Origin: Rhodococcus qingshengii JCM 15477
Lineage (GTDB): Bacteria > Actinomycetota > Actinomycetes > Mycobacteriales > Mycobacteriaceae
Reading direction: 5' to 3'
DNA: 64,000 nt
NCBI RefSeq assembly: GCF_023221595.1
Contig: NZ_CP096563.1
Span: 5,637,001-5,701,000 of the forward strand
In this document: one piece after another, positions 1-64,000 of the stretch
Position numbering within the stretch: the first letter of the stretch is position 1
Layout: each line of letters opens with the position of its first letter
Program-made: the position numbers and the translations under genes
Notes under the pieces: generated by a model
The model's database searches: none
What the model was told of the DNA's origin: nothing
The model's input: the letters and a program-made list of their open reading frames with translations, nothing else

Positions 1-362
1 GGTGCAACATGGACGGAACGTCCTGTGCCGCATGCAACGGCGGCGGTGTCACCACCTGCGCCCCCGGCAGCAAGCCCGGCGCAGAGTTCTGGGTCGGATG
101 CTGCACCAACCCTGATACCGGCAAGACCTATCTGATCGCCTACTACGACTGCTGTGGTGCACCTTCGTGTTCCAACGCATTCTGCGGCGAACCGGACATG
201 CAGGCCGTGATGTACAACCCGGTCTCCGGAAGCTACGACCAGGAAATCATCTGGTGTGTCTCCGACGAGTCCCAGGCATACACCTGCACGATGGCGCCCA
301 TCATCGGTGAGGACTGCCAGACTCGACCGGCCGAGCGCCCCAAGGTCGGTGCCGGATCATGA
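1..362 (+). CDS. mauA: TTQ amine dehydrogenase small subunit (MauA-like), 5' partial
   Basis: This is the cysteine-rich catalytic small subunit of a methylamine-dehydrogenase-type quinoprotein, which carries tryptophan tryptophylquinone (TTQ) and oxidises primary amines outside the cytoplasm. The reading frame is open from base 3, so the signal peptide and N-terminus lie outside the window; the ATG at 9 is internal. About 119 residues remain. Both TTQ tryptophans are recognisable from family knowledge: one in EFWVGCC and one in IIWCVS. The run YLIAYYDCCG matches the disulfide-rich core, and 13 cysteines are visible. The stop overlaps the next start by ATGA, so the large subunit is translationally coupled. 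The family is best known from proteobacterial periplasms. Substrate cannot be read from sequence: methylamine or an aralkylamine are both possible. Confidence 0.9.
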   Translation, partial: CNMDGTSCAACNGGGVTTCAPGSKPGAEFWVGCCTNPDTGKTYLIAYYDCCGAPSCSNAFCGEPDMQAVMYNPVSGSYDQEIIWCVSDESQAYTCTMAPIIGEDCQTRPAERPKVGAGS

Positions 363-1678
363 GCAGTCCGCGAACCCGAAAACTGGCGCGACCCGCCGTT
401 GCCGTCATCCCACTCACCGTCGTACTCGCGCTGGCCGGCTGCAGTTCGTCTGACAACGACGAACCCTCCAGCGCAGGTGATGTCACCTATCCGACAGTTC
501 CGTTCACTGCTCCAGGTGAAGGAATCTCCCTCGGTCCCGACGACCAGGAAATCGGCGACACCATTCCCGAGCCGTTGCACGTCGGTTCGATCACCCCGAT
601 CGCAGCTGACCGCTTGCTGGGCGTCGAAGGTGGATTCGGCCAACTCGAGCTCAGCGTCAACGTCATCGATCCGAAAACCGGTGTGGCCGAGAGCCGGATC
701 ACCGTCGGCCCTGGTATCTGGGATCCGGTCATTCACGGATTCGTCGGGGATTCCGCCGAGGATCCTGCGGTGCTCGCTGCCGAGGTGTGGCGGCCCCGAG
801 GTTCCCGCGGCGCGGCAGATTTCACGGTCAGCACCTACTCCGGAAACCTGCTGGAACCAGCCGAGGTCATGCTTCCGGACGTCGCACGCGTACATTCCCG
901 TCCCGGCTCGAACGCCGTGACGTCCGACGGCAAGTTCTTCGTCACGTGGGACGACGGTTTGTACGGCATCAGAGTGGTCGACCTCGAGAAGAAGGAAGCG
1001 ACCGGTGCACTCCAGATAGTCGGCTGCGGTCCGTTCACGTGGATGGTCGATCACGAACTGTACAGCGTCTGCGAGGACACCCGGGAACTGCTGCACGTCA
1101 CGATCGGTGACGACGGAGTTCCGAAGGAAACCGCCCGAAGCAAGGTCCTACCCGAGGATTTTGTCTCCACCCGCAAGGTCACGTGGGCCTCGGAAGCACA
1201 AAAAGCCTTGCTGGTCAGTGAGAACGGCGATGTGTACGTCTTCGACTTCTCCAACGGACTGCCTCAGGAAGGTGTCAAGCCGATCGGAAACGCCGGGCAG
1301 GACTCCGGTCGATTCTCGGAGAACGTCATCAACGCCGACGCAACCCGGCTCGCAATCGCGTACACGGACACGGCTATTCATCCGGACTCTGCTCGGGGAG
1401 GCTCACTGGTCAAGATCGACTTGTCCGATGCAACGACCTTCGCCCCGGTGAAGAGCTTGACGCTTGCAGACCTCGGCTTGACAGACATCAAGAGCATGAC
1501 CTTTTCCGTCGACGGCGCCACGTTCTACGTGCTCGGTTCGGGACCTGAGGTCGAAGGCTCCGCTCCGCAGAAGGTCGTGGGTTACAACGCGAGCACCGGC
1601 GAGCAGGTCAGTTCCGTCGATGTCTCGGGCAACGTCGGGGATGTCAGCGGGTTGATCACACCAGAAGTACTCCGATGA
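359..1678 (+). CDS. mauB: Amine dehydrogenase large subunit-like lipoprotein (MauB-like beta-propeller)
   Basis: Predicted partner of the TTQ small subunit. In this family the heavy chain is a seven-bladed beta-propeller that cradles the small subunit. The 439-residue protein starts with a basic n-region, a hydrophobic stretch and a lipobox LAGC (Cys about residue 28), so it should be a membrane-anchored lipoprotein rather than a soluble periplasmic protein. The mature part is a repetitive beta-rich sequence without obvious other domains, consistent with a propeller. It overlaps the genes on both sides by ATGA (359-362 and 1675-1678), implying fixed stoichiometry with MauA and the MCO. The order small-then-large is the reverse of the classical mau order. 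The assignment to MauB rests on position and fold impression; a generic YncE/WD-like propeller is the alternative. Confidence 0.75.
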   Translation: MSSPRTRKLARPAVAVIPLTVVLALAGCSSSDNDEPSSAGDVTYPTVPFTAPGEGISLGPDDQEIGDTIPEPLHVGSITPIAADRLLGVEGGFGQLELSVNVIDPKTGVAESRITVGPGIWDPVIHGFVGDSAEDPAVLAAEVWRPRGSRGAADFTVSTYSGNLLEPAEVMLPDVARVHSRPGSNAVTSDGKFFVTWDDGLYGIRVVDLEKKEATGALQIVGCGPFTWMVDHELYSVCEDTRELLHVTIGDDGVPKETARSKVLPEDFVSTRKVTWASEAQKALLVSENGDVYVFDFSNGLPQEGVKPIGNAGQDSGRFSENVINADATRLAIAYTDTAIHPDSARGGSLVKIDLSDATTFAPVKSLTLADLGLTDIKSMTFSVDGATFYVLGSGPEVEGSAPQKVVGYNASTGEQVSSVDVSGNVGDVSGLITPEVLR

Positions 1679-3264
1679 GTCGTCCCGGATCCGGTGTGGT
1701 GATGGGCCGGCGCCGCTTCCTGAGTTTGGGAGCACTCGGCGCCGGAGCACTCGGGCTCGGCGCAATGGGGACGATTGCCGGATGCAGTTCCACTGCAGCA
1801 TCTCCGACGCCGACGACCGATCTCGACTACATCCTGCCCACCGACCCGGAAGTTGCCGCCGCAGAATCGGCGCGAGCCTGGAACGGGACCACCGCTGCGT
1901 TTGCCCTTGCCGCCGGATTCTCGACGGTAGATCTTGGCGGACGCCTCGTGGACACGTGGACGTACGGAGGCGCTGCGGTGGCTCCGGAACTTCGCCTGAA
2001 GTCCGGTGACCGGGTGAACGTCAGCGTCCAGAACGGCCTCGACGCCGAAACAACACTGCATTGGCACGGAATTCGAATCCGCAACGACATGGATGGCGCG
2101 GCACCCACCACGCAGGCTCCCATCGGCGCCGGTTCGAGTTTCGAGTACAACTTCATCGCACCGGATCCGGGAACGTACTGGTACCACTCGCACAGCGGAT
2201 TACAAGCCGATCGGGGGCTGTTCGGCGCCTTGATCGTCGAGAACCCGAACGACATCACCGGGGCCGACGTCGATGCCGTTCTGGTGCTCGACGACTGGCT
2301 CGACGGATTGGGTACCACCCCGGATTCCGTCCTGATGGCCCTGAACCCGGCAATTTCGGGCGGGCACGGCGGACACGGCAGTGGGGCAACAACTCCGGCG
2401 GAACACTCGGAAGCCGACATGTCCGTCGCGCAACAGTTGGTGAGCGGCGGACACGGTTCTTCCGAACCACTCGGCGGGATGACTCAACACATCGCGTATC
2501 CACTGCACTTGATCAACGGGCGGCCGCCCAACGATCCTGCTGTCGTCACTGCAGCGCCCGGTTCGACCCTGCGACTGCGAATCATCAACGCAGCGGCCGA
2601 AACTCCGTATCGGTTCGCTGTGGCCGGTCACGAGATGACAATTGTCGCTACCGATGGCTACGACGTGGAACCAACTCCTGCCGACACCATCATCGTCGGA
2701 ATGGCGCAGCGCTACGACGTGCTGGTGACGGTGAAGTCGGGAACATGGCCGGTGGTGGCGAAGGTCGAGGGCCGAGATGGTTATGCGTCGACCGTCCTAC
2801 GCAGCACCGACGCGTTGGCCCTGGCGAACCCGGATGTCGGCGGAAACCTCTCGGAACTGGCCGGCCGACTGGTCACCGAAAGCGAACTCCGGCCCACGGA
2901 ATACGCACGGCTCGAGACGAAGTCGCCTGATCGCGACTACCACATCGAATTGATCCAGGCCGGCGATCGGTACGTCTGGGGAATGGCGGGAGCCGATGCG
3001 GGCAAGCTCGTCATGAAACAGGGCGAACGGGTCCGGATCACGATGAAGAACACGTCCACGATGTGGCACCCGATGCACACCCACGGCCACACGTTTGCGG
3101 TACCGGATTACGGCGGACTTCGCCGCGACACCGTCAACGTCCTACCCGGCACCGAGCTTGCCATCGAGTTCGACGCCGACAATCCCGGCGAGTGGATGTT
3201 CCACTGCCACAACGCCTACCACTTCGAGGCCGGCATGACGGCAAATCTGCGTTACGTCCGCTGA
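1675..3264 (+). CDS. Tat-exported multicopper oxidase lipoprotein, TTQ operon copy
   Basis: Three-domain laccase-type multicopper oxidase of 529 residues that couples one-electron oxidations to reduction of O2 to water. The N-terminus has a twin-arginine motif (RRRFLS, about residue 12) and a lipobox IAGC (about residue 36), so a folded lipoprotein is expected on the outer face of the membrane. All copper-site motifs are visible: HWHG (about 129), WYHSHSG (about 169), HPMHTHGH (about 465) and HCHNAYHFEAGM (about 510), whose Met is the type-1 axial position. A His/Gly-rich insertion (GGHGGHGSG) sits mid-protein. It is translationally coupled to the large-subunit gene. Inference: it may be the terminal electron acceptor for the amine dehydrogenase via the downstream cupredoxins. 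A close paralogue lies at 9583-11145. Confidence 0.9.
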   Translation: MSRPGSGVVMGRRRFLSLGALGAGALGLGAMGTIAGCSSTAASPTPTTDLDYILPTDPEVAAAESARAWNGTTAAFALAAGFSTVDLGGRLVDTWTYGGAAVAPELRLKSGDRVNVSVQNGLDAETTLHWHGIRIRNDMDGAAPTTQAPIGAGSSFEYNFIAPDPGTYWYHSHSGLQADRGLFGALIVENPNDITGADVDAVLVLDDWLDGLGTTPDSVLMALNPAISGGHGGHGSGATTPAEHSEADMSVAQQLVSGGHGSSEPLGGMTQHIAYPLHLINGRPPNDPAVVTAAPGSTLRLRIINAAAETPYRFAVAGHEMTIVATDGYDVEPTPADTIIVGMAQRYDVLVTVKSGTWPVVAKVEGRDGYASTVLRSTDALALANPDVGGNLSELAGRLVTESELRPTEYARLETKSPDRDYHIELIQAGDRYVWGMAGADAGKLVMKQGERVRITMKNTSTMWHPMHTHGHTFAVPDYGGLRRDTVNVLPGTELAIEFDADNPGEWMFHCHNAYHFEAGMTANLRYVR

Positions 3265-3291
3265 CAAGTCGAAGAATGGAGAGAACACCTC

Positions 3292-3639
3292 ATGAAGAAA
3301 CTCGTTCCCGCTTTCCTGGTCGCGTGCGCTGCCCTGAGCCTCACCGCCTGCAGTAGTGATGCCGGTGCGTCGTCGGACGAACCTGCAGTCGTGATCGAGG
3401 TGAAGAACATGGCGTACACACCGGCATCGGTCACCATCGAGAAGGGACAGACCGTCGAATGGAAGTTCGACGACAGCGGACTCCCCCACGACGTGGTCGG
3501 CAACGGTGATCTCGACGGGAAACTGAAGAGCGAGTTGCTCACCGAGGGAACCTTCTCGTACACGTTCGACGACGCCGGCACCTTCACCTACCACTGCACG
3601 CCCCATCCGATGATGGTGGGCACCGTGATCGTTCAATAG
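3292..3639 (+). CDS. Amicyanin-like cupredoxin lipoprotein 1
   Basis: Small blue-copper electron carrier of 115 residues. It has a lipoprotein signal ending in LTAC and a single plastocyanin/amicyanin-type domain. Type-1 copper ligands are visible: His in LPHDV, then Cys, His and Met in YHCTPHPMM, with the C-x2-H-x2-M spacing I associate with amicyanin, the natural partner of methylamine dehydrogenase. An AGAG-containing purine tract (GGAGAG) precedes the ATG. It lies 27 bp behind the MCO and its stop overlaps the next GTG start. Inference: it shuttles electrons from the TTQ enzyme to the MCO. Very similar in layout to the cupredoxin at 9225-9572. Confidence 0.9.
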   Translation: MKKLVPAFLVACAALSLTACSSDAGASSDEPAVVIEVKNMAYTPASVTIEKGQTVEWKFDDSGLPHDVVGNGDLDGKLKSELLTEGTFSYTFDDAGTFTYHCTPHPMMVGTVIVQ

Positions 3640-3962
3640 TGAGGAGGTGGACCGCCGGCTTCGGCCTCGCTGTCGCGGCGACGTGTGTCCCAGCTTGCGG
3701 CACAGAAGATCCCGTCCCCGATGTGGTGGTCGAGATCAGCAATGTTCAGTTCAGTCCGATGGACGTCACCGTGGAGCACGGCGGCACCGTCGAGTGGCGC
3801 TTCGACGACGGCGGACTCCTGCATCACGTGGAATCACCCGGCCTGTTCGACAGCGGTATCACCGGAGACGGAACGTTCCGGCACACGTTCGAGAGCGTCG
3901 GAGTCTACGAATATTCGTGCTCCGTGCACCCGTACATGATCGGAGTCATCACAGTGCTGTGA
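3639..3962 (+). CDS. Amicyanin-like cupredoxin lipoprotein 2
   Basis: Second cupredoxin of the TTQ operon, 107 residues. The start is a GTG sharing one base with the preceding TAG stop (TAGTG); an internal purine tract near the start makes the next in-frame codons less likely. The N-terminus is hydrophobic and ends at a possible lipobox (VPAC, an atypical proline at -2). Copper ligands: His in LLHHVE and Cys/His/Met in YSCSVHPYM, again with C-x2-H-x2-M spacing. It is clearly diverged from cupredoxin 1, so the pair may have different redox potentials or partners, for example one docking to the dehydrogenase and one to the MCO. That division of labour is speculation. Confidence 0.87.
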   Translation: MRRWTAGFGLAVAATCVPACGTEDPVPDVVVEISNVQFSPMDVTVEHGGTVEWRFDDGGLLHHVESPGLFDSGITGDGTFRHTFESVGVYEYSCSVHPYMIGVITVL

Positions 3963-4036
3963 ACTCTGGCTCATCACTTTTCGCTGCGACTTCGGCTCGA
4001 CACTTTTCCTGAACCACAAACACTTCGGAGGATCTG

Positions 4037-4873
4037 ATGACTACTGTTCTCTCACACGGCCCACTGCAGACCGACGTCCCTGACATCCGGCCGACCCTTC
4101 AAGGATCGGTCGGCACCGCGACCCGTGTCAGCCTCGTCGCGGCGGGCGCCGCTGCGGGTGCCGGCCTCGCACTCGTGGCCACGCCATCTGCGACAACAGC
4201 TTTGACCACAGCTGTTATCGGCGCCGGGCTGGTTACGTCGCTGGCCGCGAACTGGTCGACCTGCGGAATGTCCGTCGCCGGAGTTGTTGCGGCGCCGAAG
4301 CAAGTCGATCGGAAGGGATCCTCGACTCCCGTCCGCCGACTCGGCTGGCACGCTCTGGGTTCGGTCACGACGGGAGCCGTCACCGGGGCATTGATCGGCG
4401 CTCTCGGTGCGGCGATGTCCGGGTACGTGCCGGTCGGCTGGGCGCTGGGCGTCTGGGCCGTCGTCGCGGTTGCATACGGGCTGCACGAGTTGGGTGCGGT
4501 GAGCATGCCGACTCCGATGCGGCGCCAACAGCTTCCGCGCCATCTGCGCCGCACGATGGCGCCGTGGAAGGTCTCGCTGATCTTCGGCGCGATCATCGGT
4601 CCGGGATTTCTGATCTTCATCCGCTCGAGTGCGTACTACCTCTTGGCACTCGGCGTCATGGCTTCGGGTTCACCGGCTCTCGGGGCGGCGCTGTTCACAG
4701 TCGTATCCCTTGGCCGCTGCATGCCCAGCCTCGCGGCAATCGTGCACACCAAGCGCGGTGGCTCGATGCCGGGATTCCTCTCGATCATGTGCGTCGTGGA
4801 CCGTCGCGTGCAGAGCGTCACCGGCGCGGCATTGATCGCACTGGGAGCATTCGCCGCCGCAGCACTGATCTGA
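4037..4873 (+). CDS. Polytopic membrane protein, MauF-like
   Basis: 278-residue integral membrane protein with about seven hydrophobic segments and a clear GGAGG ribosome site 7 bases before the ATG. Length, a central HELG motif followed by a polar PTPMRRQQLP loop, and Cys residues in or near membrane segments (STCGMS, GRCMPS, IMCVVD) resemble MauF, a CcdA/DsbD-like membrane protein needed for methylamine dehydrogenase biogenesis in Gram-negatives. This is a pattern resemblance from memory, not an alignment. If correct it would feed reducing equivalents to the disulfide/TTQ maturation system, with MauD/MauE/MauG expected upstream of the window. The alternative is an unrelated membrane protein. 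It is the last gene of the operon before a strong hairpin. Confidence 0.55.
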   Translation: MTTVLSHGPLQTDVPDIRPTLQGSVGTATRVSLVAAGAAAGAGLALVATPSATTALTTAVIGAGLVTSLAANWSTCGMSVAGVVAAPKQVDRKGSSTPVRRLGWHALGSVTTGAVTGALIGALGAAMSGYVPVGWALGVWAVVAVAYGLHELGAVSMPTPMRRQQLPRHLRRTMAPWKVSLIFGAIIGPGFLIFIRSSAYYLLALGVMASGSPALGAALFTVVSLGRCMPSLAAIVHTKRGGSMPGFLSIMCVVDRRVQSVTGAALIALGAFAAAALI

Positions 4874-4896
4874 CTCTCGACCGAGCACCCTTCACC

Positions 4897-4942
4897 TCGA
4901 GTGAACACACGCTCCGACTCTCCGGAGCGTGTGTTCACTCGA
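4897..4942. terminator. Bidirectional hairpin between convergent operons
   Basis: Perfect 20-bp inverted repeat (arms 4897-4916 and 4923-4942) with a 6-base loop, lying between the convergent ends of the MauF-like gene (4873) and the YdcF-like gene (4969). There is no clear T-run on either side, as is common for actinobacterial terminators. It should end transcription from both directions. Confidence 0.8.
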
Positions 4943-4968
4943 CAGAAACCGTGCGCACTCACCCCGCG

Positions 4969-5658
4969 TCAGGGAATCGACAGCGCCGCCTGGACCGAGT
5001 CCTCCGACGGCGACGTCACCTTTGCGTCCCGGCTCCACAGCATGTCGAGCGCCGCCTTGGGTTTGGCAAGGACCCACTCCCGGGCGGCGTTCTTGATCAG
5101 CGTCGGACTTGCGCACCCGCAATCGCTGTTCACCCCGTCTGCGTCGATGCCGACGTCTCGGCACAGCGCCACAGCGCGGGGCACGTGATACCCCTGAGTG
5201 ACGATCAACGCCTTGGTCACCCCATACGTATGTATGGCCCGGAAGCAGGTGTCATAGGTGTCGAGGCCGTACGGATCCCCCACGATGCGACGCTCATCTA
5301 TTCCCTGCTCCAACAGGTAGTTCGTCATCGCCGCGATCTCGTCACCCGAGCCGCCGTTCGCGTCGCCGGAGACGAGGACCGCTTTAGCCTTTCCCGCTTC
5401 CACCAGTTCGACTGCTGCGTCCAGCCGCCCTTTCAGGAAAGCCATCGGCTTACCGTCCTTGATCTGCGCGCCCAGCACGATCACTACCGGAGCATCGGGA
5501 GCATCGACGGCGTCCGACGTATGGCCGGCCGACGCCACGGAAATCCACACGATCGAGCCCGCGTAGACAACTGCTCCGAGCACCGCAATGCCTGCGACCC
5601 AACGAGGCCACCGGCGCTTGCGCGGCGGTTTCACTGGATCTGCAGCAGCTTCGTCCAT
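4969..5658 (-). CDS. YdcF/SanA-family (DUF218) membrane-anchored protein
   Basis: 229-residue protein starting at the ATG at 5658 (MDEAAADP), 25 bases after the preceding ABC gene; a longer open frame overlapping that gene is less likely. A basic patch (PPRKRRWPRW) and one N-terminal membrane helix anchor an extracytoplasmic DUF218 domain. Recognisable family signatures are VVIVLGAQ at the domain start, LVSGDANGGSGDE, and YGLDTYDTCFRA followed by VTQGYHVPRA. SanA/YdcF proteins influence envelope permeability; the exact reaction is not known. It is the distal gene of the metallophore/MCO operon, so a role in cell-envelope passage of the metallophore is conceivable but only inferred. Confidence 0.85.
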   Translation of the reverse strand: MDEAAADPVKPPRKRRWPRWVAGIAVLGAVVYAGSIVWISVASAGHTSDAVDAPDAPVVIVLGAQIKDGKPMAFLKGRLDAAVELVEAGKAKAVLVSGDANGGSGDEIAAMTNYLLEQGIDERRIVGDPYGLDTYDTCFRAIHTYGVTKALIVTQGYHVPRAVALCRDVGIDADGVNSDCGCASPTLIKNAAREWVLAKPKAALDMLWSRDAKVTSPSEDSVQAALSIP

Positions 5659-5683
5659 TCGTCGATCAAACCACACGGTTTGC

Positions 5684-7417
5684 TCATGGCTCGAGCGCTC
5701 GGTCGATCCTCCATCCCTCCGCGCCACTGCGCTCGGCCCACAGATCCGAGTACTTTCCACCTCGCGCGATCAGGTCTTCGTGGGAACCGACCTCCTCCAC
5801 CCCACCGTCTTCGAGGTAGACGATGCGATCTGCTCCCTCAATAGTCGACAGGCGATGAGCGATGATCACCACCGTTCGACCACGGGCCAATCGGTGAATT
5901 GCCTCGGTGATGGCGACTTCGTTCTCTCCGTCGAGGGCTGAAGTCGCTTCATCGAGTAGAACTATCGGAGTGTCCTTGAGGAATGCCCGCGCAATCGAGA
6001 CCCGCTGACGTTCACCGCCGGACAGCAGTGATCCGCCTTCACCTACCCTGGTCTCCTCACCGCTCGGCAAACGGTCGATCACTTCGGCTAGCCTGGAATC
6101 CACCACTGCTTGACGGACCTCCGACTCGGTGGCATCCGGTCTCGCCAACCGAACGTTCTCCAGGATGGTTCCGTCGAACAGGTAAACCTGCTGTGAGACA
6201 GTCGATATCCGAGACATCAATGCTCTCGTTCCGATGTCGCGAACATCGGCTCCCCCGATGGATACCGCACCTTCGTCGACGTCCCAAAATCTGGAGATCA
6301 GCCGAACCAGAGTTGTCTTTCCGGAACCGGAAGGACCGACCAGAGCAGTGACCGAGCAGTCCGGGAATTCGAGACTCACGTTCCGAATCACGCGATCCGG
6401 GCCGTAGCCGAAGGAGACCGAATCGAACCGAATATCATACGACGTAGGCTCTTTCGGCACCTCAGGTTCCGCCAGCACCGGTACATCGATCATCTCTCGG
6501 ACAGATCCGAGCGACACCCGGGCCAGTGAGATACCTTCACCGAATCCTGCGAGCATCTGCATCGGCTCCACGAACCTCACGGCCAACACGAGAACAACGA
6601 TCACGCTTGCTGTGTCGATGGACCCGGTGGTGACCAGCAGTGCCGCCAGTACCAGGACGGTGAGAAAGGCAACCTGAACGACGATCATGAACCGCAGCAG
6701 ATACTTGTCGACCGATCCGATTTCCTGCAGGTGTGCGTCCCGGTTGGACACAAGAGCTTCGTCCAACCGGGACCAGCCTTCGCCACTCTTACCGGCCGAA
6801 CGTAGAACTTGCTGCGCCTGTGCATATTCGACGACGCGTGATGCCAGCTCGGATTCGCTCTTGCCGATCACCTCGTATTCGGGAACAACCGCCCGCTGCA
6901 CGTTGCGGTAAGCCCGAATCCCCAGTGGAACGAAGACGACCATCGTGAGAGACAGTCGCCAGTCCACAAACAAGACAGCGATCGCCACTGTCGCTGGAGT
7001 CACCGTGACGGTGACGAGTTGCGCGAGGATCATTCCCGGGATGCTCATCAAGATTGCCGTGCCCTCGGTGACCAGGCGAGTGAACGCTCCACGATTTGCC
7101 TTGCTGAACCACCCGAGCGGAACCTGCACCAAGTGTTCACCGAGGCGATGCATGATTCCACCGGCAAAACCCTCGATTCCGATGCGGTACGCCCGATTCT
7201 CGGCGATCCACCGTACGGCGCCACAGGCTACCGCCACGAGAGCAGAAGTGACAACCCACGGAACTGCGGCGTCGTAATCGCCGCGAACCACCGCTTTCAG
7301 GATCGGAATCATCAGTGCAAAGACGATACCCTCGAGTATCCCGGCGAGCGTGAAACCTGCTATCTGACCTCGCATCCCATTGTCGCGCCCGAGGATTTCG
7401 TCCAGGTCTCGAATCAT
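5684..7417 (-). CDS. ABC half-transporter (permease-ATPase fusion), YbtQ/IrtB-like
   Basis: 577-residue type-IV ABC half-transporter: six membrane helices in the first about 310 residues, then an ATPase domain. Walker A (GPSGSGKTTL), signature (LSGGERQRVS), Walker B (VLLDEATSA) and the H-loop (IIAHRLS) are all present. Start chosen at ATG 7417, which forms an ATGA overlap with the preceding half-transporter, so the two likely form a heterodimer. Its exporter-like fold next to a siderophore-binding lipoprotein recalls YbtPQ and IrtAB, which import ferric siderophores despite that fold. There is no SIP reductase domain as in IrtA. A drug exporter is the alternative reading. Confidence 0.88.
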   Translation of the reverse strand: MIRDLDEILGRDNGMRGQIAGFTLAGILEGIVFALMIPILKAVVRGDYDAAVPWVVTSALVAVACGAVRWIAENRAYRIGIEGFAGGIMHRLGEHLVQVPLGWFSKANRGAFTRLVTEGTAILMSIPGMILAQLVTVTVTPATVAIAVLFVDWRLSLTMVVFVPLGIRAYRNVQRAVVPEYEVIGKSESELASRVVEYAQAQQVLRSAGKSGEGWSRLDEALVSNRDAHLQEIGSVDKYLLRFMIVVQVAFLTVLVLAALLVTTGSIDTASVIVVLVLAVRFVEPMQMLAGFGEGISLARVSLGSVREMIDVPVLAEPEVPKEPTSYDIRFDSVSFGYGPDRVIRNVSLEFPDCSVTALVGPSGSGKTTLVRLISRFWDVDEGAVSIGGADVRDIGTRALMSRISTVSQQVYLFDGTILENVRLARPDATESEVRQAVVDSRLAEVIDRLPSGEETRVGEGGSLLSGGERQRVSIARAFLKDTPIVLLDEATSALDGENEVAITEAIHRLARGRTVVIIAHRLSTIEGADRIVYLEDGGVEEVGSHEDLIARGGKYSDLWAERSGAEGWRIDRALEP

Positions 7418-9228
7418 TGCGGCGCCTTTCGCGGAGAGATGTCTTCGACGAGGGGGTTCTGGAGCGCCCACATCCGCGCGTAGGTTCCGCCGAGCGCCGA
7501 CAACTGTTCGTGCGTACCCTTTTCCACGATCCGTCCGGCGTCGAGAACGAGTATCTGATCTGCGTATCGGACGGTGTGCAGTCGATGAGCGATCACCATC
7601 ATGGTGCCGCCGTCTGCACTGATCTCGCCCAGTGCGCGTTGAACGGCCGATTCACTGTGGGGATCGGCCTGCGAAGTCGCCTCGTCCAGGATGACGATCG
7701 GCGGGTTCTGAAGGATGGCGCGGGCGATCGTCAGGCGTTGCTTCTCCCCACCCGACAGCTCACCGCCCGAACCACCACCGATCTCGGTGTCGTACCCGTC
7801 TGGCAGTCGCACGATCACGTCATGAATTTGCGCCCGCTTCGCCGCTGTCTCCACTTCCAGATCCGTTGCATCTGGTCTGCCGAGCCGAATGTTCTCGCGC
7901 ACGGTGTCCCGCAAGAGCACGACATCCTGGAAGACGATCGCCATCGATTTCAAGACTTCGCGACTGGACTGATCTCGTAAATCGCTTCCGCCCAGTCGAA
8001 TAGACCCGTCCGTGACGTCCCAGAACCGCGGAAGTAGACGCGCCAAAGTGGTCTTTCCGGAGCCGGAGGGGCCAACGATCGCGGTCACGGTGCCCGGTTG
8101 CATCTCGAAGGAGATGTTCTCGAGGACGCGCTGCCCAGTGGTGTATTCGAAGCCGACGCTGTCGAATTCGACCAAAGTGCTGCGAGCAGGCACTGCATCC
8201 TGAGGTTCGGCCAGCTCTGGTTCGCCGAGGATGCTCTCGACGTGAGTCGCTCCCAGTTGGCCTTCGCGGTAGAGGTTGGCCATCGTTCCCATGTGCAGAA
8301 CCGACGACGGAACACCGATTCCGACGACCAGAAAGGCAACAAGAGCTACCGGGGTAATCCAACCCCCGGACAACATTGCAGTTCCCGTCGCCGTGATGAC
8401 CACGATGAGTACCGCCGGTGAGAGGAGGATCGACATCGCGACCACCGGCCTTCCCATCCCCGACATCCATCGCACGCACACCGCAACCATCGAATCGACA
8501 GCGCTCGAGTAGCGCGCGAATGCGCGACTCCCACTCCCGTACGTCTTGACAACCTCGATACCGTCGCCCAGTTCTACTGTCGCAGAGGTCAATGTCGACA
8601 TTGCAAGATTCCAGGAGTCGACGTTCGTTCGATAGGCTCTGCGCATCGACGGCGCGGCGAGAGCGAGACACACTCCGATGTAGCCGACCAGGACCAGGCT
8701 GAACTTCCAGTCCTTCGCCACCAGATAGATCAGGGCCACTATCGGCGACAGGATCGCGGGCACCACGTCGGCGGGAAGGTGAGCGACGAGAAGATGCATC
8801 CGCTTCACGTCGTCCGTCATCGCCTGCTTCACTTCACCGGTGCCACCATTTGCAAACCACCCCAGAGGAACTCGGGACAGATGCCGAGCGATACGCGAGC
8901 GGATCGAGTATTTGAAATGCGCGTCGGCGGTGTGACAGACGGTCAGTGCTGCGTTGTAGACGACAAAACCGAGAATTGTGCCCGCTGCACCGATTGCGGC
9001 CCACATCCAGACCAGGTTCAACGACGAGCCGGTCAGGAGCACCCGCGCGATCTCGACCACCGCAACGTAGGGCAGGAATCGCAGTGGCACCGACAGTGCC
9101 GACAGACCCGCCCCTAGGAGGAGTTGATTTCTCACCGGCGCGATCATCCTGCCCAAAGCGTCTCGGTCGACGAGTCCAGGCGAGTCTTCCGGGGCTGCGG
9201 ACTCGTTCACTTTCATTGCCGCACTCAC
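7414..9228 (-). CDS. ABC half-transporter (permease-ATPase fusion), YbtP/IrtA-like
   Basis: 604-residue partner of the half-transporter at 5684-7417. It has an N-terminal six-helix membrane domain and an ATPase with Walker A (GPSGSGKTTL), signature (LSGGEKQRLT), Walker B (VILDEATSQ) and H-loop (VIAHRLH). The GTG at 9228 gives a GTGA overlap with the cupredoxin stop; an ATG at 9216 is the alternative start. Coupling by overlap on both sides places it firmly in a single operon with the metallophore-binding protein, MCO and cupredoxin. Inferred role: import of a ferric or other metallophore complex. Confidence 0.88.
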   Translation of the reverse strand: MSAAMKVNESAAPEDSPGLVDRDALGRMIAPVRNQLLLGAGLSALSVPLRFLPYVAVVEIARVLLTGSSLNLVWMWAAIGAAGTILGFVVYNAALTVCHTADAHFKYSIRSRIARHLSRVPLGWFANGGTGEVKQAMTDDVKRMHLLVAHLPADVVPAILSPIVALIYLVAKDWKFSLVLVGYIGVCLALAAPSMRRAYRTNVDSWNLAMSTLTSATVELGDGIEVVKTYGSGSRAFARYSSAVDSMVAVCVRWMSGMGRPVVAMSILLSPAVLIVVITATGTAMLSGGWITPVALVAFLVVGIGVPSSVLHMGTMANLYREGQLGATHVESILGEPELAEPQDAVPARSTLVEFDSVGFEYTTGQRVLENISFEMQPGTVTAIVGPSGSGKTTLARLLPRFWDVTDGSIRLGGSDLRDQSSREVLKSMAIVFQDVVLLRDTVRENIRLGRPDATDLEVETAAKRAQIHDVIVRLPDGYDTEIGGGSGGELSGGEKQRLTIARAILQNPPIVILDEATSQADPHSESAVQRALGEISADGGTMMVIAHRLHTVRYADQILVLDAGRIVEKGTHEQLSALGGTYARMWALQNPLVEDISPRKAPQ

Positions 9229-9572
9229 TCTTCGACGATGATCGTGCCGGTCATGTTCGGATGTGGTGTGCACGTGTAGGTGAACGTTCCGGCTTTGTCG
9301 AAGGTCTGACTGTAGGTTCCGCTTCCTTGGAGATCGCTCTTGATCCCCAACTCGGCGAACACGACATCGTGCGGCATTCCCTGGTCCTCGAAAATCCACG
9401 TGACGGTCTGTCCTGTGTGCACGGTGACGGAGTTCGGTGTGTACGCAAGGTTTTTCACCGAGATCTCGACCGGCGCTTGCTCGGTAGATCCCGTCGAATC
9501 GTTGCCGCACGACGTCAGTGTGAACACCGCTGCAACAGCGATCAATGTGGTCAATCCGGTGCGAACTGACAT
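9225..9572 (-). CDS. Amicyanin-like cupredoxin lipoprotein 3
   Basis: 115-residue blue-copper lipoprotein (lipobox LTSC) with copper ligands His in MPHDV and Cys/His/Met in YTCTPHPNM, the same C-x2-H-x2-M spacing as the two cupredoxins of the TTQ operon. It lies 10 bases behind the second MCO and overlaps the ABC gene by GTGA. It most resembles cupredoxin 1 (3292-3639), indicating that the MCO-cupredoxin pair was duplicated as a unit. Expected function: electron or copper transfer to the neighbouring MCO at the outer membrane face. Confidence 0.9.
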   Translation of the reverse strand: MSVRTGLTTLIAVAAVFTLTSCGNDSTGSTEQAPVEISVKNLAYTPNSVTVHTGQTVTWIFEDQGMPHDVVFAELGIKSDLQGSGTYSQTFDKAGTFTYTCTPHPNMTGTIIVEE

Positions 9573-9582
9573 TCTGCTCTCC

Positions 9583-11145
9583 TCATCGAACGTAGTGGAG
9601 GTCGGCAGTCATCCCGGCCTCGAAGTGGTACGCGTTGTGACAGTGAAACATCCACCGTCCTGGATTGTCGGCGTCGAAGTCGATCGCCATTTGTGTACGC
9701 GGAAGTACGATCACAGTGTCTCGGCGAAGCCCGCCGTAGGAGGGAACCGAGAAGGTGTGCCCATGGGTGTGCATCGGGTGCCACATGTCGGTGTCGTTGT
9801 TCATGACGATTCGTATTCGCTCGCCCTGCTTCATTCTCAACCGACCTGCATCGGCGCCCGCCATTCCCCAGAGGTATCGATCGCCGGCCTGAATGAGATC
9901 CACCGAATACGCACGATCCGGTGCCCTCTGCTCCAGCGCTCCTGACGGGCGAAGCTCCGATTCCAGAACGAGCCGACCGCCGGAACCTGACAGCACTGCA
10001 GGCGAAGTCAGGTCGACGACCGCCACCGAATCCGGCGTCCGAAGCAGGCACGCGACGCCACCTGACTTCCCTTCCACCTTCGCGGCGATGGGCCACGAGC
10101 CGGACTGCACCGTCACCAATACGTCGTATCGCTGCGCGGGTGCGATCAGAATCTCGTCTCCGGCTGTGTAGGCAACGTCCTGCCCGTCAGCACTGACAAC
10201 GGTCATCTCGTGCCCGGCGACCGAGAAACGGTACGGAGTCTCCGCCCCGGCATTGATCACCCGCAATCGAAGCCGAGTTCCGGCCGTCGCGCTGACGACG
10301 AAGGGATCTTCCACAGGCCGTCCGTTGATCAGGTGCAGTGGATACGTGATGTGCGTTGCCATTCCACCGAGCGCCTCGGAATTACCGTGACCGCTGGCGA
10401 GAAGTTCTGCGGCAGAATCAATCTCTGCATCATCGACTTCCGGTGGAGCTCCGCCGTGCCCGTGGTGTCCTCCCTGCACGTCCGGTGACAATGCGCGAAG
10501 CACTGCATCCGGGGTTGTTCCCAGCCCGTCGAGCCAGTCGTCGATCACGATGACGACGTCCTCGTCGGCTCCGGTCCGGTCGTTCGGGTCCTCGACCACG
10601 AGTGCACCGAATAGCCCTCGATCGGCCTGCAAGCCTGAATGGGAGTGGTACCAATATGTTCCGTGATCCGGGGCCACGAAGTCGTAGGTGAACTCGGCAC
10701 CTGGTTGGATTCGTTCCTGGGTGACCGGCGGGACGCCGTCCATGTCGTTGCGGATCGCAATGCCGTGCCAGTGCACCGAGGTCTCCGTCGGAAGGTCGTT
10801 CTCCAAAAGAACGTTGAGCCGGTCTCCCTTGGAGATTCGAAGCTCCGGGCCAACTGCTTCCGCACCGTACGACCATGTGTCGACCTCTCTGGCGCCCAGA
10901 CTCACCCGAGCCGGTGCAGCTGTCAGATTCCGTTCGACTGTGCGCCCGCTATGAAATCTCGCCTGTTCGGCAGCACGAACTTCGTCGTCGAACGGTGAAA
11001 TCTCAGAACTGGATTCGTTCGCCGAACCACGGCTGCACGCACTCAATGCCACAGAACCCAAAGCCGCAGAACCCACAGCCGCAGAGCCGAGCGTCACCGC
11101 TCCCCATCGCAGAGCCAGGCGCCGACTCAACGCACTCGAACTCAT
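9583..11145 (-). CDS. Multicopper oxidase lipoprotein, metallophore operon copy
   Basis: 520-residue three-domain MCO, strongly similar along its length to the copy at 1675-3264 (for example shared DRGLFGAL and DDWLDGLGTTPD blocks). Start at ATG 11145, which makes an ATGA overlap with the binding-protein gene. The N-terminus has twin arginines (SRRLALRW), a hydrophobic stretch and a lipobox LSAC. Copper motifs HWHG, WYHSHSG, HPMHTHGH and HCHNAYHFEAGM are intact, and there is a His-rich GGHHGHGG insert. Embedded in a metal-uptake operon, it may act as a ferroxidase, cuprous oxidase or metallophore-modifying oxidase; the substrate cannot be told from sequence. Confidence 0.9.
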   Translation of the reverse strand: MSSSALSRRLALRWGAVTLGSAAVGSAALGSVALSACSRGSANESSSEISPFDDEVRAAEQARFHSGRTVERNLTAAPARVSLGAREVDTWSYGAEAVGPELRISKGDRLNVLLENDLPTETSVHWHGIAIRNDMDGVPPVTQERIQPGAEFTYDFVAPDHGTYWYHSHSGLQADRGLFGALVVEDPNDRTGADEDVVIVIDDWLDGLGTTPDAVLRALSPDVQGGHHGHGGAPPEVDDAEIDSAAELLASGHGNSEALGGMATHITYPLHLINGRPVEDPFVVSATAGTRLRLRVINAGAETPYRFSVAGHEMTVVSADGQDVAYTAGDEILIAPAQRYDVLVTVQSGSWPIAAKVEGKSGGVACLLRTPDSVAVVDLTSPAVLSGSGGRLVLESELRPSGALEQRAPDRAYSVDLIQAGDRYLWGMAGADAGRLRMKQGERIRIVMNNDTDMWHPMHTHGHTFSVPSYGGLRRDTVIVLPRTQMAIDFDADNPGRWMFHCHNAYHFEAGMTADLHYVR

Positions 11146-12164
11146 GCCGTCAGCGCCGTGAATTCCTGATAGCGCGTCGCGGCAACAGCTTCGGTTCCGG
11201 TGCCGGTCAGATTGCCGGCAGCCATGGCATCCATGTCCTCGATCATCCAGAAGGTGGCGAAGGGATGAGTGGCAAGCCACATGTCTCCGTTGACCTTGGC
11301 CACTCGGTTCTCCTGCACCGCTGAAAGACTCGAGAATCCGGGAACACCGGCAACCTTGCCGAACTCGTACACGCCCTCGTCGAACACGGCTATGATCCGA
11401 GCATCCTGCGCCGGGATCGCCTCGTCGGACAGGGGCGCATACGGCAGTCCTCCAGCCGCATTCGCTCGCTGGGATTCCGGACGCCCGAAGCCGCTCTCCG
11501 CCAACAGCAACGACGGCGGCGCCTGCTCGGTGGTGGTGGCAAGGATTCCAGAACTGCTCATCAGCACCGACACGGTGTTCGCTTCACCACCGGACCGAGC
11601 AGAGACGTCAGCGATCTTGCCCTCCAAGGCGACGGTCAGCTTGTCGGCAACCGACTGACGATCAAAAGCGCGTCCGAAGAAGGCAAGATTCTCACGCCAC
11701 GGAGTGGTGACGGCCGGGACCGGCACTGTGGGGACGGTCGATGCGAGGGAGTCGTAGTAGCTCCGATCGCCCATCGACGTGAAGATGACCAGTCCGGGAT
11801 CCTGGGCGAGGACCTGCTCGATCGGGGGTGCACCGAGCGGCGGCACCGTGACCACCTCGGTACCCGCTGACGCCAAGATGTCCTGGCCGATCTCCGATCC
11901 CCACGACGTGAAGACCACATCAGGGGTGATGCCGACGGCAAGGAGACCGAGTGCGGCGTATTCGTCGAGGGAAACAATTCGCCCGAGGTCGCCTGGAACC
12001 GACGTCTCACCGAATTCATGGGACACAACACGCGTTCCCTCGGCAGGTTCCGTCGTCGGTCCCGCCTCACTCGAGCTACAGGCGGCCGCAGTCAGGGCAA
12101 CGACACTGACCAGCAGCGAAGCACCCAGCCTCGATAGGTAACCGGGTCGCGTTTTCAACTTCAT
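11142..12164 (-). CDS. Metallophore (siderophore) ABC substrate-binding lipoprotein, FepB/FecB-like
   Basis: 340-residue lipoprotein (lipobox TAAAC) of the periplasmic-binding-protein type that captures Fe(III)-siderophores or related metallophores. Family features are the N-terminal (R)IVSLDEYAALGLLAVGITP block, the LAQDPGLVIFTSMG segment and the AVQENRVAKVNGDMW segment near the C-terminus. It is the first gene of a six-gene operon: binding protein, MCO, cupredoxin, two ABC half-transporters, YdcF. The promoter region carries a 23-bp palindrome and an IdeR-like box, so iron and/or the divergent TetR regulator probably control it. Confidence 0.88.
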   Translation of the reverse strand: MKLKTRPGYLSRLGASLLVSVVALTAAACSSSEAGPTTEPAEGTRVVSHEFGETSVPGDLGRIVSLDEYAALGLLAVGITPDVVFTSWGSEIGQDILASAGTEVVTVPPLGAPPIEQVLAQDPGLVIFTSMGDRSYYDSLASTVPTVPVPAVTTPWRENLAFFGRAFDRQSVADKLTVALEGKIADVSARSGGEANTVSVLMSSSGILATTTEQAPPSLLLAESGFGRPESQRANAAGGLPYAPLSDEAIPAQDARIIAVFDEGVYEFGKVAGVPGFSSLSAVQENRVAKVNGDMWLATHPFATFWMIEDMDAMAAGNLTGTGTEAVAATRYQEFTALTA

Positions 12165-12201
12165 GGTGTCCTTCAGCTTCGAAAAATCGGGGGGTTCGCA
12201 T

Positions 12202-12224
12202 AAATCCGAGCACTGCTCGGATTT
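12202..12224. promoter_or_regulatory. 23-bp palindrome, candidate TetR operator
   Basis: Perfect inverted repeat AAATCCGAGCA-C-TGCTCGGATTT, arms 11 bp around one central base, 38 bp upstream of the binding-protein start and about 85 bp before the divergent TetR gene. Size and position suit an operator for that TetR protein controlling the metallophore/MCO operon. Confidence 0.6.
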
Positions 12225-12225
12225 G

Positions 12226-12244
12226 GCAAGTAAACCTCACCTAA
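12226..12244 (-). promoter_or_regulatory. IdeR/DtxR-like iron box (weak)
   Basis: On the minus strand TTAGGTGAGGTTTACTTGC matches 13 of 19 positions of the DtxR/IdeR consensus TTAGGTTAGGCTAACCTAA, with the left half best preserved. It directly abuts the 23-bp palindrome in the promoter of the metallophore operon, as expected for iron control. The match is by eye. Confidence 0.4.
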
Positions 12245-12310
12245 GTTCATCCGTCAATCGCTTGCGTCGACTACGCACACCGATCCGACGCCGCTAAGCT
12301 CGGTCGGACC

Positions 12311-13042
12311 ATGACTGCGCCATCACCTGACAAGAAGTCCGCCGCGACATCAGAGCGCCGCCGGAGTTACAACACCGGGATCACTGCGGACGCAGTGGTG
12401 ACCGTGGCGTTCGGGCTCAGTCGCGAGCACGGAGTCGAGGGCTGGTCGCTGCGGCAGCTGCTCGGCGAACTCGATACGTCGTTCTCCGTCGTCTATCGAC
12501 TCGTCGGAGATCGGGACGCACTCTCGGCTGCGGTGGTCGACAGTGCGGTGTCGGCCGTGAACGTGCCATCCGCACAGGAAGATTGGCGTCGATGGCTGAC
12601 ACATCTGCTCTTGCAGATGCGAGAGGCATTGATCGAGTGTCCAGGCGCGGCGCAGTGGCTGCTGATGAACGGAGTTGCCACCCAGCGCAGCCGGGAACTC
12701 ATGGAGGCAGGATTGGCATCGCTGATCGACGCCGGGTTCGGGGAAGAAGCCGCTCAGGCTTACACCGTCGCCTTCACCTCGACAATCACACTGATCGCCA
12801 TGAACGACGCCAGGCGCATTCCCAGCGGACAGCCTTCACCCGATCACAGCGCGATGCTGGAACGACTGAGTAACGACGGACCCTCAGATCCTCGTTCATC
12901 GATGGAGACACTGATCGGGAAGTTCGCCGGTCCACCGGATGCTGCGGAAGCAACACGGGCAGAACACTATCGCTACACACTCGACCGTGTCCTCGACGGC
13001 CTCGAGGCGCGGCTGAACGCAATCAAGGAGTCACAGAAATGA
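12311..13042 (+). CDS. TetR-family transcriptional regulator
   Basis: 243-residue TetR-type regulator. The N-terminal HTH region (ITADAVVTVAFGLSREHGVEGWSL followed by RQLLGELDTSFSVVYRLVGDRDAL) has the usual helix-turn-helix spacing, with S/V-Y-R-L-V in place of the classic YYHF. The remainder is an all-helical ligand and dimer domain (WRRWLTHLLLQMREALIECPGAAQWLL) of the TetR_C type. It is transcribed divergently from the metallophore/MCO operon, and the palindrome between them is the obvious binding site. Ligand unknown; a metallophore or drug-like compound is plausible. Confidence 0.85.
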   Translation: MTAPSPDKKSAATSERRRSYNTGITADAVVTVAFGLSREHGVEGWSLRQLLGELDTSFSVVYRLVGDRDALSAAVVDSAVSAVNVPSAQEDWRRWLTHLLLQMREALIECPGAAQWLLMNGVATQRSRELMEAGLASLIDAGFGEEAAQAYTVAFTSTITLIAMNDARRIPSGQPSPDHSAMLERLSNDGPSDPRSSMETLIGKFAGPPDAAEATRAEHYRYTLDRVLDGLEARLNAIKESQK

Positions 13043-13082
13043 CCGAGGGTCGCTGTCGCAGTTGTGCGACAGCAACCCTCGG
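13043..13082. terminator. Hairpin terminator after TetR gene
   Basis: 18-bp stem with one mismatch (13043-13060 with 13065-13082) and a 4-base loop, beginning at the base after the TetR stop codon and lying before the convergent lipase gene. Likely bidirectional. Confidence 0.8.
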
Positions 13083-13104
13083 ATGAGTTGGATTCTCGAT
13101 ATGT

Positions 13105-14268
13105 CTAACGGAACAGGTTCGCGACGAACGGAATCGTGTCAGCCTGTGATTCGACCAAAGCGCCGCTATGGTCGGTGTTGTAGGTCTTGAACGTGACCGG
13201 TTCACCGTTGGCGACCAACGCTGCAACCAGCGAAAGTGCAGACGGTGCAGGGACATCCACATCGAGCAAGCCCTGGCCGATGAAGATGGGGCGATCGTAT
13301 CCACTGGTCGGTACACCCATGTAATCGTTCAGCAGACCCTGGAAGTTCGGGATCTGACTGAGCGGGCGGGAGAAGATGTCACCGAGGACCAGATCCTTGG
13401 ATGCCTCGTCCAGGTCTGCGGCGCAGAGCTTTTCGGCCGAGTCGACCTTTTCCCTTCCCAAGTCGTTCAGGTAGGAATTCAAGTCGATCTCGGGGTGCGC
13501 TTCCCGCAAGCCCGCGAGGATGTAGAGCGCGTACGACGTCAATCCGCCGCCGAGGGCGATGGGAGGGAAGCCCGGACCGGCAGGCAGGAGGGTCAACTCG
13601 ATGTTGGCCGGCACTCCGGTACCCACCCCGCCGCGATAGTCGAGAGAATCCCCACCGTATTCAGTGGCGTAGCGCGCCGTCGTGATGGCCGCTCCGCCGC
13701 CCTGCGACTGTCCGACCACTGCCCACCGATTCGAGATGGTGGGGTCGATCACCCGAGCAGCCTTGACCGAGTCGACGACGCTGTGCGCCTCCACCTTTCC
13801 GTCGAGATACGGCATCAGCCCCGGTGTTCCCAGACCGACGTAGTCGGTGGCGACTACGGCGTAGCCCTCGGAGAGCCAACGCCCCAGGTAGGGGTAGTCG
13901 CGCTCGGGCAGGCCAGGACCGACCAGCGAAGGGGCACAGGAATCGTCGAGTCCCGTGGTGCCGTGCGCCCACGCAATGACGGGCCAACCACCTTCCGGTG
14001 CCGGACCGGCCGGGACGTAGTATGCGCCACTGCTCAGCGCAGGCCCGCCGTTGGAACCGATGGTCCAGTACGTGAATCGCTTGGCGTCGGCGGTACCCGG
14101 AATCCACAGATCTTTCGGTAGCGGCTCACTCGACACCACAGTGCCGGTGGCTTGCGACGCGCTCGGTGCCTGTGCGGACGCGATGGGCGCAGCAACGGCG
14201 GAGCCGATCGTTGCAGCACAGAGGGCTGCGATGGATATGCGGGCAAACGACTTCGACTGGAATTTCAC
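13105..14268 (-). CDS. Secreted LIP-family lipase/esterase
   Basis: 387-residue exported alpha/beta-hydrolase of the secretory lipase type. The start was placed at GTG 14268 (VKFQSKSF), which gives a standard Sec signal peptide (helix around residues 8-30, ending SAVAAPIASAQA) and a GGAG ribosome site; the longer frame would prepend 25 polar residues. The nucleophile elbow is GQSQGG, with an upstream AWAHGTTG oxyanion-type motif and a C-terminal TDHSG containing the likely catalytic His. The family hydrolyses acylglycerols or esters outside the cell. A 34-bp palindrome lies 50 bp upstream, suggesting repression by a TetR protein such as that at 14905-15504. Confidence 0.88.
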   Translation of the reverse strand: MKFQSKSFARISIAALCAATIGSAVAAPIASAQAPSASQATGTVVSSEPLPKDLWIPGTADAKRFTYWTIGSNGGPALSSGAYYVPAGPAPEGGWPVIAWAHGTTGLDDSCAPSLVGPGLPERDYPYLGRWLSEGYAVVATDYVGLGTPGLMPYLDGKVEAHSVVDSVKAARVIDPTISNRWAVVGQSQGGGAAITTARYATEYGGDSLDYRGGVGTGVPANIELTLLPAGPGFPPIALGGGLTSYALYILAGLREAHPEIDLNSYLNDLGREKVDSAEKLCAADLDEASKDLVLGDIFSRPLSQIPNFQGLLNDYMGVPTSGYDRPIFIGQGLLDVDVPAPSALSLVAALVANGEPVTFKTYNTDHSGALVESQADTIPFVANLFR

Positions 14269-14318
14269 GTCTGACGACTCCGGTTCGTGCGGTGGGCGAC
14301 CTCGTTGGACGTTATCGT

Positions 14319-14352
14319 AGATTTTGTTTAACCGATCGGTCAAGCAAAATCT
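14319..14352. promoter_or_regulatory. 34-bp imperfect palindrome in lipase/VOC divergent promoter
   Basis: Inverted repeat with arms 14319-14335 and 14336-14352, only two mismatched pairs, centred on ACCGATCGGT and flanked by AGATTTTG / CAAAATCT. This is a typical TetR operator shape. It sits between the lipase gene (start 14268) and the VOC gene (start 14443), and the TetR gene at 14905-15504 is the closest candidate regulator. Confidence 0.65.
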
Positions 14353-14442
14353 TGCAGCTTCGTGAAACGTATATGTCGAGATTCCGGCCCCAACTCCGAC
14401 CTAGCATCGAACCGCACGAAAAAACAGTAGGAGGATGTGTCC

Positions 14443-14883
14443 ATGGCACACGTACAGCGTTTCGACCACATCGGCATCACCGTCGCGGACCTCGAATCAG
14501 CGACGGCATTCTTCGTCGGTCTGGGTCTCGAGGTGGAGGGCACCGGATCCGTGGAGGGTGAGTTCGTGGAAACCGTCTGCGGTATCCCTGGAGCCAAGTG
14601 CGAAATCGCCATGCTGCGCCCGCCGGGCGAAGGATCACGGCTCGAGCTCTCGTCCTTCGTCACGCCCGAGCACGTACCCGGATCGCCTGCTCCGATGGCC
14701 AACGAGATCGGGATACGCAACGTGTCTTTCGAGGTGGGCGATCTCCAGGTTGCGGTCGACGCGGTGGCTGCGGACGGTTACGGACTCATCGGCGGGATCG
14801 GCGAGTACGAGAACAGCGTGCGCATGGCCTACGTCCGGGGGCCAGAAGGGATCATCGTGTCCCTGTTCGAGCAGATCGCCTGA
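14443..14883 (+). CDS. VOC-superfamily (glyoxalase/bleomycin-resistance fold) protein
   Basis: 146-residue single-module vicinal-oxygen-chelate protein. It begins with the family pattern RFDHIGITVADLESATAFF and ends with VRGPEGIIVSLFEQIA, giving the usual metal-ligand positions (His near residue 8, Glu at SLFE). An AGGAGG site at 14429-14434 decides for the ATG at 14443 over a GTG six bases upstream. VOC proteins include lyases, epimerases, dioxygenases and drug-binding proteins, so the reaction is open; the length and LELSSF segment suit a methylmalonyl-CoA-epimerase/lactoylglutathione-lyase-like member. Its divergent promoter with the lipase carries a strong palindrome. Confidence 0.82.
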   Translation: MAHVQRFDHIGITVADLESATAFFVGLGLEVEGTGSVEGEFVETVCGIPGAKCEIAMLRPPGEGSRLELSSFVTPEHVPGSPAPMANEIGIRNVSFEVGDLQVAVDAVAADGYGLIGGIGEYENSVRMAYVRGPEGIIVSLFEQIA

Positions 14884-14904
14884 AGCGTCACGGCATTCGG
14901 AGCG

Positions 14905-15504
14905 TCAGATCGCCTTCCAGGAGCTGGCCAGAGCGCCCATCGCAGCCGCGAATTCGGCGAACGCCGCGTCGATTCTGACGCGGTCACCGGTGGTCACCAG
15001 ATCGAGCGTCAACCCGCGAATCTGCGCCAACACGATCGTCGCGTAGCGATCAGCGCGATCGGGTGGACATCCGTGCGCGAGCGCAGCTTCCGCCAAACCA
15101 CCCAACCAGTCCCCCACCACATGGTCGAGAAACTCGCGATACCGCTCCGGATGCAACAACGCCTGTCCGTAGATCTCGAACATCAAGCGAAAGTTCGGCA
15201 ACGATTCCGCTGATGTGCGCCCATTCCAGTAACTCGTCAACATCTCGACGATGTCGGTCCCGGAAGAGATGTCGAGAGAAGAACTGTCTCGCAGGGTGGC
15301 AACTACTTCAGTGAGCAGTTGTTCCTTCGAACCGAAATGATGGATGAGTGTCGCATGACTGATCCCCAGATCCTTGGCCAATGGCCGCATGGACAGTTCA
15401 CCGACGCCGTTCGCCGTGACGTACGCGGTTACCTGCTCGAGCAATTCGGCACGGCGATGCTGGTAACGCAGTTTCCGGCCGTCGACCGGCGTGCTGTCCT
15501 CCAC
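14905..15504 (-). CDS. TetR-family transcriptional regulator
   Basis: 199-residue TetR regulator, with start at GTG 15504; a GTG at 15534 inside the upstream repeats is an alternative. The HTH is textbook: LLEQVTAYVTANGVGELSMRP, then LAKDLGISHATLIHHFGSKEQLLTEV. The C-terminal ligand domain is helical (LPNFRLMFEIYGQALLHPERY). It lies just downstream of, and convergent with, the VOC gene, making it the natural regulator of the lipase/VOC palindrome. Its own promoter contains three tandem 17-bp repeats. Confidence 0.87.
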   Translation of the reverse strand: MEDSTPVDGRKLRYQHRRAELLEQVTAYVTANGVGELSMRPLAKDLGISHATLIHHFGSKEQLLTEVVATLRDSSSLDISSGTDIVEMLTSYWNGRTSAESLPNFRLMFEIYGQALLHPERYREFLDHVVGDWLGGLAEAALAHGCPPDRADRYATIVLAQIRGLTLDLVTTGDRVRIDAAFAEFAAAMGALASSWKAI

Positions 15505-15519
15505 CTGCAGGAGCCTACG

Positions 15520-15570
15520 CAGTACCGGAAACACAGCAGTACCGGAAACACGGCAGTACCGGTTACACGG
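15520..15570. repeat. Three tandem 17-bp repeats upstream of TetR gene
   Basis: Units CAGTACCGGAAACACAG (15520-15536), CAGTACCGGAAACACGG (15537-15553) and CAGTACCGGTTACACGG (15554-15570) follow head to tail with one to three differences. They span the TetR promoter/start region and run into the stop codon of the FUSC gene at 15563. Candidate multi-site operator. Confidence 0.85.
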
Positions 15571-16996
15571 TGACGTGGTGGCGATCCGATCGACTGATCG
15601 TCACAGCGGCGACGACAACACCGATCACCACGCCGATGAGAGTGTCCGCGACGCGAGCCACTGCCGCTTCGGTCCCGATCGGAGCACTGAAACCGATGAG
15701 GAGCAGTGCCATCGGGGTGACGGCCAGTGATGTCAGTGCATAGTTCTTGATCACGAGCAGCTCAGCAGCAGTCTGCAGAATCACGACCACGGCAACCGCT
15801 TGCCAGTAGCCGAGCGTCAATGCGATGAGAGCAGCAGCGACGACGGCGCCACCTACATTTCCCACCAACCGCTGAATCCCACGCTGGACGGTCTGCTTGT
15901 AGTTCAGCCCCTGCATCGCGGCGATGGCACCCATCGACGCCCAGAGCGGATGCTCCAACCCGGCTCCCGCCGCGAGCCAACCGGCCAGAGCCGACGCTGC
16001 CACGATGCGGAGAGCATTCATCCGCACCGGGCGCGAATACAGCCGATTCAATCCTTCGAGAAAATAGCCTTCGGGCGCGGCCAGGTTCTTTGCCGGTGCG
16101 AGATCGTGTTCGATCATGCTGGAACGCTTGAGCTTCCGAAGCTCCTTCTCGTGCCGAGCAATGCTGCGAATCAGGGTGGCGTCGCCGTGCAACTGCCACT
16201 CCTGAACTGCCGCTTCTGCTTCGTCGAGCACCGCCACCAGTTCGCGTCCGTGATCGACGGTCGACTTGATCCGGCCACTCGACGCAATAACCAAGCGGGC
16301 GTTGGCAATCGATCCGAGCGCCGGTTCCACTCCGTCTGCGCCGGACTGTTCGAGACGCCCCACCGCAGAAACTGCACGGGCAACTGCCAGGCGGGCAGGT
16401 CCCATCGGCAGTACGAGCGCTGGGAGCATCGCGGCCGCCCAACCGACCAGAACTCCGAGCGCACCGGCAGTGACCAACCGCGCCAAATCATCAACGCTGG
16501 AGGCATATCCGGCTGCACCGGTCGCCGCGAAGACGAGGATGACGGGCCCTGGCCCGGTGATCCGGAAGCCCGACATGAAGCAGTACGACGCACCCGCAAG
16601 CAAAGAGAGGATGCCGATCTGCAACCACATCGGAACGCCCGCGACACCCATGGCGCCGCCGAAGGCAATCGAAACCACCAGTGCAGCACCCACCATTGCC
16701 AGCTTGCCGGCCAACCGTGGATACGGCTCGTACCTGCCGAACGCGGCACACAGCGCACCCAAGGCCGCGAAGCCGGCCAATTCCCGATGCCCGAGCAGTC
16801 CGCCGACCACGAGGACTACGGCGGTGGCGAGTCCGACTCTGATCGCCGGGGCGATGGTCGCGTCCGCGGATCCGATACGAAAAGCCGCTCGCCACGTCGC
16901 CCCGGAGACGGTATGTGCAATGGCTTCACTCGAATGAGTGAGACGGCTGGGCGTCCTGGCTGCGGTTTCGGTTCGGCTCACCCACCCAGCATACAT
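15563..16996 (-). CDS. FUSC-family inner-membrane protein (aromatic-acid-exporter type)
   Basis: 477-residue membrane protein with two blocks of hydrophobic helices (about residues 50-190 and 330-470) separated by a cytoplasmic stretch of about 140 residues, the organisation of the FUSC/AaeB/YccS family. Family features include ALGALCAAFGRYEPYPRLAGK in the first block and ASMGAIAAMQGLNYKQTVQRGIQRLVGNVGGA in the second. Members export aromatic carboxylic acids or confer resistance to organic compounds. It is divergent from a MarR gene with overlapping palindromes between them, fitting phenolic-compound-responsive control. Start at ATG 16996; a GTG five codons later is possible. Confidence 0.85.
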   Translation of the reverse strand: MYAGWVSRTETAARTPSRLTHSSEAIAHTVSGATWRAAFRIGSADATIAPAIRVGLATAVVLVVGGLLGHRELAGFAALGALCAAFGRYEPYPRLAGKLAMVGAALVVSIAFGGAMGVAGVPMWLQIGILSLLAGASYCFMSGFRITGPGPVILVFAATGAAGYASSVDDLARLVTAGALGVLVGWAAAMLPALVLPMGPARLAVARAVSAVGRLEQSGADGVEPALGSIANARLVIASSGRIKSTVDHGRELVAVLDEAEAAVQEWQLHGDATLIRSIARHEKELRKLKRSSMIEHDLAPAKNLAAPEGYFLEGLNRLYSRPVRMNALRIVAASALAGWLAAGAGLEHPLWASMGAIAAMQGLNYKQTVQRGIQRLVGNVGGAVVAAALIALTLGYWQAVAVVVILQTAAELLVIKNYALTSLAVTPMALLLIGFSAPIGTEAAVARVADTLIGVVIGVVVAAVTISRSDRHHVTV

Positions 16997-17002
16997 TTAT
17001 TT

Positions 17003-17027
17003 CACTAGTAAATTACTTGTGAAGTAA
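17003..17027. promoter_or_regulatory. Overlapping MarR-type palindromes
   Basis: CACTAGTAAATTACTTGTG (17003-17021) is palindromic except for one pair and the centre, and it overlaps the perfect TTACTT-GTG-AAGTAA (17013-17027). The AT-rich pair fills the 58-bp gap between the divergent FUSC and MarR genes and should be the MarR operator. Confidence 0.65.
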
Positions 17028-17054
17028 TGTGAAATCTGTCGCTAGGATGGGGCC

Positions 17055-17570
17055 ATGGGCGCGGCGAACAGATCCGAAGACGACTTCATCGACAAAGTCC
17101 GTCGCGAATGGAAGCGCGCCTACCCCGAGTTCGACACTGCTCCCGTCGAGGTGATGGGCCGGATCGCCCGCATCAACGCGCAGTCTCTTCACCAGCTCGA
17201 CCGCGCACTGGCGTCCAGCGGGGTCTCTCGCGCCGAATTCGACGTGATGAGTGCACTCGCTCGCAGTGACCGTCCCCTGCGGGCGAGCGAAGTCACCGCC
17301 GTCACGATGGTCAGCGGCGCCGCCACCACAAAACACGCAGACCGCCTGGCCAAGCTGGGCTTTGTCGAGCGTCAGCGCTTCGAACACGACGGACGAGTGG
17401 TTCTGCTTCAACTCACCGATGCCGGTCGCGCATTGGTCGAGGCAGAGTTTCCCCGACGCGTCGAGCGAGACCGTCAAGTACTCACCGGACTCGACGAGGA
17501 CGAACGTGCCCAACTGACGGCACTGCTCAAACGCATCTCACTCAACATCGACTCGGGGATCTGGGACTGA
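17055..17570 (+). CDS. MarR-family transcriptional regulator
   Basis: 171-residue winged-helix MarR regulator: recognition region FDVMSALARSDRPLRASEVTAVTMVSGAATTKHADRLAKLGFVERQR, wing FEHDGRVVLLQLTDAGRALV. The N-terminal extension of about 35 residues (WKRAYPEFDTAP) is typical of the subgroup that responds to phenolic ligands, though no ligand can be assigned. It is transcribed divergently from the FUSC exporter, which is the probable target, and its stop is one base from the convergent thioesterase gene. Confidence 0.9.
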   Translation: MGAANRSEDDFIDKVRREWKRAYPEFDTAPVEVMGRIARINAQSLHQLDRALASSGVSRAEFDVMSALARSDRPLRASEVTAVTMVSGAATTKHADRLAKLGFVERQRFEHDGRVVLLQLTDAGRALVEAEFPRRVERDRQVLTGLDEDERAQLTALLKRISLNIDSGIWD

Positions 17571-17571
17571 C

Positions 17572-17976
17572 CTACTTCGGCAGCGGCACGTTCTGCAAAC
17601 GCACCTGACCGCGCGCCACCTCTTTGCCCGATTCCGGATCGGTGATGACCACCGACCACAACTGCTGAACCCGGCCCTGCTGTATCGGCACAGCCACGAC
17701 GTCCACGCGCCCACCCGTACGCGCCCGCAGGAAATCCGTTCCGTTGTGCACTCCGACGGCAAATTCGCCACGGTCCGCCACTGCAGTGCTGGCCCCGATG
17801 CTCGCGGCGGACTCGACGGCAGTCGTGTAGACACCGCCGTGGACTACGCCCCACGGCGTGTGATGCTCCTCGGACAGATCGATGTGCCCGACAACCTTCG
17901 TGCCGGACACCTCGTCCAGTTGCAATCCGGCAGCGCTGACAAATCCGCTTGCTGCCTCGAGATTCAATTCCGTCAT
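17572..17976 (-). CDS. PaaI-like hotdog-fold thioesterase
   Basis: 134-residue single hotdog domain. The motif TPWGVVHGGVYTTAVESAAS is the PaaI-type active-site helix (HGG followed by an acidic residue, here E), and the C-terminal strand VDVVAVPIQQGRVQQLWSVVI completes the fold. It should hydrolyse small acyl- or aroyl-CoA thioesters. It is divergent from an HxlR regulator with a palindrome between them. Confidence 0.85.
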   Translation of the reverse strand: MTELNLEAASGFVSAAGLQLDEVSGTKVVGHIDLSEEHHTPWGVVHGGVYTTAVESAASIGASTAVADRGEFAVGVHNGTDFLRARTGGRVDVVAVPIQQGRVQQLWSVVITDPESGKEVARGQVRLQNVPLPK

Positions 17977-18048
17977 GTCGACCCCTCATCTGCTCGGTTG
18001 GATTTCTCGACTCACCTTCCGCCTCGAAATACGTGCCGTCAAGTGCTA

Positions 18049-18065
18049 AGTTGGAATTCCCAACT
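18049..18065. promoter_or_regulatory. Palindrome between thioesterase and HxlR genes
   Basis: AGTTGG-AATTC-CCAACT, perfect 6-bp arms, with a further half-site CCAACT at 18073-18078. It is located 29 bp before the HxlR start in the divergent promoter; candidate HxlR operator. Confidence 0.55.
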
Positions 18066-18093
18066 AACATTTCCAACTAACAGGGGCCCAGAG

Positions 18094-18537
18094 ATGACGG
18101 CGACAAAAGGACGCAACTGCTCCATCGCCAACGCCTTGGAGGTCGTCGGCGAGAAGTGGTCACTGTTGGTGCTCAGAGAAATCGCCCTCGGGCAACGACG
18201 GTTCGACGAGATCGCCGCGGGCACGGGTGCGAGCCGCGACATCCTCGCCGCGCGTCTACGCACCCTTGTCGACGCCGACGTCCTCGCGAAGCGACGCTAC
18301 GAAGACCATCCACCGCGCTACGAATACGTCGCCACCGAATCAGGGAAGGCGCTCTATCCCATTCTGATGGCGCTCATGGAATGGGGGGACGCCTTTGCGA
18401 CGACGGGTCCACCGCCAACCGTCGTCGAACACCGTTGCGGTGAGATCCTGCACGCCCAAGTTGTGTGCGCGCACTGCAAAGAGCCGCTGGCCGCCAAAGA
18501 CGCGCATGTAGTCGAACTCTCGCCGCCTACTCGATAG
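18094..18537 (+). CDS. HxlR-family transcriptional regulator
   Basis: 147-residue winged-helix regulator. The HxlR hallmark is at the N-terminus (a single Cys in GRNCSIANALEVVGEKWSLLVLREI), followed by the FDEIAAGTGASRDILAARLRTLVDADVLAKRRY HTH/wing. The C-terminus has an added CGEILHAQVVCAHCKEPL segment with three Cys, suggesting a metal knuckle or redox sensor. The start is at ATG 18094. It probably controls the divergent thioesterase gene and itself. Such Cys-bearing HxlR proteins often sense aldehydes or oxidants. Confidence 0.88.
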   Translation: MTATKGRNCSIANALEVVGEKWSLLVLREIALGQRRFDEIAAGTGASRDILAARLRTLVDADVLAKRRYEDHPPRYEYVATESGKALYPILMALMEWGDAFATTGPPPTVVEHRCGEILHAQVVCAHCKEPLAAKDAHVVELSPPTR

Positions 18538-18539
18538 CG

Positions 18540-18995
18540 TCAGCGTCCGGGCGGAAACCCGCCTGTTGCGATCGGACCCCAGGAGTCGACGGTGACGCGG
18601 ATCAGGCTCTTACCCTGCTTGCGCATGGCTTCGCGGTACTCGTCCCAGTCGGGATGATCACCGGCGATGGATCGGTAGTAGTCGACCAACGGTTCCACCG
18701 AGTCCGGGAGGTCGATCAACTCCGCGGTCCCGTTCACCTGGACGTACGGGCCGTTCCACTCGTCGGAGTGGATACACAGAGACACCGCCGGGGTGCGGCG
18801 GACATTCGCGGCCTTGGCCCGTTCCGGGTACGTGGAGATGACGATCCGACCCTCGTCGTCGACCCCGCACGTCACCGGAGAGATCTGCAGCTCGCCGGAT
18901 TTCTTCACCGTGACGAACGTGGCCCGATGGCGCGGCCTGATGAACTCGAGGAGTTCGGCAAACGACACACGATCTGCGCTGGCGATCTTGGACAT
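18540..18995 (-). CDS. PPOX-class F420/FMN-dependent oxidoreductase
   Basis: 151-residue split-beta-barrel protein of the pyridoxamine-phosphate-oxidase-like class. It opens with FAELLEFIRPRHRATFVTVKKSG and has ISPVTCGVDDEGRIVIST and RAKAANVRRTPAVSLCIHS, the pattern of mycobacterial/rhodococcal F420-dependent (FDOR-B/TIGR03618) members. The substrate is unknown; relatives reduce quinones, biliverdin or aflatoxin-like compounds. Convergent with the HxlR gene, two bases apart. Confidence 0.82.
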   Translation of the reverse strand: MSKIASADRVSFAELLEFIRPRHRATFVTVKKSGELQISPVTCGVDDEGRIVISTYPERAKAANVRRTPAVSLCIHSDEWNGPYVQVNGTAELIDLPDSVEPLVDYYRSIAGDHPDWDEYREAMRKQGKSLIRVTVDSWGPIATGGFPPGR

Positions 18996-19028
18996 GACCT
19001 CAGCCTAATTCGATTTACGAACTGACGC

Positions 19029-19553
19029 TCAGGGCATCTCGATGGTCTGAGCACGTGCGATTTCGTCGATTGCACGAATAATGTACGCGCTCTGAGCTTT
19101 CTTCACTCCGGTCGACAAACTCCCGATGACCAGAACCGCCGAACGCAGGTACGCGCCGTGCCCGATGCGGAACGAATCGTCTTCCAGATCCGAAATCCCG
19201 AGCGCCCCGGTGTAGACCGCAGCGAGCGCCTGCACGTCCAGATCCGGCAGCCACACGATCGTGGACTTGGCGCAAACAGTGAGCGCATCCTGCACGTCCT
19301 CGCTGGACAAGCCGTCCGGATGCGTGTCCTCTAGCAATTCGCGCACGATCGCCGCGTGAACCGAGCTGACCTGCTCGAACGAGAGCCCGCGCAGTTCCTC
19401 GACAGCCACGAGCAGTCCGTCACGATTTGCCGCCCGCACCGCGGCGAGTGCGTCGGCCGTGGCATCGGCGATGTCACGGGCGACCTTCGGCCAATGCGTC
19501 GGCCAGCTCTGTTCTGGCGTCCGCTGTTCCGGCGTCCGCTGGTCTGGCGTCAT
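19029..19553 (-). CDS. Conserved hypothetical protein
   Basis: 174 residues, start at ATG 19553 after a GAGGAGA site. The N-terminus contains a short tandem repeat (TPDQR-TPEQR-TPEQS), encoded by roughly 15-bp DNA repeats at 19510-19553, then a helical Ala/Leu-rich body (VARDIADATADALAAVRAANRDG) and a basic/hydrophobic C-terminal third. No catalytic motif, signal peptide or membrane segment is evident. I do not recognise the family. It is the last of three minus-strand genes with the YecE-like gene upstream. Confidence 0.65.
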   Translation of the reverse strand: MTPDQRTPEQRTPEQSWPTHWPKVARDIADATADALAAVRAANRDGLLVAVEELRGLSFEQVSSVHAAIVRELLEDTHPDGLSSEDVQDALTVCAKSTIVWLPDLDVQALAAVYTGALGISDLEDDSFRIGHGAYLRSAVLVIGSLSTGVKKAQSAYIIRAIDEIARAQTIEMP

Positions 19554-19623
19554 CGTGGTATCTCCTCGGTCCTCGCGTTCATGCGGAAGCCTTCCACATC
19601 CCACCGACAGGCCAGGCGATCCG

Positions 19624-20439
19624 TCAGCGCAGCCGCTCCAACAAGGACATTGCGTTGTGCGGCGCAAAGCCTTTCATGTCGTTGTCGAAGTAGACGTACA
19701 CGTCGAGGCCCTCGTCCATCCAATCCCGAAAGCGCTTGGACCACTTGTCCAGAGCTTCGTCGGTGTACCCACTCGCATACAGTTCCTTGTCCCCGTGCAT
19801 CCGCACGTAGACAAAATCGGCAGTAGGAGTGGTGATGCGGGGATATCTGCCGGCGGTGTCTGCGACGACAAAACCGATGGAGTGCTCGCGCATCAGGTCC
19901 ACGGCTTCGTCGGTCTCGAAGCTGGCGTGCCGCGCTTCCACCGCGTAGCGAATCGGCACGTCCCTCTCGGTCTGGGCGAACACTCGGTCTTCGGTGAGTT
20001 TGTCGTCGTGCTGTGCTGCCAGATCGGCTGCAGCCTGCGTGGTGCGGGGAAGACCGTCGAAGAAGTCGGTCAACCGCTGCGGTTCGAACTGCAGCGTCGG
20101 AGGTAGTTGCCACAGGATCGGTCCGAGTTTGGGGCCGAGGGCGAGTGTTCCGGCGGCGAAGAAGTTGGCGAGTCCGTCACGGGCGTCGAGCAGTCGTTTC
20201 ATGTGCGTGATGTACCGGCCGCCCTTGATCGCGAACACAAAATCTTCGGGAGTTTCACTGCGCCATTTGGTGTAGCTTTCCGGCTTCTGCAGCGCGTAGA
20301 ACGAGCCGTTGATCTCAATCGACGTCAATCTCTCTGCGGCATAAGACAATTCTTTGCGGTGAGCAAGACCTTTCGGATAGAAATCTCCGCGCCACGCGGG
20401 ATACGTCCACCCGGAGATACCTACCCGAATATCTGCCAT
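19624..20439 (-). CDS. DUF72/YecE-family protein
   Basis: 271 residues, full family length, TIM-barrel-like. Signatures: the N-terminal VGISGWTYPAWRGDFYPKGL, EINGSFYALQKPESYTKW, FVFAIKGGRYITH and the C-terminal YVYFDNDMKGFAPHNA. YecE proteins are widespread, but their biochemical function is not established. No operon partner gives a clue. Confidence 0.88.
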   Translation of the reverse strand: MADIRVGISGWTYPAWRGDFYPKGLAHRKELSYAAERLTSIEINGSFYALQKPESYTKWRSETPEDFVFAIKGGRYITHMKRLLDARDGLANFFAAGTLALGPKLGPILWQLPPTLQFEPQRLTDFFDGLPRTTQAAADLAAQHDDKLTEDRVFAQTERDVPIRYAVEARHASFETDEAVDLMREHSIGFVVADTAGRYPRITTPTADFVYVRMHGDKELYASGYTDEALDKWSKRFRDWMDEGLDVYVYFDNDMKGFAPHNAMSLLERLR

Positions 20440-20483
20440 CGATTCAGACTAAGCGGCACTCGAGCGTTTTGGCACTCCGTGTT

Positions 20484-20666
20484 TCAAACTCCGGCGCTGA
20501 GCGCGACGGATACCGGTACGACGGTCAGGCACACCACCGCACCGATGAACAACGCGATCACGAGGCGACGGTCCCACTTTCCGCGTGCACCACTGGCAGC
20601 GAGCATGAAGATCACAAAACCTACACACACGGACACGATAGTCACGATCACCGGAGTTCCAACCAT
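20484..20666 (-). CDS. Small two-helix membrane protein
   Basis: 60 residues consisting of two hydrophobic helices (VIVTIVSVCVGFVIFMLAAS and LVIALFIGAVVCLTVVPVSV) linked by a basic loop (GARGKWDRR). It stands alone between the YecE-like and GYD genes with no similarity I recognise. The clean hydropathy and tight fit to the intergenic space support a real gene. Confidence 0.55.
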   Translation of the reverse strand: MVGTPVIVTIVSVCVGFVIFMLAASGARGKWDRRLVIALFIGAVVCLTVVPVSVALSAGV

Positions 20667-20747
20667 GCCGTGATTGTCCCCTACCCATTGCCACCGAGCG
20701 CCCTACGGGTACACGATCGAAGTACCCATCCCGAGCTAGGAGTGGAA

Positions 20748-21068
20748 ATGCCGAAATACCTCTGGCAAGTGACGTACTCACCCTCCGGCGCCGCCGGTCT
20801 ACAGCAGGAGGGAGGCACTGCGCGGCGCGACGCGATAACGCGAATGGTCGAAAGCATCGGTGGCACTGTCGAATCCTGCCACTTCGCACTGGGCGGTCAC
20901 GACATGTTCGTGATCGGCAACCTGCCGGACGACGTCGCGGCAGCCGCATTGAGCATTCGCACGGCTGCGGCAGGTGCAGCACGCTCGGAGTCGATCACAC
21001 TGCTCACGCCGGAGCAGATCGACGAGGCAGTCAAGCGACCGACCGACTACCGCGCGCCGGGCAAATGA
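20748..21068 (+). CDS. GYD-domain protein
   Basis: 106 residues of the ferredoxin-like GYD fold: MPKYLWQVTYSPSGAAGL at the start, a central GGTVESCHFALGGHDMFVIG and a hydrophobic AAAALSIRTAAAGAA helix. An AGGAG site precedes the ATG at 20748. GYD proteins are small dimeric stress-associated proteins without defined chemistry. Its stop overlaps the next start by ATGA, so it is co-translated with the LLM oxidoreductase. Confidence 0.8.
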   Translation: MPKYLWQVTYSPSGAAGLQQEGGTARRDAITRMVESIGGTVESCHFALGGHDMFVIGNLPDDVAAAALSIRTAAAGAARSESITLLTPEQIDEAVKRPTDYRAPGK

Positions 21069-21961
21069 CGACGGAAGGAATAGATCCCGGCAGCAGCCGA
21101 GTTGCACCCGCTGTGACGGAGACTACGAAAACACCTGACCTGGGCACCTACGGAATCTGGCGAGGAGCGGCTGGTTTGCCGCCCGAGCTGGGAACTGCGA
21201 TCGAGAAACTCGGTTTCGGCACCATCTGGATCGGCGGCTCCCCACGCGCCGATCTACGGATCGCCGAGAAACTTCTCGACGCGACCGAGCACATCACCGT
21301 GGCAACCGGAATCGTCAACATCTGGTCCTCACCTGCGGCTGAGGTGGCGGAGTCCTATCACCGACTCGAAGCCGCGCACCCGGGTCGATTCCTGCTCGGC
21401 GTAGGCGTCGGGCATCCGGAGGCGACCGGCGACTACACCAAGCCGTACGCCTCACTCGTGTCGTACCTCGACGAACTCGACGCGGCCCAGGTCCCGGAAT
21501 CGCGGCGCGTCCTCGCCGCACTGGGGCCGAAGGTGTTGAAACTGTCCGCCGCTCGCGCCGCCGGCGCGCATCCGTACCTGACCACCCCCGAACACACGGC
21601 CGAAGCTCGCGAAATCCTCGGCCCTTCGAAGATCCTGGCCCCCGAGCACAAGGTCGTCCTGGAAACCGATCCGGAGAAGGCCAGAGCAATCGGTCGCCCC
21701 GCCGTCGCCAACCCGTATCTGTATCTGCGCAACTACACGAGCAATCTCGAGCGCCTCGGTTTTGCGCCCGAAGAGTTGGCCAACGAGGGGAACGATCGCG
21801 TCATCGACGCCCTGGTTGCGCGGGGTACCGCGAAGTCCATCGCGGATCGACTTCGGGAGCATGTCGCGGCGGGTGCCGATCACGTTGCGATCCAAGCACT
21901 TCCCGCCGAAGGTGATCCGATCGCGACCTACGAAGCACTGGCCGCCGAACTCTTCGACTGA
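21065..21961 (+). CDS. F420-dependent LLM-class oxidoreductase
   Basis: 298-residue luciferase-like monooxygenase-fold protein, of a length and type (TIGR03620-like) in which coenzyme F420 rather than FMN is the usual cofactor in actinobacteria. Signatures: LGTYGIWRG at the N-terminus, GFGTIWIGGSPRAD, HPGRFLLGVGVGHPE and AGADHVAIQALP near the C-terminus. Substrate unknown. Translationally coupled to the GYD gene. Confidence 0.85.
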   Translation: MTTEGIDPGSSRVAPAVTETTKTPDLGTYGIWRGAAGLPPELGTAIEKLGFGTIWIGGSPRADLRIAEKLLDATEHITVATGIVNIWSSPAAEVAESYHRLEAAHPGRFLLGVGVGHPEATGDYTKPYASLVSYLDELDAAQVPESRRVLAALGPKVLKLSAARAAGAHPYLTTPEHTAEAREILGPSKILAPEHKVVLETDPEKARAIGRPAVANPYLYLRNYTSNLERLGFAPEELANEGNDRVIDALVARGTAKSIADRLREHVAAGADHVAIQALPAEGDPIATYEALAAELFD

Positions 21962-21975
21962 CCGGGCAACCCTTG

Positions 21976-22023
21976 ACTTGGATAAGTAGTGTCCGAGTAT
22001 ACTTGGACACTACTTATCCGAGT
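21976..22023. promoter_or_regulatory. 48-bp near-perfect palindrome over the SDR-gene promoter
   Basis: The whole 48 bp reads the same on both strands except at two symmetric pairs. The core is a perfect 15-bp inverted repeat (21980-21994 with 22005-22019) around GAGTATACTT, whose centre AGTATACT is itself palindromic. Promoter elements are embedded: TTGACT (21973-21978) and TATACT (21998-22003), a 19-bp spacer. Probable operator for the Rrf2 regulator encoded at 22849-23313. Confidence 0.8.
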
Positions 22024-22036
22024 AAAGGAGAAAAAC

Positions 22037-22786
22037 ATGAAGATCGTCATTTTTGGAAGCGGACTCATCGGAAGCCAGGTCGCCGCCAAGCTCGCTGACG
22101 CCGGGCACGACGTGAAGGCGCTCGGTCGCGGCGACGGGATCGACATCACCACCGGCGCAGGTATCGCCGAGGCAGTCGAGGGTGCCGACGTCGTCGTGGA
22201 TCTGACCAATTCCCCTTCGTGGTCGGACGACGACGTCTTGGCCTTCTTCCGCGACGGAACCGGCCACATCCTCGCCGCGGAGGAGAAGGCAGGCGTCGGG
22301 CACCACGTCATCCTGTCCATCGTGGGTGCCGATCGACTGCCCGATTCCGGGTACATGCGAGCCAAGGTCGCCCAGGAAGACCTGGTCAAAGCGGGCCCGA
22401 CCCCCTACACGATCGTCCGATCGACCCAATTCTTCGAGTTCGTCGCCGGAATCGCCGACGCGGGAACCACCGACGGCGCCGTCCACGCAACGCCGGGACA
22501 TCTGCAACCCATCGCGTCTAGAGACGTCGTGTCCCACGTCGCCGAGGTAGTGATCGGCGCGCCGCAAAACGGCACGGTCGAGATTGCCGGACCCGAACCG
22601 CTGGGCATCGACGAACTGGTCCGGCGCTTGTTCCTCGTCACCGGCGACAAGCGTTCGGTTATCTCCGATCCCGAAGCCGGCTACTTCGGCGCGAAACTCG
22701 ACAACTCGGCACTGACCCCGACACCCGGTGCAGATGCATGGATCGCGCCGACAACATACGACGCGTGGCTTGCCGAGAAGGCCTGA
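22037..22786 (+). CDS. NmrA/atypical-SDR NAD(P)-binding protein
   Basis: 249-residue Rossmann protein with start at ATG 22037 behind AAAGGAGA. The nucleotide motif is IVIFGSGLIGSQVA (GxGxxG), with later GADVVVDLTNSPSW, YMRAKVAQEDLVKAGPTPYTIVRSTQFFEF and a C-terminal PLGIDELVRR segment. This is the NmrA-like/SDR-a5 layout lacking the classical YxxxK tetrad spacing; such proteins are quinone reductases or redox sensors. It is probably controlled by the downstream Rrf2 protein through the 48-bp palindrome. Confidence 0.85.
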   Translation: MKIVIFGSGLIGSQVAAKLADAGHDVKALGRGDGIDITTGAGIAEAVEGADVVVDLTNSPSWSDDDVLAFFRDGTGHILAAEEKAGVGHHVILSIVGADRLPDSGYMRAKVAQEDLVKAGPTPYTIVRSTQFFEFVAGIADAGTTDGAVHATPGHLQPIASRDVVSHVAEVVIGAPQNGTVEIAGPEPLGIDELVRRLFLVTGDKRSVISDPEAGYFGAKLDNSALTPTPGADAWIAPTTYDAWLAEKA

Positions 22787-22848
22787 CGTCGACAACTCGA
22801 GCGACGTCCGGCCCGCACCGCTTTCCGCGGCGTCGATAGAGTCCAATC

Positions 22849-23313
22849 ATGAAGCTTTCCGGAGGCGTGGAGTGGTCACTCCACTGCTGCGTGGTTCTGA
22901 GCCAGTCCGAAGGGCCGGTACCCACAGCCAGACTCGCCGAACTTCACGGGGTGTCGAAGACATACCTGGCGAAGCATCTGCGAGCGCTCGCGCACGCCGG
23001 TCTGGTCAATCCGACCGAGGGCCGAGACGGCGGGTACGTTCTCACCCGGGCTCCCGAGAAGATCACCGTTCTCGACGTCGTACAGGCCGTTGACGGCACC
23101 GAACCTGCGTTCCGGTGCACGGAGATTCGACAGCAAGGAATCCTCGCCGCCCCACCGGAACAGTGCCGTTCCGCCTGCGGAATCGCCAAGGTCATGGCCG
23201 ACGCCGAAAAAGCCTGGCGCGCATCACTGTCGGGGGTCACTATTGCAGATCTTGCTGCAACCCTGGACCTTCCGGCACTCAGAAAGATCCTGACCACACC
23301 GATCACACCCTAG
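22849..23313 (+). CDS. Rrf2-family transcriptional regulator
   Basis: 154-residue Rrf2-type winged-helix regulator: TARLAELHGVSKTYLAKHLRALAHAGLV is the HTH, GRDGGYVLTRAPEKITVLDVVQAVDG the wing and linker. Three cysteines in the sensor loop (FRCTE, EQCRSACG) match the Fe-S or thiol sensing site of the family (IscR, NsrR, RsrR, YwnA groups). Adjacent to, and in the same direction as, the SDR gene, it likely represses that gene in response to redox or electrophile stress. Confidence 0.87.
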   Translation: MKLSGGVEWSLHCCVVLSQSEGPVPTARLAELHGVSKTYLAKHLRALAHAGLVNPTEGRDGGYVLTRAPEKITVLDVVQAVDGTEPAFRCTEIRQQGILAAPPEQCRSACGIAKVMADAEKAWRASLSGVTIADLAATLDLPALRKILTTPITP

Positions 23314-23431
23314 AGCAGCCCACACCCCACGAGACGGCAATCCATCGTTCAACTATCGGGTACCTTGTTCGGGGATCAAATCTTGACGAAGAATCTTCCG
23401 GGAATTTTCGCAAGATCTCGGAGGGGGTTTC

Positions 23432-24574
23432 ATGGGAGTCAGTGGCGCTGCGGGGTTGGGGCAGAACATTCGTCAAACAACGGGACTGTTGAGTCGCTGG
23501 TGGTCTCTTGCGTACGACGGCGAATGGTTCCCGAGGTTCCTGGCTGCTCGATCGATGTTGGGGACAGCCAGGGTGGTCGTCACCTTTTGGTGTGCTGTGT
23601 TCGTGGCACTCGCCGTACTGGCTCAATTCGTGAAGGGTGGCGCAACCGAGCTCCCTGAACGGCTCGCGGCGGGCGCAGCATGCATGATCGCGCTCTACTG
23701 CATGATTCGCTGGTCACTCGGTCGGTCTTGGCCGAGTCACCATCAATCCGTTCGTTTCGTTTCGCTCACCAATATCTGCTTGTCCTTGATACTTCTCGCC
23801 GGAATCCATTCGAGCTTCCTGGCATTGACCGGCACCGTTCTGTTCGTGGTCGTCGCGAACTATTCGTCGGTATTCCACAGCCCTCGAATAGTCACCGCAC
23901 AGATCACCGGTGCGCTGTTCGTCGTTGCGCTACTGACAATTCGAGCTGTAACCGATCCGGATACCGACTCTTCGCTGTCGGTGTCCACTGGATTCGTCAT
24001 CGGGTGTGTTATCGCTTCAGCCTCGATGACCGTGCATTTCCTCGTCCTGTATTTGACCGACGACGCACGACACTCTTGGCGTGATCCACTCACCGCTGCC
24101 CTGAATCGACGTGGGCTGCACAATGTCTGGCAACAGTTGTTCGGTGTCGGCGAACTCCAAGGACACGTAGTCCTTGCGGTGGTGATCGATGTCGATTCGT
24201 TCAAGAGCGTCAACGACAAACTGGGTCACGCGGAAGGCGATCGGATGCTGGTGACAGTCGGCCGGCGCCTGAACTCGGTGGTCGGAGAGGTCGGGCTGGT
24301 GGCGCGGACTGGCGGCGACGAGTTCGTGATTCTCATGCCCGTGGAGCCACGTCGCATCGAACAAACCGTGGTGGACATTCACAATTCGATATCGCGGCCC
24401 GCCGGCCGGCAGTCGATTTCCGTGAGCGTCGGAGCCAGCGTGTGGCTGTCCTCGACAATCCCGGACGCTTCGGGAACCATCGATCGGATTCTTGCCGACG
24501 CCGATAACGCGATGTATCGGGCGAAACGACGAGGTGGAGACCAGGTAGCTTGGGCAGTAACGCATCTGAGCTGA
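23432..24574 (+). CDS. Membrane GGDEF-domain diguanylate cyclase
   Basis: 380 residues: about six predicted membrane helices (residues 45-215) followed by a complete GGDEF domain. The active-site motif RTGGDEFVIL is intact, with the metal-binding VVIDVDSFKSVNDKLGHAEGDRML segment upstream, so it should make c-di-GMP. No RxxD inhibitory site is present five residues before GGDEF, so product inhibition at the usual site is not expected. No EAL partner is nearby. A purine-rich GGAGGGGG site precedes the ATG. Confidence 0.88.
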   Translation: MGVSGAAGLGQNIRQTTGLLSRWWSLAYDGEWFPRFLAARSMLGTARVVVTFWCAVFVALAVLAQFVKGGATELPERLAAGAACMIALYCMIRWSLGRSWPSHHQSVRFVSLTNICLSLILLAGIHSSFLALTGTVLFVVVANYSSVFHSPRIVTAQITGALFVVALLTIRAVTDPDTDSSLSVSTGFVIGCVIASASMTVHFLVLYLTDDARHSWRDPLTAALNRRGLHNVWQQLFGVGELQGHVVLAVVIDVDSFKSVNDKLGHAEGDRMLVTVGRRLNSVVGEVGLVARTGGDEFVILMPVEPRRIEQTVVDIHNSISRPAGRQSISVSVGASVWLSSTIPDASGTIDRILADADNAMYRAKRRGGDQVAWAVTHLS

Positions 24575-24596
24575 ATCGACACGATTACCTGTCGAT
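24575..24596. terminator. Short hairpin between convergent genes
   Basis: ATCGACA / TGTCGAT, 7-bp arms with an 8-base loop directly after the GGDEF stop and just before the convergent HTH-regulator stop. Weak but well placed. Confidence 0.35.
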
Positions 24597-24601
24597 CGAA
24601 T

Positions 24602-25486
24602 TCAGAGCGCCGCTTCGCTGTCGTTCGCCGGATCCAGCTGATCCTGGGTTGCCGCCCAACTCGCCAGGAGTTTGAGTGCGTCAGCCGTGGGCGTCCCCGG
24701 CGCCGCGGTGTAGACCAGCAGTGTCAGCCCGGGATTGGACGGCAGTTCCATCGCCTCGAAGTTCAGCTCCAGGTCGCCGACGACGGGGTGACGAACCTTC
24801 TTGAATCCCGTCCGATGAAAGCGCACATTGTGTTTCGCCCACCGGGTGCGGAATACCTCACTGCGAGTGGCAAGTTCACCGATGAGCTCGGTCAGCGCCC
24901 TGTCATGGGGATTGCGCCCCGCTTCCGAGCGGAGCATCGCGGCGATGTCGTCTGCCGCGCGCTCCCAATCCACGAAGAAGTCCTGCGATGCCGGGTCCAG
25001 GTACACGAAGCGGGCGTTGTTCGCTGGCCTACGTGGATCGGCCAACACCGGCGAATACAACGCGCGCGCCATACGATTGGCCGCCAGCATGTCGTGCCTG
25101 GCATTACGTACCCACGCCGGTGCGTCGGTGATGGCGTCGAGTATCTGCTGAATCGCCGGGCTCACGCCCTTGGGGGCGGGACGCTTTCTACTCGGTGCGC
25201 CTGCACTGGCGGCCTTCGCGAGGTCGTACAAATGGGCAGTTTCGGCTTCGTCGAGTTGCAGTGCTCGGGAAAGACTTTCGAGCACCGAGTCCGACGCTCC
25301 CGCCAAATTTCCGCGTTCCATGCGCACGTAGTAGTCGATGCTCACACCGGCGAGCAGAGCGACTTCCTCACGGCGCAACCCCTTGACGCGACGGTTTCCG
25401 CCGTAAGCCGGGAGCCCTGCCTGCTCGGGTGTGATGCGAGCACGACGGGAGCTGAGGAATTCGCGGATCTCGGCTCGGTTGTCCAT
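24602..25486 (-). CDS. XRE-type HTH regulator with MmyB-like ligand domain
   Basis: 294 residues, with start at ATG 25486. The N-terminal HTH is of the type seen in many actinobacterial regulators beside dehydrogenases (REFLSSRRARITPEQAGLP, RRVKGLRREEVALLAGVSIDYYVRMERGN). The C-terminal MmyB-like PAS-fold domain covers about residues 110-280 (PAWVRNARHDMLAANRMARALYSP; GRNPHDRALTELIGEL; NFEAMELPSNPGLTLLVYTA). In this class the domain is thought to bind a fatty-acid-like ligand. Divergent from the zinc ADH gene, which is the likely target. Confidence 0.88.
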   Translation of the reverse strand: MDNRAEIREFLSSRRARITPEQAGLPAYGGNRRVKGLRREEVALLAGVSIDYYVRMERGNLAGASDSVLESLSRALQLDEAETAHLYDLAKAASAGAPSRKRPAPKGVSPAIQQILDAITDAPAWVRNARHDMLAANRMARALYSPVLADPRRPANNARFVYLDPASQDFFVDWERAADDIAAMLRSEAGRNPHDRALTELIGELATRSEVFRTRWAKHNVRFHRTGFKKVRHPVVGDLELNFEAMELPSNPGLTLLVYTAAPGTPTADALKLLASWAATQDQLDPANDSEAAL

Positions 25487-25653
25487 GCAGTTCACGTTAC
25501 TCGAGCGGCGAAGACCGAGGGAGGTACTGCCGTTACCTGGAACAACAGACACTCCCGCGCCCGCGAGGCGCGGCGTTGACTGATAGCAGTCGACCGGTCC
25601 ACGCCGAAACGTCGACTTCGAAGCACGCGACACCAGAAGCAAGAGGGGACACC

Positions 25654-26691
25654 ATGCGAGCAACCATCATGTACGGCGCCGGAGACGTTCGAGTCGAAAC
25701 CGTGCCCGATCCGGCACTGCAGCAGCCGGCGGACGCGATCGTACGGGTCGTCAGGGCGTGCGTTTGCGGCTCTGACCTGCACCCTTACCACAACATGCCG
25801 GCCACGCCCGGTGGTTCCCCGATGGGCCACGAATTTGTCGGAGTGGTCGAAGAGACCGGTCGCGAGGTGTCCACGTTGAAGAAGGGCGACTTCGTCATCG
25901 CCCCCTTCGCCTGGTCCGACGGGACGTGCGACTTCTGCCGCGAAGGCTTGCAGACGTCTTGCCGACACGGTGGATTCTGGGCCGGAAACGGGATCGGAGG
26001 CGGTCAGGCAGAGGCCATCCGAGTGCCGTTGGCAGACGGCACCCTGGTCAAGGCGCCGGTCGGTGAGGATTCCGAACTCCTACCGTCACTGCTCACACTC
26101 TCCGACGTCTTCGGCACCGGCTATCACGCGGCGGTCAAGGGTGGCGTCAACCAACGCACTACGGTCACGGTCATCGGCGATGGAGCCGTGGGGCTGATGG
26201 CAGTGCTCTCCGCCAAACGCCTCGGCGCCGAGCGCATCATCCTCATGGGGCGCCACAAGACCCGCACGGATCTCGGTCTCGAGTTCGGAGCCACCGACGT
26301 GGTTGCCGAACGTGGAGACGAGGGCATCGAGAAAGTCCGCGAACTGACCGGAGGCGACGGCACTCATGTCGTCCTCGAAGCGGTAGGTCACATGCCTGCC
26401 TACGAGCAGTCGCTCGGAGTTGTCCGACCGGGCGGCGTCATCAGCCGAGTCGGGGTACCACAATACGAAGAAGCTCCAATCGGATTCGGGACACTCTTCG
26501 GACCCAACATCACACTCACCGGTGGACCGGCCCCGGTGCGCGCGTACATCGAAGAGCTGATGCCGGATGTGCTCGATGGAAAGATCGAGCCGGGCAAGGT
26601 CTTCGACCACACCGTCGGACTCGACGACGTAGCGGAAGGCTACCGAGCCATGGACTCCCGTGAATCGTTGAAGGTCCTCGTCCGCCCGTAG
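25654..26691 (+). CDS. Zinc-dependent alcohol dehydrogenase (MDR family)
   Basis: 345 residues, with start at ATG 25654 (GAGGGGA site). Catalytic zinc ligands sit in RACVCGSDLHPYH and MGHEFVGVVEETG. The structural-zinc loop is incomplete (GTCDFCREGLQTSCRHG gives three Cys). The nucleotide fold is VIGDGAVGLMAVLSAKRLGA. It is the threonine/2,3-butanediol-dehydrogenase-like group of MDR oxidoreductases; substrate unknown. It starts a run of four same-direction genes (ADH, MFS, DUF2255, cupin) opposite an MmyB-type regulator, a frequent detoxification arrangement. Confidence 0.88.
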   Translation: MRATIMYGAGDVRVETVPDPALQQPADAIVRVVRACVCGSDLHPYHNMPATPGGSPMGHEFVGVVEETGREVSTLKKGDFVIAPFAWSDGTCDFCREGLQTSCRHGGFWAGNGIGGGQAEAIRVPLADGTLVKAPVGEDSELLPSLLTLSDVFGTGYHAAVKGGVNQRTTVTVIGDGAVGLMAVLSAKRLGAERIILMGRHKTRTDLGLEFGATDVVAERGDEGIEKVRELTGGDGTHVVLEAVGHMPAYEQSLGVVRPGGVISRVGVPQYEEAPIGFGTLFGPNITLTGGPAPVRAYIEELMPDVLDGKIEPGKVFDHTVGLDDVAEGYRAMDSRESLKVLVRP

Positions 26692-26733
26692 TCCACCACT
26701 TGCGAAAGTCCACCACTTGCGAAGAAGAAGCGC

Positions 26734-28206
26734 GTGACCCACACTGCCAACCGTCCCGTTGCCGGTCGCATCAATTCCACCGCGATCCTGGCGATCATTC
26801 TGATCAGCTATTTCATGATCCTGCTCGACAATTCGATCATCTTCACCGGGCTACCCAGCATCCAAAGCAGCATGGGTTACTCGGCAACCGGGTTGTCCTG
26901 GGTCCAGGACGCCTACACCCTGGTGTTCGGCGGGCTTCTCCTGCTGGGTGCTCGTCTCGGGGACATCTTCGGCCGTCGTCGCGTATTCGTGGCCGGTCTC
27001 GCGATTTTCGCGATTGCGTCGTTTCTCGTCGGGGTCGCGCCGAACGGTTGGTGGCTCATCGCAGTGCGCGCTCTCCAAGGCGTCGGAGCCGCAGTGGTGG
27101 CCCCGGCGTCGCTGTCACTGCTGACCGCCAGCTTCCCGCCCGGCCCGGAGCGAACGCGCGCTGTTGCCTGGTACGGCGCTGCTGCGGGAATAGGCGCCAG
27201 CCTCGGACTCGTGATCGGCGGCGCCCTTGCCGACTGGGTGTCTTGGCGCGCAGGCTTTTTCATCAACGTTCCGATCGGTATCGCGATGATCGCTCTCGCT
27301 CCCCGGTTCATTCCGGAAACCGAGCCCCACTCCGGACGTTTCGATGTGGCCGGCGCTGTTCTCGCCACACTCGGGATGACCGCGATCGTCTTCGGCACCG
27401 TCAACTCGGCCGAAGCGGGGTGGACCTCACCGATCACCGTTGCGACACTGGCGGCCGGGGCGATACTACTGACCTTGCTCTTCCTCAACGAAGCGAGAGC
27501 GGAGCAGCCGATCATGCCACTGAGGTTGTTCCGTAGCCGGGAGCGATCCGGGGCGTACGCCGCCCGAATGCTCTATCTGGGTGCCATGATCGGATTCTTC
27601 TACTTCACGACTCAGCTACTCCAAGGCGTCATGGGCTTCAGCGCGTTCCAAGCAGGCATCGCCTTCTTCCCGATGACGATCGTCAATTTTGCTGTGGCGA
27701 TGCTTATTCCGCGACTGACACCGCGATTCGGAAATTCCGCAATTCTGTCGGTTGGCATTGCCGTCACCCTGGCCGGGATGGCGTGGCTCAGTCTGGTCCA
27801 TCCCGGCAGCACGTACCTCACTGCGATAGCACTTCCGATGATCTTGATCGGCGCCGGACAGGGGTTGGCTTTCGCCCCACTGACTTCTGCTGGCATCTCC
27901 GGGGTACAGGCCGAATATGCCGGTGCCGCATCAGGATTGGTCAACACTGCACATCAACTGGGCAGTGCCCTCGGACTCGGCATCCTCGTCGCAGTCTCCG
28001 CGGGCGCCGGATCCTCTGCCGACGACGCTACAACGGCACTCACCGATCACGTATCAACGGCTCTCACCGCAGGCACCGCCCTGCTCGCCGCTTGTCTCGT
28101 CATCGTCCTCGCACTGATCGTCCCGGCTACGAGAACGCGAAGTACCGCAAAGCAATTCGACCAGGAGAAAGGAAGCCGAGATGTCGCACTCGTGGACCGA
28201 GGCTGA
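26734..28206 (+). CDS. MFS drug transporter, DHA2 (14-helix) type
   Basis: 490 residues starting at GTG. Motif A-like GARLGDIFGRRRVF follows helix 2 and motif C-like GAAAGIGASLGLVIGG lies in helix 5, giving the signature of H+-coupled drug antiporters; length and hydropathy suggest 14 helices. It lies downstream of the ADH and its 3' end overlaps the DUF2255 gene by 26 bases. Likely exports a toxic organic compound. Confidence 0.88.
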   Translation: MTHTANRPVAGRINSTAILAIILISYFMILLDNSIIFTGLPSIQSSMGYSATGLSWVQDAYTLVFGGLLLLGARLGDIFGRRRVFVAGLAIFAIASFLVGVAPNGWWLIAVRALQGVGAAVVAPASLSLLTASFPPGPERTRAVAWYGAAAGIGASLGLVIGGALADWVSWRAGFFINVPIGIAMIALAPRFIPETEPHSGRFDVAGAVLATLGMTAIVFGTVNSAEAGWTSPITVATLAAGAILLTLLFLNEARAEQPIMPLRLFRSRERSGAYAARMLYLGAMIGFFYFTTQLLQGVMGFSAFQAGIAFFPMTIVNFAVAMLIPRLTPRFGNSAILSVGIAVTLAGMAWLSLVHPGSTYLTAIALPMILIGAGQGLAFAPLTSAGISGVQAEYAGAASGLVNTAHQLGSALGLGILVAVSAGAGSSADDATTALTDHVSTALTAGTALLAACLVIVLALIVPATRTRSTAKQFDQEKGSRDVALVDRG

Positions 28207-28567
28207 ACTGACCAAGATCGGCGACGCCGAGGAGTTGCAGGTCTCCTCGTACCGCCGAGACGGAACCGCAAGGCCGTACGTCACGATTTGGGTTGTCCGT
28301 ACCGACAACCAACTGTACGTTCGCTCGGCCTACGGAACCGACAACCCGTGGTTCGTCCGAGCAACGGCAAGTGGAACGGGCCGAATCCGAGCAGGAGGAA
28401 TCGAGCGGGACGTGGCGTTCGAGTCCGCCGCACCGGATGCCCACTCGTCGATCGACTCCGCCTATCACACCAAGTACGACCGCTACGGCCCGCAGATCGT
28501 CGGCTCCGTCACCGGCCGCGCCGCCGCACCCAACACCATTCGACTTGTTCCGCTGACGCAGAACTGA
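28181..28567 (+). CDS. DUF2255 family protein
   Basis: 128 residues. SWTEAELTKIGDAEELQVSSYRRDGTARPYVTIWVVRTDNQLYVRSAYG is characteristic of DUF2255, a small split-barrel-like fold that usually sits beside SDRs and transporters. Function unknown. Its ATG lies inside the end of the MFS gene, with an AGGAGAAAGG site upstream. Confidence 0.82.
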   Translation: MSHSWTEAELTKIGDAEELQVSSYRRDGTARPYVTIWVVRTDNQLYVRSAYGTDNPWFVRATASGTGRIRAGGIERDVAFESAAPDAHSSIDSAYHTKYDRYGPQIVGSVTGRAAAPNTIRLVPLTQN

Positions 28568-28596
28568 ACCGCCCCTTTCGATTCCGAGGAGACCTC

Positions 28597-29010
28597 ATGG
28601 AAATCTTGAAGCCCCAGCCCACCAGCAAAGCACCCAGCGACTGGTTCACCGGCGACGTCTGGTGGGACGTCATCTACGCCGGACAGGAGCCGTCGAGGAT
28701 GCGCGCCAACATGGTTCGCTTTGCACCGTGCGCGCGAACCGACTGGCATTCCCACGCCCTCGGACAGACCCTCCACATCGTCTCCGGGACCGCGCTGGTT
28801 CAAGCTCGCGGCGGCGAGATCGTCGAAGTTCATCCGGGCGAGACCATCTATACCCCGGCAGGAGAGGAACACTGGCACGGCGCAGCACCCGACCGTTTCA
28901 TGACCCACCTTGCGCTGTGGGAAGGACCCGGCGGCGGAAGCACCGAAACTACATGGGGCGACAAAGTCACCGATGAGGAATACGGCGGTCCCCGCGCCAG
29001 ACGTCGTTGA
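28597..29010 (+). CDS. Cupin-domain protein, (R)-mandelonitrile-lyase/carboxymuconolactone-like
   Basis: 137-residue single cupin. The metal-binding cupin motifs are ARTDWHSHALGQTLHIVSG and TPAGEEHWHGAAPDRFMTHLAL, with conserved His/Gln/His ligands. A GAGGAGA site precedes the ATG at 28597. Relatives are annotated as hydroxynitrile lyase-like or as quinol-handling cupins, but neither can be asserted here. Last gene of the ADH-MFS-DUF2255-cupin run, convergent with the LexA gene. Confidence 0.82.
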   Translation: MEILKPQPTSKAPSDWFTGDVWWDVIYAGQEPSRMRANMVRFAPCARTDWHSHALGQTLHIVSGTALVQARGGEIVEVHPGETIYTPAGEEHWHGAAPDRFMTHLALWEGPGGGSTETTWGDKVTDEEYGGPRARRR

Positions 29011-29023
29011 GACCGGACACCTC

Positions 29024-29683
29024 TCAGATACGGCGCATCACGGAAACAACTTTGCCCAGGATGACCGCGCGATCGCCGTCGATGACGCTGTACGCGGGAT
29101 TGCGAGGCTCGAGGTACACGTGACCGTCGCGACGCCGGAGCACCTTCACCGTGGCCTCGCCGTCGATCATCGCGGCGACGATCTCACCGGAATGAGCTTC
29201 GTCCTGGCGGCGCACCACGACGACGTCACCGTCACAGATCGCTGCGTCGACCATCGACTCACCACGCACCCGAAGTCCGAACACCGTGCCGGAGCCGACG
29301 AGCTCACGAGGAAGCGCAAGCACCTCGTCGGCGTGCTCCTCCGCGAGGATCGGCGCGCCGGCCGCGATGTCACCGACGACCGGAACCGTCACCGTATTCG
29401 ACGACGACTGTTCCTTCGCGCCTACGAGGAACGGCCGCACGTCCAACTGCCGAGCCATGGCCGCTCCCCTACGGAGGAAGCCCTTCTCCTCGAGACTCTT
29501 GAGGTGCTTGGACACCGTCGACGTCGAGCGCAGACCAACCGCGTCTCCGATCTGCCGCGTGCTCGGCGTGCACCCGTTGGCAGCCACGAGATCCCGGATG
29601 GTCATCAGAATCTGCTGCTGGCGGAGCGGCAGGGAGGAGGCGTCGAGGCCACCGAACATGTAGAGATCGTCGTAATCGGTCAC
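29024..29683 (-). CDS. lexA: LexA-family repressor (possible paralogue)
   Basis: 219 residues with start at GTG 29683; a -10-like TACGAT (29691-29696) ends 7 bases before it, suggesting a leaderless mRNA. ATG 29659 is the alternative. N-terminal LexA winged helix: LRQQQILMTIRDLVAANGCTPSTRQIGDAVGL. The S24 protease domain has the Ala-Gly cleavage site (GDIAAGAPI), catalytic Ser in RGESMVDAAI and Lys in DGEATVKVL. The recognition helix and wing (STSTVSKHLKSLEEKGFLRRGAA) differ from the mycobacterial LexA sequence I remember (STSSVAHQLRTLERKG), so a LexA paralogue with different specificity is possible. I see no TCGAAC-N4-GTTCGA box nearby. Confidence 0.85.
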   Translation of the reverse strand: MTDYDDLYMFGGLDASSLPLRQQQILMTIRDLVAANGCTPSTRQIGDAVGLRSTSTVSKHLKSLEEKGFLRRGAAMARQLDVRPFLVGAKEQSSSNTVTVPVVGDIAAGAPILAEEHADEVLALPRELVGSGTVFGLRVRGESMVDAAICDGDVVVVRRQDEAHSGEIVAAMIDGEATVKVLRRRDGHVYLEPRNPAYSVIDGDRAVILGKVVSVMRRI

Positions 29684-29790
29684 GATGAGAATCGTAGTGA
29701 GGGGTCCCGACATCCAGGCCAGGCAGTCGGAGTCTGCCAGAAACGGCACAGGCAGTTTGTTTCCCGAGCGGCGCATGGCACGCTGAGCTG

Positions 29791-30261
29791 ATGGAGCCTC
29801 TCGAACCGATGCGCCCGGTCAGTGTTCCCGCCGACACCCATAAGTCGACGCCGATCTGGAAGTCGGCACCGGTCACTTTGGGAACGGTGGGTGTGTTTGC
29901 CTACGCATTGATGTCCGCGAGAACCGGCGTCGTCGAAGTTGCACTTGGCGCGGCGATCGCGATCGCCGGCGCCGCCCTCTACTGCATGTCAGTGATGCGC
30001 ACGATCAGAGAAAACTCGTGCAGCCGCGTACCTCTGCTCGGAACCCCACCCGTCTCGCCCCGTGACGTCGACCTGCTCGCCGGGGCCGGGATGCCCTTGA
30101 TCATGGGCGGATCGTTGCTGGCCATACGAGCAGCGGGATGGACCTGGCCATATCTCTATCTCGGACTGCTCGCCGTGATCATGGTCGCTACCTATGTTCT
30201 TCCCGTGGTGGTGCACAACCGACGATTACGGAAGCGAACTCACCGATCGCAAACCCCGTGA
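29791..30261 (+). CDS. Small polytopic membrane protein, unknown
   Basis: 156 residues with four hydrophobic helices (about 26-44, 47-68, 95-112, 117-140) and a basic tail (RRLRKRTHRSQ). A Pro-rich N-terminus (EPLEPMRPVSVP) precedes the first helix. Family not recognised. It shares its upstream region with the divergent LexA-family gene, so it might be co-regulated, but no operator is evident. Confidence 0.6.
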   Translation: MEPLEPMRPVSVPADTHKSTPIWKSAPVTLGTVGVFAYALMSARTGVVEVALGAAIAIAGAALYCMSVMRTIRENSCSRVPLLGTPPVSPRDVDLLAGAGMPLIMGGSLLAIRAAGWTWPYLYLGLLAVIMVATYVLPVVVHNRRLRKRTHRSQTP

Positions 30262-30343
30262 CGCGGGTACGTCGACGCAACATCTCCAGCACATTCTCCG
30301 ACGTCCCCACTGGTACGACCGGTCCATCCCCCGGTGGAGCCGA

Positions 30344-31843
30344 CTATGCGCTGGCGACCTTGCTATCAGGCACGACAGCAATATCGACCTTGCTGAACTG
30401 CAGCACACCGTCTTCGATCTCGGCGTCGTGCATCAGCTTGCGGTCGCGGTAGTAATTGTTGACCACTTTCCACGCACCGCGGGCACCCTGACGCGGCATC
30501 TCTCCGTCGCCGCGCTGGATGTAGCCCGAGGTCAGGGCTCCGCCCATGAGAGATTCTTCGGCGAAGTCCTCAGGTTCGGCGTGAACCTCGAAAGTCGTGT
30601 AGTCGCGCTTACGCATGATCTTGAGTACGCGACACAGATAGGACGCGGCCAGGTCGGCCTTGAGCGTCCAGGATGCGTTGGTGTAGCCGAGGATCATCAG
30701 GAAGTTCGGGATGTCGGAGTAGAGCACGCTCTTGTAGGCGACCGTCTCGTTGAGCTTGACGGGCTCGCCGTCGATGCTCATGGTCGCCCCGCCCAGGATC
30801 TGTACGTTCAAGCCGGTCGCCGTGACGATGACGTCGGCCTCGATTTCGCGGCCCGACTCGGTCACGATGCCCTTCTCGGTGAACGTGGCGATACGGTCGG
30901 TGACGATGTCGGCCTTGCCGCTCTTGAGCACCTTGAACAGGTCCCCGTTGGGAACCACGCACAGGCGCTGATCCCACGGGTTGTAGTTGGGGGTGAAGTG
31001 ACGCAGGTCCACGTTCTTGCCGAGTTGCAAGCGGATCTGGGTGAGGAACAGCTTCTTCGCCAGCTTCGGATTGGTGCGTGAGAGCTGAAAGCTGGCGCGT
31101 TGCAGTGCGATATTGCGGGCTCGACCGATCTTGTAAGCGATCTGATCGGGAACGCGTGCAAGCTTGAGACCCTTGGCCACAGGGTCCTCGGACGGTAACG
31201 CCTGGATCCACGTGGGCGAGCGCTGCAGCATGGTGACGTGACCGGCAGTGGGGGCCATCGACGGGATCAGGGTGATCGCGGTGGCACCGGAACCGATGAC
31301 CACTACCTTCTTTCCGGTGTAATCGAGATCCTCCGGCCAGTGCTGCGGGTGCACGATCTGACCGCGGAAGTCGTCCTCACCGGGGAAGGCGGGGCGGTAT
31401 CCCTTGTCGTAGTTGTAATAACCACAGGCGCCGACGAGGACGTTCGCGGTCCACGTCTCGGTCTCCCCCGTCGCCTCGACCAGGACGGTCACGGACCACT
31501 GTGCAGTCGCGCGATCGAAGTCCATTGCCACGACCTTGCGGCCGAAGTTGATGTGGTCGGTGACGCCGTATTCCTTGGCGGTTTCCTCGACGTAGTCACG
31601 GATACTGGCGCCGTCTGCGAGCACTTTGGTTCCGATCCACGGACGGAAACCGAATCCGAAGGTGAGCATGTCGGAATCCGATCGGATGCCGGGATACTTG
31701 AACAGGTCCCAGGTGCCACCGATGTTCTCGCGGCGTTCGAGGATCGCGTAAGTACTTCCGGTCTGCTCACGAATGAGGTGGCAAGCCGCGCCGATTCCGG
31801 ACAAGCCAGCGCCGATGATCAGTACGTCGACATGCTGTGTCAT
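30344..31843 (-). CDS. FAD-dependent Baeyer-Villiger-type monooxygenase (EthA-like)
   Basis: 499 residues. The N-terminal FAD Rossmann motif is DVLIIGAGLSGIGAACHL; the second nucleotide motif GKKVVVIGSGATAITL binds NADPH. The segment GGTWDLFKYPGIRSDSDMLTFGFGFRPW is typical of the EthA/class-B flavoprotein subgroup, and GQIVHPQHWPEDLDY resembles the Baeyer-Villiger fingerprint, though F-x-G-x3-H-x3-W/D is not perfect. Such enzymes oxygenate ketones, or activate thioamide prodrugs in mycobacteria. It stands alone; a candidate promoter lies at 31951-31980. Confidence 0.88.
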   Translation of the reverse strand: MTQHVDVLIIGAGLSGIGAACHLIREQTGSTYAILERRENIGGTWDLFKYPGIRSDSDMLTFGFGFRPWIGTKVLADGASIRDYVEETAKEYGVTDHINFGRKVVAMDFDRATAQWSVTVLVEATGETETWTANVLVGACGYYNYDKGYRPAFPGEDDFRGQIVHPQHWPEDLDYTGKKVVVIGSGATAITLIPSMAPTAGHVTMLQRSPTWIQALPSEDPVAKGLKLARVPDQIAYKIGRARNIALQRASFQLSRTNPKLAKKLFLTQIRLQLGKNVDLRHFTPNYNPWDQRLCVVPNGDLFKVLKSGKADIVTDRIATFTEKGIVTESGREIEADVIVTATGLNVQILGGATMSIDGEPVKLNETVAYKSVLYSDIPNFLMILGYTNASWTLKADLAASYLCRVLKIMRKRDYTTFEVHAEPEDFAEESLMGGALTSGYIQRGDGEMPRQGARGAWKVVNNYYRDRKLMHDAEIEDGVLQFSKVDIAVVPDSKVASA

Positions 31844-32359
31844 GAGGAAACTCGTTTCGTCGGTCGTCGCGAAGCTACTTCTGGCGTCGGCAGTGACCGA
31901 GAACGATCGGCCGGTTCAGGCCGGGTTCCCTAAGGTCAGCGCCAATGAACAGGGTATGTGCAACTGACGGTAACAGTCAATATCTCGACCCGGCCGCGCA
32001 CGGAACATTGAGGCGCGACGCACCGGCCTCGCGGAACTCGATCGAGACGCCTGAATGCCTCGAGACACCGGAGAGTTGTTCACGTCGTCGACGGAACGCC
32101 CAATGACTCGTCTACACGGGATACTCATCGCCCAAATATTCAGCGCCCCAGCATAATTCGAAGGTCCATGATCAGGTGTCGAACGCGCGAGTTTCCATGG
32201 GAAGACGGGCAACTGCGATATCGCCGTAACCTTCGTGCGCATCAGCGGAAAGGTCACTGCGATAGCTAACCTGCTGACGAAACCACGCTGAAAGCAACGG
32301 TTTTGGTTTCGCAGCGAAGAGAGCGGGCGGAGCGGACCTCCACCGGAGATGTAGTCGCT
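31844..32359. other. 516-bp intergenic region
   Basis: Gap between the divergent monooxygenase and LuxR-type genes. No convincing open reading frame or strong hairpin was seen. It holds one plausible minus-strand promoter (see next entry). The remainder is unexplained and may contain regulatory sites for the adjacent butyrolactone cluster. Confidence 0.5.
31951..31980 (-). promoter_or_regulatory. Candidate promoter for the monooxygenase gene
   Basis: On the minus strand TTGACT (31975-31980) and TACCCT (31951-31956) are spaced by 18 bp, about 110 bp upstream of the monooxygenase start. Resembles a housekeeping sigma promoter; no direct evidence. Confidence 0.3.
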
Positions 32360-33019
32360 ATGACACTCTCCAGCACAGTCACCGTGTACACCACTCATAG
32401 CAATCGAGGGTTCGCCAATGCAATCGCTGCCGGAATCAGCGCCAGGGCTTATTCCGAGCCACAAACCGCAGACATGAGCCTGTTAAGGCATCACACCAGC
32501 GATCACGGTAGAGCGCTCGTTCTCCTACCACTCGGGGGCGTCGATTGGCAGGTGAAGGAGCTCTCCGCGCTCGAGGGATCGGTCCTGGTCGGCGATCTCA
32601 GTAGCGGCAACTCCATGATTCGGGGGCTCGCAGCGGGCGCCCACGCCGTGCTCAACTCTCAACTGCCATTCACATCCCTGCTCGATGAGCTGCAGGCCGC
32701 GATCAACCCCAACTCCGCTCGGTCTGCACACGACAAGTCCTCGCTCGTACAACGCATCCGGTTGCGCACCGAAGAATTCGCACGAATCAGCAGTCTCACC
32801 GATCGCGAGTTCGAGATCGTGGGCCTTCTCTACGGAGGCTCGAATGTCGACTCGATTGCTCGAACCGCCCACATCGCACCGACCACGGTTCGCGCCCACA
32901 TCCGAAGCATCCTGCAAAAACTGGGGGTGCATTCCCAGCTGGAGGCATGCGCGATGCTCCGCCGCTCTGGTCACGACGCACGCAGACACCCACTGGAACT
33001 TCGGATCGGACGCTTCTAG
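32360..33019 (+). CDS. LuxR-family (NarL-type HTH) regulator
   Basis: 219 residues; ATG 32360 follows GGAG at 11 bases. The C-terminal HTH is clear (SLTDREFEIVGLLYGGSNVDSIARTAHIAPTTVRAHIRSILQKLGVHSQLEACAMLRR). The N-terminal 120 residues look like a degenerate receiver: hydrophobic strands (ALVLLPLGGVDW, GSVLVGDLSS) without a clear phospho-acceptor Asp/Lys set. Probably an orphan, phosphorylation-independent regulator. It lies immediately before the AfsA-like gene and may be a pathway regulator or target of butyrolactone signalling (inference). Confidence 0.8.
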   Translation: MTLSSTVTVYTTHSNRGFANAIAAGISARAYSEPQTADMSLLRHHTSDHGRALVLLPLGGVDWQVKELSALEGSVLVGDLSSGNSMIRGLAAGAHAVLNSQLPFTSLLDELQAAINPNSARSAHDKSSLVQRIRLRTEEFARISSLTDREFEIVGLLYGGSNVDSIARTAHIAPTTVRAHIRSILQKLGVHSQLEACAMLRRSGHDARRHPLELRIGRF

Positions 33020-33087
33020 CAGGAAGTGCCCCAGACACACTCGCCGAGATGGGGTGCCGCCCCTGATCGAACTCGACCTTCGAAAAG

Positions 33088-33105
33088 ATCGTCAATTTTG
33101 ACGAT
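33088..33105. promoter_or_regulatory. 18-bp palindrome upstream of AfsA-like gene
   Basis: Perfect ATCGTCAA-TT-TTGACGAT, about 83 bp before the AfsA-like start. Candidate operator for the butyrolactone receptor encoded at 34114-34758 (an autoregulatory-element equivalent), although it does not obviously match the Streptomyces ARE consensus. Confidence 0.5.
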
Positions 33106-33187
33106 TCGATGACGCGCCCGGACGTCGAATATTAGGTCCTACACGACACCGAAGACACGAGTGAACATCGAAAGGTGCATTCAATCA

Positions 33188-34075
33188 ATGGAATACACAC
33201 GCACAGTGCCGCGGCATCTCGTCCACAGACATGCTGTTGCCGAGGTTTTCTTGACGGACTACCGGATCGAATCGGACTCGGCGTACCAGGTTGCTGTGCA
33301 ACTCCCGGTCTCGCACCGGATATTCGACGTATCGAGCGAGCAACACGATCCGCTCGGGGTGGCAGAAGCATTTCGACAGGCAGTGGTGCTTCTGTGCCAC
33401 ACCCGATACGAGATTCCACTGCACTACAAGTTCCTCATGGAAACGTTCAGCTTCGAGATGCTGGACGCGCTCGACGTGCAATCAGTCGCGGAGCCGTTGA
33501 GTTTCTCGATGACAGTGGACAACCTCACTCATCGCGACGGAGCGGTTTCGGGGGTCGAAGTGTCGGGGATCCTCAGCGAGGGCAACCGGCACGTCGCCAG
33601 ATGCAACGCTGTTGCGCGAGGAGTCAGCCCCGAGGGATACCGTCGAATTCGGCAAGGACGAGAAGACCACCGCCCGAGCCGACGCATCCTTCCTTCCGGA
33701 GCCGCGGTGGTCGGATCGGAGCGAGTCGGACGCCTAACCGATGGAGATGTGCTCATCAGCACTGATCCTGCTCGGCACGCGATGTTCTGCGCTCCCGATC
33801 CACGCAACCACTCCCTTTTCGACCACCCCGTCGACCACATCCCAGGAATGATACTTTTCGAGGCCGCCCGACAAGCGCTCCGATTTCACATCGGCAACCC
33901 AGCAACAAAGATCGCCTCACTCTCGGCGGTCTTTCCGAGGTTCACTGAATGGGAAACGCCGTGCGAGGTGTCAACGATCCCCCTTGACGCGTCGGGCCAT
34001 GTGCACCGAGTTCGGTTCACTCAAGAACTGGAAACCACCGCTGAACTCGAAATTACAGTTGCGGACCAATCATGA
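33188..34075 (+). CDS. gblA: AfsA/ScbA-like gamma-butyrolactone synthase
   Basis: Two tandem hotdog-like A-factor-biosynthesis domains. The first begins PRHLVHRHAVAEVFLTD and contains HDPLGVAEAFRQAVVLLCH and IPLHYKFLM. The second has SLFDHPVDHIPGMILFEAARQA, close to the FxxPxDHVPGMLLLEAARQA motif of Streptomyces AfsA. The enzyme condenses dihydroxyacetone phosphate with a beta-ketoacyl thioester to start butyrolactone autoinducer synthesis. ATG 33188 (MEYTRTVPRHL) matches the family N-terminus and follows AAAGG at 12 bases; GTG 33161 is the alternative. It forms a cluster with a TetR receptor and an NAD-epimerase, as I recall for the gbl genes of R. jostii RHA1. Confidence 0.88.
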   Translation: MEYTRTVPRHLVHRHAVAEVFLTDYRIESDSAYQVAVQLPVSHRIFDVSSEQHDPLGVAEAFRQAVVLLCHTRYEIPLHYKFLMETFSFEMLDALDVQSVAEPLSFSMTVDNLTHRDGAVSGVEVSGILSEGNRHVARCNAVARGVSPEGYRRIRQGREDHRPSRRILPSGAAVVGSERVGRLTDGDVLISTDPARHAMFCAPDPRNHSLFDHPVDHIPGMILFEAARQALRFHIGNPATKIASLSAVFPRFTEWETPCEVSTIPLDASGHVHRVRFTQELETTAELEITVADQS

Positions 34076-34113
34076 GAGGGAACGAACACGTTCTTCTCGT
34101 CGCGTCTTCCACG

Positions 34114-34758
34114 TCAAGCGCTCGGTGGTTCCCACTCTCTCGGTGCAAGCGCCGCCAGTTGCATGACGTGCGCCAACTTGTCCTCGCGGACGATCGTTGG
34201 CAGCACCAGGTTCCACATCTGACTCAACCGCTCGTACAGATCGGTTCTGCCCGTCAGCATTTCCGAGAGAATCTGCACTCCGGTGAACGACCCCACCACA
34301 AATCGAGCCAACGCGTCGATATCGGTGCCCGGGACGATATCGCCGGCTTCGGCCGCTTGGGTTGCCACCTGCTTGATAGCCTCGATCCAATCGAGGTACG
34401 GCTGTTCGATGGGGCCTTGAATACTGCCGATCTCCATCGTCAACCGCATGCCACCTCGCGCGATGGGCTCGGTCACAAGCTGCCGAGCCATCTCCTGCGA
34501 AACGAGCACCAGGGTTTCGACCGCGATGTCGGAGTGCGCAGCAACCCGCCGGGTACCCTCCATCGCCATACCGTGCTGCGCTGCGATGACCGCGTGCGCA
34601 AGCTCCTCCTTGGACGCGAAATGAAAATACATCGCCCCCTTCGACACACCCCCGTGCTGCAAGATCGTGCCCAAACTGGCGGAGTACCCGAACTTCTCGA
34701 AGCTCTTCGCAGCACCCAAAATGACGGCCTGGCGCGTCAGGACAGCACGCTCCTGCAT
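34114..34758 (-). CDS. gblR: Gamma-butyrolactone receptor-like TetR regulator
   Basis: 214 residues of the ArpA/ScbR type. The HTH is ILGAAKSFEKFGYSASLGTILQHGGVSKGAMYFHFASKEELAHAVI, with the SKGAMYFHF recognition helix diagnostic of butyrolactone receptors. The ligand domain contains GGMRLTMEIG and the W-rich segment YLDWIEAIKQVATQA. It should repress its targets until butyrolactone binds. Convergent with the AfsA-like gene and divergent from the epimerase gene (86 bp apart), so it probably controls both. Confidence 0.87.
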   Translation of the reverse strand: MQERAVLTRQAVILGAAKSFEKFGYSASLGTILQHGGVSKGAMYFHFASKEELAHAVIAAQHGMAMEGTRRVAAHSDIAVETLVLVSQEMARQLVTEPIARGGMRLTMEIGSIQGPIEQPYLDWIEAIKQVATQAAEAGDIVPGTDIDALARFVVGSFTGVQILSEMLTGRTDLYERLSQMWNLVLPTIVREDKLAHVMQLAALAPREWEPPSA

Positions 34759-34844
34759 GATCTACCCAGCTCTCGTTGCCGACGGAATGAATCTCAACGA
34801 TACGTCGAAAGAGCCCGCAGCAACGCTCTCGACACGGACACACC

Positions 34845-35687
34845 GTGACGACTCTGGTACTCGGGGCCACTGGTTTCATCGGCTCCGCAGTGATGAAACA
34901 GCTGGTTTCCCGCGACGGAAACGCTGCAATCGGTTTCGTTCGCACGGCCACCGCAGCCAAACAGTTCGGCCGCGTCGGAATTGCCACCGCGATCGGCGAC
35001 ATCAACGAAAGTGCTTCTCTACGAGTTGCAATGAGTCAGGCGTCGACCGTCATCTGCTGCGTGTCGTACGTGGGCGACGACGAACAACAGTGCATTCACG
35101 TCAACCAACACGGCGTACAGAACGTTGCGTCGATGGCCGCCGCCGTCGGCGTCGAACGCTTGCTCTACGTCAGTACCGCGGCCGTGTACGGGCCGGGACC
35201 GTTTCGAGACTTGCCGGTCAACGGCGCACCTCTCAGCCCCTTCTCACCTGCCAGTCGCACGCGCGCTCTCGCCGAGAAGTTCGTGCGCGACGCCGGAGGC
35301 CTGGTCGTCCGGCCGCATCTTGTGTACGGACCCGGCGACAGATGGTTTCTTCCGACACTGACGCGAATTGTCTCTCGCCTCGACTCGATCATCGACGGCG
35401 GTAGCGCTGTCCTGTCGGTAGTCGACGTAGACCTACTCGCCCGATCCATCTACGAGTTGTCGATAGAACAGCAATTTCGCTACGGCTCAACACTTCACGT
35501 CAACGAGCCTGTCCCGCGGACAGTCATCGACCTTCTCGAGCAACATGCACGAGAGACCAACTGGACTCTGCCCCAGAACTCTATCCCCCGCGCCGACGCG
35601 GTGAAAGCTGCTGCCCAGCTGAGTCTCGACATGCACCAGATCGACATGATCAGCCTCGATCACTGGTTCCGGTCGAGACTGTACTGA
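34845..35687 (+). CDS. NAD-dependent epimerase/reductase of the butyrolactone cluster
   Basis: 280 residues starting at GTG, extended-SDR fold: N-terminal TTLVLGATGFIGSAVM (GxxGxxG), then VERLLYVSTAAVYGPGP with the Tyr of the active-site region displaced from the canonical YxxxK, and LVVRPHLVYGPGDRWF as in NAD-epimerases. In butyrolactone clusters such enzymes are proposed to reduce the 6-keto group or tailor the autoinducer (BarS-like; gblE in RHA1 as I remember it). It shares a divergent promoter with the receptor gene. Confidence 0.82.
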   Translation: MTTLVLGATGFIGSAVMKQLVSRDGNAAIGFVRTATAAKQFGRVGIATAIGDINESASLRVAMSQASTVICCVSYVGDDEQQCIHVNQHGVQNVASMAAAVGVERLLYVSTAAVYGPGPFRDLPVNGAPLSPFSPASRTRALAEKFVRDAGGLVVRPHLVYGPGDRWFLPTLTRIVSRLDSIIDGGSAVLSVVDVDLLARSIYELSIEQQFRYGSTLHVNEPVPRTVIDLLEQHARETNWTLPQNSIPRADAVKAAAQLSLDMHQIDMISLDHWFRSRLY

Positions 35688-36047
35688 TGGCACACGGATC
35701 ACTCTCGCCAAAATACCTGTCTCCCAACCTTTTCAGCCCTCTCTATTGTTCAGCCTCAGCAATCAATAGGACCTATTTCGCAGTCACTACAGGCGAACAG
35801 AGAGAGCTCTGATCGACGAAAACCACGGCTGCACAAAGACGGCAGTGATCGCGCACACCCAAGAAGCGGCGTTCACGCAACTGGCAGCAGCCTGGGGCTC
35901 CCTTCCGTCCGCCTTCGCCGCCGAATGCAGTGTGTGGCGATCATGTCGTGCGCGACGAAACGGCCAGGAGCTCTGACATCACGGGAGAAGGCTCTCCATC
36001 TCACTGACCTCGGCTACCGTCATCTGAACCAGAAAACGGGAGAACAG
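35688..36047. other. 360-bp region without a recognised gene
   Basis: Lies between the epimerase and the hypothetical at 36048. The open frame continues upstream of 36048 to 35925, but the residues encoded there (SCATKRPGALTSREKALHL) look non-coding and lack a ribosome site. No strong hairpin or palindrome was found. Confidence 0.45.
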
Positions 36048-37166
36048 ATGCTCACTGCGGATATTTTGCTGTCGGGACCGCGCGGGCGACGGATGCTGCT
36101 CGCGTATGCGATCGACGCCGAACGCGCCCTGCGGCCCGAGCCAGGCGACGGCATGTTCCGCATCAGCGCTCACCGGGCGGCTTATCACCTCGACGTCAGG
36201 CAAGGCACCTCCCGAGTGTTGTTCGGCCCGGGCGCCGAAGAGGCCCGGCGGACAATAGTCACCGCCGAGGATGTGGCGCGTAGCCTCTCGGAAATCTCGC
36301 TCCCCGACGTCACCGCCGTCGATCTACGCTCCGCCCTCGCAGAAGCCGTCGATGCGGCACGCTACTGGCAGGAACCCGACGGAGAAGACGTCCTCGTCGC
36401 CACCGAGGTTATGCAAGATGAGCTTCGACGCGTCGCGGAGCACATTGCCGGATCCGAACAGGCGCAATGGTGGAGCAGCCCGCTTGCCGCGCCCGACCAA
36501 TGGTCGATCATGAGCCGAGGTGAGGAATCTCCAGACACACGCGAGGTGCCTGCTGCGCAACAACTCCTCAGCGAGTGGCGCACGAGCACCCTGGAATCGG
36601 AAGCAAGAGCTGAACGTGACCGCCCGGTGGATCCCGCGGCGAACTGGTCAGGTTATTGGTGGTCGAATCCACCCACTCAGGGTTCGACGAGGGCGCTGTT
36701 CGACGGGACTCCGGCGGGCTTGTGGTTCGTCGAAGACAGCATGGGATGGGAGCGGGTCGTCGTGCGAGCATTGCGGCCACCGACTGGCGCACGCATCTAC
36801 GAGATCGACAGCGCGCAAGCCTGGTCGGAGCTGTGCAGACGGTTCCCGCTCGAGGTCACCGCAGAAACGCGGCAGGTTTGGTACCGGACGACCGGCCGAT
36901 CAGGCAGGTGGGTCATCCCGGACTGGGTGCAGGTCGCGGAAAGATTTGAGGGAGTGCACCTTACCGTGACGGGATACCTCGCGGCGGCAGGAACCGCGAT
37001 CGAGGTCGATGCCGACACGGCGAGCGTCATCGCGGGTTGGGCACCCGACGAAACATACTGGTTCACCGATGCTGCCACCTACATCTCCGAGCCGTGTGTT
37101 TGGGTGCTGCACGACGGCCCGGAAGTGACCGACCAGCCCGCGTGGACGCTGGAATCGCAGCAATGA
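36048..37166 (+). CDS. Hypothetical protein, Trp-rich C-terminal half
   Basis: 372 residues when started at ATG 36048, which has a GGGAG site 5-6 bases upstream. The N-terminal third is mixed alpha/beta (MLLAYAIDAERALRPEPGDG; EEARRTIVTAEDVARSLSEI). The C-terminal half is Trp-rich: WSGYWWSNPPTQGS, AGLWFVEDSMGWERVVV, RWVIPDWVQVAERFEGVHLTV, and a final segment ending in AWTLESQQ. No signal peptide or membrane helix. I do not recognise the family; the composition suggests a ligand- or nucleic-acid-binding protein of actinobacteria, with no evidence of function. Confidence 0.65.
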   Translation: MLTADILLSGPRGRRMLLAYAIDAERALRPEPGDGMFRISAHRAAYHLDVRQGTSRVLFGPGAEEARRTIVTAEDVARSLSEISLPDVTAVDLRSALAEAVDAARYWQEPDGEDVLVATEVMQDELRRVAEHIAGSEQAQWWSSPLAAPDQWSIMSRGEESPDTREVPAAQQLLSEWRTSTLESEARAERDRPVDPAANWSGYWWSNPPTQGSTRALFDGTPAGLWFVEDSMGWERVVVRALRPPTGARIYEIDSAQAWSELCRRFPLEVTAETRQVWYRTTGRSGRWVIPDWVQVAERFEGVHLTVTGYLAAAGTAIEVDADTASVIAGWAPDETYWFTDAATYISEPCVWVLHDGPEVTDQPAWTLESQQ

Positions 37167-37363
37167 CCCGCACGTGAGGGCCTGCTAGGTATGAGGTTCC
37201 GCGAGGAATCGATCGCAGTTGCCCTCCGAGTCGAGTCAACTGCCCCGTGCGCGGTCGGCAGGAGCACTCACGTGCACGCAGACATGCAGAAGGGCGATAC
37301 CCGCCCAGGCCGATCCGAACCCGAGTGCCCTAGATCACAAAGGTAAACCTATCCACAAATCGC

Positions 37364-37380
37364 CAAATGTCCTACATTTG
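37364..37380. promoter_or_regulatory. Palindrome abutting the GntR start
   Basis: CAAATGT-CCT-ACATTTG, perfect 7-bp arms, ending 4 bases before the GntR ATG at 37385. Position and symmetry suit autoregulation by the FadR-type protein. Confidence 0.55.
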
Positions 37381-37384
37381 ACTC

Positions 37385-38098
37385 ATGCCGGATCCCCGTA
37401 TCGCACCCACCGCACGCAACATCCCACTTTCAGTGCAGATCGCGGAACAGCTGCGGTCCCAAATCACCTCCGGTCACTGGGAACTAGGACAGAAGATCCC
37501 AGGCGAGCATCAACTTGTCGAAATGACCGGCGCGAGCCGCAATACGGTCCGGGAGGCCATTCGCGGCCTCGTCCATGCCGGCCTCCTCGAAGCGCGCCCG
37601 GGAGACGGAACCTACGTCTGCGCGAGCTCAGAACTCGAGATTGCGCTCCAACGACGCGCAGCGGCGGAGAACGTGCTCGAAATCTTCGAAGCCCGTGAAG
37701 CTTTGGAGCTCTACGCCGCCCGACTCGCAGCCGAACGAGCCCTGCCCGAAGACATCGACCGAATGACTCGGGCTTTGGATGGCCGAGACGCTGAGCCCGA
37801 CGTCGCCAAATCCGTCGAGTACGACCTCGACTTCCACCTGGAGATGTTCGCAGCGAGCGGGAACCAACTGATCACGGACATCTACCGCAGTCTCGATCGC
37901 TCTGACACCATGAGCATCCCACAAGGTAAGTCCGACAAGGAGACTCGACAGCTGTTCATCGGACCTTGGACCGACGACGACCCACACCGGCAGCTGCTTG
38001 CGGCCATCCGTGACCGCGATCCGGACGGCGCAGCCGCCGCAGTGGTCCGACTGATGGACCACAGCCGATCCCTCTTTCTGCAAAACATGCCGAAGTAG
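37385..38098 (+). CDS. GntR-family (FadR/FCD-type) regulator
   Basis: 237 residues. N-terminal GntR winged helix: VQIAEQLRSQITSGHWELGQKIPGEHQLVEMTGASRNTVREAIRGLVHAGLLEARPGDGTYV. The all-helical FCD ligand domain follows (EIFEAREALELYAARLAAERA; DLDFHLEMFAASGNQLI; HRQLLAAIRDRD), with Asp/His metal-ligand positions. Just upstream of, and co-directional with, an MFS transporter, which is its likely target; the palindrome at 37364-37380 is the likely operator. Confidence 0.88.
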   Translation: MPDPRIAPTARNIPLSVQIAEQLRSQITSGHWELGQKIPGEHQLVEMTGASRNTVREAIRGLVHAGLLEARPGDGTYVCASSELEIALQRRAAAENVLEIFEAREALELYAARLAAERALPEDIDRMTRALDGRDAEPDVAKSVEYDLDFHLEMFAASGNQLITDIYRSLDRSDTMSIPQGKSDKETRQLFIGPWTDDDPHRQLLAAIRDRDPDGAAAAVVRLMDHSRSLFLQNMPK

Positions 38099-38147
38099 CT
38101 GACACACAAGAGGTTCAGCGCACAGACAATCTCAGAAGGGCACACCT

Positions 38148-39383
38148 ATGGCTAACGTCATCTCCGACACCGAAAACGTGGCGTCTGCCCCGAGCGCGAT
38201 ACCGATAATGCGCCGAGGACTCGTTATCGCTGGCATTCTTCTCATCGCAGCCAATCTTCGAGCCTCAATCACAGTCGTCGGCCCGCTACTCGGTGAGGTA
38301 CGCACCGATCTCGATATCTCGTCGACAACAGCATCAGCGCTGATCAGCCTTCCACTGCTGTGCTTCGCAGTGTTCTCCCCCGTTGCCCCGGTCATCGCAG
38401 CTCGGTGGGGAATGGAACGGACACTCGCAGCAGCACTCGGCATGCTCGCCTTAGCGATCGTGATCCGCTCTGTTCCGTGGATGCCTGCGCTGTGGATCGG
38501 TACCGTATCGCTCGGCATGTCCATCGCAACAATGAACGTTCTACTGCCGGCGCTCCTCAAACGAGACTTCCCGACCGAAGCCGGCCGTTTGACCGGCATC
38601 TTCTCGGCGGTCTCTGCAGCCGTCGCCGCAACCGCATCCGGACTTGCCGTGCCGATCGCCGGTCTCACCGATCACGGTTGGCGGATCGCATTCGGAATCT
38701 GGGCTGCTATGGCTCTCATAGGATTTGGGGTGTTCCTTCCCCAACTTCGCCGACGCACGCTTCCGAAACACGATCATGCTGCGGCTTTGGATTCCCATCC
38801 AGGCGGCCATCGCTCCCCCTGGCGCTCAGCACTCGGGTGGCAGATCACAATATTCATGGGCGTCCAATCTCTCTTCTTCTACACCGTTCTGACATGGTGG
38901 CCCACCATTGAAGAATCACACGGCACTACCGCGGCTACCGCCGGACTGCATCAAGGCATCATGCAAATATTCTCGATCGTCGGCAGCCTCCTCACAGCAG
39001 TGCTCCTGCACAAACTGCCCAAGGATCAGAGAGGAGCCGTCCTCGGGCTGGTGTCGGTCGCCGCAGTGGCAGTTCTCGGCCAACTCCTCCTCCCCTCCTG
39101 GGCCCTGCTGTGGAATGCATTCCTCGGCATCGGCATCGGCGGATCGATTGTCATTGCCTTGTCCTTCTTCGCAATACGCACTGTCAATCACGGTCAAGCA
39201 GCGGCACTCTCGGGTATGGCACAGTCCGTCGGATACCTTCTGGCCGCCACCGGTCCCCTCGTTTTCGGTGCACTGCACGACGCCATCGATTCCTGGACGA
39301 CTCCTCTGATCGCGTTGCTGGTGCTGCTGGCCGTGCAACTCGTCTTCGGCTCCCTCGCCGGCCGCAACAAGACACTGGGATAA
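38148..39383 (+). CDS. MFS transporter, CynX/NimT type
   Basis: 411 residues, 12 helices. The N-terminal signature RGLVIAGILLIAANLRASITVVGPLLGEVR is characteristic of the CynX/NimT (cyanate/2-nitroimidazole) subgroup. A loop between helices 6 and 7 is basic and His-rich (RRRTLPKHDHAAALDSHPGGHRS). Substrate unknown. Probably regulated by the preceding GntR protein. Confidence 0.87.
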   Translation: MANVISDTENVASAPSAIPIMRRGLVIAGILLIAANLRASITVVGPLLGEVRTDLDISSTTASALISLPLLCFAVFSPVAPVIAARWGMERTLAAALGMLALAIVIRSVPWMPALWIGTVSLGMSIATMNVLLPALLKRDFPTEAGRLTGIFSAVSAAVAATASGLAVPIAGLTDHGWRIAFGIWAAMALIGFGVFLPQLRRRTLPKHDHAAALDSHPGGHRSPWRSALGWQITIFMGVQSLFFYTVLTWWPTIEESHGTTAATAGLHQGIMQIFSIVGSLLTAVLLHKLPKDQRGAVLGLVSVAAVAVLGQLLLPSWALLWNAFLGIGIGGSIVIALSFFAIRTVNHGQAAALSGMAQSVGYLLAATGPLVFGALHDAIDSWTTPLIALLVLLAVQLVFGSLAGRNKTLG

Positions 39384-39568
39384 GCGAATCACGGTCGCCT
39401 CGAATCCACCCACCAACCTCCCCAGACCCGTGCCGCGACCCGAACTGTCGTCGACGTGCCGAGGTCCGAGGATGTCGACGAGACAGCGGGGCTCCCTCAA
39501 CGGCCTACCGAATTGCACCCGGCCCATCCCCGACTGATGGATCGGAGCCGGAAGTCGATAATGAGGGC

Positions 39569-39715
39569 ATGAACGAGACACAACCCCACAACCTCGAACG
39601 AGAGCGCTGGCGCACGCTGCCAACTCCACCGTCGACCGAGTTGATCGAGATGGTCGGGGACGGACCTTCGAGCGCAGACTTCGACCCTGCTGCACCAGTG
39701 GCACAGCAGGGGTGA
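39569..39715 (+). CDS. Small hypothetical protein (48 aa)
   Basis: 48 residues (starts MNETQPHNLERERWRTLPTP; acidic C-terminus). Acceptable codon usage and a GAGGGC site before the ATG, and it ends 6 bases before the convergent AlkB gene stop. Small proteins of this type occur in rhodococci, but I cannot name a family; it may be spurious. Confidence 0.35.
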   Translation: MNETQPHNLERERWRTLPTPPSTELIEMVGDGPSSADFDPAAPVAQQG

Positions 39716-39720
39716 GACAG

Positions 39721-40377
39721 TCACGACATTCCGGTATCCCGCAGGGTGATGTTCAGCCGCCCGGACGGCAGACCTATGTCGGGACTTGCACTTCCCGCAA
39801 TAACTTTCGGCACTCCGTGATATGCGAACCGAGACTCTCCACCGAAGACGAAAAGATCACCCGAATGGAGTTCGACGTCGGTGTACGGCTTGTTCCGGTT
39901 CTCGGAATTCCCGAATCGAAAGACACAACTCTGCCCGACACTCAGTGAGACGACGGGAGCGTCGCAGCGCTCGTCCTTGTCCTGGTGCATGCCCATCCGA
40001 GCGCCCTCGTCGTAGAAATTGATCAGCGCGGTGTCCGGCGTGTACCGCTCCCCCGCAGTCGGATCATCATAGGCAGCGGCAACTGCGGCCCGGCCGATGT
40101 CGACGAGCCAGTCAGGCACCGCTGCGACAGGCGCACCGTTCACGTCGTCGGCGGTGCGCGTGTACTTGTACGGCTGCCAATGCCAACCGAGACAGACTGT
40201 TTGCACCGACATCTTGTGCCCACCAGGGACAACAGCGGAGCGCATCGGTACGGGTGCGGTCGCCCACCGTCGGCACTCGGCCACCAAGAAGCGTTGCTGT
40301 TCGACGCTGAGCCAATCCGGAACGAGGATCGCCCCCGGCGCCACTTCCAATCGTGGCCGAGGAATCAGAGCGTTCAT
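39721..40377 (-). CDS. alkB: AlkB-like 2OG/Fe(II) dioxygenase
   Basis: 218 residues, start at ATG 40377. The Fe-binding HxD is in MGMHQDKDE, the distal His in FAYHGVP, and the 2OG-binding arginines in RLNITLRDTG, the AlkB R-x-N-x-T-x-R signature. The nucleotide-recognition-lid region (LGWHWQPYKYTRTADDVNGAPV) resembles bacterial AlkB. Expected activity: oxidative demethylation of 1-methyladenine or 3-methylcytosine in DNA. A second 2OG oxygenase paired with an Ada-type zinc domain lies 2 kb downstream. Confidence 0.88.
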   Translation of the reverse strand: MNALIPRPRLEVAPGAILVPDWLSVEQQRFLVAECRRWATAPVPMRSAVVPGGHKMSVQTVCLGWHWQPYKYTRTADDVNGAPVAAVPDWLVDIGRAAVAAAYDDPTAGERYTPDTALINFYDEGARMGMHQDKDERCDAPVVSLSVGQSCVFRFGNSENRNKPYTDVELHSGDLFVFGGESRFAYHGVPKVIAGSASPDIGLPSGRLNITLRDTGMS

Positions 40378-40435
40378 GGTTTCCACGCTAATCGGTTTCG
40401 AAGCATTGACACCCTCGGCATGGGCTCGTATCGTA

Positions 40436-40453
40436 ATCAACAGGTTGGTTGAT
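40436..40453. promoter_or_regulatory. ArsR-type operator
   Basis: ATCAAC-N6-GTTGAT, ending 18 bases before the ArsR start, with a second GTTGA half-site between it and the start. This is the usual site form for the ArsR proteins that accompany SRPBCC genes. Confidence 0.6.
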
Positions 40454-40471
40454 AAAGGAGATGGTTGACAA

Positions 40472-40816
40472 GTGATCGTGGATCCAGGGGCAGACGAGCG
40501 TCTCGACAAAGCGTTCATGGCACTTGCCGACCCGGTACGACGGCGGATCATCGCCCGCCTGAGCACCGGCCCCCAAACGGTCAACGAGTTGGCCGAGCCA
40601 TTCGAGATCACGAAACAGGCCATCTCCAAACATATTCAGGTACTCGAAGCCGCGGGTTTGGTCACTCGCAGCCGCGAAGCCCAGAGGCGGCCGGTACATC
40701 TCAACGCCGCAACTCTCGAGGCTTTGACCGCCTGGATCGACCGCTATCGACTGATCCACGAACAACAGTTCCGCAAGCTCGATCACCTACTCAGCACCAC
40801 ACAGAAGGAGACTTAA
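40472..40816 (+). CDS. ArsR-family winged-helix regulator
   Basis: 114 residues starting at GTG. MALADPVRRRIIARLSTGPQTVNELAEPFEITKQAISKHIQVLEAAGLVTRS is a full ArsR HTH without the metal-binding Cys motif of SmtB/ArsR. It belongs to the group that precedes an SRPBCC/AHSA1 gene, here two bases downstream. Likely autorepressor of the ArsR-SRPBCC-VOC operon. Confidence 0.9.
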   Translation: MIVDPGADERLDKAFMALADPVRRRIIARLSTGPQTVNELAEPFEITKQAISKHIQVLEAAGLVTRSREAQRRPVHLNAATLEALTAWIDRYRLIHEQQFRKLDHLLSTTQKET

Positions 40817-40818
40817 CC

Positions 40819-41301
40819 ATGGCTACCACCAATCCCGTCACCATCACGGCTCCTGAGGGCGTGCCGTACATCGACATCACCCGCGAATTCGACGCACCCG
40901 TCAGTGCCGTCTTCGCAGCTCATTCGAATCCCGATCTGGTCAAGCAGTGGCTCGGCCCCAACGGATACGAGATGGAGATCGACGAATACGAGTTCGTGAG
41001 CGGCGGTCGATACAAGTACGTCCATCGCAACCCCGAGGGCGAAGAGTTCCGGTTCAACGGTGTATTTCACGTTGTTCGCGAGAACGACTTTGCCATCCAG
41101 ACCTTCGAATACGAGGGATTTCCCGACGTCGTCAGCATCGAATCGATCACGTTCGAGGATCTGGGCAATGGACGCACCCGCCTCTCCGGCCATTCCGTAT
41201 ATCCGAGCCTCGAAGCGCGAGACGGAATGATCGAGAGCAATATGGAGCTCGGCGTCACCGAAGGTTACGAACGCCTGGACAAGATCGTCGCGCAACTCTG
41301 A
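40819..41301 (+). CDS. SRPBCC (AHSA1/START-like) protein
   Basis: 160-residue helix-grip fold: PYIDITREFDAPVSAVFAAHSNPDLVKQWLGPNG is the classic AHSA1 opening, followed by FRFNGVFHVVRENDFAIQTFEYEG and a C-terminal amphipathic helix (MELGVTEGYERLDKIVAQL). It binds a hydrophobic ligand in its cavity; no enzymatic role known. Start at ATG 40819. Co-transcribed with the ArsR gene and probably the VOC gene. Confidence 0.88.
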   Translation: MATTNPVTITAPEGVPYIDITREFDAPVSAVFAAHSNPDLVKQWLGPNGYEMEIDEYEFVSGGRYKYVHRNPEGEEFRFNGVFHVVRENDFAIQTFEYEGFPDVVSIESITFEDLGNGRTRLSGHSVYPSLEARDGMIESNMELGVTEGYERLDKIVAQL

Positions 41302-41341
41302 CCACCTGTTTGCCCGAACCTCCTCAGCGAAAGGCAGTTTC

Positions 41342-41770
41342 ATGGACTGGACCCTCGAAGTAGTGATCGTTCCCGTCAGTGACCTCGACCGTTCCATCGA
41401 GTTCTACCGTGACAAGGTCGGTTTCGATCTCGACCACCACACCGTCAACGAACACATGACGGTCGCCCAGCTCACTCCGCGTGGTTCGGGCTGCTCGATC
41501 GTCATCGGCAACCTGCCGTCGCAAACCGAGATGGCCCCTGGTTCGTTGAAGGGATTGCAGTTGGTCGTGGCCGACGCTGCAGCGGCTCGCCAGGAGCTCA
41601 TCGACCGCGGCGTCGATGCCAGTGAGGTCACCGTCTTCGACGAGCGTGACGGGGGCACCTTCTTCGGATTCGCCGACCCGGACGGCAATACCTGGGCTGT
41701 CCAGCAGCTGAAGGTCCGCGGCGACAAGCCGCTCATTCCGAAGGAGTACCGCGACCGCTTCGGCGCGTAG
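41342..41770 (+). CDS. VOC-superfamily protein
   Basis: 142 residues, single VOC module: VVIVPVSDLDRSIEFYRDKVGFDLDHH at the start and FFGFADPDGNTWAVQQLK at the end, matching glyoxalase/extradiol-like proteins with the first ligand position not a canonical His. Commonly found downstream of ArsR-SRPBCC pairs in actinobacteria. Its 3' end overlaps the convergent Ada-domain gene by 38 bases. Confidence 0.85.
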   Translation: MDWTLEVVIVPVSDLDRSIEFYRDKVGFDLDHHTVNEHMTVAQLTPRGSGCSIVIGNLPSQTEMAPGSLKGLQLVVADAAAARQELIDRGVDASEVTVFDERDGGTFFGFADPDGNTWAVQQLKVRGDKPLIPKEYRDRFGA

Positions 41771-42026
41771 CAACTGCCTTCCAGGCTGCGTAACCTTCGG
41801 GCATGCAGACGGCACAGGGGCGATAGCCGGCCGCAATCGCGGTCGGCTCGTCCGCGAAGAACACCCGACTGGCGACATACCCGCCACGCGCGATTGCCTG
41901 CGCAGCCCCTCGACAGTCGAGTCGCCCGTAGATCTTCGTTTTCCGGTGCCCGCCAAGCACACCGGGCGTCGAACTCTCGTAGGATTTGTTGCGAGCGCCG
42001 CGGAGAATGTACGTCTTACTCGGCAT
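41733..42026 (-). CDS. Ada-type metal-binding domain protein
   Basis: 97 residues from ATG 42026. FFADEPTAIAAGYRPCAVCMP matches the second half of the Ada N-terminal zinc domain (where Ada has AGFRPCKRCQP), but the first half keeps a single Cys (GRLDCRGA) instead of the FCRPSC pair, so a full four-Cys site is not evident; His residues may substitute. Ada's domain accepts methyl groups from DNA phosphotriesters; here that activity is doubtful. It overlaps the preceding 2OG-oxygenase gene by 11 bases, so they are coupled and may act together on alkylated nucleic acid. Confidence 0.75.
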   Translation of the reverse strand: MPSKTYILRGARNKSYESSTPGVLGGHRKTKIYGRLDCRGAAQAIARGGYVASRVFFADEPTAIAAGYRPCAVCMPEGYAAWKAVATRRSGRGTPSE

Positions 42027-42735
42027 CGTGAAGCACCAATCCCAATGTTCGACGCGTACCCGAGTGCACCACGCTGACACCATGTCGCACAGGGGCTCTC
42101 GACCACCCGCGAGAACTCTGCACCGGTCGATCCCGCGTGGTGAAGATCAACGCGTGACCTTGCCCGAGAACTGTCACCGTCCCTTTCGACTGGGCGCGCG
42201 GCCGCTGTTCCACGAGCAAGAACTCGCCGCCCGCGTGGTCGATGCGAGGTCTGTCGAGCCCGATCACGACTTGCAAGGGAAACACCAACTCTCCGTACAA
42301 GTCCCGATGCAATGCATTCCAGTCACCAGGTCCGTAGGACAGAAGGATCGGGGTAGGGCGATTCTGACCGGCGTCGTGACACTGATCGATCCATTCTTCG
42401 AAAGAATCCGGCCACGGTGCACCCTCACCCAGCTTGAACGCCCACTCCCGCGCCACGGGCAGGAGGTGTCGGTAGAAGGCGGATCGCATAGCCGTGATCG
42501 GCTCCGGTACGGGATCACCGAAGTACCGGTACTCCCCTTGGCCGAAGCGGTATCGAGCCATGTCGACGGTGCTCCGGAACCGGTCGACCTCCGAGTACCA
42601 GGAAGCAATTTCGCGACATTCCGACTCGTCGAGTATCGGCGTCGTCTGGGCACACCCACTGGAGTCGATTCCCTCGATCAGCGCAGGCCAATCGAGGGAA
42701 TCAACTCGAGGAGACAGATCGGTGAAGAGGTCCAT
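42016..42735 (-). CDS. 2OG-Fe(II) oxygenase
   Basis: 239 residues. An HxD motif is seen in WNALHRDLYGELVFP, a distal His in PVRHGVSVVHSG and a downstream Arg for 2OG binding (RRTLGLVLHDAE). The N-terminal half (RYRFGQGEYRYFGDPVPEPI) and the LVEQRPRAQSKG stretch resemble a group annotated as 2OG oxygenases/prolyl-4-hydroxylase-like proteins adjacent to DNA-repair genes. Substrate uncertain. Coupled with the Ada-domain gene. Confidence 0.82.
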   Translation of the reverse strand: MDLFTDLSPRVDSLDWPALIEGIDSSGCAQTTPILDESECREIASWYSEVDRFRSTVDMARYRFGQGEYRYFGDPVPEPITAMRSAFYRHLLPVAREWAFKLGEGAPWPDSFEEWIDQCHDAGQNRPTPILLSYGPGDWNALHRDLYGELVFPLQVVIGLDRPRIDHAGGEFLLVEQRPRAQSKGTVTVLGQGHALIFTTRDRPVQSSRGWSRAPVRHGVSVVHSGTRRTLGLVLHDAE

Positions 42736-42756
42736 ACGTCGTAGACGACGCGGCGG

Positions 42757-43776
42757 TCAGGAATGTGAGAATGCCAGCAGCTGCTCAGCCAGATCGTTGT
42801 ACGTACGGGCGATCCCGGCATAACTGAGCACGGGTTCCGGATTCCAGGTCCCGATCTTCCCCGCCTTCACCGCGGACAAGTTGGACCACGCAGGATTGGT
42901 TCCGAGCGCATCCAGTTGCAAACTGGACGGGCGATCGTCGAGGAAGATCATGTCGGCCGGATAGTGGTCCGCCATCTCCCAAGCCAGTTTCTCGACGTAG
43001 ACCGACGACCCCTCGGCCGGATCGACGACGGCAAGGCCCAATCCCGCCAGATCTGCGAGGATCGGGAAGCCCGAACGACTGACACGAATCGTGTCCGGAT
43101 CTGCGGACGCGAACAAAACCTGTGAATTATTCAGCGAAGAAGCAACTTCGGAGATCCGTGCACGCGCAGCGTCGTAGTCTTTTCGCTGAGCCTCCATATC
43201 CTGGTCCGCCCCGAGTTCCACGGCCAGTTCCACGATCTCTTGCACGGCTCGGTCGATGGTTCCTGCTGCCGTTTCCACGAACAGTACTGTCGACAAGCCT
43301 TTCACCGCATCCAAGTTCGCCTCGTCGAGTAGTGCCGAACCACGCAGCTGAGGGACTATGACGACGTCCGGCTCCAGCGCAGCGATCTTCTCGAGTTCCA
43401 CTTGTCCCCAGAGCTGCCCGACCATCTCGGTCTTCGAGAAATCCAAATTGCCGGAGATGCTGGTGTCCCTTGATCCCGGCGATCGTGTCAGTGCCCCGAA
43501 AACTCCGACAGGCACCAGTCCGTAATCCCACAGAGCACCCGCGATACCGGTGTAGGTGACAAATGTTCTTGGTGGTGAATCCAATTCGATCAGATTGCCG
43601 CGATCATCGGTGAAGGACCAGCCTGCATCGCCTTCGCCCCCGGCGTCTGCGTCCGAACGCGAGCAACCGGCCGCTGCCAGCGCAGCAGCCAATCCTGCTG
43701 CAGCGCCGAGGAACCTGCGGCGATTCCAGTCCATCTCGATACGCCGGTGCGGTCGTGGAGTGAACAGCGTGGTCAT
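42757..43776 (-). CDS. Tat-exported metallophore-binding lipoprotein
   Basis: 339 residues, with start at ATG 43776, which overlaps the MFS stop by ATGA. The signal has twin Arg (NRRRFLGAAAG) and lipobox AAGC, so it is exported folded and lipid-anchored. The body is FepB/FecB-like: FVTYTGIAGALWDYGLVPVGVFGAL, LEKIAALEPDVVIVPQLRG and AVKAGKIGTWNP near the C-terminus. Normally such proteins work with an FecCD-type permease, but none is adjacent; instead it is coupled to an MFS transporter. It may lend metallophore to transporters elsewhere. Confidence 0.85.
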   Translation of the reverse strand: MTTLFTPRPHRRIEMDWNRRRFLGAAAGLAAALAAAGCSRSDADAGGEGDAGWSFTDDRGNLIELDSPPRTFVTYTGIAGALWDYGLVPVGVFGALTRSPGSRDTSISGNLDFSKTEMVGQLWGQVELEKIAALEPDVVIVPQLRGSALLDEANLDAVKGLSTVLFVETAAGTIDRAVQEIVELAVELGADQDMEAQRKDYDAARARISEVASSLNNSQVLFASADPDTIRVSRSGFPILADLAGLGLAVVDPAEGSSVYVEKLAWEMADHYPADMIFLDDRPSSLQLDALGTNPAWSNLSAVKAGKIGTWNPEPVLSYAGIARTYNDLAEQLLAFSHS

Positions 43777-45149
43777 GTGTGTGCCCTTTCGGCGATTGGT
43801 TGAACTGTTGCAGGAGTTGACGAACGAGAAAAGAGAAGGATCGACACCAAACCCGTGAGCATTCCGACGCCGGCACAAAAGACCAACGGCCACAGCAAGG
43901 CGAACTCGTCCGGACCGACGAAGAGCGAGCCGCACAACGCAATTCCGACGGCAAGCCCGAGTTGACGCGACGAGTTGGCTGTTGCCGAAGCCGTCCCGGC
44001 GCACTCTGCCGGGGCGTCCGACATCGCGGCACCCGGCAGCACCGGCGACACCATCGCCGAACCGACACCGGTCAGAATCAGCCCGGCGATCAGTGCGGGC
44101 CAGACCGGCTCGGCGAGAACGTACAGCATGGCCACGCAACCGATTCCGCAAAGGATCGTCCCGAATCCGAGCGACAGTCGAAGGTCGACACGCTGAAGCC
44201 GTGATCCACACAAGGCCGATACGAAGACAAAAGCGAGCGGTTGAATCGAGAGCACGAGTGCGGCCGCCGATGCCGACAGTTCCAGCCCTTTCTGCAGCCA
44301 CAGTGAAAGGACTACGAGCGGGCCGTAGGCCGCGAGGTAGTACCCGAAAGCAGCGACGAGGACGCCGTCGAATTTCAGGGATCGGAACAACGCCGGATCG
44401 AGCATCGGACTGCTGCCTCGACGCTGCCAGAACACAAACGCCGTCAGCGCACCGATTGCGATCAGGAAGGCAAGAGCTGTCGACGACGAAGCCCACCCGA
44501 TGTCGCCGCCCCACGTCACGCCGAGAACCGCGGCAACGGCAGCGAGGGTGAACAAAACGATTCCGGCCCAGTCGATGTTGTCGTCGCCGCGCTCACTGTC
44601 GGCGAAACAGAACACAGCCATTGCGAGCGCCACTGCGGCCACGGGGATTCCGGAATAGAAGACCGCACGCCAGTCGAAGAACTGCGTCAGCAGCCCTCCT
44701 GCAACGTTGCCGATTCCCGCCGCCAATCCAGCGACGGCACCCCACGCGGCAAAAGCCACGTGCCGATCGCGGCCCGAATATGCGTCGCCGAGCAGAGGCA
44801 GGAGTGTCGCGAACATCGCCGCACCGGCAATTCCTTGCGCGCCGCGAGCAACGACCAGAACCGTGATGTCCGGAGCAATCGCGCACACGGCCGTTGCAAC
44901 CAGGAACACGACCAGTCCACAGATGTAGAGGCGTTTGCGTCCCCACGCATCGCCGAGTGCGCCCATGCCCACCAGAAGCGCGGCAAGAGCCAGCGTGTAG
45001 GCGTCGACGACCCATGACATCGCGCCCGTACTGCCGTCCAAACCGACTGCGATGGCCGGCACCGCGATCGTTGTGATCGTGGCGTACGTCAGTAACAGGA
45101 AAGTTCCGATGCATGCGGCGATGAGCGGCAGCCATCGTCGTGCCGACAT
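43773..45149 (-). CDS. MFS transporter, DHA2-like, coupled to metallophore-binding protein
   Basis: 458 residues; ATG 45149 follows GGAGG at 6 bases. Motif A (GMGALGDAWGRKRLY) and motif C-like (AAWGAVAGLAAGIGNVAGGLL) are clear, with 12-14 helices. In its setting a metallophore exporter or uptake factor is plausible (compare siderophore-exporting MFS proteins), with a drug exporter as the alternative. Downstream of, and co-directional with, a MerR regulator whose stop codon overlaps a promoter palindrome. Confidence 0.85.
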   Translation of the reverse strand: MSARRWLPLIAACIGTFLLLTYATITTIAVPAIAVGLDGSTGAMSWVVDAYTLALAALLVGMGALGDAWGRKRLYICGLVVFLVATAVCAIAPDITVLVVARGAQGIAGAAMFATLLPLLGDAYSGRDRHVAFAAWGAVAGLAAGIGNVAGGLLTQFFDWRAVFYSGIPVAAVALAMAVFCFADSERGDDNIDWAGIVLFTLAAVAAVLGVTWGGDIGWASSSTALAFLIAIGALTAFVFWQRRGSSPMLDPALFRSLKFDGVLVAAFGYYLAAYGPLVVLSLWLQKGLELSASAAALVLSIQPLAFVFVSALCGSRLQRVDLRLSLGFGTILCGIGCVAMLYVLAEPVWPALIAGLILTGVGSAMVSPVLPGAAMSDAPAECAGTASATANSSRQLGLAVGIALCGSLFVGPDEFALLWPLVFCAGVGMLTGLVSILLFSRSSTPATVQPIAERAHT

Positions 45150-45194
45150 GGTCAACCTCCGGGCAGGGCGGTAAGTGCGCCCTAACTATGAAGG

Positions 45195-45210
45195 TTCAAG
45201 TCAACTTGAA
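45195..45210 (-). promoter_or_regulatory. Palindrome overlapping merR stop; candidate MerR operator
   Basis: TTCAAGT-TG-ACTTGAA on the minus strand, a perfect 7-bp inverted repeat covering the stop codon of the MerR gene, about 45 bp before the MFS start. The embedded TTGACT can serve as a -35 element with the long spacer expected for MerR promoters. Confidence 0.55.
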
Positions 45211-45615
45211 GTCAAGCGCCGCTTCGACACGAATGTCGAGCTGCTCGAGCAACCACGGGCACTGCATCGGACGCTCTTGCCGACACGTCAGGTGATGCTC
45301 GAGGATCAGCTTCGCTCGCGTAGCAGCGGCGATCTGTGCCTCGAGTGTCGACACTTGATCTGCGAGAACCGTGGAGAACTGCTCGGACGTGGTGTCGGTT
45401 TCGATGAAGGACCGCACCTGTTCCAAGGACATTCCCGTCTCGGTGTACATCCGGATCAATGCCAGCCGGCGCAGCTCACGCTGCCCGTACCAGCGTTTGC
45501 CGCCAGTTCGCGACCGCGCGGACAGCAGTCCTTCGTCCTCGTAATAACGCAAGGTCGACGCCGCGATTCCGAACGATTTTGCAACCTCGCCGATCGGGAT
45601 CAAGTGCTCACGCAT
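45196..45615 (-). CDS. MerR-family regulator
   Basis: 139 residues. The N-terminal MerR HTH is IPIGEVAKSFGIAASTLRYYEDEGLLSARSRTGGKRWYGQRELRRLALIRMYTETGMSLEQV; a dimer helix follows, then two Cys near the end (HHLTCRQERPMQCPWLLEQ), a possible metal or redox site. It probably activates the downstream MFS/binding-protein genes through the palindrome at its own 3' end. Confidence 0.88.
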   Translation of the reverse strand: MREHLIPIGEVAKSFGIAASTLRYYEDEGLLSARSRTGGKRWYGQRELRRLALIRMYTETGMSLEQVRSFIETDTTSEQFSTVLADQVSTLEAQIAAATRAKLILEHHLTCRQERPMQCPWLLEQLDIRVEAALDFKLT

Positions 45616-45714
45616 TCACCGATCGTAGGCTGAACGCGTAGGCGGTTCCGGCAGTTATGTGTGACTTGGCATACTGACTAACGGAAGGGGTCGCGTAAGT
45701 GATCTCACGGCAAA

Positions 45715-47157
45715 ATGCTGGATGCGCTCGTTGAACGAGGGAGAGCTGTGCTGGATCCAACGCGACCTGTCGGGCCGTACTCGTCAGGAGTGCCCGCCAC
45801 TGCCCTCGAAGTCCGCATGCCGGACCTCGAACGCTTCGGCCTCGCCCAGTTGTGGCGTTCCGCGATCATCGCCGTCGTGTTGTCCACGTCGATCATGCTG
45901 GCACTGATCGTGTGGCCTTTCCGCAAGCGTGGACGCACCTGGGCGGACGCTGCTTCCGACGGGATGGTCGACGGCTTCATCGCGCTGGGGCCCACCTTCG
46001 TCAAGCTCGGCCAACTGGTCGCGTCGTCGTCCGGCCTGTTCCCGGCCCCCGTCGCCAATGCATGCCTACGCTGCCTCGACGATGTTCCGTCTTTCCCGGC
46101 CGAGCAGGCCAGAAGCGTCGTGCAGAAGGACCTCGGTTACTCCGTGGACGACCTGTTCGCGAAATTCGACGACGTACCTCTCGCGGCCGCATCGGTAGCG
46201 CAGGTACACGCGTGCGTTCTGCACGACGGCCGAGAGGCGGTCATCAAGATCCAGCGTCCGGACATCTATGCGCGGATGCTGATCGACCTGCGGGCGGCGT
46301 ACTGGGGCGCGAACATCCTCGAGAAATTTGTCGAGTTCCTTCGAATTGCCAATGCCACCGCCATCATTCGCGATCTGCACAACGCCACGATGACGGAATT
46401 GAACAGCGCGGTCGAGGCCGACCGGCAAACCACTTTCCGGAACAACATCAGTGCGTTCGGCGACAACAAAGGAGTCACGACACCAGAGGTGTACTGGGAC
46501 TACTGCGGCCCCCGAGTCATCTGTATGGAACGCATGCGAGGCGTTCCGCTCGATCGGTTCGTCGCCGGTCCGGACGGTATCGACGAAGCCCGCATGCTGA
46601 TCCGACGCGGAGTGAAGGTCTGGCTCGAATCAGTCATCGTTCACGGTCCGTTTCACGGAGACGTACATGCCGGGAATCTGTGGGTCCTCGACGACGGCCG
46701 GATAGCGATGCTCGACTTCGGCATCGTCGGTGTCCTTCCCGAGACCTGGAGATCCATCCTTTCCGACATGTTCCGAGCGACCCTCATCGACGGTGATTTC
46801 GCCCGTGTCGCCCGCGGAATTCGATCCTTGGGATATGCAACCGACTACGAGGTCGACGACGATCAGCTCGGTATGCAGGTCGCAACGGCCCTCGCCCCGA
46901 TTCTCGGCCGTGACCTGGGTGAACTCAAGCTCAGTGAATTGATCATGGCACTGATTCAGTTGGGCAAGCAGTGGGGCGTTGCGAGTCCCGAGGAATTGGT
47001 TCTTTTCGGTAAACAACTCGGATACTTCGAACGATATGCGACGGCTTTGGCCCCTGGTTGGGTGATCGGACAAGACCTTTATCTGTTCAAGAACGTTTTT
47101 CCAGAGGCAGTCGCCGAAAAGGTACAGGAACTCGGCATCACCATGCCTGACGAATAA
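45715..47157 (+). CDS. ABC1/UbiB-family atypical kinase-like protein
   Basis: 480 residues. N-terminal membrane segment (WRSAIIAVVLSTSIMLALIVWPF), then the UbiB domain: KxGQ motif in LGPTFVKLGQLVASS, Ala-rich loop in LAAASVAQVHAC, ATP-binding Lys in VIKIQRP, catalytic HGDVHAGNLWVL and the DFG-equivalent MLDFGIVG. UbiB proteins support isoprenoid-lipid metabolism such as quinone synthesis through ATPase activity. Start at ATG 45715. Stands alone between divergent MerR and downstream PucR genes. Confidence 0.9.
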   Translation: MLDALVERGRAVLDPTRPVGPYSSGVPATALEVRMPDLERFGLAQLWRSAIIAVVLSTSIMLALIVWPFRKRGRTWADAASDGMVDGFIALGPTFVKLGQLVASSSGLFPAPVANACLRCLDDVPSFPAEQARSVVQKDLGYSVDDLFAKFDDVPLAAASVAQVHACVLHDGREAVIKIQRPDIYARMLIDLRAAYWGANILEKFVEFLRIANATAIIRDLHNATMTELNSAVEADRQTTFRNNISAFGDNKGVTTPEVYWDYCGPRVICMERMRGVPLDRFVAGPDGIDEARMLIRRGVKVWLESVIVHGPFHGDVHAGNLWVLDDGRIAMLDFGIVGVLPETWRSILSDMFRATLIDGDFARVARGIRSLGYATDYEVDDDQLGMQVATALAPILGRDLGELKLSELIMALIQLGKQWGVASPEELVLFGKQLGYFERYATALAPGWVIGQDLYLFKNVFPEAVAEKVQELGITMPDE

Positions 47158-47234
47158 ATTTGTCCCCTATTTCCTTATTCTGCATTTCGTCTGTCGGGGT
47201 TAGCCTGTAATGACCCACTGGCCGAGGAGCAAAT

Positions 47235-48962
47235 GTGCAGCCACTTTCTGTAGCCCTCCCGCAAGCGTCGACAGGTCCGAGGAGTAACGGGCCGAGTGTC
47301 GGCACCACCCTCGGCGCCCTCATGCATTCCACGGACAAGTCCGTGATCGAGCTTCTGGAAAGCCCGGACGGACTCGATGTCGAAATCCGTTCGATCGCCC
47401 TCGTCGAGTCCTCCGATATCGACGGCACCGACAGCCGTGGTGCGATCTCCGACATTTACCTTCCCGTGGGAGTTCCCGAATCGACGTTGACGCAGTGGTT
47501 GCGAAAGTTCGAAGGCAGGCCGGCGAGGCGTCGTCCGAAGCTCTTGCTCGTCAAGAATGCGCGCGAGGCGACGACGCTTCTCACCGCCGCACGCAACATC
47601 GGAATCGCAGTGGCCGCGGTACATCCGCAGGCTAGTTCCGGACACGTCTATTCACTCGTACAACGACTTCTGACACAGAGCATGTACCGTTCGCGGGCCG
47701 TCTCAGGAGCTGTGGCCGGTGGCGATTCGGATCTGTTCGCGCTCTCGGAGACGATCGCCGAATTGACCGGCGGACTCGTGACGATCGACGACACGGCACT
47801 CCATGTCATCGCATATTCAGCTGCTCACGAAGGTGAAGACGAACTCCGTCAGCTCTCCATACTGGGCCGGGAGCGGCCGATCGAATACACCGAATGGATA
47901 GAGCGCAGAGGCGTGTTCGAGCATCTCAGGCGATCGGACGAGGTCATCAGTCTGCCCTCCGAGCCGAGCATCGGAGCCGCGCACAGGTTGGCTGTGAGCA
48001 TCACCCGCCCGGACCTGTCAGCGCCGACGGGTTCTGTTGCACACCAACACAATCTCGGCAGCATCTGGGTGCAGCGCGCCTCTGAACCTCTTTCCGACGA
48101 CGCCCAAGCGGTATTGCGGGGTGCAGCGGCAGTCGCCGCACGCATTCTCATGCGAACCTTGGACGCCTCCAGCCGCGAGAATGCCCAATTGCAAAGGCTG
48201 TTCGGCGTTCGCTCCGGCGGAGTCGACATGCACTCGCTGGCCGGCTCCTTCGGCATCAACACCGACGGACCGTCTGCGGTCATCGGATTTGCGACATCAC
48301 TCGCGCCCGGATCGAATCTCGATCGAATCACCAACGCCTTGCGCCTGCGCGCCAGCGCATTCCGCAGCGACGCGGTCACAACGATCATCGACAACCGGAT
48401 CTACGTGCTGTTTCCTCAGGCCGAACACGAGGTCGCGATCAGCGACTGGGCTTACGACACCGTGGGAGTAGTCGAGGCCCGTGCGGGCATCAGCGTGCGC
48501 GCCGCCGTCGCGGTCCCGATCGCGCGATTGCACGGCGTACCCGAGGCGCGTCGAGAAGTGGACCGCGTGCTCGATACCACCGATGATCACGAAACCTCGA
48601 AGGTCACCACACTCGCGGCGTCACGCACCGCGGTGTTGCTGGGCGAGATACTCGACCTCGTTGCTGATCACGAGCGATTGCGGGACCCTCGTATCGACAG
48701 ACTCGTCTCCTACGACGACAAGAACGCCTCTTACATGCAGTTCACGCTCACGGCCTACCTGACAGCTTTCGGGGATGTGAAGAAGGCCGCCTCGTCTCTG
48801 AAAGTACATCCGAACACGCTGCGCTACCGCATTCGGCGCGCTGAACAGATCATGGGCATTTCGTTGGACGAGCCGGATACGCGACTGCTCACCGAACTGC
48901 AACTCGCCATCTTGGGACGCACCCCGGACGAGTCTGAAAGATACGAAACGTCCGATCAGTGA
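47235..48962 (+). CDS. PucR/CdaR-type transcriptional regulator
   Basis: 575 residues from GTG 47235 (GAGGAG site). The N-terminal purine-catabolism-regulator-like domain (about 25-150) contains LVKNAREATTLLTAARNIGIAVAAVHP. A middle GAF-like portion follows, and the C-terminal PucR HTH is TLTAYLTAFGDVKKAASSLKVHPNTLRYRIRRAEQIMG. Such proteins act on adjacent catabolic genes; the NDMA-type alcohol dehydrogenase 79 bp downstream in the same direction is the obvious candidate. Confidence 0.9.
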   Translation: MQPLSVALPQASTGPRSNGPSVGTTLGALMHSTDKSVIELLESPDGLDVEIRSIALVESSDIDGTDSRGAISDIYLPVGVPESTLTQWLRKFEGRPARRRPKLLLVKNAREATTLLTAARNIGIAVAAVHPQASSGHVYSLVQRLLTQSMYRSRAVSGAVAGGDSDLFALSETIAELTGGLVTIDDTALHVIAYSAAHEGEDELRQLSILGRERPIEYTEWIERRGVFEHLRRSDEVISLPSEPSIGAAHRLAVSITRPDLSAPTGSVAHQHNLGSIWVQRASEPLSDDAQAVLRGAAAVAARILMRTLDASSRENAQLQRLFGVRSGGVDMHSLAGSFGINTDGPSAVIGFATSLAPGSNLDRITNALRLRASAFRSDAVTTIIDNRIYVLFPQAEHEVAISDWAYDTVGVVEARAGISVRAAVAVPIARLHGVPEARREVDRVLDTTDDHETSKVTTLAASRTAVLLGEILDLVADHERLRDPRIDRLVSYDDKNASYMQFTLTAYLTAFGDVKKAASSLKVHPNTLRYRIRRAEQIMGISLDEPDTRLLTELQLAILGRTPDESERYETSDQ

Positions 48963-49041
48963 GATAGACCTCGAGCCCGTCCTGAACTCTCGAGTAGACA
49001 ACTGAGGAAGTCGAAGAACAACTCTTACCTCAGGAGATACC

Positions 49042-50157
49042 TTGCGCACTCGTGGAGCCGTCATTCGCCAAGCACCAGGCACATACGAGGTGGTCGATCT
49101 CGAACTCGATTCACCCCGCAGCGGCGAACTCACTGTCAAAATGGTCGCCTCAGGCCTGTGCCACTCGGACGATCACATCGCCAGCGGCGACCACGGAGTC
49201 GGCCGCTACCCCATCTGCGGCGGACACGAAGGCGCCGGAATCGTCGTCGAGGTCGGGCCGAACACGGAAGGATGGTCCGAGGGCGATCATGTCGTGTTCT
49301 CGTTCCTCGCCGCCTGCGGCCGTTGCCGTTGGTGTGCAAGCGGAATCCAGAACCTCTGCGACAACGGCGCCGCCATCATGACCGGCAGCAGACCCGGCGA
49401 AACCTCTAGTTACAGAATGTCTCTCGACGGTCAGCCCGTCGCACAAACCTGCGGCCTGTCCACCTTCAGTGAATACACCACGGTCAGCACTCTCTCGGCT
49501 GTGAAAGTCGACAAGCACCTGCCACTCGACGCTTTGTGTCTGCTCGGCTGCGGCGTCGGAACCGGTTGGGGCGCCGCGGTCAACTCCGCTCAGGTGTATC
49601 CCGGGCAGACGGTCATCGTCATGGGCGTCGGCGGAATCGGAATCAACGCGGTGCAGGGCGCCTCGCATGCCGGCGCCGCCCACGTGATCGCGGTGGACCC
49701 GGTTGCGTTCAAGCGCGACAGTGCATTGAAGTTGGGCGCCACCCATGCCGTGGCCACCATGGAGGAAGCCACCGACATAGCGCGCTCGTTCACCAACGGC
49801 CAGGGCGCGGATTCGGCCATCGTCACCGTCGGTGTCACCACCGGAGAACATGTCGCGCAGGCATTCTCGTCGATCCGCAAGGCAGGAACCTGCGTGGTCA
49901 CCGGCCTCGGGAAGATGACGGACGTCGGAATTCCCGTGAGCCTGATGGAACTCACGCTGTACCAGAAGAGAATTCAGGGATCCCTGTTCGGTGCATCCAA
50001 TCCCACCGCCGACATTCCCTGGATGATCGATCTCTACACCAGCGGCAAGCTCGAACTCGACGGACTGATCACCAACCGATACACCCTCGACCAGATCAAC
50101 GACGGTTTCGCCGACATGCATGCCGGTCGCAACCTCCGTGGAATCATCGCCTTCTGA
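49042..50157 (+). CDS. NDMA-dependent-type alcohol dehydrogenase
   Basis: 371 residues from a TTG start supported by an AGGAG site 6 bases upstream. Zinc MDR family: the catalytic-zinc site is in ASGLCHSDDHIASG and CGGHEGAGIVVEVGP, and the structural-zinc loop CGRCRWCASGIQNLC has four Cys. The nucleotide fold is VMGVGGIGINAVQGASHAGA. The N-terminus TRGAVIRQAPGTYEVVDLEL and a long loop with tight cofactor fit are typical of the nicotinoprotein (N,N-dimethyl-4-nitrosoaniline-dependent) group of actinobacteria, in which NAD stays bound and a mycofactocin-type acceptor reoxidises it. PucR control is likely. Confidence 0.85.
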   Translation: MRTRGAVIRQAPGTYEVVDLELDSPRSGELTVKMVASGLCHSDDHIASGDHGVGRYPICGGHEGAGIVVEVGPNTEGWSEGDHVVFSFLAACGRCRWCASGIQNLCDNGAAIMTGSRPGETSSYRMSLDGQPVAQTCGLSTFSEYTTVSTLSAVKVDKHLPLDALCLLGCGVGTGWGAAVNSAQVYPGQTVIVMGVGGIGINAVQGASHAGAAHVIAVDPVAFKRDSALKLGATHAVATMEEATDIARSFTNGQGADSAIVTVGVTTGEHVAQAFSSIRKAGTCVVTGLGKMTDVGIPVSLMELTLYQKRIQGSLFGASNPTADIPWMIDLYTSGKLELDGLITNRYTLDQINDGFADMHAGRNLRGIIAF

Positions 50158-50163
50158 GCGAGT

Positions 50164-50201
50164 TCTCTCCGGACTTTCGATCGAGACCAAGTCCGGAGAG
50201 A
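50164..50201. terminator. Hairpin between convergent ADH and mycolyltransferase-like genes
   Basis: 13-bp perfect stem (50164-50176 with 50189-50201) and a 12-base loop, starting 6 bases after the ADH stop and ending 14 bases before the stop of the opposite gene. Confidence 0.78.
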
Positions 50202-50215
50202 TCCTCACTACAGCT

Positions 50216-51211
50216 TCACCAGGCGTTCATGGTGTCGAGGATTTGTCCTCTGGCCATCCACAATTCAGCAGACCAATACGGCCACGAGTGAATTCCGGCG
50301 GGCGGAAAGCTGTACGTCGCTGGGATTCCCAAGGATTTCAGGCGAATTTCGAATGCACGCGCGTGCACCCACGAGAGCGCCTCGAGCCCCATACCCGTCG
50401 CCGTGTGGAAGTAATCGATCGGCGCAGAGGGATGATCGTACGGTCCCGGGATGCCGTTGGACGACGAAATGTACATCGACAGTCCGCGAAGCGATTCCGC
50501 GTTGACAAACGGGTCGTTGCGAAGCCATCCGGATGACCACGGCGGGCCCCACATCGAATCGACGTTGTACCGGCCGGCGTCGAACATGGCTACGCGGATC
50601 GCTTCACGCATACCCGGACCCGAGATATTGATGTAGCCGGACAGCGAGCCGGCGAACTTGAACTGATCCCGATGATGCCCCGCCAGGTTCAACGCGGCAC
50701 TGCCGCCCATCGACAACCCGATGATCGCATTGTTGGTTGGTGAAACGCCATACCCTGCAAGGAAGTCCGGAAGCTCGCGGGTGAGGAACGTTTCCCACCT
50801 GTACGTTATCGGCTGAGCGTTGAAATTGGACGGCGCGTACCAATCCGTGTAGAAACTCGACTCACCGCCGACCGGCATCACCAACGTGATGTTGTCATTG
50901 CGGTATTGATCGAGTGCGTTCGTTTCGAAACTCCAAGCATTTCTGTCGTTTTGCGCGCGAAGACCGTCGAGCAGGTACAACGCGGCGTTGCCACCGCGCG
51001 CGGCCCACTGCACCTGAACCTTGATGTTTCCCATCGAAGACGGGACCCACAACTCGTCGTACCCACCCCATGGCGCCGAGCGCGCCGGAGTAGCACTCGC
51101 GGCGGTCGGACCGAACATACCGCCGAGCAGGATTATCGACAACAACGCCGCTACGAGCACCCGCACCCGCCGTGTATTGCGTTCGGGCAACGTGAATCTG
51201 ATTCTCTGCAA
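50216..51211 (-). CDS. Antigen-85-type mycolyltransferase/esterase
   Basis: 331 residues with a Sec signal peptide (RVLVAALLSIILLGGMFGPTAASA). The alpha/beta-hydrolase domain shows the Ag85 pattern: VQVQWAARGGNAALYLLDGLRAQNDRNAWSFET, the WETFLTRELPDFLA segment, nucleophile in GLSMGGSAAL, and catalytic His in HSWPYW. Ag85 proteins transfer mycolic acids to trehalose and arabinogalactan in the cell envelope, so this gene marks the mycolic-acid-bearing lineage. Confidence 0.9.
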   Translation of the reverse strand: MQRIRFTLPERNTRRVRVLVAALLSIILLGGMFGPTAASATPARSAPWGGYDELWVPSSMGNIKVQVQWAARGGNAALYLLDGLRAQNDRNAWSFETNALDQYRNDNITLVMPVGGESSFYTDWYAPSNFNAQPITYRWETFLTRELPDFLAGYGVSPTNNAIIGLSMGGSAALNLAGHHRDQFKFAGSLSGYINISGPGMREAIRVAMFDAGRYNVDSMWGPPWSSGWLRNDPFVNAESLRGLSMYISSSNGIPGPYDHPSAPIDYFHTATGMGLEALSWVHARAFEIRLKSLGIPATYSFPPAGIHSWPYWSAELWMARGQILDTMNAW

Positions 51212-51412
51212 GGTTGTGTCTTTCCCCGAAACTGCGCATCAAGAAACTCGCTTCGGTAAGTGCATCGTCGGTTCCATTGTCGACGTGTTTGTCCCTTTCC
51301 GGGGGCTCCGGTGTTACAAAGTCGAGGTCATCGCAACAATCGGACAACTGTCGTGCCGAGCGAATCCAGGTGGCGAAAAGCACAATTCACGAAGCACGCT
51401 GAATGCGCTCAC

Positions 51413-52003
51413 TCAGCCGAGTGACGAAGCGATCGCATCACGACCTGCGGCAGCACACGCTTGGTCCTGCATTCCGTCTGGAGCGCCACCGACACCGATA
51501 CCGGCGATCGCCCCGGCTCCAGCCTTCAATGTGACTCCACCTGCAAGGAAGAGAGTGCCGGGAAGGTCGGCGATGGTTGATCCTTCGCCTTTGGTACGCT
51601 GCGAGAGGTCACTGGTGTCGGCTCCGAAAGCTGCAGAGGTGTATGCCTTCTCGCGTGAGGCTTCCACCGTGTGCTGGGCTGCGTTGTCGCCGCGCACCAT
51701 GGCGATGACATTTCCCGCGCGGTCTACGACGGAGACGGTGACGAAGCCGAGACCGTCGGCGCGGCATTTCGCCAGGGCCGCACCAGCAGCCTTCACTGCT
51801 GCGTCGGCACTGAGTCGATTCTGAGTGACAATCGCCGAATCACCGGTCGCGGCAGGCTGCTGCGTGGCAGTAATCGACGTCGTGCTCGATGCGTTCGCCA
51901 CCGGTGTGTCGGTGGTCGAGCATGCGGCGCTGGCAAGGATTGCGACAACCGGAACGGCGACAGCGAGCGTACGGGGAAGTCGTGTGTAAATGCGGTGGTT
52001 CAT
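51413..52003 (-). CDS. HbpS/GlcG-family heme-binding-like lipoprotein
   Basis: 196 residues, start at ATG 52003. Lipoprotein signal with lipobox ASAAC, a Ser/Thr-rich linker, then a GlcG/HbpS domain: LSADAAVKAAGAALAKCRADGLGFVTVSVVDRAGNVIAMVRGD and SREKAYTSAAFGADTSDL, ending GIGVGGAPDGMQDQACAAAGRDAI. HbpS in Streptomyces binds heme and works with the SenS-SenR two-component system under redox stress. A two-component pair starts 170 bp away in the opposite direction, an arrangement reminiscent of HbpS-SenSR, though the kinase need not be SenS. Confidence 0.85.
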   Translation of the reverse strand: MNHRIYTRLPRTLAVAVPVVAILASAACSTTDTPVANASSTTSITATQQPAATGDSAIVTQNRLSADAAVKAAGAALAKCRADGLGFVTVSVVDRAGNVIAMVRGDNAAQHTVEASREKAYTSAAFGADTSDLSQRTKGEGSTIADLPGTLFLAGGVTLKAGAGAIAGIGVGGAPDGMQDQACAAAGRDAIASSLG

Positions 52004-52172
52004 GTCGGGCACACTTTCAATCGAATGGTTCGAAACCGTCCACTACAGCGTCGCGTCCGGCGGCGGGTGCGCACATCGGGCGCTCGGGTGACGAACCGTG
52101 CCCCCTACGGCTACCCGGATATCATCCGAATGGTTGATACGACGGCCTGGTGCCCTCCGTAACATTCGAGGG

Positions 52173-53357
52173 ATGAGTAACGGAGCCATGAACGCCGACG
52201 CCGAACGCGGCCTACGCGGCCCGTTGGCGTATGCGATCCACGCGTCGTTCTTCGTACTGCTGTCTACATCGGGAGTTCGGTACGTCACAGTCCACGGGAC
52301 CAGCGGTCGGTTCGGGGTTGTACTCGTCCTGGCCGTGGTCCTCGCCCTGCTCTACGCCGTCATGGCCACGGTGTCCTCGCGAGATGTGGTTCGCCAACGG
52401 CTGTGGATGTGGCCGGTACTGAGCGCATGGGCAGCGCTGGTCTGGCTTGCCCCGAGTTTCGCGTGGTGTGCGTTTCCCGTTCTCTTCCTCTGCATTCGTC
52501 TGTATCCGAGCAAGATCGCCTACTCCCTCGTCGGGATCCTGGGCGTCCTCGCCGGTATCGCGTTCTACCGGGTCACCGGTCGTGCCGAATTGGTGACACT
52601 TCTCGGGCCGCTGTGCACCGCGGCACTGGTCGCGGCCGCGTACGGGCAGATGGAACGCGATGCCCGAGAACGCCTTCGGCTTCTGCGTCAGGTAGCAGAA
52701 GCGCAATCTGCATTGGCAGATACCGAACGCGCTGCCGGCGTTGCCGCTGAGCGAGAGCGCCTCGCGCGCGAAATCCACGACACAGTTACCCAGGGACTGG
52801 CGAGCGCCCTTCTACGGCTCGAGGCAGCCGAACAAACGTGGAATACAACGGGTTCGCCGTCTCGAGCCGATGTCGATGCCGCAGCAGAGAACATCCGAAC
52901 GAGCTTGATGCAGAGTCGCGACCTCGTCCACGATCTGGCGCCGACCAAGGGCGGTACGGGCGACTTCGACGCCTTGGTCGTGGCCGCCGCCCGCCAGTTC
53001 GTCCCGGCCGTTCGGATCCGCACCGTCGGTGAAGCCGACATCTTGCCCTCGGACGTAGCTCATGCCGTCGTGCGAGTGGTCTCGAGCGCGTCCTCCAACA
53101 TCGCCCGCCACGCTCGCGCCGAAACGGCGGGCGTGACGATCACGTATCTCGACCACTCCGTCTCCGTAGACATCTTCGACGACGGCGTCGGCTTCGATCC
53201 GGGAAAGCTCGCCGACCATTCTCGGTACGGTGGATACGGCCTGCGTGCGATGCGAAGCCGCGTCGCACAGCTCGGCGGATCGTTCACCGTGGAAAGTGCA
53301 CCGGGAGACGGCACCGTCGTCGCGGCCCAGTTCCCTCTCGAACGGAGGATCCGGTGA
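52173..53357 (+). CDS. NarL-type sensor histidine kinase
   Basis: 394 residues from ATG 52173; ATG 52188 behind GGAG is the alternative. Four or five membrane helices (residues about 20-150) precede a HisKA_3 dimer domain with the phospho-acceptor in AREIHDTVTQGLASALLRLEAAE. The ATPase domain shows SSASSNIARHARAE (N box), DIFDDGVGFDPG (G1) and GGYGLRAMRSRV (G2). It is coupled to its response regulator by a GTGA overlap. The neighbouring divergent HbpS-like lipoprotein might modulate it. Confidence 0.9.
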   Translation: MSNGAMNADAERGLRGPLAYAIHASFFVLLSTSGVRYVTVHGTSGRFGVVLVLAVVLALLYAVMATVSSRDVVRQRLWMWPVLSAWAALVWLAPSFAWCAFPVLFLCIRLYPSKIAYSLVGILGVLAGIAFYRVTGRAELVTLLGPLCTAALVAAAYGQMERDARERLRLLRQVAEAQSALADTERAAGVAAERERLAREIHDTVTQGLASALLRLEAAEQTWNTTGSPSRADVDAAAENIRTSLMQSRDLVHDLAPTKGGTGDFDALVVAAARQFVPAVRIRTVGEADILPSDVAHAVVRVVSSASSNIARHARAETAGVTITYLDHSVSVDIFDDGVGFDPGKLADHSRYGGYGLRAMRSRVAQLGGSFTVESAPGDGTVVAAQFPLERRIR

Positions 53358-53983
53358 CCACCACCATTCGCGTGTTCCTCGTCGACGATCATCTGGTCGT
53401 GCGAGCCGGGCTGAGAGCGCTGCTGAACACTCAGCCGGACGTCGAAGTAGTAGGCGAAGCATCGTCCGGCGAGGAGGCGGCCACGGCGATACCGTCGGCC
53501 TCACCGGATCTGGTGATGATGGATCTGGACATGGGCACCGGCATGCACGGTGCAGAAGCGATCAAACGCCTGCGAAGCGACGGTGTCGATGTTCCCGTAC
53601 TGGTTTTCACGACGTATGACACCGACGCCGACGTCGTGCGGGCCGTGGACGCCGGTGCCATCGGTTACCTACTCAAGGACTCGACTCCTGACGAGATCTT
53701 CGGCGCGGTGCGCGGCGCGGTAGCCGGGCGCAGCGTCCTCTCCCCCGCCGTGGCCTCTCGTCTCGTCCAGCAGATGCAGCGCCCGCAGGAAGCGCTCACC
53801 GCCCGTGAGTCCGAACTGCTCAGCCTGCTCGCCGAGGGGATGACCAACCGCGAGCTGGGTAAAGCGCTCTTCATCAGCGAAGCGACGGTGAAAACACACC
53901 TCGGGCACATCTACGCCAAACTCGGTGTCGATAACCGCTCTGCCGCAGTGTCCGTCGCACTACGTCGCGACGGAATACGCTGA
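53354..53983 (+). CDS. NarL/LuxR-type response regulator
   Basis: 209 residues from GTG 53354. Receiver: acidic pair in FLVDDHLVVRAGLRALL, phospho-acceptor in VMMDLDMG, Thr in VLVFTTYD and Lys in GYLLKDSTP. Output LuxR HTH: LTARESELLSLLAEGMTNRELGKALFISEATVKTHLGHIYAKLGV. Partner of the upstream kinase; target genes cannot be read. Confidence 0.92.
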   Translation: MTTTIRVFLVDDHLVVRAGLRALLNTQPDVEVVGEASSGEEAATAIPSASPDLVMMDLDMGTGMHGAEAIKRLRSDGVDVPVLVFTTYDTDADVVRAVDAGAIGYLLKDSTPDEIFGAVRGAVAGRSVLSPAVASRLVQQMQRPQEALTARESELLSLLAEGMTNRELGKALFISEATVKTHLGHIYAKLGVDNRSAAVSVALRRDGIR

Positions 53984-54004
53984 CCTCGGTGGCAGCCGAA
54001 CAGC

Positions 54005-54370
54005 TCAGCCGCCCATCGCCTTACGCACTCCGTCGATCAGTTCGAGGAATTCAGCCTTGGGAGCAAAGTCGACATACTCCGAGTCGTCGATCGCTCCGGG
54101 AACGTGACCGGGTGCCCAGTAGAACACGTCGCCGGCATCGTAGGTTTGCCGACCTGCTTCGGAATCTGTGTAGATCCTTCCTTTCAAGACGTATCCGTAG
54201 TGCGGACATTGACAGCGCCCGCCTTCCAATTGTGCGAACGGTTCGGCGAAGTCTGCACCAGCAGGAATTTTGACGAAGTTGACGATCATGTCGCCTTCTT
54301 CTCGCATCCGCAATTCGAATTCGCCGTCCTGCAACACGATGGGAAGATCGTGAGCCGAGATGGTGTGCAT
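54005..54370 (-). CDS. Cupin-domain protein
   Basis: 121 residues from ATG 54370. A single small cupin with RCQCPHYGYVLKGRIYTD and YDAGDVFYWAPGHVPGA; the first motif has Cys/His residues that could form a metal site. It lies 17 bases behind the aldehyde dehydrogenase and is the last gene of the extended cat gene row. Function unknown; a role in aromatic catabolism is inferred from position only. Confidence 0.78.
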   Translation of the reverse strand: MHTISAHDLPIVLQDGEFELRMREEGDMIVNFVKIPAGADFAEPFAQLEGGRCQCPHYGYVLKGRIYTDSEAGRQTYDAGDVFYWAPGHVPGAIDDSEYVDFAPKAEFLELIDGVRKAMGG

Positions 54371-54387
54371 AGGAGTACCTTTCGACT

Positions 54388-55851
54388 TCAGAAGGGGAAG
54401 GTCTGCGCCGCTGGCCGGCTGGTTCGCCACTGCCAGGTGGTGAATTCGTCCCAACTGCTTTGAGTTCCGAATCTCGCGCCGTTTCCGGAGGCACCCGTGC
54501 CACCGAATGGTGCATAGGCATCGTTGTTCAAAGTCTGATCGTTGATGTGCACGATGCCGGTACGCAGTCGGTCCGCGATCCGCTCGCCGCGTTCAACCGA
54601 TCCTGTTTGAATGGCAGCAACCAGACCGTATTCGCTGTCATTGGCCGACCTGACTGCCTCGTCTTCGTCCTTGACGATCACGACGGGCGCCACGGGCCCG
54701 AAGATTTCTTCACGGAACGCGGGCATGTCCGAGGTGACTCCGGCCAGGACGGTCGGCTGATAGAAGAGCCCTTCGTATGTTCCACCGGCGCGGATTTCGG
54801 CGCCGGCCGCCTTGGTGCCCTGGACGATTCGATCGACGTTCGCAATCTGCCGCGCGTTGATGAGCGGTCCGAGAGCGACGTCGCCTGTATTGGGATCCCC
54901 GACCGGCAGGACCGCTGCGCGCTTGGCCAGCAGGTCCAGGTACTGATCGGCGACCGATTCCAACACGATGTGGCGGCCTGCGGTCATGCAGACCTGCCCC
55001 TGATGCAGGAACGAACCCCACGCGCCCGCCGAGCTCGCGGCATCCAGGTCTGCGTCGTCGAGGACGATCAGCGCATTGTTCCCACCCAGTTCCAGCGAGA
55101 CACGCTTGAGCGTGCGACCGGCAGTTGCCCCGACCTGACGGCCGACGGCGGTCGAACCCGTGAAGGACACCATCGCGATGCTCGGGCTCTCGCACAATGC
55201 CTGACCAGGTTCCGCGTCACCGGCGAGCACATGCAGGAGGCCTTCGGGAAGACCTGCGGACGTGAACAATTCCGCGATGACCGCACCCCCGCTGATCGCG
55301 GTTTGAACATCCGGCTTGAGAACGACGCCATTTCCGAGCGCCAAGGCGGGGGCGACAGCGCGCATGGCGAGGAGAAGCGGGAAATTCCACGGGCTGATCA
55401 CGCCGACCACACCCAGGGGCACCCGGCGAGCGATGCTCGTGCGCCCCTCCTGGCTGGCGGGCAGAAGGTGCCCGAACGGCTGTGTCGGCAGTGCCGAGGC
55501 TTCCCACAGTTCGGAGATGACAAGATCAACTTCGAATGCGGCTTTCCCTGGTACGGAACCACCTTCACGGATCAACCAGCGCTCCACCTCGGCTCGCTCG
55601 GCTTCCAAAATCTGCGCTGCCTTACGGATCACCGAAGCGCGAGCCTGCCCGATCGTCGCCGCCCACGCCGGCTGCGCGGCCGACGCGATGTGTGCCGCTC
55701 GATCGATATCCGCAGCAGTCGCCGTGCCGATCACACCGAGCACCTCGCCGGTAGCTGGTTCGAGCGACTCGACGGTGTCACCGCCTCCGTCGATCCATTG
55801 GCCGTCGAAAATCTTTCCGTGCCATTGCTGATGAGCGAGCAGATTCGTCAT
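54388..55851 (-). CDS. Aromatic-type aldehyde dehydrogenase
   Basis: 487 residues from ATG 55851. ALDH landmarks: SPWNFPLLLAMRAVAPALALGNGVVLKP, FTGSTAVGRQV, catalytic Glu in VSLELGGNNALIV and Cys in HQGQVCMTAGR, and EEIFGPVAPVVIV. Overall it resembles benzaldehyde/vanillin/salicylaldehyde dehydrogenases. Following catABC and an AraC regulator in the same direction, it may oxidise an aromatic aldehyde to an acid that enters through the catechol branch. Exact substrate unknown. Confidence 0.88.
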   Translation of the reverse strand: MTNLLAHQQWHGKIFDGQWIDGGGDTVESLEPATGEVLGVIGTATAADIDRAAHIASAAQPAWAATIGQARASVIRKAAQILEAERAEVERWLIREGGSVPGKAAFEVDLVISELWEASALPTQPFGHLLPASQEGRTSIARRVPLGVVGVISPWNFPLLLAMRAVAPALALGNGVVLKPDVQTAISGGAVIAELFTSAGLPEGLLHVLAGDAEPGQALCESPSIAMVSFTGSTAVGRQVGATAGRTLKRVSLELGGNNALIVLDDADLDAASSAGAWGSFLHQGQVCMTAGRHIVLESVADQYLDLLAKRAAVLPVGDPNTGDVALGPLINARQIANVDRIVQGTKAAGAEIRAGGTYEGLFYQPTVLAGVTSDMPAFREEIFGPVAPVVIVKDEDEAVRSANDSEYGLVAAIQTGSVERGERIADRLRTGIVHINDQTLNNDAYAPFGGTGASGNGARFGTQSSWDEFTTWQWRTSRPAAQTFPF

Positions 55852-56005
55852 GCGTTCCTCGATTCGTAGCTTTCGCTGCGGTCCTCGCTGTTCGTGGACC
55901 TGAGCTCTTCGCGAGCCTGAAAAAGCGATCTGGAACACACTCTGCCCCGGTATTCGGGCTCCCAGTTGTCGTGATCGGACACGTTTGTTGTTCGGATGCG
56001 ACAGA

Positions 56006-56953
56006 TCAGTGACGTTCGCGGGCGTTCGGATCAGGCGAGTTACGTACTTCCGACGGCGCCGCACCGAATTCCGCTTTGAACGCACGCGAAAACGCTGGTG
56101 CGTCATGGAAACACCATCGTGCAGCCAGGATGGAGATCGAATGACCCCGCAGTGAGACGTCGGTGAGATCGCGGCGTACGCGGATCAACCGTTCGCGGCG
56201 AATCAGCGCACTGAGGGTCAGATCCCCGTCACCGAAGTGACGCTGAACGGTTCGCGGCGACAGGTGCAGCGCACCGGCGATCGACGCGACCGAGAGGTCT
56301 GGTGAGTCGAGATTCCGAAGCGCATATCGCAAGATCTCCTCTCGCGTCGAACGTCCGGGTGTCGCGGGCGCAGATCCTTGCATCAGAACTGCCGAAGCGA
56401 GATTGACTCCAGCATCTCCGAGAAGCCCGGCTGCGCTGCCGTCGACCTGGGATGCAACAGCGCCCGAGATGAAATTTTCCAGCAATGCACCGGACCCACG
56501 CCGACCGTCGTGGGTGCGCTCGAGCGCGCAATTCAGTTCTCGCTCGGTCAGACTCACCGCACTGCGCGGTAGGGTCATGACGGTGCACGACCAGTGACCG
56601 TCGAAACGCAGCGCGTACGAATGCTCGACGTCGTAGAGAATCATCGCGCCGGGCGGGGCCGTCAACTCGCGGTCCGATTGGCGCAGTATCGCGCTCCCGG
56701 TTCGGACCGTGCAGATCTTGAGCAGATCACTACCGTGTCGCTTTGCTGCGCGTGCGCTCCGCCGCAGTATCTGCGGTGAACCGGAGATGTCGAAAGCGCC
56801 TACGTCCCCGAGACTTACGCCGCTGACCGTACCGACAGGCGCGGCATCGACGGAACTCTCGGGGCACAGGCCACCGAAGGTCTCCGACATCTCGCAGTGC
56901 CACTGCTGCACAGATTCCGGCAGGCTCGGAGGCGTGGCAGACACGGCAGACAT
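56006..56953 (-). CDS. AraC-family regulator linked to catC
   Basis: 315 residues. C-terminal AraC/XylS HTH pair: LSVASIAGALHLSPRTVQRHFGDGDLTLSALIRRERLIRVRRDL and SISILAARWCFHDAPAFSRAFKAEFGAAPSEV. The N-terminal domain (about 45-180; ILRRSARAAKRHGSDLLKICTVRTGSAILRQSDRELTAPPGAMILYD) is of the AraC_binding_2 type common among aromatic-catabolism activators. Its ATG is only 6 bases after the catC stop, so it can be co-transcribed with catABC, while it probably activates the downstream ALDH/cupin genes. Confidence 0.87.
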   Translation of the reverse strand: MSAVSATPPSLPESVQQWHCEMSETFGGLCPESSVDAAPVGTVSGVSLGDVGAFDISGSPQILRRSARAAKRHGSDLLKICTVRTGSAILRQSDRELTAPPGAMILYDVEHSYALRFDGHWSCTVMTLPRSAVSLTERELNCALERTHDGRRGSGALLENFISGAVASQVDGSAAGLLGDAGVNLASAVLMQGSAPATPGRSTREEILRYALRNLDSPDLSVASIAGALHLSPRTVQRHFGDGDLTLSALIRRERLIRVRRDLTDVSLRGHSISILAARWCFHDAPAFSRAFKAEFGAAPSEVRNSPDPNARERH

Positions 56954-56959
56954 GGCGGG

Positions 56960-57241
56960 CTACTTGATCGAAGATCCGTGCTGCGTCAACGGCATGACCT
57001 CGATGGTCATGTACGGGAACAGGGGCAGGTTCCAGAGAATCTCATGGAGTTCGTCAGCCGACTCGACATCGAAGATGCTGATGTTGCTGAACTGTCCCAC
57101 AATTCGCCACAGATGCACCCACTTTCCCTGTCGCTGAAGGTCTTGCGAGTACGCCTTCTCCGTTGCGACGGTATCGGCGCGTACTTCCGGATCCAGGTCG
57201 CGCGGAATATCGACGTCCATCCGAACGTGAAAGAGTGCCAT
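56960..57241 (-). CDS. catC: Muconolactone delta-isomerase
   Basis: 93 residues, the normal CatC length. MALFHVRMDVDIPRDLDPEVRAD, KAYSQDLQRQGKWVHLWRIVGQFSN and LHEILWNLPLFPYMTIEVMPLTQHGSS are family hallmarks. It isomerises muconolactone to beta-ketoadipate enol-lactone, the third step of catechol ortho cleavage. It lies 13 bases behind catB. Confidence 0.95.
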   Translation of the reverse strand: MALFHVRMDVDIPRDLDPEVRADTVATEKAYSQDLQRQGKWVHLWRIVGQFSNISIFDVESADELHEILWNLPLFPYMTIEVMPLTQHGSSIK

Positions 57242-57254
57242 GTTCTTCTATCCT

Positions 57255-58376
57255 CTAGTTCCTGGTCCAGGTCTTGACGGCGTCCATGTTCAGTTCGACT
57301 CCCAGGCCAGGTCCGGCGGGGAGGTGCAACTGACCCTCGGAATACTTCAAGGGTTCCTGAAGCAACTCTTCACTGAAGAGCAGTGGGCCGAAAAGCTCTG
57401 TTCCGAAGTTGATTCCGGGCTCGGCGCACGCGAAGTGCAACGAAGCGGCGGTGCCGATCGGGCCTTCGATGGACGTCGCACCGTGGCACGCGATACCGGC
57501 GGCCTTGGCAATCGCGACGATGTCGCGGCTGCGCTGGAGGCCACCACATTTGGTGGTCTTGAGGGCGATGACATCGGCGGCGCTCCGGCGGGCGATTTCC
57601 AGAGCGTCGTGTGGGGTCTGCACACTCTCGTCGGCCATGATCGGAATCGGTAGAAGCCTACTGAGTTCGGCGAGGACCTCGATTTGGTCTGCCGGAGTGG
57701 GTTGTTCGATCAGTTCGACTCCACCCTCGGCGAGTTGCGGCAAGTACCGCAGGGCAGTGAAGCGATCCCACCGTGCGTTGACGTCGACACGGACTCCGGC
57801 GTGGCCGTCCAGCGCCTGCGCGATGTTGACGATGCGCGCAACGTCGACTGCTGGATCGAGTGCTCCCATCTTGAGTTTGAAGCTGAAATTGAGCCGGGAT
57901 TCGAGCTTTTCGTGAGCTTCCTCGATGATCTCGTCCGCCGGCGCAGCACCCAGTGCCCACGTGACGTCGACACTCTCGCGGAAAGCCCCGCCGAGGAGCG
58001 TGTGCACGGGGACTCCCAGGCTACGCGCCCAGGCGTCGTGCAACGCCACGTCGACTGCGGCCTTCGCGAATCGTGCATTGGCAACAACTTTTTCGATGTC
58101 GGCCATGATCGCGGTGATGTGATCCACGCGCCTGCCGACCACCACCGGCGCGATGTACTTCTCGATGATGACCTGCATCGTCTCCACCGATTCGCCACCC
58201 CACCACGGCCCGCCCGGAACGACTCCTTCGCCGTATCCGATCACCCCGTCGGAGGTGCGAATCGCGACCAGCAACAACGGCTGCGCCGTCATCGACGTGG
58301 TGGCGAACTTGTGGGGGCGAACCAGCGGAACGTCGAGGATGGTCGTCTCGATGGAGACGATCGACAGGTCTGTCAT
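57255..58376 (-). CDS. catB: cis,cis-Muconate cycloisomerase
   Basis: 373 residues from ATG 58376. Enolase-superfamily/MLE fold: the N-terminal capping domain contains VPLVRPHKFATTSM, the KxK acid-base motif is in FSFKLKMG, and metal ligands follow in VRVDVNARW, ELIEQP and MADESVQTPHD, with the catalytic Lys in VIALKTTKCGG. It converts cis,cis-muconate to (+)-muconolactone. Middle gene of catABC, 29 bases behind catA. Confidence 0.95.
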   Translation of the reverse strand: MTDLSIVSIETTILDVPLVRPHKFATTSMTAQPLLLVAIRTSDGVIGYGEGVVPGGPWWGGESVETMQVIIEKYIAPVVVGRRVDHITAIMADIEKVVANARFAKAAVDVALHDAWARSLGVPVHTLLGGAFRESVDVTWALGAAPADEIIEEAHEKLESRLNFSFKLKMGALDPAVDVARIVNIAQALDGHAGVRVDVNARWDRFTALRYLPQLAEGGVELIEQPTPADQIEVLAELSRLLPIPIMADESVQTPHDALEIARRSAADVIALKTTKCGGLQRSRDIVAIAKAAGIACHGATSIEGPIGTAASLHFACAEPGINFGTELFGPLLFSEELLQEPLKYSEGQLHLPAGPGLGVELNMDAVKTWTRN

Positions 58377-58405
58377 CAAATCACTTTCTTCAGAGCAGTT
58401 GTGGA

Positions 58406-59362
<957 letters not shown>

Positions 59363-59444
59363 GCTTGTACTGTGCGCCCAGTCACAAGGTTTGTCAACCT
59401 TCGAAGGCGCCGATCGGGCATACCCGCAGATGAAAGGCCATTCC

Positions 59445-60215
59445 GTGAGCGAGAACGATCGCGATTACATTCAGAGCATCGAGCGTGGATTTGCTGTGCT
59501 GACGGCCTTCGACGAGAAGAACCCCAACCCGTCGCTCGCCGATCTTGCCGCCGAAACGGGTCTCTCCCGCCCAGCGGTCCGGCGCATCCTCCTCACGCTG
59601 CAGAAGCTCGGATACGTCACCGGCAACAACAGTCGGTGGTCGCTCACCCCACGCGTTCTGAGCATCGGGCAGCACTTCTCGGCATCACATGCCTTGACGG
59701 AGGCGGCGCTCCCTCGTCTGTTGGAGATCGCAGAACACACCCACGAGTCGGCGTCGCTCGGGGTGCTCGACGGTGTCGACGTGGTCTACGCCGCGCGTGT
59801 ACCCGTCCGGCGGATCATGAGCATCAACGTCAGCGTCGGCACCCGAGTGCCTGCATATGCCACCTCCATGGGTCGAGCCCTGCTAGCTTGGGCGCCAACC
59901 GAAATCGTCGACAACGTCATCGCGAACTCCACGTTCGACGCCCTCACACCCACCACGATCACCGACGAAGGCGCATTCCATACCGCCCTCCGGGTGGTGC
60001 GCGAGCAGGGATACGCGCTCACATCGGAGGAACTGGAAGACGGCCTGATTTCCCTCGCTGCTCCCGTCCGCGACGCCGGTGGAAGCGTCGTCGGAGTGAC
60101 AGCGTGTTCGACCTCGGCCGGACGAACATCCCCGGAAGCTTTCCGCGCCGACGTCGCGCCTTTCCTCGTCGAGAAGGCGAACCAACTCAGCGCGGACATG
60201 GGGTACCGAAGCTAG
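59445..60215 (+). CDS. catR: IclR-family regulator of the cat operon
   Basis: 256 residues from GTG 59445, chosen because GAAAGG ends 7 bases upstream and the length fits IclR proteins; an ATG at 59430 is the alternative. N-terminal IclR HTH: YIQSIERGFAVLTAFDEKNPNPSLADLAAETGLSRPAVRRILLTLQKLGYV. The C-terminal effector domain includes SINVSVGTRVPAYATSMGRALLAW and DGLISLAAPVRDAGGSVVGVTACST. Transcribed divergently from catA; expected to sense muconate or catechol and control catABC. Confidence 0.88.
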   Translation: MSENDRDYIQSIERGFAVLTAFDEKNPNPSLADLAAETGLSRPAVRRILLTLQKLGYVTGNNSRWSLTPRVLSIGQHFSASHALTEAALPRLLEIAEHTHESASLGVLDGVDVVYAARVPVRRIMSINVSVGTRVPAYATSMGRALLAWAPTEIVDNVIANSTFDALTPTTITDEGAFHTALRVVREQGYALTSEELEDGLISLAAPVRDAGGSVVGVTACSTSAGRTSPEAFRADVAPFLVEKANQLSADMGYRS

Positions 60216-61150
60216 CGCCTCAACACCTCGGAAGGCAGCAATCCGTACTTACGCCGAAAGGACGACGCGAACCGTCCGGTGTGCGTGAAACCCCATCTCA
60301 CAGCGACATCGGTGACCGTCGTCGAGTCGTCGGCATCCACCAGATCTGCATGGACCCGCGCGAGACGGATGTCGAGCAGGCATTCCGACGGACTCCGGCC
60401 CACGTACTGCCGAAATCCCTCCTGCAATCTCCGTACGCTGACGCCCGCCACCTCCGCCATCTCGGCTGCGGTCCACACGCGGGCCGGGTCGTCGTGCATC
60501 TCGTCGAGCACCCGCTTGACGATGCGTGGCCTGGCGTGTCGCACCGCGTCCTCGCTTTCGGGCATTGCGGCAAGGACGAATGCCGTGACCACGGCGCCGG
60601 AGAGCTGACCTGCGACCAGTTCGTTGTGCAGCACGCCGACCGGGCCGAGTATCTGATCCGACAGTGAGCGAACAAATTTCAGCCATCTGGCTCCGTCGTC
60701 GCCCCGAAGATCCACCTGATCAGGCAAGTGCATTCCGGGTCGACCGAGAACCTTTTCCATCTCACGGTCGAGGTACTGACGGTCCATCCGGACTCCGACG
60801 ATCTCGCAGTCCGCACTCCACCGCGTAATTCTCGTCGTGATGTCGGGTGGACATACCGTCGCAACACCCTGCGTCGAGAGCACGTGCGAGCCCGCGAACA
60901 CCGACTCGAGCTCGCCCGAGAGCGGGATGTTCACCCCATAGGCACCGGGATGATCGGATTCGACGGCGACGTCTGCTCCCCACCGAATATGAGCGATCCT
61001 CAGCGGTCCCAACTCGGTGGTGCACACCCCGACTCCACTGGCCGCATGCCGAGACAACGGCGTCAGCGTGTGCGGAAAGTAGGCGTCCGAAACCGCATGA
61101 CACGCCTCGTCCCAGTCGCGGGGAGCTGTACCGATCATGGAGTCGACCAT
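60212..61150 (-). CDS. pheR: AraC-family activator divergent from phenol hydroxylase genes
   Basis: 312 residues. N-terminal AraC_binding_2-type ligand domain (about 30-170; LGPLRIAHIRWGADVAVESDHPGAYGVNIPLSG), C-terminal HTH pair: VWTAAEMAEVAGVSVRRLQEGFRQYVGRSPSECLLDIRLARVHADL and TTVTDVAVRWGFTHTGRFASSFRRKYGLLPSEVLRR. Divergent from pheA2A1, which matches the pheR-pheA2A1 arrangement I recall from R. erythropolis/opacus phenol degraders. Its stop overlaps the catR stop by 3 bases. A BenR-like role towards the nearby ben genes is the alternative. Confidence 0.8.
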   Translation of the reverse strand: MVDSMIGTAPRDWDEACHAVSDAYFPHTLTPLSRHAASGVGVCTTELGPLRIAHIRWGADVAVESDHPGAYGVNIPLSGELESVFAGSHVLSTQGVATVCPPDITTRITRWSADCEIVGVRMDRQYLDREMEKVLGRPGMHLPDQVDLRGDDGARWLKFVRSLSDQILGPVGVLHNELVAGQLSGAVVTAFVLAAMPESEDAVRHARPRIVKRVLDEMHDDPARVWTAAEMAEVAGVSVRRLQEGFRQYVGRSPSECLLDIRLARVHADLVDADDSTTVTDVAVRWGFTHTGRFASSFRRKYGLLPSEVLRR

Positions 61151-61204
61151 CGTCCTTCTTCACCTTCCAAACCCGTGACCAGCCACATTGCCGAGCAAGG
61201 GCGC

Positions 61205-61220
61205 TGAACATCATTGAACA
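61205..61220. promoter_or_regulatory. Direct repeat, possible AraC half-sites
   Basis: TGAACA-N4-TGAACA, a 10-bp-period direct repeat in the 273-bp divergent region between the AraC gene and pheA2. AraC activators commonly bind such direct repeats. The remainder of this gap shows no other clear site. Confidence 0.3.
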
Positions 61221-61423
61221 CTGTGTCCCCGGTCACTTCCAAGAGAAAACGGGTACGGGCCGCGATCGGGTGCGCAATCCGGATAGCCACCGCGCTGTAC
61301 GGATCGACCGAAGCCTGCGCCCGCCGTACGTTCGTCTTCACTCCCGGCGCGAGTCGCCCACTACTTCCCTCCCGCACTTCGCGGCACTCTCACTCAACCG
61401 CCATCCGACAAGGAGGTCCGGTC

Positions 61424-61993
61424 ATGGAACAAAATCAGCTTCGAGGAATCTTCGGTCAATTCGCGAGCGGCGTCACCGTCATCACCTGTACCAATGCCGA
61501 CGGTCAACCACACGGAGCCACCGTCACCGCATTCACGGCCATTTCCCTGGAACCACGGCTGTGCCAGATCACGATGACTCGCAAGTCCAAGGCGTGCGGC
61601 TACCTCGGCAACGCGCCGTTTGCGGTCAACATCCTTGCCTCCGACCAAGTGGACACGGCCATGCATTTTGCCGGCCGACCGCAGCGCACCGAACCGAGGT
61701 GGATCGACGGACCGACCGCTCCCCTGCTCGACGGCGCCGCAGCAACCATCTCGTGCGTCCCGTGGAGGGAGTACGACGGCGGTGACCACATCATCTTCAT
61801 CGGCGAGATCGTCGACGCTCAGTCGAGTGGCAAGGATCCGCTTCTGTTCTACCGAAGCACTTTTCACGATCTAGGCGCTACCTCGTCGACCACAGTCTGG
61901 AACGGAAGTCAGGACGACCCCCACAGCGGCTGGTTCGACGCCACCACTTCGTTCACCCCGATTCATCTTCAGCCCGCACCCCAAACGATCTGA
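61424..61993 (+). CDS. pheA2: Flavin reductase component of phenol hydroxylase
   Basis: 189 residues behind a strong AAGGAGG site. HpaC/PheA2-type flavin:NAD(P)H reductase domain: [61 protein letters not shown] and [27 protein letters not shown]. It supplies reduced FAD to the oxygenase encoded 11 bases downstream. The length of 189 aa agrees with the PheA2 I remember. Confidence 0.9.
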
Positions 61994-62004
61994 AAGGCTT
62001 TGCC

Positions 62005-63633
62005 ATGACGACCACCGAAATTCCTCCCACCGGCGTCGATCCCGCAGATTCCGGAGCGCCACAGGTCAATCCGGCCGCCGATTGCGAAGCCAACCGCACG
62101 AAGAACTTCGCCACCCGACCGATGACCGGTGACGAGTACATCTCGAGCCTGCAGGACGGTCGCGAGATCTGGCTTCACGGTGATCGCGTCAAGGACGTCA
62201 CGACACACCCCGCGTTCCGGAATCCGATCCGCATGACCGCGAGGCTGTACGACGCTCTGCATACGGGCGAGCACGTGGACGCCTTGACCGTTCCGACGGA
62301 CACGGGCAACGGCGGTGTCACCATGCCGTTCTTCCGCACTCCGACGTCGTCGGCCGATCTGCTCAAGGAACGCGATGCCATAGCGACGTGGGCTCGTATG
62401 ACCTACGGCTGGATGGGCCGTTCCCCCGACTACAAGGCGAGTTTCCTGGGCACCCTCCACGCCAACAAGGAGTTGTACGCACCGTTCCAGGACAACGCCG
62501 AACGCTGGTACCGCGAATCGCAGGAGAAAGTTCTGTACTGGAACCACGCGATCATCAATCCCCCGGTGGATCGCCAACTTCCACCGGACGAGGTCGGTGA
62601 CGTCTTCATGAAGGTGGAGAAGGAAACCGACGCAGGTTTGATCGTCAGCGGCGCCAAAGTGGTCGCCACCGGATCGGCGATCACGAACTACAACTTCATC
62701 GCTCACTACGGTCTGCCGATCAAGAAGAAGCAGTTCGCCCTGATCTGCACGGTACCGATGGACGCGCCGGGTGTGAAGCTGATCTGCCGCACCTCGTACA
62801 CCGAACATGCTGCGGTGATGGGCAGTCCGTTCGATTATCCGCTGTCGAGTCGCATGGACGAGAACGACACCATCTTCGTCTTCGACAAGGTGTTGGTTCC
62901 GTGGGAAAACGTCTTCATGTACGGCGACGTCGACCGGATCAACGCATTCTTCCCTCAATCAGGCTTCCTGCCGCGCTTCACCTTTCAGGGCTGCACTCGC
63001 CTGGCCGTCAAGCTCGACTTCATCGCCGGACTGTTGATGAAGGCACTCGAAGCCACCGGCGCCGGCGGCTTCCGCGGAGTCCAGACCCGTGTCGGTGAGG
63101 TGATCGGGTGGCGAAACCTCTTCTGGTCGTTGACCGAATCGATGGCACGCGATCCCGAACAGTGGGTCGGCGATTCGGTGATCCCGAAGCTCGAGTACGG
63201 CCTCACCTATCGAATGTTCATGATTCAGGGGTACCCGCGGATCAAGGAGATCATCGAACAGGACGTCGCGTCGGGCTTGATCTACCTGCCTTCGAGTTCA
63301 CTCGACTTCAAGAGCCCGGACGTGCGTCCGTACCTCGACAAGTACGTTCGCGGTTCCGACGGCATCACCGCTGTCGACCGCGTGAAAGTCATGAAGGCGC
63401 TGTGGGATTCGATCGGGACCGAGTTCGGCGGCCGACACGAACTCTACGAGCGCAACTACTCCGGCAATCACGAGAACGTCAAAGCGGAACTGCTGTTCGC
63501 AGCCCAGAATCGTGGACACGCAAGTTCCATGAAGGGACTGGCCGAGCAGTGCCTGAGTGAATACGACCTCGACGGCTGGACGGTCCCTGACCTCATCGGC
63601 AACGACGACGTCTCGTTCTTCAAGAACCGGTAA
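62005..63633 (+). CDS. pheA1: Phenol hydroxylase oxygenase component (HpaB/PheA1 family)
   Basis: 542 residues. FADH2-dependent monooxygenase of the 4-hydroxyphenylacetate 3-hydroxylase type: [32 protein letters not shown] opening, [51 protein letters not shown], and [19 protein letters not shown]. The neighbouring AraC activator, reductase order and link to the catechol operon argue for phenol (to catechol) rather than 4-hydroxyphenylacetate as substrate. It acts in the cytoplasm with PheA2. Confidence 0.88.
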
Positions 63634-63647
63634 CCCCCTCGGCAGGT

Positions 63648-63677
63648 AGGGCGGACTCGCGATGTCGAGTCCGCCCT
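63648..63677 (+). terminator. Hairpin terminator after pheA1
   Basis: 12-bp perfect GC-rich stem (63648-63659 with 63666-63677) with a 6-base loop, 15 bases after the pheA1 stop. It separates the phenol hydroxylase operon from the ben-like gene. Confidence 0.82.
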
Positions 63678-63742
63678 GGTCGTCGTCTTCAGCAGGCATG
63701 GCCCATCAGCAGAATTCGACGAACACTGCACCCTTGGTCAGG

Positions 63743-63760
63743 ACTAGGCAATTGCCTAGT
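63743..63760. promoter_or_regulatory. 18-bp perfect palindrome upstream of the ben-like gene
   Basis: ACTAGGCAATTGCCTAGT, a continuous perfect palindrome 133 bp before the ben-like start, in a 260-bp gap after the pheA1 terminator. Candidate operator or activator site for the ben operon. Confidence 0.55.
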
Positions 63761-63893
63761 GTGACCCGAGACACACGATGTCAAGGTGAATTCAGTACCG
63801 GACGCAGCCCCGTCCGGAAAGCGGGTCCCACCGATTTGGTCCGACAGCCCTCGGCTCTCTCGGTAGGCGCCCACTCTTATCTGGAGGACACCC

Positions 63894-64000
63894 ATGACGG
63901 ATATGTTGGATGCTGCCCGCGGCACCGACCAGTTCGCGAACATCCGCGCCGTCCTCGACGACGCGCTCGTCGAGGACCCGGAGACCGGCCGCTACCAGGT
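63894..64000 (+). CDS. benA: Probable benzoate 1,2-dioxygenase large subunit, 3' truncated by window end
   Basis: Only 35 residues are visible, starting at ATG 63894 behind a GGAGGA site. The run NIRAVLDDALVEDPETGRYQ resembles the N-terminus of aromatic ring-hydroxylating dioxygenase alpha subunits of the benzoate/toluate type, in which a LVED-x3-G-x-Y segment precedes the Rieske domain. Linkage to catABC and pheA supports benzoate dioxygenase feeding catechol. The Rieske and Fe(II) motifs lie beyond the window. Confidence 0.6.
   Translation, partial: MTDMLDAARGTDQFANIRAVLDDALVEDPETGRYQ

Follow-up and report, generated by a model that had tools for sequence, protein, structure and literature searches.

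A TTQ amine dehydrogenase operon with its own multicopper oxidase and two cupredoxins in a Rhodococcus-group actinobacterium

TTQ is a textbook example of a cofactor that a specialized diheme enzyme assembles out of the side chains of a protein. In proteobacteria, the maker of TTQ is MauG, which belongs to a diheme family. The mau clusters of Paracoccus denitrificans and Methylobacterium (L016, L017) have the gene order F-B-E-D-A-C-J-G, whereas the operon described here is arranged as mauE-mauD-mauA-mauB-MCO-cupredoxin1-cupredoxin2-mauF, with MCO denoting a multicopper oxidase. It is found in Rhodococcus qingshengii JCM 15477, a Rhodococcus-group soil bacterium, where a seemingly complete TTQ amine-oxidizing gene set is accompanied by one copper oxidase and two small copper proteins instead of the usual cytochromes. 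Within the family of TTQ amine dehydrogenases, this operon is a new form. No published description of it was found among the matches listed in a search of the open-access literature, which covered titles and the beginnings of abstracts and had subscription papers and preprints outside its scope.

The analyzed window, a stretch of 64,000 nucleotides, begins within mauA. Since mauE (G000:C1:5635372-5635962; PF07291, E-value 2.6e-25) and mauD (G000:C1:5636007-5636615; TIGR02661, E-value 2.2e-49) are located immediately 5' on the same strand as mauA, the operon comprises eight genes from mauE to mauF. The six genes within the window were recovered at the positions given in the original prediction using Pfam, NCBIfam, BLASTP and profile comparisons, and the ATGA, ATGA and TAGTG overlaps it had named are exact. 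Its proposal to extend the sequence to the left in search of mauD, mauE and mauG was successful for the first two genes only, as no match to the mauG family was obtained anywhere in the genome. Throughout this analysis, lipobox and Tat signals were assigned from sequence motifs rather than by a signal predictor, and the gene starts underlying the locus, overlap, lipobox and copper-ligand counts were chosen by script.

The mauA gene starts with TTG at G000:C1:5636661, 340 bases before the window, and its 3' part covers positions 1..362 on the forward strand, as is the case for the strand of all operon genes below. It encodes a protein of 233 AA with a Tat leader. The HMM search for MauA suggested as a check was positive: the part within the window matches the Pfam family Me-amine-dh_L (PF02975) with an E-value of 2.8e-25 and the full protein with 1.1e-31, scoring 110 bits against a cut-off of 25. 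Both predicted TTQ tryptophans are present as W144 and W198 of the full protein, which align with Paracoccus MauA together with D118, D163, Y207, T210 and 11 of 12 Cys. The equivalents of W57 and W108 are kept in all 34 MauA sequences compared, and so is each of the equivalents of the catalytic residues Asp32, Asp76, Tyr119 and Thr122. Likewise, 11 of the 12 Cys that form six disulfides in methylamine dehydrogenase (MADH) align in 34/34 sequences. The remaining column, Cys86, is occupied by A, T, S or N, and T is also found there in four of ten proteobacterial rows; C170 lies near this column, and C147 and C219 are additional Cys. The MauA tree and residue table cover 34 of 38 loci, with L019, L020 and L022 (MauA 100 % identical) and L053 (whose mauA is broken, on a contig of 3 kb) dropped, and the apparently frame-disturbed P0040 was left out of alignment A2. 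Besides the window, alignments A4 and A7 include 21 of 36 and 13 of 35 loci, respectively.

At the level of NCBIfam equivalogs, MauA reaches 119.9 bits against a cut-off of 196.85 (TIGR02659) and the large subunit 15.3 against 454.45 (TIGR02658). As both cut-offs are missed, the enzyme is not callable as a methylamine dehydrogenase on that basis. MauD, with 167.5 bits, is also below its cut-off of 188.6 (TIGR02661). The missed cut-offs and the lack of a MauG family match in 39 genomes would fit a gene set that is retained without TTQ, with MauA serving as an unmodified disulfide-rich protein in another role. This is very improbable given that both Trp and the Asp76-equivalent Asp are identical in all 34 sequences, which stem from six families, and that no assessable locus lacks MauD, MauE or MauF (37, 37 and 35 loci, respectively). 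The sequence data support a TTQ amine dehydrogenase operon with MauD, MauE and MauF in this actinobacterium.

The gene predicted to encode a lipoprotein resembling the large subunit (359..1678, ATGA overlap with mauA) has a lipobox motif with Cys28, and its homology to MauB is supported by profiles. A profile-profile comparison with ten proteobacterial MauB/AauB-type subunits yielded a probability of 98.5 and an E-value of 2.3e-15 over 324 columns, compared to an E-value of 0.63 for an unrelated-profile control. The single sequence matches the MADH heavy chain in the PDB only weakly (7e-5) and is below the Pfam and NCBIfam cut-offs, and searching PDB sequences with the profile of alignment A3 (the window plus 27 of the 38 loci) yielded no matches at an E-value of 0.01. 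C28 is invariant in the 28 aligned sequences, and the lipobox motif was found on MauB in 38/38 loci. The MauF-like membrane protein (4037..4873) contains a W-S-x-C-G motif and matched no Pfam or NCBIfam family; its assignment is upheld by BLASTP against Paracoccus MauF (1e-11) and by a profile-profile comparison (probability 99.3, E-value 1.1e-20).

Both cupredoxins exhibit the expected amicyanin ligand spacing, H...C-X2-H-X2-M. Cupredoxin 1 (3292..3639), a lipoprotein by motif, has amicyanins as its best PDB matches (4.8e-15). Within NCBIfam, the halocyanin model (53.9 bits) scores slightly higher than the amicyanin model (52.3 bits), both under their cut-offs, and the amicyanin cut-off of 110.2 (TIGR02657) is missed by both cupredoxins, with 26.4 bits for the second. 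The ligands H66, C102, H105 and M108 and the lipobox motif of cupredoxin 1 are each present in 36/36 sequences. Cupredoxin 2 (3639..3962, TAGTG overlap) is a diverged paralog with 39 % identity to cupredoxin 1, and its type-1 copper ligands are kept in 32/32 sequences; for L056, no lipobox was detected on it by script.

The MCO (1675..3264, ATGA overlap with mauB) has the three domains PF07732, PF00394 and PF07731 and, as claimed, is a Tat lipoprotein by motif (RR12-13, Cys37). It scores 252.1 bits on the model for CopA-type copper resistance oxidases (TIGR01480), below the cut-off of 478.95. The Cys37 lipobox is found in 36/36 sequences, and the T1 and trinuclear copper ligands are found in 35/35 orthologs, with the fragment L053 left out. 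Of the 37 assessable loci among 38 named actinobacterial ones, 36 have the MCO gene behind mauB, and the two genes overlap in 35/36 loci based on script-chosen starts. Within the genus, a close ortholog (75-100 % identity, at least 907 bits) was found in 12/12 MauA-positive and 0/16 MauA-negative genomes. In the latter, two of which (G016, G019) are only about 75 % complete, the best match had 397 bits (45 %), short pieces reached up to 51 % identity, and three genomes had no match at 1e-30. A tree of 31 of the 36 mau MCOs (L019, L020, L022, L053 and L054 dropped) places these and three paralogs in one group (100/100) that excludes 17 other MCOs from actinobacteria, although the long-branch join with L079 calls for caution. 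These data support an MCO that is tightly tied to the mau operon and lineage-specific. One of the paralogs is a second MCO in the window (9583..11142, reverse strand), which shares 62 % identity with the mau MCO, clusters with the mau MCOs in the tree (100/100) and has a binding-protein gene and two genes for ABC transporters as neighbors. It adjoins its own cupredoxin (9225..9572, reverse strand; PF13473/PF00127), as do the paralogs in L021 and L022. Therefore, the MCO and the cupredoxin seem to travel as a pair, here as a related module outside the operon (9225-11142).

We infer TTQ formation, an electron path and O2 as its acceptor from this gene set. The operon products would form an envelope-anchored TTQ amine dehydrogenase, in which MauA would be exported by Tat, acquire its disulfides with the help of MauD and MauE and partner with the lipoprotein MauB. 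TTQ would be completed by a route other than MauG. The enzyme would convert an amine to an aldehyde and ammonia, and the reduced quinone would give up its two electrons singly via the amicyanin-like cupredoxin 1, for which cupredoxin 2 may be a partner or branch. The most likely further course, which we consider about evenly balanced between right and wrong, is that the electrons pass from cupredoxin 1 to the operon's own MCO, entering at its type-1 copper, and that this enzyme reduces O2 to water. The copper proteins would then stand in for the part of the chain that cytochrome c and a cytochrome oxidase cover in Gram-negative bacteria. This reading of the operon is supported by the conservation of the TTQ residues, the MauB and MauF homology, the MCO linkage, its presence and absence within the genus and the MCO tree, as well as by the pairing of MCO and cupredoxin, the MCO of a Chimaeribacter cluster and the lack of a Met-rich segment.

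No match to CCP_MauG (PF03150) was found in the window's genome, which is rated 100 % complete, unlinked copies included, nor in the other 38 of 38 MauA-positive genomes, for which there is no completeness figure. As a control, the model recognizes 4/4 MauG/CCP proteins from Gram-negative mau clusters. The MCO, which is the one additional oxidase that the operon conserves and whose gene so often overlaps mauB, could alternatively replace MauG as the TTQ maturase, using O2 to oxidize pre-MauA (second hydroxylation, Trp-Trp cross-link and quinone) while the working electrons go elsewhere. This is unlikely. A potential of about 1 V is high for the type-1 copper of an MCO. According to one report (PMC6405878), this is the potential at which MauG acts on Trp. 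Moreover, none of six annotated proteobacterial clusters of the aromatic amine dehydrogenase type (L018, L067, L068, L071, L072, L075) has a MauG within 9 kb, and the absence of a linked MauG is therefore not peculiar to MCO-bearing clusters. Finally, Planctomonas deserti (L052) has a mauE-D-A-B-cupredoxin-mauF operon without a linked MCO, in which MauA keeps both Trp, and PF03150 was not found there. For this reason the MCO is favored as electron sink over maturase, although this case settles nothing. It is quite unlikely that actinobacteria both build and run TTQ by copper and O2 alone, with no member of the MauG diheme family involved and the mau-specific MCO first completing the pre-MauA cofactor and then acting as terminal oxidase in a MauG-free, cytochrome-free and copper-only quinoprotein amine oxidase system.

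The Planctomonas operon also weakens the electron-sink proposal itself. The only PF07732 match in its genome is located elsewhere, is a CotA-like MCO by eye and was not reached by a search with the mau MCO. Without a mau-type MCO, its cupredoxin should have a different acceptor. The term cytochrome-free, used in the original prediction, is valid for the operon but not for the genome, which contains a QcrC-like two-domain cytochrome c, taken for the QcrC of the bcc complex. The one other PF13442 match, a small cytochrome c, lies on a contig that may be foreign. The operon of Microbacterium stercoris is located between ctaD-ctaF and qcrB-qcrA-qcrC-ctaE, a position that would suit the ordinary oxidase and counts against the proposal, as do the neighbors of the two outside MCOs inspected: a two-component system, DUF305 and a heavy-metal P-type ATPase for L078 on a Rhodococcus plasmid, and a two-component system as the sole such neighbor for L079. 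The QcrC-like cytochrome, the Planctomonas and Microbacterium operons and the L078 neighbors would suit a tentative and rather doubtful alternative, in which cupredoxin 1 delivers its electrons to the bcc-aa3 supercomplex and the MCO handles copper only, by oxidizing Cu(I) or by protecting or loading the cupredoxins. However, the MCO is linked nearly as tightly as the structural genes, and cta/qcr adjacency was absent from all other loci searched. A Met-rich segment is a trait of Cu(I) oxidases, yet none is present in MCO residues 225-275 (2 Met, 5 His). According to Pfam and NCBIfam, none of the eight genes of the operon encodes a copper transporter, chaperone or sensor.

In a phylum sample of 396 genomes, PF02975 was above its cut-off only in the window's own genome, and in the Planctomonas family only Planctomonas itself was positive among 299 genomes. 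A further candidate from the phylum sample, in G074 (20 bits, 27 positions, internal stop), was below the cut-off and was rejected. In both searches, genomes with more than about 12 first-look candidates were scored in part, while all candidates were scored in the genus search; therefore, the phylum and family absences are weaker than those in the genus. In 31 of 34 assessable loci, the operon is flanked by a divergent permease and an IclR regulator, which name no substrate; the matches in L050 are weak. No consistent catabolic gene was found among ten proteins near four distant loci, four beside L050 and two of these gene sets searched against the loci.

A lineage that keeps the TTQ residues but shows no MauG family member implies that TTQ can be made in another way or that MauG is sometimes dispensable. 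The combination of a copper oxidase and copper proteins without MauG makes both cofactor assembly and electron destination testable. As a small and genetically tractable system that may couple amine oxidation directly to O2 via copper proteins, the operon would be useful for biosensors and enzyme electrodes.

Compared to known systems, actinobacterial plasmid MCOs such as the copper-resistance-like L078 belong to the same fold family, with matching copper ligands and an identity of about 44 %, but are outside the mau set in the tree and have other neighbors. The clusters of the aromatic (aralkyl)amine dehydrogenase type from Cupriavidus, Pseudomonas, Novosphingobium, Haematobacter and Paracoccus (L018, L067, L068, L072, L075), a type assigned from gene content and annotated as such for L067 alone, share the B-E-D-A core and likewise have no linked mauG. 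They contain small cytochromes c and no mauF, in contrast to the mauF, cupredoxins and MCO found here. The plasmid cluster of Chimaeribacter arupi (L071), of the same type, has an MCO following the TTQ core as here, but this single instance differs in its MCO subfamily (26 % identity), its cytochrome c genes and the lack of mauF. The clusters of Paracoccus denitrificans and Methylobacterium have mauF, mauB, mauE, mauD, mauA, an amicyanin, the TTQ Trp and the catalytic residues in common with the present operon, although MauA is only 34-35 % identical and MauB is weakly detectable by single sequence. Relative to these, mauG, mauJ and the NapG/NapH-type genes are missing, while the MCO, the second cupredoxin and the lipobox motifs are added.

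The proposed TTQ amine dehydrogenase operon in an actinobacterium was borne out by a MauA-family match with conserved TTQ tryptophans and by the presence of mauE, mauD, mauF and mauB. The window (contig C1, 5637001-5701000) starts with the last 362 bases of mauA, and the sequence to its left (L002) carries, on the operon strand, the beginning of mauA preceded by mauE and mauD, so that mauD and mauE, which the original prediction had proposed to look for on this side, were both found there. The operon is therefore mauE-mauD-mauA-mauB-MCO-cup1-cup2-mauF, with a length of about 6.5 kb, including a multicopper oxidase (MCO) and two cupredoxins (cup1, cup2). Divergent from mauE, an amino-acid-type permease gene overlaps an IclR regulator gene on the opposite strand. 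Rhodococcus erythropolis NBRC 15567 (L021) had the top score of the named loci in seven of ten compared genes, with a tie for mauA, which probably places the window in this species group. The window's genome comprises 7.5 Mb in 6 contigs and is rated 100 % complete with 1.88 % contamination. Contig C6 looks proteobacterial and may be foreign. At 171401-173600 of this contig (L077, 68-70 % GC over 2.2 kb), a c-type cytochrome adjoins, by eye, the apparent end of a PQQ-type dehydrogenase (970-2174 of L077).

The full MauA has 233 AA, a TTG start preceded by AGGAG and a twin-arginine leader. A HMM search matched it to the methylamine dehydrogenase (MADH) light-chain family, and comparison with solved small subunits of MADH and aromatic amine dehydrogenase (AADH) gave a best E-value of 6.1e-33. 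These proteins carry the name 'methylamine dehydrogenase light chain' in some databases, so the gene is annotated. Since equivalog cut-offs were missed, methylamine should not be assumed as the substrate. In an alignment with Paracoccus MauA, W57, W108, D32, D76, Y119 and T122 are identical in 34/34 actinobacterial sequences, so both TTQ tryptophans (W57 and W108) are present as anticipated. Eleven of the twelve Paracoccus cysteines are aligned; the twelfth column is without Cys, with C170 nearby. Two additional cysteines, 147 and 219, suggest a further disulfide. In the tree, a fully supported branch separates the actinobacterial MauAs from ten proteobacterial ones, which form an MADH-like (n=4, 93/80) and an AADH-like group (n=6, 96/84). 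It is very likely that TTQ is actually formed.

Single-sequence support for the MauB large subunit is weak, and a PDB profile search returned nothing at 0.01. The large-subunit-like gene was upheld by profile-profile homology to ten proteobacterial large subunits (324 columns, E 2.3e-15; unrelated control profile, E 0.63). The identity of the MauF-like membrane protein is clear from sequence and profile comparison. The MCO contains three cupredoxin domains, and its T1 and trinuclear ligands are all kept in 35/35 orthologs, leaving out a fragment (L053); a masked stretch in the L054 ortholog lies away from them. RR12-13 and Cys37 occur in 36/36 MCOs, consistent with the predicted Tat-lipoprotein. 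The two cupredoxins with amicyanin ligand spacing were confirmed by their copper ligands: H66, C102, H105 and M108 of cup1, with T-P between Cys and His, are kept in 36/36 sequences, and those of cup2 in 32/32, with V/I at the Pro position. In the PDB, cup1 is closest to amicyanin, although it scores slightly higher with the halocyanin model in NCBIfam. Two loci (L048, L052) are without a second cupredoxin, and that of L051 is nearer to cup1. Overall, the gene identities are almost certainly correct.

GTDB species-genome contigs were scanned with two MauA patterns, yielding 49 stretches and 38 confirmed loci; both patterns derive from actinobacterial sequences, and relatives elsewhere are therefore not expected to show. 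The loci belong to Rhodococcus/Prescottella, Nocardia, Actinacidiphila, Kineococcus, Microbacterium, Planctomonas, Corynebacterium and Dietzia. Where the contig allows judgement, MauE (37/37), MauD (37/37), MauB (38/38), cup1 (36/36), MauF (35/35) and MCO (36/37, one of them incomplete at the end of its contig) are present. In Kineococcus (L049), exceptionally, mauF lies between mauA and mauB. With script-chosen starts, mauB overlaps the MCO gene in 35/36 and mauA overlaps mauB in 34/38 cases. The operon is rare: within the genus, it is carried by 12 of 28 genomes, and among the candidates scored from 396 evenly sampled genomes across the phylum, the window's own was the sole one over the cut-off. 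In Rhodococcus sp. JCM 9791 (L053 472-1716, 3 kb contig), mauA is divided between two reading frames, which points to either a pseudogene or an assembly error. Rhodococcus sp. IEGM 1379 (L025) is listed under Cyanobacteriota in the tree taxonomy, at odds with its sequence and probably a record mix-up. These loci represent a real and conserved variant form of TTQ amine dehydrogenase, undescribed as far as the open-access literature was searched: none of the matches listed describes an actinobacterial TTQ operon that includes an MCO, or TTQ in the absence of MauG.

The MCO goes with the mau operon. Each of the 12 MauA-positive genomes of the genus encodes an MCO that matches the window's along its length at 75-100 % identity (at least 907 bits). 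The best match in the 16 MauA-negative genomes, two of them about 75 % complete, reaches 397 bits (45 %), with short pieces up to 51 % identity, and three have no match at 1e-30. In the tree, 31 mau MCOs and three paralogs form one group (100/100), outside which fall the Chimaeribacter MCO and 17 further ones from actinobacteria; a Streptomyces plasmid row (L079) is joined by a long branch. On the Chimaeribacter arupi (Yersiniaceae) plasmid (L071 6622-11938), a different MCO (26 % identity) follows an AADH-type cluster. The paralogs (window 9583-11142 and two near relatives) fall at the unresolved base of the mau set and adjoin their own cupredoxin in the window, L021 and L022. The window's second MCO-cupredoxin pair (9225-12164 (-), with 5684-9216 (-)) adjoins two ABC transporter genes and one for a Peripla_BP_2 protein, an arrangement that may be an operon for the uptake of a metal or siderophore; the MCO of this pair is 62 % identical to the mau MCO and occurs in 3/28 genomes of the genus. 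That MCO and cupredoxin seem to travel as a unit points to electron exchange between them.

In the reading that fits best, the TTQ enzyme would sit in the envelope and pass electrons through cup1 to the MCO and O2. Linkage, gene overlap, the lineage-specific MCO, the second pair and the Chimaeribacter MCO speak for the MCO as electron sink, a role to which we give an even chance. Against it, Planctomonas deserti (L052 8716-13299) has mauE-D-A-B-cupredoxin-mauF, with one cupredoxin and no MCO in the operon. Its genome has no MauG-family match and one PF07732 match, which looks CotA-like and is not reached from the mau MCO. The MCO could instead be the TTQ maturase, but Planctomonas MauA keeps the TTQ residues, so that, on the thin basis of one genome, TTQ synthesis there does not seem to need the MCO. 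This favours the sink over the maturase, a role that we rate as improbable, although the Planctomonas enzyme may be inactive; the locus is a natural test case for the requirements of TTQ formation. A respiratory oxidase is left as an alternative acceptor because the mau operon of Microbacterium stercoris (L050 3825-20263) lies between ctaD-ctaF and qcrB-qcrA-qcrC-ctaE, but this placement is a single case among the loci searched.

The search for MauG, the known TTQ maker in MADH (PMC6405878, PMC7876137), came out negative: PF03150 had no match in the window's genome or in any of the 38 genomes, of unstated completeness, from which the named loci come. As controls, E. coli was matched, as were 4/4 MauG/CCP proteins of Gram-negative mau clusters (153-189 bits). 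Given TTQ, its formation is likely to be MauG-free. The plasmid-borne proteobacterial MauA relatives share 30-37 % identity with the window's MauA. No MauG match lies within 9 kb of three unannotated AADH-type clusters (L066, L069, L073), and proteobacteria with such clusters may carry mauG elsewhere in the genome. Six annotated proteobacterial AADH-type clusters (L018, L067, L068, L071, L072, L075) are without mauF and without a linked mauG within 9 kb, in contrast to four MADH-type clusters (L016, L017, L070, L074), which carry mauF together with a MauG/CCP gene.
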